Shown piece after piece: positions 1 through 34,443 of a stretch of DNA of 34,443 bases. The notes under the pieces were generated by a model. It worked only from the letters and a program-made list of their open reading frames with translations. It had not been told where the DNA came from and did not search any database. This stretch comes from an uncultured Clostridia bacterium (GTDB lineage Bacteria; Bacillota; Clostridia; Christensenellales; CALMFG01). Positions within the stretch are counted from its first letter, which is position 1. Every line of letters starts with the position of its first letter. The translations under genes and the position numbers were made by a program. Location: positions 1 through 34,443 of the forward strand of contig CALMFG010000193.1 in the NCBI GenBank assembly GCA_937863465.1, written 5' to 3'.

Positions 1-2
1 AC

Positions 3-293
3 GTCAAACCAATTCTCACCATCTCAGACGGTCTGGTGGATTCGGCTTCCAAGGACAGAGGGCTTAAAAAAGCCTTTGACGAAGTGGCCCCTCTCATCAG
101 CCATTCCGAGCAGACTTTGGACGGCAGGCGCATCATTTTGGGTCACACCAACGCGAAAGAGAATCTCGCGCTGTTCCGCGAATGGATTGAGAAAAACTAC
201 GCGCCAACCGAGATAATCGAAACGGATATCGGGCCGGTCGTCGGCACCCATGCCGGGCCGGGCGCTGTGGCCGTCTCATTTATCGAAGAATAA
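3..293 (+). CDS. DegV family protein, C-terminal part (5' end outside window)
   Basis: The reading frame is open from the left edge (frame beginning at base 3) to a TAA at 291-293, so this is the last 96 or so residues of a longer gene. It opens with the KPIL..SDG strand typical of the DegV fold and ends with IGPVVGTHAGPGAVAVSF, the glycine-rich C-terminal signature of DegV proteins. DegV family members bind a fatty acid; several (FakB) present it to the fatty acid kinase FakA for phosphorylation. Whether this copy is a FakB cannot be judged because the N-terminal half is missing. A GTG at 36 lies inside the conserved domain and is not the true start. A strong hairpin terminator follows. Confidence 0.9.
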   Translation, partial: VKPILTISDGLVDSASKDRGLKKAFDEVAPLISHSEQTLDGRRIILGHTNAKENLALFREWIEKNYAPTEIIETDIGPVVGTHAGPGAVAVSFIEE

Positions 294-308
294 TTTCTAA
301 GCACACAA

Positions 309-348
309 AAAACGGCCGCTTAATCAATCGGCCGTTTTGCTTTTTTTT
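309..348. terminator. Bidirectional intrinsic terminator between convergent genes
   Basis: A perfect 10-bp stem (309-318 with 329-338, GC-rich core CGGCCG) has a 10-nt loop and is followed by eight T on the plus strand (341-348). On the minus strand the stem is followed by a run of six T (complement of A307-A312, partly in the stem). It ends the DegV transcript and the converging membrane-protein transcript. Confidence 0.9.
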
Positions 349-356
349 AAACTGTT

Positions 357-1322
357 CTATTCCTGTACCGGCATGGCTTCCTCTTTGGGCGCCGGAGATG
401 GGAAAGGCGTCCCCTCGCAACGTGTCCGGGAGTTAAAGTACAGCAGTGTCGTAAACACATTGAAAAGTCCATAGATGGCGGCATATATAGCTGTAAGCAC
501 CACTGTACCAATAAGGATAATCAGCACAATCAGCACGGCACCGACCACACCCGCAGTCACTGTCTCCAAGATGGCCAGGATAAATATGAAGAAGATAGCG
601 AACCCTAATATGAAATTCGCGGCTGTGGTTACCACCAGTCCAAAGACTATATAGTAGCCGACTGCTGTCCAAAAATTACCTGAAACGATGATTTTAATCG
701 ACCGGCCCAAAGCCCTAAACCAACGCTTGTCTTCGAAAAGCGCTGCCTGTTTGGTAAACGCGCCGAGCACAAGAATTACCAGGCATATGAGATACAGGAC
801 AAGGATGATGCCCATCATCGACCACAGTTCGTCAAAAAAAGCATCCTCAGTCAAAAAATTAAATCCGCTCATTCTATCGACCATCACAACTGTAATCACC
901 ACGGCAAACGCGAAATAAACCAGCATGAGCGCAGTCTGCGCCCCGCAGGTCTTCCCGAACGAGCGGAACATCACCTTGCCGTGGACGCCTTTCTCCCGCT
1001 GTTTCCCTTCCAGATAATCGATGGTTTTCGGGCCGAAGTATCCGTTCAGCAGACTGGGCACCACCACAAAAGTGGCGGCATAGAAAAGCAGATAAGTCAG
1101 CGTCAGACCGATAATCGATATGGCGCTGGTGTCGAAAAACGGATAACCCGACGGATCTGACGTTAAGATCAGAATCGACATATAAGGCAAAGCAAAAACA
1201 ATCCCGATAAAGACCAGCGATGAACCAAATGCGATGTTCTTCCAAAAATCCTTGAAGAATATCTTGAAAGTCAAAACAAAAATGTCACCAAAGTCTTTCT
1301 CTGCGGGATATGTATTCTTCAT
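357..1322 (-). CDS. Polytopic membrane protein of unknown function
   Basis: A 321-residue hydrophobic protein with about six or seven predicted membrane helices (roughly residues 26-54, 70-92, 130-148, 168-190, 217-243 and 246-300) and short charged loops. Near the C-terminus, the motif TLLYFNSRTRCEG resembles the LYYD.R.R.EG motif that closes DUF975-like and glycerophosphodiesterase membrane-domain proteins; this similarity is an impression, not a confirmed match. The ATG has a strong SD (GGAAGGAG, 1329-1336, six-base spacer). It begins 35 bases after the L,D-transpeptidase-like gene on the same strand and is probably transcribed with it, which hints at an envelope role. No catalytic residues are recognisable and I do not assign a function. 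Confidence 0.75.
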   Translation of the reverse strand: MKNTYPAEKDFGDIFVLTFKIFFKDFWKNIAFGSSLVFIGIVFALPYMSILILTSDPSGYPFFDTSAISIIGLTLTYLLFYAATFVVVPSLLNGYFGPKTIDYLEGKQREKGVHGKVMFRSFGKTCGAQTALMLVYFAFAVVITVVMVDRMSGFNFLTEDAFFDELWSMMGIILVLYLICLVILVLGAFTKQAALFEDKRWFRALGRSIKIIVSGNFWTAVGYYIVFGLVVTTAANFILGFAIFFIFILAILETVTAGVVGAVLIVLIILIGTVVLTAIYAAIYGLFNVFTTLLYFNSRTRCEGTPFPSPAPKEEAMPVQE

Positions 1323-1357
1323 TATGCGCTCCTTCCATCAATCACGCGATTTCCATA

Positions 1358-2707
1358 TTATTCTATCACAATGACGACCGTTTCGCCAACCTTAACCCGA
1401 TTATACAGGAACTTGGCATGGCTGGTGTAGTTTCTGACACACATGTGGGATTTTTCTTCCGTTCCAATGCTCTGCAAAAATTCCTGCGGAGACGGGGTGG
1501 AAATGATGGCGCCGGCGGAATCGAACACATAGTTGGTCGGGATGCCGTGGATATACGCCCCGCCCGAAAAACGGAGCGCATACGGGGCATATCCGGCCCG
1601 TACAGCACGGTCATCAAAATCATACTCGAACTTATCCTGCTTTTTCTGTACCATGAATATTCCCAGCGGCGTGGGGTCCTGGGCTTCGGAATAGGTGCCG
1701 GTGGAAACAAAGCTCATGCTGAGCAGTTCCCATTCTCCCGTTTCTTCATTCGCCTCAAAATACATGGTATTCTGGTTTTTTCGGTCAATCACGATGCATT
1801 TGGTCAAATCCGTGATGGTGGACTCGGGTTCGGAAAAATAGTACTTCAAATACTGGCTGGGCATAAAATAGGTCTGGTCGTATTCCGGAACGTAAATCTG
1901 CGCCATTTCGCGGTCAATATCCAAAATCTGCACCATGGTGCCGTCCGGAATATACCGGAATTCGCTGGTGGTGTTTCGCTCGCTGTAAGCCGGAGCGGAT
2001 TGATCGCGCAAAACACCGTATTTGTCAACCACTTTCCCAAACTGGTCGGTCAGGCCGGAATCCGGCGCCATACCGTTGTCATTGCTTCGGTTGACGACAT
2101 AGACATACAGGCTGTTTTCATCGTTTATCGCGTTTGCGATCATCAGGGTTTCTTCGTAAGCGGTTTTCAACTGGAATTGTCGGTATTCGGCAATCAGGCT
2201 GTTGACGTAGCCATAGTACTCAACATCCTGATATTCGTCCGTGCCTTCCACCTTTTCGCTCTCTGTCCAGTGGATTCTGTACCAGGATACCCCGGTGTTT
2301 TCCTGCGCAACCAACCGCGCGGACGTTTCAAAGCGATCGCCGTATTCCACTTCCATAATCGGTTCTGACGATACATTCATTTCGGGATAGACATAACCGT
2401 CATCCATCAAAACCACATAGTCCGGGAATGCGACATACTTATCCTGATAATGATATTTAAAATCCACCGGGATGTTTTCCGGCATCAGTCCGGCATATTC
2501 CTCCGCCACATAGGCGCCGTCTCCATACGGTCCCGGGTCGGGTGTGGGCGAAGGTGTGGGCGACGGAGTCGGTGTCGGGGTGGCCGCAGGCGTCGGGGTG
2601 GGCGACGGGGTGGGTGTGGCCTTAACTACCCCGGGCAGAATGCCGCAGGAAGCCGCCGCCAGGCTCAGCGCAATCACACATATTATTAAAAGCGTTCTTC
2701 TTTTCAT
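1358..2707 (-). CDS. L,D-transpeptidase (YkuD)-like lipoprotein
   Basis: A 449-residue exported protein. A positively charged start and hydrophobic stretch lead to a lipobox ending at Cys21 (LAAASC), followed by a Thr/Pro-rich linker (about residues 30-58) that should span from membrane to wall. The middle has SH3-like beta segments. The C-terminal third (about 300-449) resembles a YkuD L,D-transpeptidase domain, with a His-Gly pair in GGAYIHG and the active-site block SHMCVRN (residues 420-426, nucleophile Cys423). YkuD enzymes make 3-3 cross-links in peptidoglycan or attach proteins to it. The canonical block is S/T-H-G-C-x-R-N; here the Gly before Cys is Met, which may change activity. The ATG has an SD (GGAG, 2714-2717). 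A near-consensus promoter lies just upstream. Confidence 0.85.
   Translation of the reverse strand: MKRRTLLIICVIALSLAAASCGILPGVVKATPTPSPTPTPAATPTPTPSPTPSPTPDPGPYGDGAYVAEEYAGLMPENIPVDFKYHYQDKYVAFPDYVVLMDDGYVYPEMNVSSEPIMEVEYGDRFETSARLVAQENTGVSWYRIHWTESEKVEGTDEYQDVEYYGYVNSLIAEYRQFQLKTAYEETLMIANAINDENSLYVYVVNRSNDNGMAPDSGLTDQFGKVVDKYGVLRDQSAPAYSERNTTSEFRYIPDGTMVQILDIDREMAQIYVPEYDQTYFMPSQYLKYYFSEPESTITDLTKCIVIDRKNQNTMYFEANEETGEWELLSMSFVSTGTYSEAQDPTPLGIFMVQKKQDKFEYDFDDRAVRAGYAPYALRFSGGAYIHGIPTNYVFDSAGAIISTPSPQEFLQSIGTEEKSHMCVRNYTSHAKFLYNRVKVGETVVIVIE
2535..2622. repeat. Low-complexity Thr/Pro-Ser/Pro codon repeat with G-rich plus strand
   Basis: This stretch encodes the Thr-Pro/Ser-Pro linker of the lipoprotein on the minus strand and is an imperfect short-period repeat of GGTGTGGGCGAC-like units on the plus strand. 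At 2595-2614 four runs of three or four G are separated by loops of one, four and one base, a textbook G-quadruplex pattern on the template strand. Confidence 0.7.
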
Positions 2708-2739
2708 CAGATGCTCCGTTTCGATTTGGTATTCATATT

Positions 2740-2768
2740 AGTATATAAAACACACTCCCGTGCGTCAA
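2740..2768 (-). promoter_or_regulatory. Sigma-A type promoter for the L,D-transpeptidase-like gene
   Basis: Read on the minus strand, TTGACG (2768-2763), a 17-bp spacer and TATACT (2745-2740) match the housekeeping consensus in ten of twelve positions. The predicted start near 2733 leaves a leader of about 26 nt before the ATG. Confidence 0.75.
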
Positions 2769-2852
2769 GCGCTGTGCGCATTCATTCACAAGCTGGTTGT
2801 TAAATTTTTACGAATAATTCTTAAGATTCATGGTCTCTTAAACAAAAAAAGC

Positions 2853-2881
2853 TGGAAAAAACCGCCGAAACCCGATATAAC
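2853..2881 (+). promoter_or_regulatory. Candidate promoter for the malic enzyme gene
   Basis: TGGAAA (2853-2858), a 17-bp spacer and TATAAC (2876-2881) give a plausible sigma-A promoter with a leader of about 50 nt. A TTAAGA/TCTTAA inverted repeat (2821-2826 with 2836-2841) lies just upstream and could be a binding site. A TATATA at 2922-2927 sits too close to the SD to serve as the -10. The rest of 2708-2937 shows nothing else I recognise. Confidence 0.4.
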
Positions 2882-2937
2882 TATTAGTGTTAAGCTTTGC
2901 GTTAAGAAAAATCATTCTAATTATATAAGGAGCGCTG

Positions 2938-4113
2938 ATGGATTACCGAAAAGAGAGCTTAAAGAAACACTATGAATGGAAGGGCAAAATCGAAGTGATT
3001 TCCACTGTGGCGGCCGATACCAAGGATGCCCTAAGTTTGGCCTACACGCCGGGCGTTGCCGAGCCCTGCCTCGCCATCCAGAAGGATATCGACCTGTCCT
3101 ACGAGCTGACGCGCCGTTGGAACATGGTTCTGGTGGTCACCGACGGCACCGCCGTTCTGGGTCTGGGTGATATCGGCCCCGAGGCCGGAATGCCCGTCAT
3201 GGAGGGCAAATGCGTGCTTTTTAAGGCTTTCGGCGATGTGGACGCTTTCCCGCTCTGTGTTAAGTCCAGGGATGTGGATACCATTGTCGAAACCGTCTAT
3301 CAGATTTCCGGCAGTGTGGCCGGCGTCAATCTGGAGGACATCGCCGCTCCCCGCTGCTTTGAGATTGAAAGAAAACTAAAGGAACGCTGTGACATCCCCA
3401 TTTTCCACGACGACCAGCACGGCACCGCCGTGGTCACCGCCGCGGCCATGATTAACGCCATGCGTCTGACCGGCCGGAAGCTCTCCGAACAGGAGGTGGT
3501 GGTTTCGGGTGCGGGTGCGGCCGGCGTGGCCTGCACCAACCTTCTAATGAAGATGGGTCTTAAAAACGTGGTGCTGTGCGACAGCAAGGGTGCCATCTAC
3601 GAGGGCCGAGCCGAAGGCATGAACCCGTTTAAAGAGGGCTTGGCCAAGGTCTCCAACCGCAACCTAAAAAAAGGCGGTTTGGCCGATGTCTTAAAAGGCG
3701 CGGATGTGTTTATCGGTGTTTCGGCGCCGGGCATCGTGACGCCGGAAATGGTCAAGAGCATGAATTCCGACCCGATTATCTTTGCCATGAGCAACCCCAC
3801 GCCCGAAATTATGCCCGACCTTGCCGTGGCCGCGGGCGCCAAAGTGGTGGGTACTGGCCGGAGCGACTTTGCCAACCAGATCAACAATGTGCTGGCTTTC
3901 CCGGGCATCTTCCGCGGTGCGCTGGATGTGCGTGCCAGCGACATCAACGATGACATGAAAATTGCGGCGGCCTATGCGCTGGCCGATCTGGTTTCTGACC
4001 ACGCGCTTGCGCCCGATTACGTCATCCCCGCCGCCTTCGATATCCGCGTGGGACCAGCCGTGGCCAAAGCCGTCGCCGAAGCCGCGCGGAAAAGCGGCGT
4101 CGCCAGAAAATAG
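2938..4113 (+). CDS. Malic enzyme, NAD(P)-dependent, short bacterial form
   Basis: A 391-residue cytoplasmic enzyme that oxidatively decarboxylates malate to pyruvate and CO2 with reduction of NAD(P). Family signatures are plain: SLAYTPGVA (residues 33-41), the EGK lysine region (89-91), NLEDI (131-135), the metal-binding FHDDQHGTA (156-164) and the Rossmann loop GAGAAG (191-196). Length matches the short form found in Firmicutes and archaea, without the C-terminal phosphotransacetylase domain of MaeB. The ATG has an SD (AAGGAG, 2927-2932, five-base spacer). It is transcribed alone, with a promoter candidate upstream and a bidirectional terminator downstream. The cofactor preference cannot be read reliably here. 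Confidence 0.95.
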   Translation: MDYRKESLKKHYEWKGKIEVISTVAADTKDALSLAYTPGVAEPCLAIQKDIDLSYELTRRWNMVLVVTDGTAVLGLGDIGPEAGMPVMEGKCVLFKAFGDVDAFPLCVKSRDVDTIVETVYQISGSVAGVNLEDIAAPRCFEIERKLKERCDIPIFHDDQHGTAVVTAAAMINAMRLTGRKLSEQEVVVSGAGAAGVACTNLLMKMGLKNVVLCDSKGAIYEGRAEGMNPFKEGLAKVSNRNLKKGGLADVLKGADVFIGVSAPGIVTPEMVKSMNSDPIIFAMSNPTPEIMPDLAVAAGAKVVGTGRSDFANQINNVLAFPGIFRGALDVRASDINDDMKIAAAYALADLVSDHALAPDYVIPAAFDIRVGPAVAKAVAEAARKSGVARK

Positions 4114-4130
4114 TTTATGACCTAAAACCA

Positions 4131-4159
4131 AAAAGAGGGCGATTCCATCGTCCTCTTTT
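4131..4159. terminator. Bidirectional intrinsic terminator
   Basis: A 13-bp stem (4131-4143 with 4147-4159, one G-U pair) with a three-base loop is flanked by A-rich sequence on the left and ATTTTG on the right. It lies between the convergent malic enzyme and CoA-disulfide reductase genes and can stop both. Confidence 0.85.
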
Positions 4160-4184
4160 ATTTTGTCCTTAATTGTCAGTCTGC

Positions 4185-6650
4185 TTAGATAAACAGGTTG
4201 GTATCGGCATTCTCGGCCGCCCCCAGATAGCTGGCTACGCCCGCGTATTCGATGCCGTCGATCAGCTCTTCTTTTTCAATGCCGAGGACGTCCATGCTCA
4301 TCGTGCAGGCCACCATCCGTACGCCCGCCGCTTTCGCGCTTTCAATCAGCTCGTCCAGCGAAGCCACGTTCTTTTTCTTCATGATGTATTTCATCATCAC
4401 GCTGCCCATACCCATCATGTTCATCTTGGAAAGGCCCAGGCGCTTGGTGCCGCGCGGCATCATGGCGCCGAACATGGTTTCCAAAAAGCCCTTCTTCACC
4501 TTGACCTTCTCATGCTTTCTTAAGATGTTCAGTCCCCAGAAGGTGAAGAACATGGTCACCTTGCGGCCCATCGCGGCGCCGCCGTTGGCGATGATGAAGC
4601 TGGCGATGGCTTTGTCCAGATCGCCGCTGAAGACGACCATGGATTTGTCGTTGCCTCTGGCCGCCGTATCGATTTCGCAGGCTTCGCCTTCGCATCCCTT
4701 TTGGATGAATACCGAATACGCGCCGTCCACTCTTTCGCCCCTGATGTAGGTGTTTTTGGTTCGTGCGCACCAGGCCGCCGCGTCGGTGAAGAAACCGGGG
4801 TCGGTGGACATGATGTTAATCACGTCGCCGTCCTTCGCTTTTTCCATGGCCGCGTACAGCTGCATGACCGGGCCGGGGCACTGCAGGCCGCGGGCGTCTA
4901 CCAAGATGGTATTATTCATATCTACTTTTTCGCTCATCACTTTATCCTTCTTCACGTTTTCCGCTTTTTTAACATCACCCTTCACGGTGAAGTCTTTGGT
5001 CACCACATTGTAGCTGGTGAAACCGCCCGCCAGATTGCGGACGTTCTTAAATCCGTTCTGTTTCAGGATTCGGCAGGCCGCGTGGGCACGGATGCCCACC
5101 GCACAGGTGACGACATAGTCCTTGGACTTATCGAGTTCACCGATGCGTCCGCGTAAATCGTCCACCGGGATAAGCACACTGCCTTCGATGTGGCCGTAGT
5201 CATACTCCGCATTGGTCCGAACGTCCAGAATCACCGTTTCCTTCGGAAGCCCCGCGAGTTCGGCCACCGTGATGTTGTCCTCCACGCCGCTTAAGATGTT
5301 CTCGCCCGTGAAGCCCGCCATGTTGACCGGGTCTTTGGCCGAGGAAAACGGCGGAGCATAGCAGAGTTCCAGTTCCTCTAAATCATAGACGGTGGCACCG
5401 AATCGTAAAGCGGTGGCGATGACGTCGATGCGTTTATCCACACCGTCGTAGCCCACAGCCTGCGCTCCCAGCACCTTGCCGTCCTTCTTATCGAATATCA
5501 CTTTCAGTGTCATCGGCATACCGCCCGGATAGTATCCCGCGTGGGATGCCGGATGCATGATGGTGACTTTATAATCCACGTTCAGCTTTTTGCCGGCCGC
5601 GTCCAATTGCTTTTGGTTAAGGCCGGTATTGGCCACGGTGAGGTCAAACACTTTGGCCACCGAAGACCCCTGCGTGCCGCTATAGGTGCGTTTCATGCCG
5701 GCGATGTTGTCCGCCGCCATTCTGCCCTGCTTGTTGGCCGGTCCCGCCAGCGGAATCATGCCCGGCTGTTTGGTATTAAAATCGGTAATCTCCACCGCGT
5801 CGCCCACCGCATAGATGTTCTTGTCCGAAGTGACCAGACTATCATCCACCACGATGCCGCCGCGCTTGTTGAGCGCAAGGCCTGCCGCTTTGGCCAGTTC
5901 GGAATTGGGACGCACGCCGATGGCCAGAATGACCAGATCGGCCGCCACTTCACGTCCGCTTTGGGTCTTGACGATGACCGAATCGCCGTCCGGCTCAAAG
6001 GAGGAAACACCGTCGCCGAGTACCAGCTTGACGCCCTTGTCGCTTAAATGCTTGTGCAGAATCTGTGCCATATCGTAATCCACCGGCGCCATCACCTGAT
6101 TCAGCATCTCGACGATGGTGACGTCCAGTCCGGCTTCGCGCAGGTTCTCGGCCATCTCGATGCCGATGAATCCGCCGCCGATGACCGCCGCGGTCTGGGG
6201 CTTGGCGGTGTCCATAATACCCTTGATGCGGTCCATATCCGGAATGTTCCAGAGGCTCAGAATCCGGTCATGCTCGATTCCCGGGATTGGAGGTTTTAAC
6301 GGAGAAGAGCCCGGAGATAATACCAGCGTATCATACTTCTCGGTATATTCCTTGCCGCCCCTGGTTTTGACAGTCACCGACTTTTTGTCGCGGTCGATGG
6401 CCACCACCTCGGACGAAACCCGCACATCCACGTTGAAACGCGCGTTAAAGCTTTCGGGCGTTTGCAGCAGCAGGTTATCCCGCTTGGTAATCGCGCCGCC
6501 CAAAAAATAAGGCAGTCCGCAGTTTGCAAAGGAGATGTACTCCCCGCGCTCGAACAGGATGATTTCGGCCTGCTCATCCAGTCTTCTTAAGCGTGCCGCG
6601 CAGCTTGCGCCGCCGGCCACGCCGCCTACAATCAGTACTTTCTTTGCCAT
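4185..6650 (-). CDS. CoA-disulfide/persulfide reductase fused to rhodanese, TusA and DsrE domains
   Basis: An 821-residue cytoplasmic fusion. Residues 1-320 are an FAD- and NAD(P)H-binding oxidoreductase (GGVAGG at 9-14, redox motif SFANCGLPY with Cys44, NAD site GGGFIG 158-163, FAD motif YAVGDA 280-285). Residues 330-445 are the dimerisation domain with the YAPP motif of CoA-disulfide reductases (431-434). Residues 460-550 are rhodanese-like with catalytic Cys516 (CAVGIR). Residues 580-652 are TusA-like with Cys591 in CPGP. Residues 668-821 are DsrE-like with Cys782. Each module handles thiols or sulfane sulfur, so the protein probably passes persulfide between cysteines and reduces CoA- or glutathione-like disulfides and persulfides. 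This multi-domain type is known in Firmicutes. The ATG has a GAGGG SD. Its neighbours encode a rhodanese lipoprotein and thioredoxin. Confidence 0.93.
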   Translation of the reverse strand: MAKKVLIVGGVAGGASCAARLRRLDEQAEIILFERGEYISFANCGLPYFLGGAITKRDNLLLQTPESFNARFNVDVRVSSEVVAIDRDKKSVTVKTRGGKEYTEKYDTLVLSPGSSPLKPPIPGIEHDRILSLWNIPDMDRIKGIMDTAKPQTAAVIGGGFIGIEMAENLREAGLDVTIVEMLNQVMAPVDYDMAQILHKHLSDKGVKLVLGDGVSSFEPDGDSVIVKTQSGREVAADLVILAIGVRPNSELAKAAGLALNKRGGIVVDDSLVTSDKNIYAVGDAVEITDFNTKQPGMIPLAGPANKQGRMAADNIAGMKRTYSGTQGSSVAKVFDLTVANTGLNQKQLDAAGKKLNVDYKVTIMHPASHAGYYPGGMPMTLKVIFDKKDGKVLGAQAVGYDGVDKRIDVIATALRFGATVYDLEELELCYAPPFSSAKDPVNMAGFTGENILSGVEDNITVAELAGLPKETVILDVRTNAEYDYGHIEGSVLIPVDDLRGRIGELDKSKDYVVTCAVGIRAHAACRILKQNGFKNVRNLAGGFTSYNVVTKDFTVKGDVKKAENVKKDKVMSEKVDMNNTILVDARGLQCPGPVMQLYAAMEKAKDGDVINIMSTDPGFFTDAAAWCARTKNTYIRGERVDGAYSVFIQKGCEGEACEIDTAARGNDKSMVVFSGDLDKAIASFIIANGGAAMGRKVTMFFTFWGLNILRKHEKVKVKKGFLETMFGAMMPRGTKRLGLSKMNMMGMGSVMMKYIMKKKNVASLDELIESAKAAGVRMVACTMSMDVLGIEKEELIDGIEYAGVASYLGAAENADTNLFI

Positions 6651-6813
6651 AATCGCTTACCCTCTATTCTTTCCCTGCGCCTGTCGGGCTCGCTTTAAGC
6701 GCATCCCCGATTTCCGCGCATTTTATATAGTTTTGTCTTTCTATCGTATCCTTTAAAACATGTATGCGAAAACCTTCATCTATTTGTAATCATTTTTTCG
6801 CGCTTTTAATCTT

Positions 6814-6829
6814 TGTCAATTCTTTCACA
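6814..6829 (-). promoter_or_regulatory. Candidate Crp/Fnr-type operator upstream of the CoA-disulfide reductase gene
   Basis: On the minus strand the 16-mer reads TGTGA, six bases, TGACA, one mismatch from the symmetric TGTGA-N6-TCACA Crp-type site. It lies about 165 bases before the ATG. A Crp/Fnr regulator with Arg-Glu in its recognition helix is encoded nearby. I could not find a well-placed -10 element, so the call is tentative. Confidence 0.3.
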
Positions 6830-6840
6830 ATCACGGGCCA

Positions 6841-6875
6841 AACGATAACAGGACTGTTTTTGCCCTGTTACCGTT
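6841..6875. repeat. 12-bp inverted repeat between rhodanese lipoprotein and fusion reductase genes
   Basis: Arms 6841-6852 and 6864-6875 pair over 12 bp with one G-U and an 11-nt loop. It starts 16 bases after the stop codon of the rhodanese lipoprotein gene. There is no T run after it on the minus strand, so it may be a weak terminator, a processing site or an operator. The rest of 6651-6890 holds an A/T-rich stretch with no clear promoter. Confidence 0.5.
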
Positions 6876-6890
6876 AAGTCCTATATGGGT

Positions 6891-7631
6891 TTAATTGCTT
6901 TTCTGTGCCTGATAGGCTACCCAGGCCGTGATGCCGCCGTCCAGATTGGTCACGTTCATAAAACCATTTTCAACCAGAATCTGCGAGGCCACGATGCTTC
7001 GGTTGCCCGAATGGCAGTAAACCAGCACCGGGGTGTTCTTGTACTGCGCTATCTCTGAAATCCTGTTTTCAAGGTCATATACCGAGATCAGCGTTGCGCC
7101 GTCGATATGAACCTCGTCATATTCTTCCTGAGTGCGTACATCCAGAAGGAAGTAATCTCCGGTCATCGCCGCTTCAAAATCCGAAGGCCCGACGCTCCTG
7201 AAAACCGCCTGGTTCTCATAGGGCTTCACAACCAGAAGTCCCGTTTCGGTCGCACCGCCGTCGGTGGCACTCACTTCAAATTCGCCTTCCACCTTGGCTT
7301 TCACGTAAAGCGCCACGGTGTTGCTGTCCGAAGTGTTTTCGGCTTCGTAGCCCGGAACCGACAGGCTCACGCCCGCGGTTTCCCCGGTATAGATGATGGA
7401 AAGCTCTTCCCCGCGGTTGACCGAGATGCTGCTTTCGGAAAAGCCCTTCGCTATCTCAATCACCCGTATACCGTCTTCAATCTGTCCCGCTGTCTCGGCT
7501 TTCGCTGTGGGTTCTGCCGTGTTTGTGTTGTCCGCCGCAGCCATCGGCTGTGCCGCGCTCTGGCATCCCGCAAACAGCATGACCAGCACCAAAGCGGATG
7601 ACAGAATGATGATGCTCTTTTTTTTCAGCAT
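6891..7631 (-). CDS. Rhodanese-domain lipoprotein with cupredoxin-like N-terminal module
   Basis: A 246-residue exported protein. The signal peptide ends in the lipobox LFAGC with Cys23, so it should be tethered to the outer face of the membrane. Residues about 55-137 have the strand pattern of a small cupredoxin-like beta sandwich (ISVNRGEELSI...EGEFEVSA...GLLVVKP), but the His, Cys and Met copper ligands are absent, so this part is an inferred structural resemblance. Residues 145-240 are a rhodanese domain with LLDVRTQEEY and the active-site loop CHSGNRS, Cys206. Rhodaneses move sulfane sulfur from donors such as thiosulfate to thiol acceptors. It lies 12 bases after trxA, with its SD (AAAGGA) overlapping the trxA stop codon, so the two are translationally linked. 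Outside acceptor partners are unknown. Confidence 0.88.
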   Translation of the reverse strand: MLKKKSIIILSSALVLVMLFAGCQSAAQPMAAADNTNTAEPTAKAETAGQIEDGIRVIEIAKGFSESSISVNRGEELSIIYTGETAGVSLSVPGYEAENTSDSNTVALYVKAKVEGEFEVSATDGGATETGLLVVKPYENQAVFRSVGPSDFEAAMTGDYFLLDVRTQEEYDEVHIDGATLISVYDLENRISEIAQYKNTPVLVYCHSGNRSIVASQILVENGFMNVTNLDGGITAWVAYQAQKSN

Positions 7632-7643
7632 ATCATGTGTCCT

Positions 7644-7958
7644 TTACAGTGCCGAATCCAGCACTTTGGTGTAATAGGACTTGGGTCTTACGCCGATTGA
7701 AGAATCCACAATCTGTCCGTTCTTCATTAAGAATACGGTCGGGATGGACATCACCCCATAGCGCTGTACCAGTTCGGGTTCTTCGTCCACATTCACTTTA
7801 GCAATCACAGCTTTGCCATCGTATTCGTCCTTCAGCTCTTCCATCGTGGGAGTCAGCATTCTGCAGGGGCCGCACCATGCCGCCCAGAAATCTACCAAAA
7901 CAGGGGTATCGCTGCCCACCGTGGAATCAAAGTTTGATTTAGTCAAATTAATAGCCAT
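7644..7958 (-). CDS. trxA: Thioredoxin
   Basis: A 104-residue classical thioredoxin that reduces protein disulfides in the cytoplasm. The active site WCGPC is at 28-32 (Cys29 and Cys32), the cis-proline is in SIPT, and the length is that of a free-standing thioredoxin. It sits between a Crp/Fnr regulator and a rhodanese lipoprotein. Arsenate reductases of the type encoded just upstream (arsC) are recycled by thioredoxin, and thioredoxin also reduces persulfides, so the location fits both roles. The SD (AAAGGAT, within 7967-7973) lies eight bases before the ATG and is buried in a long predicted stem with upstream leader sequence, which suggests translational control. Confidence 0.96.
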   Translation of the reverse strand: MAINLTKSNFDSTVGSDTPVLVDFWAAWCGPCRMLTPTMEELKDEYDGKAVIAKVNVDEEPELVQRYGVMSIPTVFLMKNGQIVDSSIGVRPKSYYTKVLDSAL

Positions 7959-7966
7959 AATAAAAC

Positions 7967-8035
7967 ATCCTTTCTATCATAGGAAACCTGTTTCAATCGG
8001 GCATTCGCCCGATTCATTTTCTATGATGAAAGGAT
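7967..8035 (-). promoter_or_regulatory. Long leader stem-loop that sequesters the trxA ribosome binding site
   Basis: In minus-strand RNA, 8035-8021 pairs with 7982-7967 over 15 bp with one bulged A (7975). The 3' arm contains the trxA SD. Inside the loop is a second perfect 8-bp hairpin (8014-8007 with 8002-7995, four-base loop) and a possible 4-bp mini-hairpin next to the 3' arm. The stem is followed by GUUUUAUU and then the AUG. It could block translation, act as a weak terminator for the arsC-crp transcript, or both. It matches no riboswitch class I know. Confidence 0.65.
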
Positions 8036-8072
8036 ACTCTATCTGGCTTTAAATAAAAGTGATTTTGTCACA
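8031..8072 (-). promoter_or_regulatory. Candidate trxA promoter with Crp/Fnr-like site
   Basis: On the minus strand TGTGA, five bases, TCACT (8072-8058) forms an imperfect Crp-type palindrome whose spacer is one base short. TATCCT (8036-8031) lies where a -10 hexamer would be for an activator bound around -41. If used, transcription would start inside the 5' arm of the leader stem and the trxA SD would be free. This is a reading of spacing, with modest sequence support. Confidence 0.35.
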
Positions 8073-8086
8073 AAGTGTAACGAAGT

Positions 8087-8716
8087 CTATTTCAGCTGTA
8101 CTTTTCCCCGCTTAATTTCTAAAAGCCCCTGCTTTTCAAATTTCTTCAACTGACGGCTGACCACCTCACGCGAGGAGCCGATATCTCTGGCCATCATCTC
8201 ATGCGTGGCACTGACCGTATTGTTTTCGTCCGCGTTGTAATACAGGTAGTCGCTCAAGCGATCCTCGATGCTGGAAAAGTTCAGCATCTCGATGGCGCGC
8301 AGAGAGGCCACCAACTTATCGGCCAGTGCGTTGAAGATGTAGTTTTTAAACACATCGCTTTCGCTCATCAGCTGGCGAAACGCCTCGGGCGGCAGAACCG
8401 CCAGTTCGCAGTCCTCTTTGGCCTGTGCCGAAAAGTCATATTCAAAGTCGGCCAACGTGCAGATGGCCGCCAATACGCAGAGCTCTCCCTGATGCACGTT
8501 ATACACATTGATCTCGCGCCCATTCTCGGCCACACGGAACAGGCGTAAGGTTCCGGAGAGCAGCAGCGGCACGCCGTTGCACCGGCCGTTGTCGCCCATC
8601 ATCAGCTGGCCTTTGGGCAGTTTGCGCAAGCCCGCATATGCGACCAGCTTATCCAAATCCTTACCGTCCATCGAATCATAGAACGGGAATATCTTCAGGT
8701 CTTTTTTTTCAATCAT
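8087..8716 (-). CDS. Crp/Fnr family transcriptional regulator
   Basis: A 209-residue DNA-binding regulator. Residues 10-125 form the cyclic-nucleotide-binding-like beta roll, a long dimer helix spans about 120-148, and residues 150-205 are the Crp-type winged helix. The recognition helix reads SSREVVSRQL: Arg183, Glu184 and Arg188 match the three residues by which Crp reads TGTGA half-sites. There is no N-terminal Fnr iron-sulfur cysteine cluster. Four cysteines (46, 80, 86, 103) occur in the sensory domain, two in CVLAAIC, so a thiol or persulfide switch is conceivable but not shown. Its ATG overlaps the end of arsC by eight bases, implying coupled translation. It probably controls the surrounding thiol and sulfur genes. 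Confidence 0.92.
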   Translation of the reverse strand: MIEKKDLKIFPFYDSMDGKDLDKLVAYAGLRKLPKGQLMMGDNGRCNGVPLLLSGTLRLFRVAENGREINVYNVHQGELCVLAAICTLADFEYDFSAQAKEDCELAVLPPEAFRQLMSESDVFKNYIFNALADKLVASLRAIEMLNFSSIEDRLSDYLYYNADENNTVSATHEMMARDIGSSREVVSRQLKKFEKQGLLEIKRGKVQLK

Positions 8717-9104
8717 TTTTTATCCTGTCTATCAGGTCAATTACCCGGGCTTTAATCAAATCCCGTGTCGCCGCAAAATCCTCAATCGGGCCGCCCGAAG
8801 GGTCGTCCAGCCCCCAGTCCTCGCGGTGCTTGCAGGGCACAAAGGGACAGGCCACGCCGCAGCCCATCGTGATGAGGTAATCCAGCTCGCCCGGAATTGC
8901 GTCCAGCAGTTTGGGGTGCTGACCGCTGATGTCCACGCCGTCCAGCGCCATCGCCTCCACCGCCAAAGGCTTCACTTCGGGGTAATTTTCCGTTCCTGCC
9001 GAATAGGCGTCCATCACGTCCGCGCCCAATGCGCGTGCGTACCCTTCGGCCATCTGTGAACGGCAGGAGTTATGGGTGCATACAAACGCTACTTTTTTCT
9101 TCAT
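8709..9104 (-). CDS. arsC: Arsenate reductase of the low-molecular-weight phosphatase type, thioredoxin-coupled
   Basis: A 131-residue protein with the phosphatase-like loop CTHNSCRS (Cys9 nucleophile, Arg15) at the N-terminus and a C-terminal cysteine segment GCGVACPFVPC (Cys82, Cys86, Cys91) followed by WGLDDPSG. This is the layout of pI258-type ArsC, which reduces arsenate to arsenite through a cysteine relay and is regenerated by thioredoxin. In the staphylococcal enzyme the relay pair is 82 and 89; here the second partner could be 86 or 91. There is no arsB, acr3 or arsR in view, so it could act on another oxyanion or be a phosphatase. It overlaps the regulator gene by eight bases and lies 31 bases after telA. 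Confidence 0.9.
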   Translation of the reverse strand: MKKKVAFVCTHNSCRSQMAEGYARALGADVMDAYSAGTENYPEVKPLAVEAMALDGVDISGQHPKLLDAIPGELDYLITMGCGVACPFVPCKHREDWGLDDPSGGPIEDFAATRDLIKARVIDLIDRIKND

Positions 9105-9135
9105 GTCGTTCTTCTTTCCTAATCTTTAAAAAGAA

Positions 9136-10080
9136 TTATTTTTCAATTTCGGCGGACAGCTGATTCATCGCTTTCAGCGCCGATTCAATATCGGTTTCGC
9201 CCGATGTATATGCCGCCTTGACGGTCTCGATCGTTTTCATCAGTTCCTCACCGGCTTTCTGCACAGCCGCCAACGGGTTTTCGCCTTTGGCGATAGCCGC
9301 CTTCAACGCCTCCGCGCCGTTTTTCAGCTTCTCGCCGGCTGCCTCGCTTAAGGCTTTTTCCATATTCGCCACGGATTTTTGTTTGATGAGTGTGCCGGCC
9401 AGAACCATCTGGTTCCGCCACAGCGGAATAGTGCTTAAAAGTGAGGTTTGAACGCGCTCGACCAGAGCGCGGTTGGTGCTCTGTATCAGGTTAATCTGCG
9501 GCTCGGTCTGCATGGCGATGGTGTGCGCCAGCTTTAAGTCATGGATGCGTTTGTCCAGCACATCCAGTGTGCTTTCGGTTTCCAGAAGGTTCCCCGATCC
9601 GCTTTTCGCCGCGGCTTTTTTTTCGGCCAGAACCTTTTCCCCGGCCGCAATATAGCTTTCCAAAGCCTGCCGATGCGCTTTGTTTTTTTCTTTCAGTTTA
9701 TCCAGCAGGACGATGTCCCGCACCAAATCGCCTTTGATGCCCGCAAGGCGCATCTCCAGCTCGAATATCCGTTTGTCCGCGCGGTTGAAATCCGCAAGCA
9801 CCTTTTTGGCTTTGCGCATCATTCGCGGGCTTCCGCTGTCGTTCGCCGATATGCCGGAAAGGCTCACCGACTGAACCTCGGTTAACAGATCCTCCAACGG
9901 CTGCTCGATGTCACCTGTTTTAATCGACCGAAGCTGATCCAGCAGGGCCGCCGAAAAATCAGCCAGCTCATGCTGGGCGCGAACGCCGTAAGCCATCACC
10001 TTTTGGGCGTTGGTCAGATCAATCGCGTCTGCCGCTTTCGCTTGGTCTTCATTTGTGCCGGAGCTTTTCTCTTCTGCCAT
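9136..10080 (-). CDS. telA: TelA-family protein (toxic anion resistance family)
   Basis: A 314-residue, largely helical, coiled-coil-rich cytoplasmic protein. The family hallmark QTEPQINLIQ...TIPLWRNQ is at 191-224. TelA proteins are linked to tellurite and other toxic-anion or cell-envelope stress resistance, but their biochemical role is not established. It is shorter than the common 360 to 390 residues, mainly at the N-terminus. The ATG has an SD (AAAGGA) and lies ten bases after xpaC. The xpaC-telA pair is also found in Bacillus (xpaC-yaaN), which supports both calls. The next gene is arsC, 31 bases on, with no terminator seen between. Confidence 0.9.
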   Translation of the reverse strand: MAEEKSSGTNEDQAKAADAIDLTNAQKVMAYGVRAQHELADFSAALLDQLRSIKTGDIEQPLEDLLTEVQSVSLSGISANDSGSPRMMRKAKKVLADFNRADKRIFELEMRLAGIKGDLVRDIVLLDKLKEKNKAHRQALESYIAAGEKVLAEKKAAAKSGSGNLLETESTLDVLDKRIHDLKLAHTIAMQTEPQINLIQSTNRALVERVQTSLLSTIPLWRNQMVLAGTLIKQKSVANMEKALSEAAGEKLKNGAEALKAAIAKGENPLAAVQKAGEELMKTIETVKAAYTSGETDIESALKAMNQLSAEIEK

Positions 10081-10090
10081 CGCGGTTCCT

Positions 10091-10720
10091 TTACGCCTCG
10101 GGCGTTTTTCCCGAATCCGAAAAATCTTCTTCCAGAGATTGATTTAAAACTTCGGTCTCCACGTCCATATTCAGCACATCGTTTTCATACAGCTTCTTGT
10201 TCTGTTCGTCAAACGCCGCAACCACCTTTTCAAGCGATTCCAGCGCGGACGCCTTGGCTTTTTCAATATCCTCGCCCTCAGGCGCCTTTTCCAGCGTCTG
10301 ATACGTCTGCATCACACGCTTGGCGCCGTCCAGCGCGGTCCGCATAAACAGACCGGCTTTCTCTGCGTCTCTGGCGTCGGCTTTCACGGTTTCAATCATC
10401 CGATTTGCGGCTTTTTCCACCAGCTTCAGCTTTTCCTTCACAGTCTTGTCGTGGATGTTGTAGTAGTAATGCATCAGCTCGGAAAGCATTTTTCGGTAGG
10501 CGGCGACGCGTTCGGAAATGTTGCCGTTCGCAATCTCGGCTTCTGTTTTGGTTTTCTTTTCCTTGGCAGAAGCGTAGACGATGTAGATGACCACCGCCAG
10601 AACCAGCAGACCCATGGCCGCCAGAATGATTTTCCAGAGGTTCTTAAAAAGCAGAAGCGCTCCGACTAACACCACAAATGCGATAATTCCGCCGAAGCTG
10701 CATCCTTTGTTGGTTTCCAT
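10091..10720 (-). CDS. xpaC: XpaC-like membrane protein
   Basis: A 209-residue protein with two membrane helices at the N-terminus (about 10-27 and 30-50) and a long helical cytoplasmic tail from about 55. The tail fits the XpaC family, named for hydrolysis of 5-bromo-4-chloroindolyl phosphate in Bacillus, although an actual hydrolase role is doubtful and no catalytic motif is visible. Pairing with telA immediately downstream supports the identification. It is the first gene of a minus-strand series that may run through telA to arsC, crp and beyond. It has a G-rich SD and a clear promoter upstream. Confidence 0.82.
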   Translation of the reverse strand: METNKGCSFGGIIAFVVLVGALLLFKNLWKIILAAMGLLVLAVVIYIVYASAKEKKTKTEAEIANGNISERVAAYRKMLSELMHYYYNIHDKTVKEKLKLVEKAANRMIETVKADARDAEKAGLFMRTALDGAKRVMQTYQTLEKAPEGEDIEKAKASALESLEKVVAAFDEQNKKLYENDVLNMDVETEVLNQSLEEDFSDSGKTPEA

Positions 10721-10760
10721 GCCTGCGCCCCCTTTTTTTGGGATGAATTGCTTACCATTT

Positions 10761-10788
10761 ATTATAACTTAAATCCAAGCTTTTTCAA
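10761..10788 (-). promoter_or_regulatory. Sigma-A type promoter for xpaC-telA
   Basis: On the minus strand TTGAAA (10788-10783), a 16-bp spacer and a perfect TATAAT (10766-10761) lie about 40 bases before the xpaC ATG. Confidence 0.75.
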
Positions 10789-10809
10789 AGGCTATTCACC
10801 GCAGCATGC

Positions 10810-11478
10810 TTATTCTTTTATTGCCGCTTGAACCATCTCAGCGATCAGCTTGGCCCCTTCTTCATTGGGATGCAGACCATCCGCGTACAGCTCATCTTTG
10901 CCTTCAAATGCAGAATAGACATCGATGGTCTCAAAACCGAATTCATCCGCCACCTTCTGGATGATGGGAATCATCTCGTTTTTCAGGATATCGTTGCTGT
11001 AGTTATATTCGGTGATGCCAATGGCCGGCGGAAGAACCAAATAAATATCCGCGTCGGCTTTGGCGTGGTACACCTCATACACAATCGCATGGTAGGCGGT
11101 CTCAAACGCTTCGGCGTCCCACACTGTCGTCCGGCAATCGTTGGTGCCAAGCGCAATCACCACGATACTCGCGCCGCTGTTCAGCGCATGATAGTACTGG
11201 GTTGTGGCTGTATAGGCGTTGTCACTTTCCAGCACGGTACTGCCCGCCACGCCGTAATTCAGTACCTGATAACGCGACCCCATCTTTTTGGAGAGTACGG
11301 CCGGATAGGATGATGTGCCTGCGTCGGCCACGCCCACGCCTTCGGTGATGCTGTCCCCCACGCAAAGCAGGATTTTGGGGTTGGAACCGCCGGAACCGGA
11401 CAGGACCGCGCATCCCGAAAACATCGCCCCCGCCAATGTGATAATCAAAACAAAAATGACGCTTCTCTTTATTGCCAT
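10810..11478 (-). CDS. SGNH/GDSL-family hydrolase lipoprotein
   Basis: A 222-residue exported esterase or lipase-like protein. The signal peptide ends in FSGC (Cys23). The SGNH blocks are complete: GDSITEG with Ser43, NYGVAGS with the oxyanion Gly, GTND with Asn113, and DGLHPN with Asp200 and His203 completing the triad. Such enzymes hydrolyse esters, for example acyl groups on lipids, sugars or wall polymers; the substrate here is not evident. It is transcribed alone and divergently from priA, with an extended -10 promoter. No terminator was found in the 89 bases before the xpaC gene. Confidence 0.9.
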   Translation of the reverse strand: MAIKRSVIFVLIITLAGAMFSGCAVLSGSGGSNPKILLCVGDSITEGVGVADAGTSSYPAVLSKKMGSRYQVLNYGVAGSTVLESDNAYTATTQYYHALNSGASIVVIALGTNDCRTTVWDAEAFETAYHAIVYEVYHAKADADIYLVLPPAIGITEYNYSNDILKNEMIPIIQKVADEFGFETIDVYSAFEGKDELYADGLHPNEEGAKLIAEMVQAAIKE

Positions 11479-11514
11479 ATTAATGCTCCGTTATAGTAAT
11501 ATGATTCAGAGCGT

Positions 11515-11523
11515 ATTATACCA
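11515..11523 (-). promoter_or_regulatory. Extended -10 promoter for the SGNH hydrolase gene
   Basis: The minus strand reads TGG-TATAAT (11523-11515), a full -10 hexamer with the TGn extension. No good -35 is seen, as is common for extended -10 promoters. The leader is about 30 nt. Confidence 0.6.
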
Positions 11524-11586
11524 CATTCATCAGGTTTGTATGAATTGGAATATATCAACAAACTGCAAACATTTCGATGATAAATA

Positions 11587-11595
11587 TGATATAAT
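11587..11595 (+). promoter_or_regulatory. Extended -10 promoter for priA-mrnC
   Basis: TGA-TATAAT at 11587-11595 is a perfect -10 with the TGn extension and a weak -35 region. The predicted start near 11602 gives a leader of about 24 nt containing an AAAGGGG SD. Confidence 0.6.
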
Positions 11596-11625
11596 GGTGG
11601 CTCGAAAGGGGCGAAGAATACGCGC

Positions 11626-13866
11626 ATGTTTGCACAAGTGGTCGTCGATATCGAACATTCTAAAATCGACCGGATTTTCTCATATATGGTGCCGGACGGC
11701 ATGGACGCTGCCATTGGTTCGCGCGTGCTGGTGCCTTTCGGACGCGCCAACACCGCCGTGGAAGGCTATGTGCTGGGGTTTTCCGAAACCGCCGATATCC
11801 CCCCCGAGCGCATCAAGCGCATTCACCGCGTCTTACGCAAAATTCCCGAATTCACCGAGAACCAGCTCAAGCTGGCATACCGAATCAAGGACGCCTACAT
11901 GACTCCGCTGGTCACGGCGCTCCGGCTGATGTTCCCCGCCGAGATGCGCGGCGAACGCGTCAGCGAACTGACCCGCCGATATGTGGCGCTGAACTTAAAC
12001 CCGCTGGACTTGATGGCGGCCAAAGAAAGCCTGGTTGCCAAGGACGGGAAAATCAAGGCGCCCGTCATGGCCGGAATACTGGATATGCTGGGCGAAACGC
12101 CGACGGCGCTGACTGCGCTGACCGACACTTTTCCGTCGGCCGCGTCGGCTGTGACGGCCATGGAGAAAAAGGGATGGGTGATAACCTTTGACCAGGAAAC
12201 CGGGCGAAACCCGATTAAAGCCATCTCTCCGCACGGGGACACCGACTTTGTTCTGACGCGTGACCAGATAAACGCCATCGAAGCCATCACCAAGTCCGAA
12301 AACGGGCACTTTCTGCTGCATGGCGTCACCGGCAGCGGCAAGACCGAAGTGTATATCCGATGCATCGAACACTGCATCCGGAGCGGCAAAACCGCCATCA
12401 TGCTGGTGCCCGAGATTGCGCTGACCCCGCAGATGATTGCCATGTTTTCCACGCGTCTGGGCCGCGAGATTGCCCTCTACCATTCCCAGCTTTCAGCGGG
12501 CGAACGGTATGACGAATGGCGCAAGATCAACAGCGGCGAAGCCAAGGTGGTCATCGGCCCGCGTTCGGCGCTGTTTGTGCCGCTGAAAAACGTCGGCCTC
12601 ATCATTCTGGACGAGGAGCACGAAAACTCCTACCGCGCCGACACGCACCCCAAATACCGTACCCACGACATCGCGCGGATGCGCGCCGAAATTGAAGGCG
12701 CCAGACTGGTGTTTTCCAGTGCCACGCCTCTGGTGGAGACCTATTATGAAGCCAGGACCGGCGGTTTGGAGCTGCTGTCCCTGCCCAAGCGCGTAATGGA
12801 TCTGCCTTTGCCGGACGTCTATATCGAAGACATGCGAAAAGAACTGCGCGAGGGCAACCGCACCATTTTCTCAGGGCGGCTGTACGACGCGCTGGTCGAG
12901 ACGCTGGAAGCCAAAAAGCAGGCCAATCTGAGCATCAACCGCCGCGGCGTTTCGGCCTTTGTCATGTGCCGCGGATGCGGGCACATTGTCCGCTGCGATG
13001 ACTGCGACGTATCCATGACCCTGCACAATCGTGATGCGCACGGCACGCTGGTTTGCCACTACTGCGGCCGTACCAAACCCTACAGTAATATCTGTGAGAA
13101 GTGCGGAAAGCCCTACGTGAAAGCCTTCGGCATCGGTACCCAGCAGATTGAATATCAGGTGAACAGGATGTTCCCCAAGGCGCGGACCTTAAGAATGGAT
13201 CTGGACACCACCCGCACCAAGGATGCGCACGCCGATATCTACCGCAAATTTAAGAACGGCGAAGCGGATATCCTCATCGGCACCCAACTGGTCGCCAAGG
13301 GACTGGATTTTGAAAACGTCACGCTGGTGGGCGCCATGGCCGCCGATATCTCTCTGCACTTCCCCGATTATTTAGCCGTGGAAAAATCCTACGCGCTGTT
13401 GGAGCAGGTGGCCGGCCGCGCCGGACGAAAAGGCAGCGGGCGCGTGGTGATTCAAACCTACAAGCCCGAGCATTTCGCCATCCAGTTTGCCGCCAAGCAC
13501 GACTATATCGGCTTCTATGAGGAAGAGATTAAACAGCGGCAGCAGCTGAGCTACCCGCCTTTCGGCACCATCATCCGCATCCTCTTTGCCGGCACAGACG
13601 AGGCCCAGACCAAAGCGGCCTGTGAAACCGTGCAGAGCGGGCTGAAAAATGCCCTTGCCGCGCACAGGACTGATATTCTGGTTTTTAAGAGTTCACCCGC
13701 GCCCATTAAGAAAATCATGACCAAACAGCGGTACCAGATTGTGATGAAGATAAAAAACACCGAGGATATTGAAACCATCAAGCAGAAAATCTATGCTGAA
13801 CTGAAAAACCATCAGTTTGACACGGTGAACTTTGGAATCGAAATCAACCCGCCCAATATGGTCTAG
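11626..13866 (+). CDS. priA: Primosomal protein N', replication restart helicase
   Basis: A 746-residue superfamily 2 helicase that binds stalled forks and reloads the replicative helicase. The N-terminal 3' DNA-binding domain starts VVVDIEHSKIDRIFSY. Walker A is GVTGSGKT (233-240) and Walker B is DEEH (329-332). Eight zinc-binding cysteines lie in the helicase core insertion (448, 451, 457, 460, 477, 480, 490, 493), spaced like those of E. coli PriA. The GRAGRKGSGRV motif VI is present. It is intact and of normal length. The chosen ATG fits the family N-terminus, although the SD (AAAGGGG) is rather far away. In Bacillus priA lies beside def-fmt; here it is separate, with mrnC. Confidence 0.97.
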   Translation: MFAQVVVDIEHSKIDRIFSYMVPDGMDAAIGSRVLVPFGRANTAVEGYVLGFSETADIPPERIKRIHRVLRKIPEFTENQLKLAYRIKDAYMTPLVTALRLMFPAEMRGERVSELTRRYVALNLNPLDLMAAKESLVAKDGKIKAPVMAGILDMLGETPTALTALTDTFPSAASAVTAMEKKGWVITFDQETGRNPIKAISPHGDTDFVLTRDQINAIEAITKSENGHFLLHGVTGSGKTEVYIRCIEHCIRSGKTAIMLVPEIALTPQMIAMFSTRLGREIALYHSQLSAGERYDEWRKINSGEAKVVIGPRSALFVPLKNVGLIILDEEHENSYRADTHPKYRTHDIARMRAEIEGARLVFSSATPLVETYYEARTGGLELLSLPKRVMDLPLPDVYIEDMRKELREGNRTIFSGRLYDALVETLEAKKQANLSINRRGVSAFVMCRGCGHIVRCDDCDVSMTLHNRDAHGTLVCHYCGRTKPYSNICEKCGKPYVKAFGIGTQQIEYQVNRMFPKARTLRMDLDTTRTKDAHADIYRKFKNGEADILIGTQLVAKGLDFENVTLVGAMAADISLHFPDYLAVEKSYALLEQVAGRAGRKGSGRVVIQTYKPEHFAIQFAAKHDYIGFYEEEIKQRQQLSYPPFGTIIRILFAGTDEAQTKAACETVQSGLKNALAAHRTDILVFKSSPAPIKKIMTKQRYQIVMKIKNTEDIETIKQKIYAELKNHQFDTVNFGIEINPPNMV

Positions 13867-13876
13867 GAGAAGAAAT

Positions 13877-14290
13877 ATGCAGGAAAACCTCATCGGCGAA
13901 GCGCCGATATCCGAAAAAGACGCGCGGATGCTAAGCCCGCTGAAGCTGGCCTATTTGGGCGACGCGGTGCTGGATTTGTTTGTGCGCGAATATATGGTGA
14001 AACACGATATGGGCAAGGCGGGAAAACTGCACAAAAAAGCGGTCAGCATCGTGAATGCCACCGCTCAGGCGCGATTTATTCAATCCATTGAACCCACCTT
14101 AAACGAAGCCGAAGCGGATATCTTCCGCCGCGGCCGCAACGCCAAGTCGGGCATGGTGCCCAAGAACAGCCCGGTCGCCGATTACCGCATCGCCACCGGC
14201 TTTGAAGCCCTGCTGGGCTATCTCTACGTCAGCGGAAGTTACGAACGGCTCAATACCATTCTGGACGCCCTGAAAAAAACCTATTTTTAA
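13877..14290 (+). CDS. mrnC: Mini-ribonuclease III
   Basis: A 137-residue RNase III catalytic domain without a double-stranded RNA-binding domain. Mini-III matures 23S rRNA ends in Bacillus. The signature LAYLGDAVLDLFVREY carries conserved Asp29 and Glu38 region residues, followed by RRGRNAKSG, PKNSP and ATGFEALLGYLY with Glu110. The ATG at 13877 is chosen because its AGGAGA SD (13865-13870) overlaps the priA stop codon and because the 15 codons before it read from GTG would be priA sequence in another frame. Bacillus mrnC is next to cysS, so the priA link differs. The stop codon overlaps that of the converging lipoprotein gene by four bases. Confidence 0.95.
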   Translation: MQENLIGEAPISEKDARMLSPLKLAYLGDAVLDLFVREYMVKHDMGKAGKLHKKAVSIVNATAQARFIQSIEPTLNEAEADIFRRGRNAKSGMVPKNSPVADYRIATGFEALLGYLYVSGSYERLNTILDALKKTYF

Positions 14291-15771
14291 GAATCGGTCA
14301 GCTCAATGCCGGGGTTGCTGATGAAGATATCGCCGAAATACAGGTGTCCTGCCAGTGTTTCGGTTTTTTCGCCTTCCACCAAAAACTGAACCGAGTTGAT
14401 TCCCTTCATACCGGTCAGCGTATTGACCATTGAAAAAATCAGCAGCATTTCCTGATCGGTCGAAAGATTCCGGCACTGGTACTTGAAGTTGGCCGAAAGA
14501 TCGACCACCAGCGTTGACTGGTTGATGCTGGTGCTCAAAATATCCGCTTCGGTGATGCCCTCGGGGATTACGGCCGCCGCTGATGCGCTCTCGGAGGACT
14601 TCGGACCTTTCATTAACTCAAAAAGCCTGCCGCTGGCCGACCAGACTTTGTCTTCATCCACCATGCGATTGACCTTGACCAGCAGATTTTCATCTTTTTC
14701 ACGGAAAAGCAGTTCAATGCCGCCTGCCAGATGCCCGGAAGCTTCCTCCCGCGTGATGCCGTCCGACAGGTCGTAGCCTTCGCCCGACACGGTGACCGGC
14801 TCACCCATCACCGAAAAATATACCGTCTTTAAATTCGGGAAGAAAGACGTCAGCGTATAGGTCAGCGCCATATAGGTTTTTTCGTCACGGGCGGTGAGTG
14901 ACGGCGAAGCTTTGAAATCCAGCGTCAGTGTGTCGCCATCCTCCGCGCGGGTCCAAACCGGCGCGGTATCGCTGAGCGCCAGATCCTTGGCGACCGACGA
15001 AGAATAGACAAAGCTGTTGCGCGGGCCTTTGGCCAGTTCGCCGATGAGGGTGGTGAGGTAATCATCGCCGCCGGAATAAGTCACTTCCCGAACCTCGGGC
15101 AGCAGGTATTCGCCGCCAGCATCAAAAAAATACAGCGGAGTTTCCAGAATAATACCCAGCGACATTTCGTCGTTCCCCTCATCCTTGGCCGCCGCAATAT
15201 GGTTGCCCAGGATATCGTCATATTCTTCGGTCCAGATGCCGGTGATTTTGGCCTGCAGGGGATGCGGATATCCGTCGAAACCGTCCGCCAGGCCATTATA
15301 GAACACGTTGACATATTTCACCGAGAAATAATCGGTCAGCGTATTGGCCAGCGAAAGCTTCACGATAAAGCGCTCGGAGGCGGTAAGCGCCACCGGCGTT
15401 TTTAAATAGACATTGGCCACGTCCAGCGATATCTCGACGCGGTCTACCGTAACAGACATCGGCGCGATGGAATCCAGCGCAATATCCTTCGGCCCCAGCA
15501 GAAGCTGTTTAACAATCGACTTGGCCGGAGAATCATCGATCGCCACGGTGATGGTGCGCAGCTCGGCCACCAGCTTGCCCGTGCCCTTCTGCAAAAAATA
15601 CAGCGCAGGGCGAAGAACCCGACCTTCCCCCATGGTCAGTGTGTCATCCTGAGTGACCGATATCTCATAGGTTTGGTCCACCCGCCGTTCGCTTAAGGAC
15701 GCGCAGCCGCCAAAAAGCGAAACGATCAATATAACGATGAGGATTGCGCCAGTCAGCCTACTCCACGTCAC
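14287..15771 (-). CDS. Lipoprotein with three GerMN-like domains
   Basis: A 494-residue exported protein with lipobox LFGGC (Cys23). Three similar modules follow one another, about 55-160, 211-325 and 352-470. Each has an opening strand, a helix ending in an L..GP motif (LLGPK 91-95, LAKGPR 246-251, LMKGPK 386-391), a central strand pair and a closing strand ending in a Gly (VNVFYNG, VYFSVMGEP, VQFLVEGE). This is the GerMN pattern known from the spore germination protein GerM and from LpqB. GerMN is thought to bind peptidoglycan or other proteins. The start is GTG, overlapping the TGA of the upstream gene, with a perfect AGGAGGTG SD (15780-15787). It is the last gene of a two-component operon. 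Confidence 0.82.
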   Translation of the reverse strand: MTWSRLTGAILIVILIVSLFGGCASLSERRVDQTYEISVTQDDTLTMGEGRVLRPALYFLQKGTGKLVAELRTITVAIDDSPAKSIVKQLLLGPKDIALDSIAPMSVTVDRVEISLDVANVYLKTPVALTASERFIVKLSLANTLTDYFSVKYVNVFYNGLADGFDGYPHPLQAKITGIWTEEYDDILGNHIAAAKDEGNDEMSLGIILETPLYFFDAGGEYLLPEVREVTYSGGDDYLTTLIGELAKGPRNSFVYSSSVAKDLALSDTAPVWTRAEDGDTLTLDFKASPSLTARDEKTYMALTYTLTSFFPNLKTVYFSVMGEPVTVSGEGYDLSDGITREEASGHLAGGIELLFREKDENLLVKVNRMVDEDKVWSASGRLFELMKGPKSSESASAAAVIPEGITEADILSTSINQSTLVVDLSANFKYQCRNLSTDQEMLLIFSMVNTLTGMKGINSVQFLVEGEKTETLAGHLYFGDIFISNPGIELTDS

Positions 15772-16739
15772 TGCAGGAACACCTCCTCAAAAGAGGAATA
15801 TTCCACTTTCCAAAGATCCCTTTCGCGGCGAAGCTGCAGGATGATGTTGTCCTTCACCGTGGCGTCCCCGTCCTGATTTTTGAAGGAAAAGCTGATGGCC
15901 GCGATGCCGCTGTTGGCGTCATTGCTGACCACCGAATCCAGAAGGCGATAATCCTCCATGGTGCTGGTCTGGGAGGACATACTGCTGACAAAATCCTCCC
16001 GGCTGGGTTTGCTGGTTCCGTCCGCATTGTTATAGGCGATGAGCGCATACACTGTCTCGTAATCACGTTTGGCAAAAGCGTCCATCAGCAGCTGCACCGT
16101 GTTTTCAGGGGTCATGAGCAAAGTGCCGTTCCACCCTAAAGGTTCCAACGTGCCGCTTCCCGGATTGTCTTCGCCGATATCCGAAAGGCTGATGCGTTCG
16201 CCTCGCCCGGAATCGTTGGTATCCACCAAAATCTGAATACGCGAGAATCCGCCAAGTTCAATCAACGTATCCACGATGGAATAGATTGCGAGGTTCATGT
16301 CCTGTTTGGCTGTTTCAAACGCCGCCGCATTGGTTCTGTCCACAGAAGCCAACGCCGATTCGGTTAAAAATTCCTTGCTTAAGGTGACAAACAGATACTC
16401 GCCGCTTTCGGTGACGTCAATGATGGAAGCATTCGCCGGGATGACCGATTTTAATTCGGGGTTATCCTGACTGGGCCCTTTAAAAATCTCTTCCAGAACC
16501 GCCATCTCAATGCGCTCGTTGACCGGCACTTCGATGATGCGTGTCTCGCCTGCCAGCATGTTTTCATCGGCATATTTAAAGTACAGCGTCACCTCTTTGT
16601 CCACGGTATTGGCGGCTTCGGGTAACGGGTTGATATCGGTGGTGTCTTCCCCGGTCGTGGTGATGTCCGGAAAAAAGCTACAGCCGGCCAGTGTAGCGCT
16701 CAAAATCATCACGCAGATGATCATCTTTGTCGTTTTCAT
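15768..16739 (-). CDS. GerMN-domain lipoprotein with NTF2-like C-terminal domain
   Basis: A 323-residue exported protein. The signal peptide ends in LAGC (Cys20). A single GerMN module spans about 50-175 (IFKGP at 85-89, closing strand IQILVD). Residues about 208-320 (ENTVQLLMDAFAKRDYETVY...LWKVEYSS) have the look of an NTF2-like DUF4878 domain, an inference from pattern. The ATG at 16739 is chosen for its SD (GGAGGG, 16744-16749) and because the signal peptide follows directly; the open frame extends upstream through the kinase gene but is not credible. It lies 19 bases after the histidine kinase stop and overlaps the next GerMN gene by four bases. Probably part of a surface assembly linked to the kinase. 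Confidence 0.85.
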   Translation of the reverse strand: MKTTKMIICVMILSATLAGCSFFPDITTTGEDTTDINPLPEAANTVDKEVTLYFKYADENMLAGETRIIEVPVNERIEMAVLEEIFKGPSQDNPELKSVIPANASIIDVTESGEYLFVTLSKEFLTESALASVDRTNAAAFETAKQDMNLAIYSIVDTLIELGGFSRIQILVDTNDSGRGERISLSDIGEDNPGSGTLEPLGWNGTLLMTPENTVQLLMDAFAKRDYETVYALIAYNNADGTSKPSREDFVSSMSSQTSTMEDYRLLDSVVSNDANSGIAAISFSFKNQDGDATVKDNIILQLRRERDLWKVEYSSFEEVFLQ

Positions 16740-16758
16740 TCTTCCCTCCCTGTTTGCC

Positions 16759-18216
16759 TCAGCCCTTATCCGCCTGGGTGCGGATGGGGATGGTGAGCGT
16801 AAACGTTGATCCTTTACCATAGGCCGACTTGACCGATATGGTGCCGCCATGCAGGCGCACCACACGTTCGGTGATGTGCAGGCCAAGGCCGGTCCCGCCG
16901 GTCTTTCTCGCCCTGGCTTTATCCACGCGGTAGAACCGCTCAAAAATTTTCACCTGTTCAGATTTGGGGATGCCGACGCCCGTGTCCTTCACTTCCATGT
17001 TGGCCGTCTCTCCTTTTTTGTAGACGCGCACATCCACCTTGCCCTTGTCGTCGGTGTATTTCAGCGCGTTCTCAATCAGGTTGACCACCGCGATGCGCAG
17101 TTTCAATCCGTCGGCCAGCAGGGTAATTTCGTCCACAATCTCGGTTTTCAGCCGAATCTTCTTGGCCTGTGCAATCGGCCGAAGGCTGATGGCCACTTTG
17201 TTGACCAAATCCGAAAAGCTGATCATTGCAAGATTCAGCGCGCGGTCGTCATTCTCAATTTTGGTGAGCAGCAGCAGATCCGAGATGATGTCGTTTAAGC
17301 GATCCATCTCGGCATCGATATCGGTAAGAAATTCCCTGTACACCTTCTTATCCGCTTTTTCGTCATAGATCAGCGACTGCGCCAGAATCTTCATGGACGA
17401 GAGCGGGGTTTTCAGCTCGTGCGATGCATTGGAGACAAATTCGGACTTCATCGCGTCCATAGTTTCCAGCCGTTCGCTCATCAGATTAAACGTCTCACCC
17501 AGCCTGGATATCTCGTTGTTTCCGGTGGTCTCCACGCGTTGGTGCAGTTCGCCCTTGGCGATTTTGCTGGCCACTTCCTGAAGTTTTTTGATGGGCTTGG
17601 TGATGTATCCCGAAAGCATCAGCGACAGGAGAATGATGATGATGGCGATAATGATTGTGACCAGCGCCAACGTGGTGGTCATGCCCGACGCGCGCACAAT
17701 GACATCCTGGATAGATTCGGAATAGACCAGGATGCCGATGGTTTCGTATTCGCTGCTGATGGCCGAAGTGTAATTGACCGACCAAATCCAGCCGGTGCTC
17801 TCGGTATTGATGCGGTGAAAGCCGTAGGACGCGTCCATATTTTCAAACATGATGTCGTACACTTCGGGCAGCTGCATGCGCTGGCCCAGGAGCGCAGAAA
17901 AGCTGTCCATCAGCACAACGCCATTTGGGTTTAAAATCAAAAAACGCCCGCCATACAGGCGGCTGTTTTCCAGCAGAATTCGGTTCATGGAATCGGAATC
18001 ATATTCTTTTAGGTAGGGTGAAAGGCTGACCGAAATACTGTTTAAATTGCGCTGTTGTTCCGAAACGCGCTGGTTGATGATGTAATCGGTGAAGATGCGG
18101 GTGGCGATGGCCGAAAACAAAGAAAAAGCGGCAAACACCACGACCACGTAGGTCAGCACAAACCGCCATTTGATTGAAAAGAAACGTTTATTTGCTTGAG
18201 AAGTAATAACCAACAC
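16759..18216 (-). CDS. HAMP-domain sensor histidine kinase
   Basis: A membrane sensor kinase. Numbered from the GTG chosen here, helix one is about 20-38, an extracytoplasmic domain spans about 40-175, helix two is about 178-203, HAMP is 204-256, the HisKA dimerisation helix carries NASHELKTP with phospho-accepting His266, and the ATPase domain shows the N box NLIENALKYT, DTGVGIP and TGGTGLGL. There is no PAS domain, so it is shorter than WalK and closer to MtrB/PhoR types. The start is uncertain: a TTG at 18261 is also in frame, but it would extend the protein through the regulator's conserved end in another frame. Neither has a clear SD. The overlap with the regulator gene is about 29 bases. 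Confidence 0.9.
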   Translation of the reverse strand: MLVITSQANKRFFSIKWRFVLTYVVVVFAAFSLFSAIATRIFTDYIINQRVSEQQRNLNSISVSLSPYLKEYDSDSMNRILLENSRLYGGRFLILNPNGVVLMDSFSALLGQRMQLPEVYDIMFENMDASYGFHRINTESTGWIWSVNYTSAISSEYETIGILVYSESIQDVIVRASGMTTTLALVTIIIAIIIILLSLMLSGYITKPIKKLQEVASKIAKGELHQRVETTGNNEISRLGETFNLMSERLETMDAMKSEFVSNASHELKTPLSSMKILAQSLIYDEKADKKVYREFLTDIDAEMDRLNDIISDLLLLTKIENDDRALNLAMISFSDLVNKVAISLRPIAQAKKIRLKTEIVDEITLLADGLKLRIAVVNLIENALKYTDDKGKVDVRVYKKGETANMEVKDTGVGIPKSEQVKIFERFYRVDKARARKTGGTGLGLHITERVVRLHGGTISVKSAYGKGSTFTLTIPIRTQADKG

Positions 18217-18892
18217 CCCATTTTGTTCTGATGAACTCCGGCTTGGCCGGATTGGGTTCAATCTTTTCCCGCAGGCGGCGGATATGCACGTCCACGGTTC
18301 TTAGGTCGCCCAAATAGTCATAGCGCCAAATGGTTTCCAAGAGGTTTTCCCGGTCATAGACCTTGCCGGGGTTGGATATGAAAAGATGCAAAAGGTCAAA
18401 CTCTTTTGCCGTTAAGTTAATCTCTTTGCCGTCAATCTCCACACTGCGGTTGGTCAGGTTCACCGTCATGTTTCTGGCGGTAATGATCTTCGGGCTTTCG
18501 GTTTTCTGTTCGCGTTTGGATGCGTTTTCGGCACGCCGGAAAATGGTCTTGATTCGGGCTTTCAGTTCCAGCATATTGAACGGCTTGGTCAGGTAGTCAT
18601 CGGCGCCGTATTCCAGCCCCATGATCTTGTCCATGTCGTCGTCCTTGGCCGTCAGCATGATAATCGGCACGTCCGAAGCCTGACGTATCCGCTGGCAGAC
18701 TTCCCACCCGTCCACTTTGGGCAGCATGATATCCAGCAGAATCAAATCGTGGTTTTCGCTTTCAAACTTGCGTAAAGCTTCTTCTCCGTCGGTGGCTTCG
18801 TCAACCAAATAGCCTTCCTGCTGCTCCAGATTAAAGCGCAGGCCTTTGATTAAACTCGGTTCGTCATCCACGATCAATATCTTCTTACTCAA
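18188..18892 (-). CDS. OmpR-family response regulator
   Basis: A 234-residue regulator. The receiver domain (1-120) has Asp9 and Asp10, phospho-accepting Asp54, Thr81 and Lys103. The winged-helix DNA-binding domain (about 135-232) ends with TVDVHIRRLREKIE and WGVGYYF. Overall it resembles WalR and MtrA. The start is a TTG at 18890-18892 with a GGGAG SD (18903-18907); no ATG is available nearby. It partners the kinase downstream, and the two GerMN lipoproteins follow. I see no convincing promoter between it and the tRNA-Glu gene 86 bases upstream on the same strand, nor a terminator after the tRNA, so read-through from the tRNA promoter is possible. Confidence 0.95.
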   Translation of the reverse strand: MSKKILIVDDEPSLIKGLRFNLEQQEGYLVDEATDGEEALRKFESENHDLILLDIMLPKVDGWEVCQRIRQASDVPIIMLTAKDDDMDKIMGLEYGADDYLTKPFNMLELKARIKTIFRRAENASKREQKTESPKIITARNMTVNLTNRSVEIDGKEINLTAKEFDLLHLFISNPGKVYDRENLLETIWRYDYLGDLRTVDVHIRRLREKIEPNPAKPEFIRTKWGVGYYFSSK

Positions 18893-18978
18893 AACAAAAT
18901 TTCTCCCGTGCGCATCATTTAGAAAACTTCTTTTCGTTCCCGCTCGACGTCCTTCATGTTTTTGAGCATTGCTTTTAA

Positions 18979-19053
18979 TGGTACCACCTAGGGGAATCGA
19001 ACCCCTGATACCGCCGTGAGAGGGCAGCGTCCTAACCGCTAGACTAAGGTGGC
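18979..19053 (-). tRNA. tRNA-Glu, anticodon CTC
   Basis: The minus strand folds as a full 75-nt tRNA with a 7-bp acceptor stem (first pair G-U), a D loop with AGCGGTTAGGA, an anticodon loop CTCTCAC (anticodon CTC for GAG codons), a short variable loop and the GGTTCGATTCC T arm. The CCA end is encoded. The sequence is close to other bacterial tRNA-Glu genes. Confidence 0.97.
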
Positions 19054-19066
19054 GTGTACTTCGGTT

Positions 19067-19095
19067 ATTTTAACAGAAAAGAAATATAAATTCAA
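19067..19095 (-). promoter_or_regulatory. Promoter of tRNA-Glu
   Basis: On the minus strand TTGAAT (19095-19090), a 17-bp spacer and TAAAAT (19072-19067), preceded by a TG, lie just before the tRNA 5' end at 19053. Confidence 0.75.
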
Positions 19096-19205
19096 TCATT
19101 AATCATCGACTTTGAATAATTTCGCTATTCACAGGTTTGGGGCTGTTTTTTGGCGATTCTTGGCGATATAAACCAAAAAAATCGACGCATTTAACATTTT
19201 CTTAA

Positions 19206-19235
19206 TATACAAAACACATACTTTTAATATATAAT
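19206..19235 (+). promoter_or_regulatory. Orphan plus-strand promoter
   Basis: TATACA (19206-19211), an 18-bp spacer and a perfect TATAAT (19230-19235) point rightward into a stretch with no plus-strand gene. A terminator with a plus-strand T run follows about 60 bases on. Confidence 0.5.
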
Positions 19236-19241
19236 GAACAT

Positions 19242-19321
19242 GCAGAATCTGAATATGCGCCCACAATTTTTTCATTTTTTCTATATATTTTGGAAAGGCC
19301 CCGTGCCTTTCCACTTTTTTT
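19242..19321 (+). ncRNA. Candidate small RNA of about 80 nt
   Basis: The predicted transcript runs from about 19242, downstream of the orphan promoter, to the T run at 19315-19321. It has an unstructured A/U-rich middle and ends in a strong hairpin. Its last three bases overlap the stop codon of thiN on the opposite strand. No SD-led open frame is present. The call rests only on the promoter and terminator pair. Confidence 0.4.
19291..19321 (+). terminator. Intrinsic terminator, plus-strand polarity
   Basis: A perfect 9-bp stem (19291-19299 with 19305-19313) with a five-base loop is followed by C and seven T on the plus strand. On the minus strand it directly follows the thiN stop codon, but the bases after it are A-rich, so it should be a poor terminator for thiN. 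Confidence 0.75.
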
Positions 19322-19958
19322 ACTGCGAAACAATGATCAGTGCGATGCCCGATTTCTGCAAAATGGTGACCTGATCCGCCTCGGCCGAATTGCTGACGCC
19401 GATTGGCCGGTCACGGTACAGGGTCAGTCCGTTTAGGGGATAAGCTAAGCCAGTCGATGCCGAGAAAGTACAACGTTTGGTGACCGAGAAAACCGAGACA
19501 TTTGCGCCCTTCGCGGCTGTAATCCGCGTCTTTTTTTGCGCCAGGAACACCCGCGTGGTGTCATCCGCCAGTTCGGCGCGCACACCCTGTTTTCTGGCGT
19601 ACAGCAGCAAAGCGATATTCGCGTATTGGTGATCCAGCCGTTTGCCCAGCGCGCCCAGAATCGTGATGGTTTTTGCGCCGCGCCGAATGGCCGCATCCAT
19701 GGCCAAGAGGGTATCCGTTTCGTCCTTATGCGTGTCGCTGACCTGAATGGCCGCCCTCCCGCCTTGATACGCCGCCAGAACATCCGGCGAAATCGAATCG
19801 AAATCCCCGACCAGCGTCAAATCGATGATGTCCAATCCAGTCAGCCCGTCGGCACCGCTGTCCGCCGCAATCACAAAATCCGCTTTCGCAATCTCGGTTT
19901 TTAAAAGGTCTGGCGCAGGCGGCGCACCGCCCGCCACAATCAGCGCGTGTTTCTTCAT
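19320..19958 (-). CDS. thiN: Thiamine pyrophosphokinase
   Basis: A 212-residue cytoplasmic enzyme that transfers pyrophosphate from ATP to thiamine, giving thiamine diphosphate. Motifs in order are AADSGADGL, GDFDS, KDETDT, GALGKRLDH (family G.xGGRxDH, with Lys for Gly), GLAYPL and GVSN. It is the last gene of the def-to-thiN operon and begins three bases after rpe, the same position as in Bacillus. No terminator with minus-strand polarity was found after it. Confidence 0.95.
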   Translation of the reverse strand: MKKHALIVAGGAPPAPDLLKTEIAKADFVIAADSGADGLTGLDIIDLTLVGDFDSISPDVLAAYQGGRAAIQVSDTHKDETDTLLAMDAAIRRGAKTITILGALGKRLDHQYANIALLLYARKQGVRAELADDTTRVFLAQKKTRITAAKGANVSVFSVTKRCTFSASTGLAYPLNGLTLYRDRPIGVSNSAEADQVTILQKSGIALIIVSQ

Positions 19959-19961
19959 CGC

Positions 19962-20612
19962 CTATTCGCCTTTGATTTTTTTCATCGCGGCCACCGGGTC
20001 GGACGCCTCAAACACCGCCGAGCCGGCCACCAGCACATCAAATCCATATGACGCCACCCTGTCGGCGTTTTCGGCAGTGATACCGCCGTCTATCTCTATT
20101 TCAAATGATAATCCTAATTTCTCTCTCAGCGCTTTGAGTTCGGCACCTTTTTCCAGCACGGCGGGAATCAGCTCCTGTCCGCCGTAGCCGGGGTATACGC
20201 TCATCAAGAGCACCATATCCACCTGGTCCAGCACATGCGTGATGGTCGAAATCGGCGTATCCGGGTTCAGCACGACGCCGGTCTTTTTATCTAAATCACG
20301 AATCATATGAAGCACAGCCGGCAGATCAGCGACCGCCTCCTGATGCACCTTGATTAAATCCGCCCCTGCGTCCGCAAACGCTTTGATATATTTTTCGGGG
20401 TTCACAATCATCAGATGCACATCAAACGGAATATCCGTATGTTGGGATATCCCCTTCAGGACAGGGATGCCAAACGAGATGTTCGGCACAAACACGCCGT
20501 CCATCACGTCGAAGTGCACGTAGTCCGCGCCGCCTTCGGCCATCATCCTGAACGCTTCTTTCAAACAAAAGAAATCCGCCGCCAATATGGAAGGCGCAAT
20601 TTTTCTTTTCAC
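19962..20612 (-). CDS. rpe: Ribulose-phosphate 3-epimerase
   Basis: A 216-residue TIM barrel that interconverts ribulose 5-phosphate and xylulose 5-phosphate. The metal and catalytic residues are visible: His33 and Asp35 in VHFDVMDG, His66 in HLMI, and Asp175 in EIDGGI. The phosphate-binding PGYGGQ is a slight variant of the usual NPGFGGQ. The start is GTG with an AAGGAG SD seven bases away; this SD overlaps the TAA of rsgA. It sits between rsgA and thiN as in Bacillus. Confidence 0.97.
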   Translation of the reverse strand: MKRKIAPSILAADFFCLKEAFRMMAEGGADYVHFDVMDGVFVPNISFGIPVLKGISQHTDIPFDVHLMIVNPEKYIKAFADAGADLIKVHQEAVADLPAVLHMIRDLDKKTGVVLNPDTPISTITHVLDQVDMVLLMSVYPGYGGQELIPAVLEKGAELKALREKLGLSFEIEIDGGITAENADRVASYGFDVLVAGSAVFEASDPVAAMKKIKGE

Positions 20613-20623
20613 TCTTTCTCTCC

Positions 20624-21493
20624 TTATCTTTCGCTGCCCAGCGTTTCAACCATCTGGATGTAGCGCTCGTATCTCGCCGGATTGATTTTTCCTTCGGCCA
20701 CCGCCTGCTTCACCGCGCATTTGGGTTCGCGGATATGCAGACAGGATGAGAATTTGCAGGTATGCAGAATTTCCCGCATCTCGGGGTAATGCCTTGAGAC
20801 TTCAGCCGGCGCCATCTCTTCGCTTTTTAAAAGGCTGAAGCCCGGCGTATCCACCACCATGCCGTTGACGCGGAACGGTCGTATCAGTTCGGCGTGGCGC
20901 GTGGTATGCTTTCCCCTGGCCGTCTTTTTGGAGAGCCCGCCGGTCTCGAGCTCCAGCTCGGAAAACAGCGCGTTCAGCAATGAGGATTTCCCCACCGCCG
21001 ACTGACCCGCAAAACAGGTGGTTTTTCCGCGCAGGCGTTTCTTGATTTCGGCCAGTCCTTCGCCGGTTTTGGCCGACGAGATCAGCACCTCATAATAGGG
21101 CCGGTATTGGGTAGCAATTTCCGTAATATCCGCGCTGTTGGTGAGGTCGCATTTATTGATGACCAGAATCGGTACGATATCGGCCATCTCCGCCGAGATA
21201 ATCAGTTTATCAATCAATAATAAATCCGGTTTCGGGTCCTTCACCGCCATGGTAATCATCACCTGATCCACATTGACCACCTGCGGTCGGGTCAGCTGAT
21301 TTTTGCGCGGAAGAATCTCCTCAATATACCCATCGCTGTCACCTTTTTGCGGAGTAAACGCAACAAAGTCGCCGGGCAATGGGGTGATATGATCATTTCG
21401 AAAGCGTCCGCGGGCCTTGCATTCATGAATGCGTTTCTGCTTGTCGTACACATAGTAGAACCCGCCGATACCTTTTAAAATCCTGCCTTCGAT
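20624..21493 (-). CDS. rsgA: Ribosome small-subunit-dependent GTPase RsgA, apparent AUC start
   Basis: A circularly permuted GTPase that helps late 30S subunit assembly. The N-terminal OB fold (GRILKGIGGFYYV onward) is followed by G4 NKCD, SSAKTGEG, G1 GQSAVGKSS, G3 DTPGF and a C-terminal zinc knuckle with Cys-His-Cys residues around CLHIREPKC. The first NTG codon in frame is GTG at 21451, but homology clearly continues 14 residues upstream to IEGRILKGIGGFYYV. At that point an ATC codon (21493-21491) overlaps the prkC stop as TAATC, with a strong GGGGGAGG SD (21502-21509) eight bases away. I therefore annotate 289 residues starting at AUC. A sequence error of ATG to ATC would look the same. 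Confidence 0.93.
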   Translation of the reverse strand: MEGRILKGIGGFYYVYDKQKRIHECKARGRFRNDHITPLPGDFVAFTPQKGDSDGYIEEILPRKNQLTRPQVVNVDQVMITMAVKDPKPDLLLIDKLIISAEMADIVPILVINKCDLTNSADITEIATQYRPYYEVLISSAKTGEGLAEIKKRLRGKTTCFAGQSAVGKSSLLNALFSELELETGGLSKKTARGKHTTRHAELIRPFRVNGMVVDTPGFSLLKSEEMAPAEVSRHYPEMREILHTCKFSSCLHIREPKCAVKQAVAEGKINPARYERYIQMVETLGSER

Positions 21494-21509
21494 TACTCTT
21501 TCCTCCCCC
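21491..21509 (-). promoter_or_regulatory. Strong SD directing rsgA initiation at a non-canonical AUC
   Basis: GGGGGAGG at 21509-21502 is followed by eight bases and ATC at 21493-21491, sharing one base with the prkC TAA. The geometry is that of the common TAATG stop-start coupling with the final G replaced by C. Confidence 0.6.
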
Positions 21510-23370
21510 AGTTTGTCACCTCGGCCGTATCCATCAACTCTTCGTTGACATACAACCGAACCACCTTTTCTTTCCCTTCAAAGCTGGTCAGCGGCACGGT
21601 GATGTTCTGCGCGCCTTTATCCATCTTGCTTTCCAGCATCACGTACTCAACCGGGCTATCCTCTTCGGCCAGCGTCACCCGCACCAGCGTGTCCGGCGTA
21701 TCGATGATAAACGAAAAATTCTCGGACGCCGTGAAGTTGACCGGGTAGGCGCCAATCCAGACGTAGATCGGGTTGGCGGTTTCCTCTTCGGTGTTTTTAT
21801 ACGGTGTCTGGTTTAAAACGACTCCGGCTTTTTTGTGCGCGCCGCCGTCTTCGCCCGGTTCCAGATAGGCAACGCAGGTTTCAAAATCCAGCTCGGCAAA
21901 AGCCGCTTTTACTTCATCAATCGTCATGCCGGTAAAATCCGGCACAACCGCTTTGGTTAAATCGATTGTTTTAGAAACGCTTAAGTTTACCGTTTCGCTT
22001 AGGGGCACCTGTGCATCCACTTCCGGGTCCTGCGCCACCACGTATCCCGCCGGCTGATCGGACGCCACATAGTCGATGTCGCCGACCACCAGTCCAAGCT
22101 CGGTGATGATGTCGCGCGCCTCCTCCAAAGTCTGGTTTAAAAGGCTCGGCATGGTCACCATCTCACTGCCTTGGGAAAAGGTCACTTCAATCGCCGTGTT
22201 CGCCTGCACCGTACTTCCCGCTTCAGGGTTCTGCTTCGTCGCCAGCCCCTCGGCCACATCCTGATTGTACTCATACAGCGGCGAAATCTTCAGCCCGTAC
22301 TGCGCCGCAGCATCCTTGGCTTCGGCCTCGGTCATCCGCATAAAGGAAGGCACGGTAATCGGGGCCGCCGGTGTGGCCTGGGCGTTGCTTCGGGTGCCAA
22401 ACACAGCCAGCATCAGGAGCACCAGCGCCACAATGATGGCCGCCGCACCGACGCCGACCAGACGCCAAACCAGGTGTTGATGGACTTTTTTCAGGTCTTC
22501 TTTGGTCGGAGCCAGCCGCTCGGGTTCCAGTTTGACATACTCGCCCGCCGGATGGTCAAAACAGAGTTTCAGGTCATCGGCAAAATCCTGCGCGGAATTG
22601 TAGCGCAATCGCTTGTTCTTGCGCGTGGCTTTCAGGACAATTTTATTCAACGCGTCGTTGATGCGGTCATTTCTTCGTTTGGGCTGGATGATGCGCTCGT
22701 TTAAGTGTTTCAGCGCGGTTTCGGTCGATGTCTCTCCCTCAAAAGGCAGTGTCCCCGTAATCATCTCATACAGCGAGATACCGAGTGCATAGACATCCGT
22801 CCGCCGGTCGGTTTTTTCGCCTTTTATCTGTTCGGGCGGAATATACTGCACCGAACCCACCACGATATTCTTCCGCGATTCCTTCTCCATCACCGCCGTG
22901 TTGCGCGCGATGCCGAAATCGGTGATTTTAACCTGCCCGTCCTTTTGAATCAGGATGTTGGCGGGTTTGATATCCCGGTGTACAAAGCCTTCCGCATGGG
23001 CATGGCTTAATGCGTTGCAAATGCTGATGGTGATTTCCACCGCGCGGTGCAGATCCAGCGCGCCGGTATCCTTAATCATCTGTTTCAGCGTCTGGCCCTC
23101 GATGTACTCCATCACCAGATAGTAGGAATCGTCGATGTTGCCCGCGTCCAGTACCTTGACGATATTGACATGTTCCAATGTCAGCGCGGCCTGCATTTCG
23201 GTTTCAAAGCGCTGGACAAAATCGCGGTTGCGCGAAACGCCCCGCTTCAGAATCTTGACCGCCACGATATTCTTGGTTCTCCGATCGACCGCGCGATAGA
23301 CTTTGGACGTACCGCCCGCATCCACCAGCTCTAAAATCTCATATCGATCATCGAGAATTCTGCCTTCCAT
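21493..23370 (-). CDS. prkC: PASTA-domain Ser/Thr protein kinase
   Basis: A 625-residue membrane kinase of the PknB/PrkC type. The kinase domain (about 10-270) has the loop DAGGTSKVY, Lys39 in VAVK, HRDIKPANIL with Asp133 and Asn138, DFG Asp151, and VGSVQYIPPEQ (usual form SVHYxSPEQ). One membrane helix spans about 302-324. Outside are three PASTA repeats (about 338-399, 404-467, 474-540), which bind muropeptides or lipid II, and an extra beta-rich tail (541-625) not part of PASTA. PrkC phosphorylates cell-wall, division and translation proteins, and PASTA binding triggers germination or wall responses. It lies 14 bases after the phosphatase prpC, its usual partner. Confidence 0.97.
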   Translation of the reverse strand: MEGRILDDRYEILELVDAGGTSKVYRAVDRRTKNIVAVKILKRGVSRNRDFVQRFETEMQAALTLEHVNIVKVLDAGNIDDSYYLVMEYIEGQTLKQMIKDTGALDLHRAVEITISICNALSHAHAEGFVHRDIKPANILIQKDGQVKITDFGIARNTAVMEKESRKNIVVGSVQYIPPEQIKGEKTDRRTDVYALGISLYEMITGTLPFEGETSTETALKHLNERIIQPKRRNDRINDALNKIVLKATRKNKRLRYNSAQDFADDLKLCFDHPAGEYVKLEPERLAPTKEDLKKVHQHLVWRLVGVGAAAIIVALVLLMLAVFGTRSNAQATPAAPITVPSFMRMTEAEAKDAAAQYGLKISPLYEYNQDVAEGLATKQNPEAGSTVQANTAIEVTFSQGSEMVTMPSLLNQTLEEARDIITELGLVVGDIDYVASDQPAGYVVAQDPEVDAQVPLSETVNLSVSKTIDLTKAVVPDFTGMTIDEVKAAFAELDFETCVAYLEPGEDGGAHKKAGVVLNQTPYKNTEEETANPIYVWIGAYPVNFTASENFSFIIDTPDTLVRVTLAEEDSPVEYVMLESKMDKGAQNITVPLTSFEGKEKVVRLYVNEELMDTAEVTNWGRKE

Positions 23371-23384
23371 CCCGCTTCTTTCCC

Positions 23385-24104
23385 CTAAATCGCCTTAGCG
23401 ACGATGATGGTGATATTGTCCGTGCCCCCGTGCTTTAAGGCTTCGGTCTGCAAAAGAAAAGTCAGCGCCTTCACCTCGCTGTCCGAAGATAGCACCGCTG
23501 CGATTTTCCCGTCAGCGACGTGCGACGTTAAGCCGTCTGTGCACAGCATCAGCTTGTCGCCCGCTGAAATGTTGACTTTAAACGTATCCACGATGACCCG
23601 TTTGGACGTGCCGACCGCGCGCGTAATCAGGTTGCGACGCGGATGGGTTCTGGCCTCTTCGGGCAGAATCACCTTTCTATCCACCAGCTGCTGAACATAG
23701 GAATGATCTTTGGTGACCTGATGCAATTCCCCCCGGCTGAAAAGATAGGCGCGGCTGTCCCCCACATTGGCGATGTACACGTCCTCTCCCATGACCAGCG
23801 CCGCTGTCACCGTGGTGCCCATGCCCCGATTTTTCTGCACATTGTTCGCGCTGAAATGAATCTCACGGTTGGCGTAGCAGATGGCCGACCGCAGCGCGTC
23901 CTCCGGATTCTCCGCGCCGTGCTGTTCAATATATTCCCGGATGCAGTGAATCGCCATGGCGCTGGCCACTTCTCCGGCGTTATGTCCGCCCATTCCGTCG
24001 GCCACAATCAGCAAATCAAAAGAATCCTTTTTTTCTGCCAAAAAGGAGTCTTCGTTGATTTGACGTATGTGTCCCAAATGAGTGGTTTTGCCGATATCGA
24101 TCAA
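23385..24104 (-). CDS. prpC: PP2C-type protein phosphatase, PrkC partner
   Basis: A 239-residue metal-dependent Ser/Thr phosphatase that reverses PrkC phosphorylation. PP2C motifs appear in order: RQINEDS (Asp19), VADGMGGHNAGEVAS (Asp36, Gly37), GMGTTVTAAL, NVGDSRAYL, DHSYVQQLV, CTDGLTSHV and GGTDNITIIV. The start is a TTG at 24102-24104, six bases after the rlmN stop, with the AAGGGAAAT of the rlmN end as SD; no ATG or GTG is available before the conserved start ID(I/V)GKTTHLG. Confidence 0.95.
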   Translation of the reverse strand: MIDIGKTTHLGHIRQINEDSFLAEKKDSFDLLIVADGMGGHNAGEVASAMAIHCIREYIEQHGAENPEDALRSAICYANREIHFSANNVQKNRGMGTTVTAALVMGEDVYIANVGDSRAYLFSRGELHQVTKDHSYVQQLVDRKVILPEEARTHPRRNLITRAVGTSKRVIVDTFKVNISAGDKLMLCTDGLTSHVADGKIAAVLSSDSEVKALTFLLQTEALKHGGTDNITIIVAKAI

Positions 24105-24110
24105 CTGTCG

Positions 24111-25148
24111 TTATTTCCCTTGTTTACTATTCATATGTTTCAGCCGAAGCTGTCCGCATGCCCCGTCAATGTCGTCCCCGCTGGTTTTGCGTACGGTGGC
24201 GCCCACCTTGTTCTTCTCCAGCGTCTGACGAAAAGCCTCCACCGCCGCTTTATTTGGTGCTTTAAAATCCCCGCCGACCGCGTTATAGGGGATGAGGTTA
24301 ACGTGGCAGTTAAAACCCCGAAGCCTTCCGGCCAGTTCCGCGGCGTTTTCCGCCGAAGCGTTGATGCCGTCGATTAAGACATACTCTATTATAACCCGAC
24401 GCCCTGTTTTATTAAAGTAGTATTTGGCCGCGTCCAACACCTCGCCCATGGTGTAGGTCTTGGCGATGGGCATTATCTGCCTGCGTATCGCATCGTTCGG
24501 CGCGTGCAGAGAGATGGCCAGCGTGGCTGGCAGACCTTCGTCCGCAAAGGCGATAATGCCCGGCACCAGCCCGCAGGTGGAAAGCGATATGGAGCGCATG
24601 CCGATATTGAGTCCTTTCGGGTGGTTGACCAGCTTTAAAAACTTCACGACATTGTCATAGTTGTCAAACGGTTCGCCCATGCCCATCAGCACCAGATTGT
24701 TCACCGTGTTTCCGTCGGTGACCGCCGCCAGCACTTCGGCCAGGATCTCGCCCGCCAGAAGATTCCGCTGGAGCCCCAAGGCCCCCGACGCGCAAAAAGC
24801 GCAGGCCATTCGGCATCCCGCCTGCGTGGAGATGCACAGCGTATTGCCGTAGGACTGCTTCATCAGCACGGCCTCCACGCTGACCCCGTCGGCAAAGCCC
24901 AGCAGATACTTGGTTGTGCCGTCCTTTGATACCTGCCTGTTTAGAATCTCGGCATACCCTTCGGTGGTTTCGGCTTTCAGGCGCGTCAAAAAGCTCTCCG
25001 GCAGATTGCGCATACCCGAAAAAGGCACGCCCTTGTTCAGCCAAAGATACAGCTGTTCGGCGCGAAACTTTTTTTCGCCGAGTTTGAGAACAAGGTCGGT
25101 CAGCTCTTCCAACGATAGGTTTAAGAGGGGTTTCGTTTGGCTTTGCAT
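24111..25148 (-). CDS. rlmN: 23S rRNA (A2503-C2)/tRNA (A37-C2) methyltransferase
   Basis: A 345-residue radical SAM enzyme that methylates C2 of A2503 in 23S rRNA and of A37 in some tRNAs. The cluster motif CRMACAFC gives Cys112, Cys116 and Cys119; GMGEP follows, and the second catalytic cysteine is Cys331 in GACGQL. It has the GDDIDGACGQL ending of RlmN rather than Cfr. The ATG lies inside the end of rsmB (28-base overlap) with a weak SD, so translation is probably coupled. Confidence 0.96.
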   Translation of the reverse strand: MQSQTKPLLNLSLEELTDLVLKLGEKKFRAEQLYLWLNKGVPFSGMRNLPESFLTRLKAETTEGYAEILNRQVSKDGTTKYLLGFADGVSVEAVLMKQSYGNTLCISTQAGCRMACAFCASGALGLQRNLLAGEILAEVLAAVTDGNTVNNLVLMGMGEPFDNYDNVVKFLKLVNHPKGLNIGMRSISLSTCGLVPGIIAFADEGLPATLAISLHAPNDAIRRQIMPIAKTYTMGEVLDAAKYYFNKTGRRVIIEYVLIDGINASAENAAELAGRLRGFNCHVNLIPYNAVGGDFKAPNKAAVEAFRQTLEKNKVGATVRKTSGDDIDGACGQLRLKHMNSKQGK

Positions 25149-26449
25149 ATAAAAAATCCGTCCATATGGCTGATATGCGGAAACAGCTGGATTCCGTGCG
25201 TTTTCTTCACGTAATCCATGCCCTTCGGCATATCCATTTTCTGTTCGATAAAGTCTTTGTTCTTCTTGAAAAACCAGGTCAGGTCGCTCTCGTCCCGCGT
25301 GATGGAACAGGTCGTTATCATCAGTGTTCCATTCGGCTTCACGTAATTCTTTGCCGCGTTGATGATGCTCTTTTGTAAGGCGGCCAGACTCACGATGCCT
25401 TCCTTGGTTTTGCCGATGCGCACATCCGCCTTCTTGTAGGCCAGCCCCAGCGATGAGCAGGGCAGGTCCAGAAATACGAGGTCGAACACACCGACCAGCG
25501 ATTCGTCATACTCGGCGGCGTCCTTCACCTCGGCCGAAACGTTGGTGCATTGAAGACGCGCCATGTTTTTTTCAATCAACTCCACGCGATGCGGATGGAT
25601 ATCCCAGGCCGCGATACGGCCGGTGTTCTCCATCATCGCCGAGAGGTAAGCGGTCTTGCCGCCCGGCGCGGCACAGGCGTCCAGCACGCGCATGTCCTTT
25701 TCGGCGCCAGCCAAACGGACGCACAGCATGCTGGCCTGACCCATGACGGTCAGTTCGCCGCTGTTATAGCCTTGGCTGTCCGCGATGCCGCCAAATCCGG
25801 TCACGTTTGCGCCGTCCTCAAACATCCCGTCGGGTGATATCGTGAGACCCTGTTTGATGCAGTTCTTCAGAATGGTTTGGGTGTCTCCCGCCAGCGTATT
25901 TAGCCGCACATGCGTCTGGTCGTGATCGGGCGTATAGGTGAAAAGCGACAATGCGAAATTCTCGCCGTATTCTTCTATGATCTCATCAATCAACCATTCG
26001 GGGTATCCGGTGAACACCCGCAGGTATCCTCTAATATCGGTTTTGGGGTCGGGGTACACCACATCGTCCTTGGTCGCAATCATCCGGCGCAGTACCGCGT
26101 TGACAAACCCCGCCAGCTGACCTTTCCCAATGGCCTTGGTCAAGTTCACCGCCTCAAAGACCACCGCGCGAAAAGGCGTACTCATAAACAGCGCCTCGCA
26201 TGTGGCCATGCGCAAAACCAGCCGTACCGAACCGTGGACGCGTTTGTCGCCAATGAGAGGTTCCAAAATGTAATCGATCTGGTTTAGGTGCTCCAGTGTG
26301 GTGTTGGTCAGCCGCGTGACCAGCGCCATGTCCTGCGGGCTTAAGCCCTTCACGTCTTTAAGCGCGATATTTAAAAATGCGCCGTCGTTTAACACTTTTT
26401 TCAGCACGCCGTGCGCATCGTATCTGGCCGTTCTATTCAAAGCAGTCAC
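25121..26449 (-). CDS. rsmB: 16S rRNA (cytosine 967-C5) methyltransferase
   Basis: A 442-residue enzyme with an N-terminal NusB-like RNA-binding domain (about 1-135) and a C-terminal SAM methyltransferase domain. DACAAPGGKT is the SAM motif, DLPCSSLGL is motif IV (usual DAPCSGLG, here with Leu and Ser changes but the PC kept), and TTCSI holds the catalytic cysteine of motif VI. The GTG at 26449 is within fmt (17-base overlap); a TTG at 26440 is an alternative. Neither has a clean SD, consistent with coupling to fmt. Confidence 0.94.
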   Translation of the reverse strand: MTALNRTARYDAHGVLKKVLNDGAFLNIALKDVKGLSPQDMALVTRLTNTTLEHLNQIDYILEPLIGDKRVHGSVRLVLRMATCEALFMSTPFRAVVFEAVNLTKAIGKGQLAGFVNAVLRRMIATKDDVVYPDPKTDIRGYLRVFTGYPEWLIDEIIEEYGENFALSLFTYTPDHDQTHVRLNTLAGDTQTILKNCIKQGLTISPDGMFEDGANVTGFGGIADSQGYNSGELTVMGQASMLCVRLAGAEKDMRVLDACAAPGGKTAYLSAMMENTGRIAAWDIHPHRVELIEKNMARLQCTNVSAEVKDAAEYDESLVGVFDLVFLDLPCSSLGLAYKKADVRIGKTKEGIVSLAALQKSIINAAKNYVKPNGTLMITTCSITRDESDLTWFFKKNKDFIEQKMDMPKGMDYVKKTHGIQLFPHISHMDGFFICKAKRNPS

Positions 26450-27365
26450 CCGCCGCGATGGGTTTCCCCAGAAGCGAAGCCTTGGCGTCCATCGCCTTGC
26501 CGCCCGGATATTGAATCTGTACCGCTTCCACCGCCCCGTCGCCAGTTTTGATGATCAGCCCTTGCTTGGGGTCGGCCGCAAGTACCTCTCCGGGTTTCCC
26601 TTCTGTTGCGGTTTCGGATATTTTAAGCGAAATCAGCTTGATCTCTTCACCGTTTAAGGACGCATAGCACCGCATGATGGGACATAGCGCCCGCACACGA
26701 TCCACGAGCTGTCTGGAAGTCTGACCGAAATCCAGCTTAGCCATCTCCTTATGAAGCATCGGATAATAGGAAGCGTCCTCTTCCTTCTGCGGCGTGCGCG
26801 TCAAAGTGCCGCTTTCCATCGCCTCCAGCGTGTCCTTCAGCACATCCGCACCTAAAATCGCCAGCCGCTCATAAAGCTCGCCGCCGGTCTCATCTTTTCC
26901 GATGGGCACGGCGCGCTTTAACAGCATATCGCCGGTGTCCAGCCCCACGTCAGTGAACATGGTGGTGATGCCGGTGGATGTTTCGCCGTTGATGATGACC
27001 CACTGGATGGGCGCGGCGCCGCGGTACTTGGGCAGCAGCGACGCATGCACGTTGATACAGCCAAGTTTCGGCGCGTCCAAAACTTCTTTCGACAGAATCT
27101 GCCCGTATGCGGCCGTCACCATCAGGTCAAGGTTTAGGTCCTTTATCTGCTGCACCGCTTCCGGGCTCTTAATCTTCTCAAACTGAAAAACAGGCAAGCC
27201 CAAACCGAGCGCGGTCTCCTTAACAGGTGAAAAGGACACATGGTGTCCTCTGCCGCTCTTTCTGTCCGGCTGGCAGAACACGCCAGCCACGGTATAGCCT
27301 TCGCCCGCCAGCATCTTTAAGCTGGGCACGGCAAAGTCGGGTGTGCCAAAAAAGCCTATTCTCAT
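26433..27365 (-). CDS. fmt: Methionyl-tRNA formyltransferase
   Basis: A 310-residue enzyme that formylates initiator Met-tRNA with 10-formyltetrahydrofolate. The catalytic triad is plain: Asn105 and His107 in NVHASLLPKYRGAAPI, and Asp143 in VGLDTGDM. A C-terminal tRNA-binding OB-fold domain follows from about 205. Length is normal. The ATG overlaps the TGA of def by four bases (ATGA). def removes the formyl group that fmt adds, and the pair is a conserved operon. Confidence 0.97.
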   Translation of the reverse strand: MRIGFFGTPDFAVPSLKMLAGEGYTVAGVFCQPDRKSGRGHHVSFSPVKETALGLGLPVFQFEKIKSPEAVQQIKDLNLDLMVTAAYGQILSKEVLDAPKLGCINVHASLLPKYRGAAPIQWVIINGETSTGITTMFTDVGLDTGDMLLKRAVPIGKDETGGELYERLAILGADVLKDTLEAMESGTLTRTPQKEEDASYYPMLHKEMAKLDFGQTSRQLVDRVRALCPIMRCYASLNGEEIKLISLKISETATEGKPGEVLAADPKQGLIIKTGDGAVEAVQIQYPGGKAMDAKASLLGKPIAAGDCFE

Positions 27366-27856
27366 ATCTCGGGTGTTTCCTCGTCTTCGTCGGGTATCTC
27401 TTCCAGTTCGTCTTCGGGTATCACCTTGTCGGTGAACAGAATGCCTTCCAGATGATCGGTTTCGTGGCAGATGATGCGCGCCAGAAAATCCTCGGCGTCT
27501 ATCTGAATCGCTTCGCCCGCAAGGTTCATTCCAGTCACGGTCAGAGTTTTGGGGCGGTCTACATAGCCGCTTTTAGGCAGCAGGGACAAACACCCTTCAA
27601 GGCCGATCTGCGACCCTTGCGGGTTGGTGATGACCGGATTGATGATTTCAAAAACGCCGCTGCCGTCGTCCACGATGATGACGCGCTTAAGTACGCCCAC
27701 CTGCGGCGCGGCCAAGCCCACACCCTCCTCGGACGCCAGCGTTTCCTTCATGTCCTCCACCAGCTCTTTAATCCGATCGTCAATCACTTCGACCGGCTTG
27801 GATTTTTTCCGAAGTCTCGGGTTATTTTCCCCTTTTTGTATCTCTCGCTGTGCCAT
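27362..27856 (-). CDS. def: Peptide deformylase
   Basis: A 164-residue metalloenzyme that removes the formyl group from new proteins. The three motifs are GVGLAAPQVG (45-54), EGCLSLLPKSG with metal ligand Cys89, and HETDHLEG with His131, Glu132 and His135. In motif two the usual EGCLSxPG reads EGCLSLLP, shifting the Pro by one position; the ligand is intact. An acidic tail (about residues 146-164) is longer than in many homologues. The ATG has an AAGGAG SD five bases away. First gene of the def-to-thiN operon, with a clear promoter. Confidence 0.96.
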   Translation of the reverse strand: MAQREIQKGENNPRLRKKSKPVEVIDDRIKELVEDMKETLASEEGVGLAAPQVGVLKRVIIVDDGSGVFEIINPVITNPQGSQIGLEGCLSLLPKSGYVDRPKTLTVTGMNLAGEAIQIDAEDFLARIICHETDHLEGILFTDKVIPEDELEEIPDEDEETPEI

Positions 27857-27927
27857 TTCTTCTCCTTGTTATGCGTTAAACAACTATGGTTATCGCCGGA
27901 ATCATCCAGCGTATTTGACTAATTTAT

Positions 27928-27956
27928 ACTATAACATTTCGCCCATATTTGTTCAA
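27928..27956 (-). promoter_or_regulatory. Promoter of the def-fmt-rsmB-rlmN-prpC-prkC-rsgA-rpe-thiN operon
   Basis: On the minus strand TTGAAC (27956-27951), a 17-bp spacer and TATAGT (27933-27928) lie about 70 bases before the def ATG. A GTTCAAA/TTTGAAC inverted repeat (27951-27957 with 27967-27973) overlaps the -35 element and could be an operator. Confidence 0.75.
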
Positions 27957-27995
27957 ATCAATTGTTTTTGAACATTTTTATTCACAGCCCAACTC

Positions 27996-28024
27996 TTGCA
28001 ATCATACGTTTTACCGTGTAAAAT
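27996..28024 (+). promoter_or_regulatory. Promoter of the RluA-like and CapA-like gene pair
   Basis: TTGCAA (27996-28001), a 17-bp spacer and TAAAAT (28019-28024) lie about 40 bases before the ATG at 28064 and diverge from the def promoter. Confidence 0.7.
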
Positions 28025-28063
28025 GACCTATGATATTAAGGAAGGTCAGCGCACACGTCAAGG

Positions 28064-28975
28064 ATGAGAAAACTGATTGTCGAAAACACCCGCCGGGAGG
28101 GTATGTACCTGTCGGAATATATCCGCTTTGTCTATCCGCGCGCGTCGGAGGAGGCTGTTTTTCTCGGCATCCTGCGTGACGACATCTTCCTGAACGGCAA
28201 ACCTGCCGGTCAGGACGTCATCGTCCATGATGACGACGTCATTGAGATGAACCTTCTGTTTTTCCATCTGGGCCTCGCACCGGTTCTGGACATCCTCTAT
28301 GAAGACGAAAGCTTTATCGCGATTGAGAAGATGCCCGGGATTAAATCCTTTGACGAAAACCGCACGGGCGAAATCAATGTATACGACCTGGTTTTGGAAT
28401 ATATGCTCCAGAAAGGCGAGTATTCGGTGGATGCGCTCACTGTGCCCTACCTCTGCTACACTCTTCCCGAGAGCGCGGGCGGCATCCTGTTTATCGCCAA
28501 GCACGAAGCGGCCTACCGCTTTATCACCACCGCTCTAAGCCAGCGGCGCGTCAAGACCCAGTTTGAAGCCGTGGTCTTCGGCGGTCCGGTGTATGACAAG
28601 GGCGAAGAGTACCATTATGTGGATCCTTCGGGCAAATTCTTTTCCCGTCCCAAGGAGGACTGCGTCCCCTGCGCCACGCGCATCCATGTGCTGCGCCGGG
28701 CGGGCAAGTGCGCCACCTTACGGCTGGAGCCCATCACCTTCAACAAGGATCAGGTGAACGCGCATACGGCTTTTCTCGGTTTCCCCATCGTGGGCGACCC
28801 CGCCTTCGGCAACCGCCGGCTGAACAAAAAATACTTTGTCGATTATCAGGCCCTGTGGCTGAAACAGCTGAAATTCACGCTGGGCAAGGGCCATATGTTT
28901 GAATATTTAAATCAGGTGACCATCCGTCTGGACGATATGGTCTTCCCCAACAACATCACGCTGGAAAGGCAGTAG
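28064..28975 (+). CDS. RluA-family pseudouridine-synthase-like protein lacking catalytic Asp
   Basis: A 303-residue protein with an N-terminal S4-like RNA-binding segment (about 1-62) and an RluA-type synthase fold (about 72-295; LDILYEDESFIAIEKMPG, FEAVVFGGPV, FLGFPIVGDPAFGNRRLN). The family active site H-R-L-D-x-x-T-S/G-G is here YTLPESAGG (132-140): the invariant Asp that attacks the uridine is Pro135 and the preceding His-Arg is lost. The later GRTHQIR block is replaced by NKDQVNAH. It is therefore probably not a pseudouridine synthase and may have kept only RNA binding. Length and reading frame are intact, which argues against a decaying gene. The SD is weak. A CapA-like gene follows 11 bases later. 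Confidence 0.85.
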   Translation: MRKLIVENTRREGMYLSEYIRFVYPRASEEAVFLGILRDDIFLNGKPAGQDVIVHDDDVIEMNLLFFHLGLAPVLDILYEDESFIAIEKMPGIKSFDENRTGEINVYDLVLEYMLQKGEYSVDALTVPYLCYTLPESAGGILFIAKHEAAYRFITTALSQRRVKTQFEAVVFGGPVYDKGEEYHYVDPSGKFFSRPKEDCVPCATRIHVLRRAGKCATLRLEPITFNKDQVNAHTAFLGFPIVGDPAFGNRRLNKKYFVDYQALWLKQLKFTLGKGHMFEYLNQVTIRLDDMVFPNNITLERQ

Positions 28976-28986
28976 AACCTTCGCTT

Positions 28987-30309
28987 ATGAGAAAAAGTGC
29001 TCAATATATAGCTTTTGCTTTCATTCTTGTCCTGGCCGTTTTTGCCGGATGTACTTCGGCCGCGTCTAACGCCGCTAAACCGACGAAAACTCCGGCTGTG
29101 GTTCCGACCGCAACGCTTGCGCCCGAACCCGTTTCCACTCCGTCTCCGACGCCAGAACCGACCCCTGTGACCGTTGTCATCGGCGCGGTGGGCGACGCCA
29201 TGGCGCATGACTCCCAGATGACCTATGATTATGACCCGAGGGAAGATGTCTACAATTTCATCCCTTCGATGATTGAGATGAAGCCCTCCATCGAAACGGC
29301 AGATTTTGCCATCGCCAATCTGGAAACCACGCTGACCGGCGCGGCCGCGGGTTATTCAGGCTACCCCATCTTCAATTCGCCCAACTCCTTTGTCACGGCG
29401 CTGCAGGCCATCGGCATCGATATGGTCACCCTTGGCAACAACCACGTGACCGACTACGGTGATGAAGGCATTAAAAACACTCTCGCTAATCTGGACGCGC
29501 TGGGTATGGACCACACCGGCCTCTATCTCGGCGAAGAAGATTACGCCGATTACTATATCAAAGACGTTAAAGGCATCAAGATTGCGGTCATCGCTTATAC
29601 TTATGAATCCTCCAGCATCAAGCGGCAGGGCAGTACCTACATCAGCCAGCGGCTTTGGGAGGATGAAGATCTGGTGAAAAAGGATATCAAAAACGTCAAG
29701 GCGCTGGGCGCGGACGTGGTGATTCTGGCCTTTCACTGGGGAGAGGAATTCTCGCGCGTCTATTCATCGGCGCATGAGGATTTGGCCAAGGAATACATCG
29801 CGGCTGGCGCGGATATCATACTGGGCGCCCATCCGCATGTCGTCCAGCCCATCGAACGCTACACGGTGGAGGGCGAAGACGGCACCACGCGTGAAGGCGT
29901 GGTTGCCTACTCTTTAGGCAACTTCATCAGCAACCAACGTGACCGATATAACATCACGGGCATCGTACTGTACCTGCCCGTCACCAAAGCGGTGGACGGC
30001 ACCATCAGTATCGGACACCTAACCTACGTTCCCACGCTGACGCGGCATACGCGCATCACCTTCAAGTTGGCCAGCGACCACCGCGTCATCCCGGCCGGCG
30101 CTTTCCTGCACGATGAAAAGCTCTATGCTTCGCTGGACTACTGGTATCGGCGCGATCAGGAGAACGCCACCTACGCCTACAACGACCTCGCAGAACTCAT
30201 CGACCCCGAGGTGGCCACGCCGCTGGACGGCGAATACATCAATTATCCATTTGAAATCTATGTTTCGCCCGCCGACCAGGAATGGCGAAAGGCACAGGAC
30301 GGAAACTAA
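28987..30309 (+). CDS. CapA-family (poly-gamma-glutamate synthesis type) metallophosphatase-like lipoprotein
   Basis: A 440-residue exported protein with lipobox FAGC (Cys22) and a Thr/Pro-rich linker (about 30-60). The catalytic-like domain has the family motifs GAVGDAMAHD (67-76), NLETTLTG, GNNHVTDYG, LAFHWGEEF, GAHPHVVQPIE and YSLGNFIS, with the His and Asp residues of the calcineurin-like metal site. CapA/PgsA proteins act in poly-gamma-glutamate capsule making, but many clostridial relatives stand alone with unknown substrates. No other capsule genes are present here, so I do not infer a capsule. The linker resembles that of the L,D-transpeptidase-like lipoprotein. It follows the RluA-like gene by 11 bases and ends at a terminator. 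Confidence 0.9.
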   Translation: MRKSAQYIAFAFILVLAVFAGCTSAASNAAKPTKTPAVVPTATLAPEPVSTPSPTPEPTPVTVVIGAVGDAMAHDSQMTYDYDPREDVYNFIPSMIEMKPSIETADFAIANLETTLTGAAAGYSGYPIFNSPNSFVTALQAIGIDMVTLGNNHVTDYGDEGIKNTLANLDALGMDHTGLYLGEEDYADYYIKDVKGIKIAVIAYTYESSSIKRQGSTYISQRLWEDEDLVKKDIKNVKALGADVVILAFHWGEEFSRVYSSAHEDLAKEYIAAGADIILGAHPHVVQPIERYTVEGEDGTTREGVVAYSLGNFISNQRDRYNITGIVLYLPVTKAVDGTISIGHLTYVPTLTRHTRITFKLASDHRVIPAGAFLHDEKLYASLDYWYRRDQENATYAYNDLAELIDPEVATPLDGEYINYPFEIYVSPADQEWRKAQDGN

Positions 30310-30314
30310 AAAAC

Positions 30315-30347
30315 AAGAGCGGGCATCAGCCTCGCTCTTTTTCTTTT
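30315..30347 (+). terminator. Intrinsic terminator of the RluA-like/CapA-like transcript
   Basis: A stem of 7 plus 3 bp with one bulged T (30315-30324 with 30329-30339) and a four-base loop is followed by a T-rich tract. It overlaps the last codons of the converging aroQ gene. Confidence 0.75.
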
Positions 30348-30772
30348 GATTTTTCAGTGAGTATATCCATCGCTTCAAGATATCCGATAAATCCCTTGCC
30401 CGTAATTTGCGCGATGCAGGCGTCCTTGGTCACCGAGTTCTGGCGGAAAACCTCGCGCTTTTTGATGTCCGAGATATGCACCTCCACAGCCGGAACGGTC
30501 ACCGACTTTAAGGCGTCCAGCACAGCGTAGGAATAGTGCGTCCAGGCCCCGGGGTTAATCACCATACCGCCAAAGCGCCCTTCACTCCGATGGATGGCGT
30601 TAATCGCTTTTTCTTCCGAATTGAACTGCACACATTTGACGCGCACGCCCTTCTCGCGGGCGTGTTTCTTAATCAGCTTAAACAGATCGGCCTGCGTCAG
30701 TCTGCCGTATATTTCGGGCTCGCGTTTGCCCAGCCGGTTTAAGTTGGGTCCGTTAATCACCAGTATTCTCAT
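30326..30772 (-). CDS. aroQ: 3-dehydroquinate dehydratase, type II
   Basis: A 148-residue enzyme that dehydrates 3-dehydroquinate to 3-dehydroshikimate, the third step of the shikimate pathway. NGPNLNRLGKREPEIYG includes the catalytic Tyr22; NPGAWTHYS and VEVHIS supply the substrate-binding Asn and His residues. It is the small, dodecameric type II form, unrelated to AroD. It begins three bases after the aroE/aroK fusion and is the last gene of the aromatic operon. The C-terminal Lys/Glu-rich tail overlaps the terminator of the opposite transcript. Confidence 0.97.
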   Translation of the reverse strand: MRILVINGPNLNRLGKREPEIYGRLTQADLFKLIKKHAREKGVRVKCVQFNSEEKAINAIHRSEGRFGGMVINPGAWTHYSYAVLDALKSVTVPAVEVHISDIKKREVFRQNSVTKDACIAQITGKGFIGYLEAMDILTEKSKEKERG

Positions 30773-30775
30773 CCG

Positions 30776-32077
30776 TCACACCCGCCATTTCTCGATAATC
30801 TGCGCCGCCGCTGTTTCGGCGTCGGTTTCGTTCGCAATCCGGCAGTGGGAAAACTTCTGGTAGAGCCCGATGCGCTCTTCATACAGTTTAAATACCGCCG
30901 ATTTGTCCTGCTTTAAGAGCGGTCTGGAATCCGCGTCCACATCGCCATATATCTGCTCCACGGGTCTGTCCAAAAAGAAGATGGCCCCTGTTCCAGCCAG
31001 ATGCTTCATGTTTTCATTGCGCTTCACCACGCCGCCGCCCGTGCAGACCACCGTATTGGTTCGGTTTGCCGCAGCCGCCGCCGTTTGGAATTCGATATCC
31101 CGAAAATGTTCCTCGCCTTTCGCGAACAGGGCGTGGATATCACCGAAACGCGCCTCAATATCCGCGTCCATGTCGAAGAAGTCCATGTTCAATTGCTCGG
31201 CCACTAGCTTTCCCACTGTGGTCTTGCCGCTGCCCGGCATGCCGGTGATAACGATGTTCGGCTTGTCTTGGCTGAGACTGTTGTAGATTTGCCGTGTCAG
31301 CCACCCGTCCATCGCCCGTCCCTGCCAAATCTCCTCGGCTTTCATGGCCTGCGCCGCCAGCATATAGAGTCCGTTCACCGCAGGGATGCCTTTCGTAATG
31401 GCGTCCTGCATCAGCCGCGTTTGCGCAGGGTTATAGATTAAATCCACCAAAGTTTTGCATCCGTTCAAAGCGTCCGCCGGGATGGGCGAAACGCCTTCTT
31501 TCGGGTGCATCCCCACCGGCGTGGTGTTGACCAGAATTTTGCCTTCCAAATTTAAATCCACATAGCCAGCGGTCTTAAACGGCACAGCAAAAGACTTGCC
31601 TGAAAAACCCCTTTCGGCAGATTCGGGGCTTCTCGAAACCAGCGTGATGCTTCCGGCCGCGTGATCGCTAAGGTACGTCAGCACGCTGTTGGCCGCACCG
31701 CCCGCACCTAAGACCACAAAATCTTCACCGGCTGTATCGATGAAGTTGGCCGCCAGCAATGCCCCAAACCCGTCATAGTCGGTGTTAAAACCTTTCAGGG
31801 TTTTTCCTTCGCGCAAAATCGTGTTGACCGCGCCGATGCGCGCCGCCCCGTCCGAAAGCGCGTCCAGATATTGAATCACTTCCCTCTTGTAGGGGATGGT
31901 CACATTGATACCGTCGTACGCGCCGTCCTTGAAGGATTGCATAAAATCGGCGAGTCCTTGCGTCGGCACTTCGATGAGGCCATAATTGCCGTCAACGCCC
32001 AGCGCTTTTAACGCCATATCGTGAATGGCCGGCGACAGGCTGTGCCCCAGCTTTTCGCCCAGGAGCCCCAGTTTCAT
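30776..32077 (-). CDS. aroE/aroK: Shikimate dehydrogenase/shikimate kinase fusion
   Basis: A 433-residue bifunctional protein. Residues 1-267 are shikimate dehydrogenase: GHSLSP (11-16), Lys64 in NVTIPYK, Asp100 in NTDYDGF, and the NADP loop GAGGAA (124-129). Residues about 273-433 are shikimate kinase: Walker A GMPGSGKT (279-286), DMDADIE with Asp304, Arg326 in FRDIE, TGGGVV and the lid SRPLL with Arg385. The two carry out consecutive steps, 3-dehydroshikimate to shikimate to shikimate 3-phosphate. Similar fusions occur in some clostridia. There is no stop or frameshift at the junction. The ATG overlaps the pheA TGA (ATGA). Confidence 0.96.
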   Translation of the reverse strand: MKLGLLGEKLGHSLSPAIHDMALKALGVDGNYGLIEVPTQGLADFMQSFKDGAYDGINVTIPYKREVIQYLDALSDGAARIGAVNTILREGKTLKGFNTDYDGFGALLAANFIDTAGEDFVVLGAGGAANSVLTYLSDHAAGSITLVSRSPESAERGFSGKSFAVPFKTAGYVDLNLEGKILVNTTPVGMHPKEGVSPIPADALNGCKTLVDLIYNPAQTRLMQDAITKGIPAVNGLYMLAAQAMKAEEIWQGRAMDGWLTRQIYNSLSQDKPNIVITGMPGSGKTTVGKLVAEQLNMDFFDMDADIEARFGDIHALFAKGEEHFRDIEFQTAAAAANRTNTVVCTGGGVVKRNENMKHLAGTGAIFFLDRPVEQIYGDVDADSRPLLKQDKSAVFKLYEERIGLYQKFSHCRIANETDAETAAAQIIEKWRV

Positions 32078-33195
32078 GCTTCGGCGTCCTCATGGCTCTT
32101 GTACATGCCGATGATTCTAAACTGCCCGCATCCCAGCTGTAACTGCCCGAACACCTTGTTGATGCGTTCGTCGTCCGACGCGGCCAGAAAATCGAGGTAG
32201 AATTTATATTCCCACGGTTTTTCAGGGATGGGTCGGGATTCCAGATGGACGATGTTCAGCTTGAGTTTATCAAACAGAGACAGCACGTGATAGAGCGCAC
32301 CCGGTTGGTTGGCCACGACAAACGAGATGCTGATCTTGTCGTTATGGACATCCTTGTCATATTCCTTCGCGATGATGACAAAACGCGTAAAGTTGTTGTC
32401 GTTTCTCTGGACGCGGTAGTCCAGAATGCGTAAGCCATAGAGTTTGGCCGCCGTTTCGCTGGCGATGGCACCGAAGGATTTATTGTTGGATTCCTTCACC
32501 TGTTTGGCCGCTGTGGCTGTGTTCTCGGCTTCCTTGGGGGTCATCTTGTTTTCCATGAGATAATCACGGCACTGCGTAAGGCCCTGCGGATGGCTGAAAA
32601 CGGTTTTGATATCACGGAGTTCGGCATCGGGCAAACCCATCAGGCAGTGCTTGATGCGCATCCGATATTCGCCCACCACGTGGCAGTCGAATTCCTCGAT
32701 GCGGTCGATGACTTCCAAAACCGAACCCGTGATGCTGTTTTCGATGGGCAGTACGCCGAAGCGCGCTTTGCCGCCCGCTACTTCCATGCACACGTCCTTA
32801 AACGATGCGACCGACTCGGCCACCGCGTCCTCGCCGAAAAATTCAGCCGCCGCCTGTCCCGAGAAGGAGCCTTCCACGCCGGGGTACACGATGCGGCCGC
32901 CCTGCATCTTTAAGAGCTTTAAGTTCTCTTCGCCCGAAATCTTGGTCTGCAATTCCTTGCTGATGTTCATCAGCGATGTGAAATACTCGCGGGTGTAGCC
33001 GCCGAGATCCTTGTTTTTCAGGCGCGAGATGGCCATATCGATAATCTCTTTTTCGCGCGGCCCGCTGTAAATCGGGATGCGGTTCTGAATCTTGAAATCC
33101 GCGATATCCTTCACGTAGCCCATGCGCTGTTCAAAGTTCTCCAACAGCGCCTTGTCCACTTCGTCAATTTTTGCCCGCAATTCATCTAAGTTCAT
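32074..33195 (-). CDS. pheA: Chorismate mutase/prephenate dehydratase (P-protein)
   Basis: A 373-residue bifunctional enzyme. Residues 1-85 are an AroQ-type chorismate mutase (MNLDELRAKIDEVD...), about 98-275 the prephenate dehydratase (YPGVEGSFSGQAA, PIENSITGSV, NNFTRF with the catalytic Thr-Arg), and about 285-365 an ACT domain with HLESRP, which in this family binds phenylalanine for feedback inhibition. It converts chorismate to phenylpyruvate. The ATG at 33195 is chosen because it fits the mutase N-terminus, has an AAGGGA SD and overlaps the aroC TGA as ATGA; an upstream in-frame start would add 17 unrelated residues. Confidence 0.97.
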   Translation of the reverse strand: MNLDELRAKIDEVDKALLENFEQRMGYVKDIADFKIQNRIPIYSGPREKEIIDMAISRLKNKDLGGYTREYFTSLMNISKELQTKISGEENLKLLKMQGGRIVYPGVEGSFSGQAAAEFFGEDAVAESVASFKDVCMEVAGGKARFGVLPIENSITGSVLEVIDRIEEFDCHVVGEYRMRIKHCLMGLPDAELRDIKTVFSHPQGLTQCRDYLMENKMTPKEAENTATAAKQVKESNNKSFGAIASETAAKLYGLRILDYRVQRNDNNFTRFVIIAKEYDKDVHNDKISISFVVANQPGALYHVLSLFDKLKLNIVHLESRPIPEKPWEYKFYLDFLAASDDERINKVFGQLQLGCGQFRIIGMYKSHEDAEA

Positions 33196-34274
33196 GGTTG
33201 TCCCTTTCCGTTTTTGAAAATTTCGTCCAATATGGTGATGGCGCACACCGCTTCCACCACGGGCACCGCCCGCGGCAGCAGGCAGGGGTCATGTCGGCCC
33301 TTCACCTGCAGTGTCGCCTTCTCTTTCGTTGTCAAATCCACCGTGTCCTGCGGCTTGGATATCGACGGCGTCGCCTTGAACGCCGCTTTCACGACGACCG
33401 GCATGCCGTTGCTGATGCCACCCAAAACGCCGCCCATGTGGTTGGTTCTGGTTTTAATCTCGCCGTCCAATACCGTCAACGCATCATTCGAGAGGTCGCC
33501 GAAACGCTTGATGATGTCAAACCCTTCGCCGAACGCCACGCCTTTTACAGCCGGAATGCCGAACACCGCTTTGGCCAATGCGCCGTCCAGTCCTTCGAAC
33601 AGCGGGCCGCCGAGACCGGGCTTTAAGCCGAAGATGCCGCATTCCACCACGCCGCCCACCGAGTTTTTATCGGCTCTGGCACCCTGAATGATGTCAATCA
33701 TCCGCATGCCCATATAATCGTCGATAACGGGAAAAGCTTTTTTAGCAATCGCTTTTTTGTCCACGGCTTCGCCGTCAATCGGTTTATCCTCCACATCCAT
33801 GATCTGCTTGATGTGGGCGTAAATCTCGATGCCCATGGGCGCCAGCACCTGCTTGGCCACCGCCCCCGCAAACACCAGCGGTGCGGTCAGCCGACCCGAA
33901 AAATGTCCGCCGCCGCGATAATCGTTGTGCCCGCCGTATTTGACAAAGGCGGTGTAGTCCGCGTGCCCAGGTCTCGGCGTGTCCGCGATGTTGCCATAGT
34001 CTTTGGACCGCTGGTCCTGGTTTTCAATCACCATGGTCAGCGGCACGCCGGTGGTGACGCCGTCCAAAAGCCCGCTGATGATTTCGGGCGTATCGGTTTC
34101 GTTTCTCTGTGTGGACCAGTCCGACTTAATCGGCGTCCGGCGCTTCATCTCGGCTAAAATCGCGGGCATATCGAGCGTGATGCCCGCAGGACAGCCTTCG
34201 ATGACACAGCCGATATGCGTGCCGTGCGATTCGCCGAACACGGTCACCGTAAATCGTTCTCCAATTCTAGACAT
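33192..34274 (-). CDS. aroC: Chorismate synthase
   Basis: A 360-residue FMN-dependent enzyme that makes chorismate from 5-enolpyruvylshikimate 3-phosphate. Signatures are GESHG with His17, RPGHADY with His104, the long DYRGGGHFSGR segment and the C-terminal GRHDPCLLPRAVPVVEA. Length is typical of the bacterial monofunctional form. The ATG has a strong AGGAGG SD (34280-34285, five-base spacer) and overlaps the end of aroA by eight bases. Confidence 0.98.
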   Translation of the reverse strand: MSRIGERFTVTVFGESHGTHIGCVIEGCPAGITLDMPAILAEMKRRTPIKSDWSTQRNETDTPEIISGLLDGVTTGVPLTMVIENQDQRSKDYGNIADTPRPGHADYTAFVKYGGHNDYRGGGHFSGRLTAPLVFAGAVAKQVLAPMGIEIYAHIKQIMDVEDKPIDGEAVDKKAIAKKAFPVIDDYMGMRMIDIIQGARADKNSVGGVVECGIFGLKPGLGGPLFEGLDGALAKAVFGIPAVKGVAFGEGFDIIKRFGDLSNDALTVLDGEIKTRTNHMGGVLGGISNGMPVVVKAAFKATPSISKPQDTVDLTTKEKATLQVKGRHDPCLLPRAVPVVEAVCAITILDEIFKNGKGQP

Positions 34275-34443
34275 AACTTCCTCCTAAAGCGGTGAAATCC
34301 TCCCAGAAGTTGGGGTACGATTTTTTCACCACGGTTTCGTCTTCAATCACTACGTCGCTTTCGCAAAAAGGACTAAGGGCCGCCGCCATCATGGCGATGC
34401 GGTGGTCGTTATAGGTGTTCACCCGTCCGCCCCGGGGGTTGCC
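34267..34443 (-). CDS. aroA: 3-phosphoshikimate 1-carboxyvinyltransferase, C-terminal part (5' end outside window)
   Basis: The last 58 codons of EPSP synthase enter from the right edge. The signature NDHRIAMMAAA, followed by VVIEDETVVKKSYPNFWEDF, is the C-terminal end of AroA, which transfers enolpyruvyl from PEP to shikimate 3-phosphate. The TAG at 34267-34269 lies inside aroC. It is the first visible gene of the aromatic operon; more genes may precede it beyond the window. Confidence 0.95.
   Translation of the reverse strand, partial: GNPRGGRVNTYNDHRIAMMAAALSPFCESDVVIEDETVVKKSYPNFWEDFTALGGSYV

Follow-up and report, generated by a model that had tools for sequence, protein, structure and literature searches.

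A stem predicted to hide the trxA start on read-through RNA and its link to a Crp/Fnr-type promoter in a Clostridia bacterium

The crp-trxA locus and its promoter

The window analyzed here is a stretch of 34,443 nucleotides from an uncultured Clostridia bacterium, in which the thioredoxin gene trxA lies directly behind a gene for a Crp/Fnr-family regulator (crp), its immediate and co-directional neighbor on the minus strand. The genes of the locus are as follows:

8712-9104, minus strand: arsC (ORF list)
8087-8716, minus strand: crp, Crp/Fnr-family regulator of 209 amino acids (ORF; Pfam cNMP_binding and HTH_Crp_2)
7644-7958, minus strand: trxA, thioredoxin of 104 amino acids with a WCGPC motif (TIGR01068 above cut-off; PF00085)
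6891-7631, minus strand: gene for a rhodanese-domain protein, downstream of trxA
4185-6650, minus strand: gene for an 821-amino acid CoA-disulfide reductase/rhodanese/TusA/DsrE2 fusion (domain matches)

In relatives, crp orthologs with 47-54% identity were found in the same order with trxA. Three cysteines (Cys46, Cys80, and Cys86) are invariant between the crp product of the window and six orthologs and may constitute a redox sensor based on thiols or a metal, while the presence of the 821-amino acid fusion in the trxA neighborhood suggests persulfide or sulfur-redox work. Convergent crp and trxA neighbors, with terminator-like hairpins after crp, were seen in many further genomes of the order (L058, L059, L065, L067, and others). 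This arrangement excludes read-through from crp into trxA, and the gene pair is kept together even so.

Between crp and trxA, we identified the elements of a promoter:

8059-8071, minus strand: Crp/Fnr-type box GTGACAAAATCAC, 15 nt past the crp stop codon; the same box and spacing occur before trxA in relatives
8031-8036, minus strand: −10 hexamer TATCCT, 22 bp after the box and inside the 5′ arm (8047-8021) of the stem described below
8023-8027, minus strand: predicted transcription start, most likely A8024, placed from the position of the −10

A preliminary description of this DNA had noted the −10-like TATCCT, and we found that it belongs to a Crp/Fnr-type class II promoter with a 22-bp spacing. 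Crp/Fnr activators of class II promoters bind at a box centered at about −41. The layout GTGACAAAATCAC-N22-TATCCT places a palindromic box with its center at approximately −41 and the −10 at a fixed distance from it. Thus, transcription is expected to start near 8024, within the 5′ arm. The elements and their spacing are computed, whereas the start site and the binding protein are predicted. By its gene neighborhood, the product of the adjacent upstream crp is the most likely activator. The 15-nt gap from crp to the box, together with the lack of a predicted terminator, led us to infer that crp and trxA are cotranscribed.

We searched 396 genomes of the order for the same pattern of box, 22 bp, and −10. 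It was found before many genes for thioredoxin, rubredoxin-like, desulfoferrodoxin-like, rubrerythrin, peroxiredoxin, and CoA-disulfide reductase proteins, all named from translated sequence motifs. The 22-bp spacing is fixed across the order, with TATTCT, TATAAT, or TATACT as the −10 in relatives, and six relatives carry the box, 22 bp, and TATTCT in the crp-trxA interval. Within the genome of the window, a GTGACAAAATCAC-type box also lies upstream of zwf (where it reads TTGTGACAAAATCACA and is followed by TATACT), rubrerythrin, and peroxiredoxin. Sites with the box, 21 to 23 nt, and a −10 (G000:C99:15403, C131:3566, C177:16315 and 16343, and C182:6707) precede rubrerythrin, zwf, and peroxiredoxin, among others. 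These sites likely make up an oxidative-stress regulon of the Crp/Fnr-type regulator encoded in the window.

A stem over the trxA start and its dependence on the RNA 5′ end

The RNA fold of the interval contains a long stem whose 3′ arm carries the ribosome-binding site (RBS) and start codon of trxA:

8021-8047, minus strand: 5′ arm of the stem, GCCAGATAGAGTATCCTTTCATCATAG (fold); shares bases with the −10; nearly all of it is missing from the promoter RNA
7954-7982, minus strand: 3′ arm of the stem, CTATGATAGAAAGGATGTTTTATTATGGC; holds the Shine-Dalgarno (SD) sequence, spacer, AUG, and codon 2, with A7975 and A7958 bulged
7968-7974, minus strand: trxA SD sequence GAAAGGA (sequence)
7995-8014, minus strand: inner 8-bp hairpin AATCGGGC-gaat-GCCCGATT (fold), near the 5′ end of the promoter RNA

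The preliminary description had reported a 15-bp stem (8035-8021 with 7982-7967, bulged at A7975) that buries the SD (7974-7968) and encloses a second, perfect 8-bp hairpin. We recovered both the stem and the hairpin (8014-7995), but the pairing continues for 12 further base pairs, several of them G-U, and reaches 8047/7954. The complete minus-strand stem therefore comprises 27 bp with two bulged adenosines (8047-8021 with 7982-7954), and it covers the start codon and codon 2 as well as the SD; A7958, the A of the trxA AUG, is one of the bulged residues. The region 7950-8050 folds with −44.2 kcal/mol, as compared to −18.1 ± 3.2 kcal/mol for dinucleotide shuffles (z = −8.1), and none of 200 such shuffles was as stable. 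Among 20 candidate ribosome sites in the window, that of trxA is the most occluded (22.7 kcal/mol), followed by a site with 13.2 kcal/mol, with a median of 6.0 kcal/mol. The duplex energy with the RBS was matched by only 4 of 20,000 shuffles of the region 8058-8025. A DNA search of the same genome found no second copy, which rejects a repeat or mobile element; the sole other recognizable match (74%) lies before zwf and spans the portion with the box and promoter. The inner hairpin (7995-8014) is possibly a stabilizer of the mRNA 5′ end. L044, L046, L195, and L185 also have a hairpin close to where the trxA mRNA is predicted to begin, with differing sequences.

We then computed the opening cost, defined as the free energy to open 20 nt from the SD to just beyond the AUG, for RNAs with various 5′ ends. 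RNAs starting between 8716 and 8047 required 20.0-22.8 kcal/mol, with 22.5 kcal/mol at 8047. The cost was 12.8 kcal/mol for a 5′ end at 8036, 6.9 kcal/mol at 8032, 3.2-3.8 kcal/mol at 8030-8027, and 7.4-7.7 kcal/mol at 8024-8015, so that the drop falls within the −10 hexamer. The promoter RNA from 8024 (7.4 kcal/mol) is near the window median of 6.0 kcal/mol; it is not fully open because of a local hairpin whose loop contains the SD.

These computed folds and energy differences are consistent with a promoter-gated translational lock, which would insulate trxA from read-through of its activator gene and which we consider probable. In this model, a Crp/Fnr-type protein, most likely the adjacent crp product, activates a class II promoter that belongs to trxA itself. 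The −10 of this promoter lies in an inverted repeat, within the 5′ arm, and the trxA RBS and start codon form the 3′ arm. Read-through RNA from arsC-crp would contain both arms, and its SD, AUG, and codon 2 would be buried; RNA from about 8024 would lack nearly all of the 5′ arm and be translatable. Thioredoxin output would then track the redox-activated promoter and not background transcription of crp. Both the read-through and its effect on translation are predictions of the model.

Occlusion of the trxA start in relatives

The preliminary description had proposed that translation depends on the promoter used, and had named loss of the pairing in relatives with the same gene order as evidence against this. 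We compared the occlusion of the trxA start in read-through RNA with that in promoter RNA across trxA leaders. The difference was 17.1 kcal/mol in L045, 16.0 in the window, 12.8 in L203, 11.9 in L044, 10.4 in L046, 8.3 in L042, 7.7 in both L047 and L038, and 5.9 in both L077 and L078. In the four remaining tandem leaders (L043, L192, L239, and L325), it was 1.0-1.9 kcal/mol. The refuting outcome did not occur: the occlusion is kept in 10 of the 14 tandem leaders, while 4 of the 14 are without the lock. A difference of at least 5.5 kcal/mol was found in these 10 tandem leaders as compared to 1 of 29 trxA leaders with the same kind of promoter and no crp directly upstream, whose median was 1.3 kcal/mol (Fisher 5e-6, with the 5.5 kcal/mol cut-off selected after the data had been inspected; Mann-Whitney p = 4e-5). 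Five of the tandem relatives are from a single family and hence not independent, and several relatives are metagenome-assembled genomes. The Mann-Whitney test gave p = 5e-4 without the window and two close relatives, and the tandem effect held after correction for leader length and GC (t = 5.6). L203, L204, and L212 had been scored as high or fairly high before their position behind crp became known. In comparison with upstream-shuffled controls, several relatives were individually weak (L044, L047, L077, and L078).

Five tandem leaders in which crp precedes a CoA-disulfide reductase gene showed no lock in the opening-cost comparison; thus, the lock is not automatic behind crp. A class-wide search for crp added few box-bearing tandem trxA cases and yielded mostly crp-CoA-disulfide reductase pairs without a lock. 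Two further leaders lie before other genes, named from their translated sequences. In L204 (G257), crp is followed by a 6-carboxytetrahydropterin synthase-like gene, with a read-through occlusion of 8.7 kcal/mol, and in L212 (G026) by a gene for a short rhodanese-like protein, with 4.4 kcal/mol. The occlusion in these two leaders suggests that the lock may extend beyond trxA.

In the tandem relatives, the read-through fold again hides the trxA start, by means of other sequences and registers, such as CCTTCCCGC/GCAGGGAGGG in L045 and TTTTTTGCC/GGCAAAGAA in L044. We evaluated the fit between the native arms with in silico chimeras of 13 tandem leaders, in which the leader of each species was joined to the upstream parts of the 12 others. 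The occlusion sum was 160 for the native combinations and 99 ± 11 for the chimeras (permutation p = 1e-5); the p value was 1e-5 without the window and 2e-5 without the window and two leaders of the same family. In the one alignable family, which has four sequences, the helix pairs in 85% of cells as compared to 43-55% when slid, and two pairs are altered on both sides, although four sequences cannot prove covariation; the signal is modest, with a shuffle control of 21 to 127 of 500. A single common conserved RNA structure was ruled out, as the registers differ between families and covariation in the alignable family is modest. The variation of the helix register between families explains why there is little classical covariation. 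In the model, what is conserved is the function and not one homologous helix. Together, the conserved class II layout, the computed enrichment of occlusion behind crp, and the computed native-arm fit support the dependence on promoter choice.

A long inverted repeat might also have grown without any function, as a by-product of template switching at a quasi-palindrome that was seeded by chance partial complementarity of the −10 TATTCTT with the SD AAGGATA. Such complementarity recurs in relatives through consensus alone, and the window, the sole genome of its own family in the comparison set, has no close relative there to show selection at the locus. However, the occlusion in L045 and L044 uses other sequences and registers, it is tied to the tandem order, and native arms outperform chimeras with the same −10 consensus. 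Complementarity between consensus −10 and SD cannot explain this native excess, because every chimera has the box and the −10. We therefore regard a functionless origin as unlikely.

Other readings of the stem and comparison with known systems

Next, we considered whether the 27-bp duplex in the read-through RNA might be an RNase III site, at which cleavage would separate and inactivate the trxA part. Duplexes of this length suit a double-strand RNase, and cleavage could act alongside the lock. In contrast, the helices of the relatives are shorter and broken, which makes this explanation quite improbable.

The preliminary description had also raised the possibility that the stem followed by GUUUUAUU ends the upstream transcript. 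A terminator or attenuator closing the crp transcript would fit the stability of the hairpin and the GUUUUAUU after its 15-bp part, but the complete 27-bp stem includes these bases in its pairing, and its foot is AU-rich with a large inner loop. The stem thus differs from the GC-rich hairpin with an unpaired U-run of an intrinsic terminator. Several lock-bearing relatives (L042, L044, and L045) have no U-run at this position, and a terminator scan of the minus strand between crp and trxA found none. The chance that the stem serves in termination appears very slim. The least credible reading is a ligand- or temperature-responsive leader (riboswitch or RNA thermometer), to which the SD within the stem and the inner hairpin would be suited, because the 5′ arm holds the promoter and the main mRNA is without that arm, the relatives share no conserved core, a stem of 20+ kcal/mol would not melt at ordinary temperatures, and an Rfam covariance-model search of the window at the gathering threshold detected tRNA only, in line with the earlier remark that the leader resembles no named riboswitch.

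Within the framework of the promoter-gated lock, we conclude that trxA is probably translated mainly from its own Crp/Fnr-activated promoter. A similar way of working has been described for gene e (lysozyme) of phage T4, in which longer transcripts started upstream fold the RBS into a stem, whereas a late promoter located in the DNA encoding the 5′ strand of the stem gives rise to efficiently translated transcripts that lack this strand, with a 100-fold effect (PMC3014915). The likeness to T4 gene e, and also to I-TevI, is that the computed stem sequesters the trxA RBS on the longer RNA and that the predicted trxA promoter has its −10 inside the 5′ arm, so that its RNA would be without the arm. 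In T4, timing is set by late promoters and a phage sigma factor. In contrast, trxA is a cellular gene whose class II promoter depends on an activator, and the neighboring crp is the source of the RNA that would be silenced. As no phage late promoter is present here, the trxA lock is similar to T4 gene e in its working and not a member by descent.

In IS10 and IS50, a fold covers the start of the transposase gene on RNA that reads in from outside, and it is absent from transcripts made by the element's own promoter. These elements resemble the trxA locus in that the transposase is protected from outside transcription, but they are mobile, have a constitutive weak promoter, and serve another purpose. 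With yeast long undecoded transcript isoforms, extension at the 5′ end goes with poor translation, and the productive isoform is made from a promoter farther downstream; this involves upstream ORFs and chromatin and no RBS pairing. We know of no described chromosomal example of an RBS lock with a promoter in its stem. Our literature search, which covered sources other than subscription journals and is thus no proof of absence, found the T4 system and no chromosomal case.

More tentatively, the trxA leaders could represent a recurring chromosomal insulation device, in which selection repeatedly builds an RBS lock wherever trxA lies directly behind its activator gene. The position of the promoter would be the key, the 22-bp spacer and the −10 would form the antisense arm, and the arms would have arisen or been remodeled several times across lineages. 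Such loci would have a simple signature that can be sought in any genome, namely an RBS stem with a promoter in its 5′ arm, located behind a co-directional gene.

It is commonly assumed that the genes of a bacterial operon are translated from any transcript that carries them. If the lock works, the choice of promoter would determine if one and the same coding sequence is translated at all, and an activator-dependent promoter would have a spacer that doubles as an antisense arm. At such junctions, read-through seen in transcriptomes would then say little about protein level, and the crp-trxA pair would be a clear-cut cellular equivalent of the T4 lysozyme switch.
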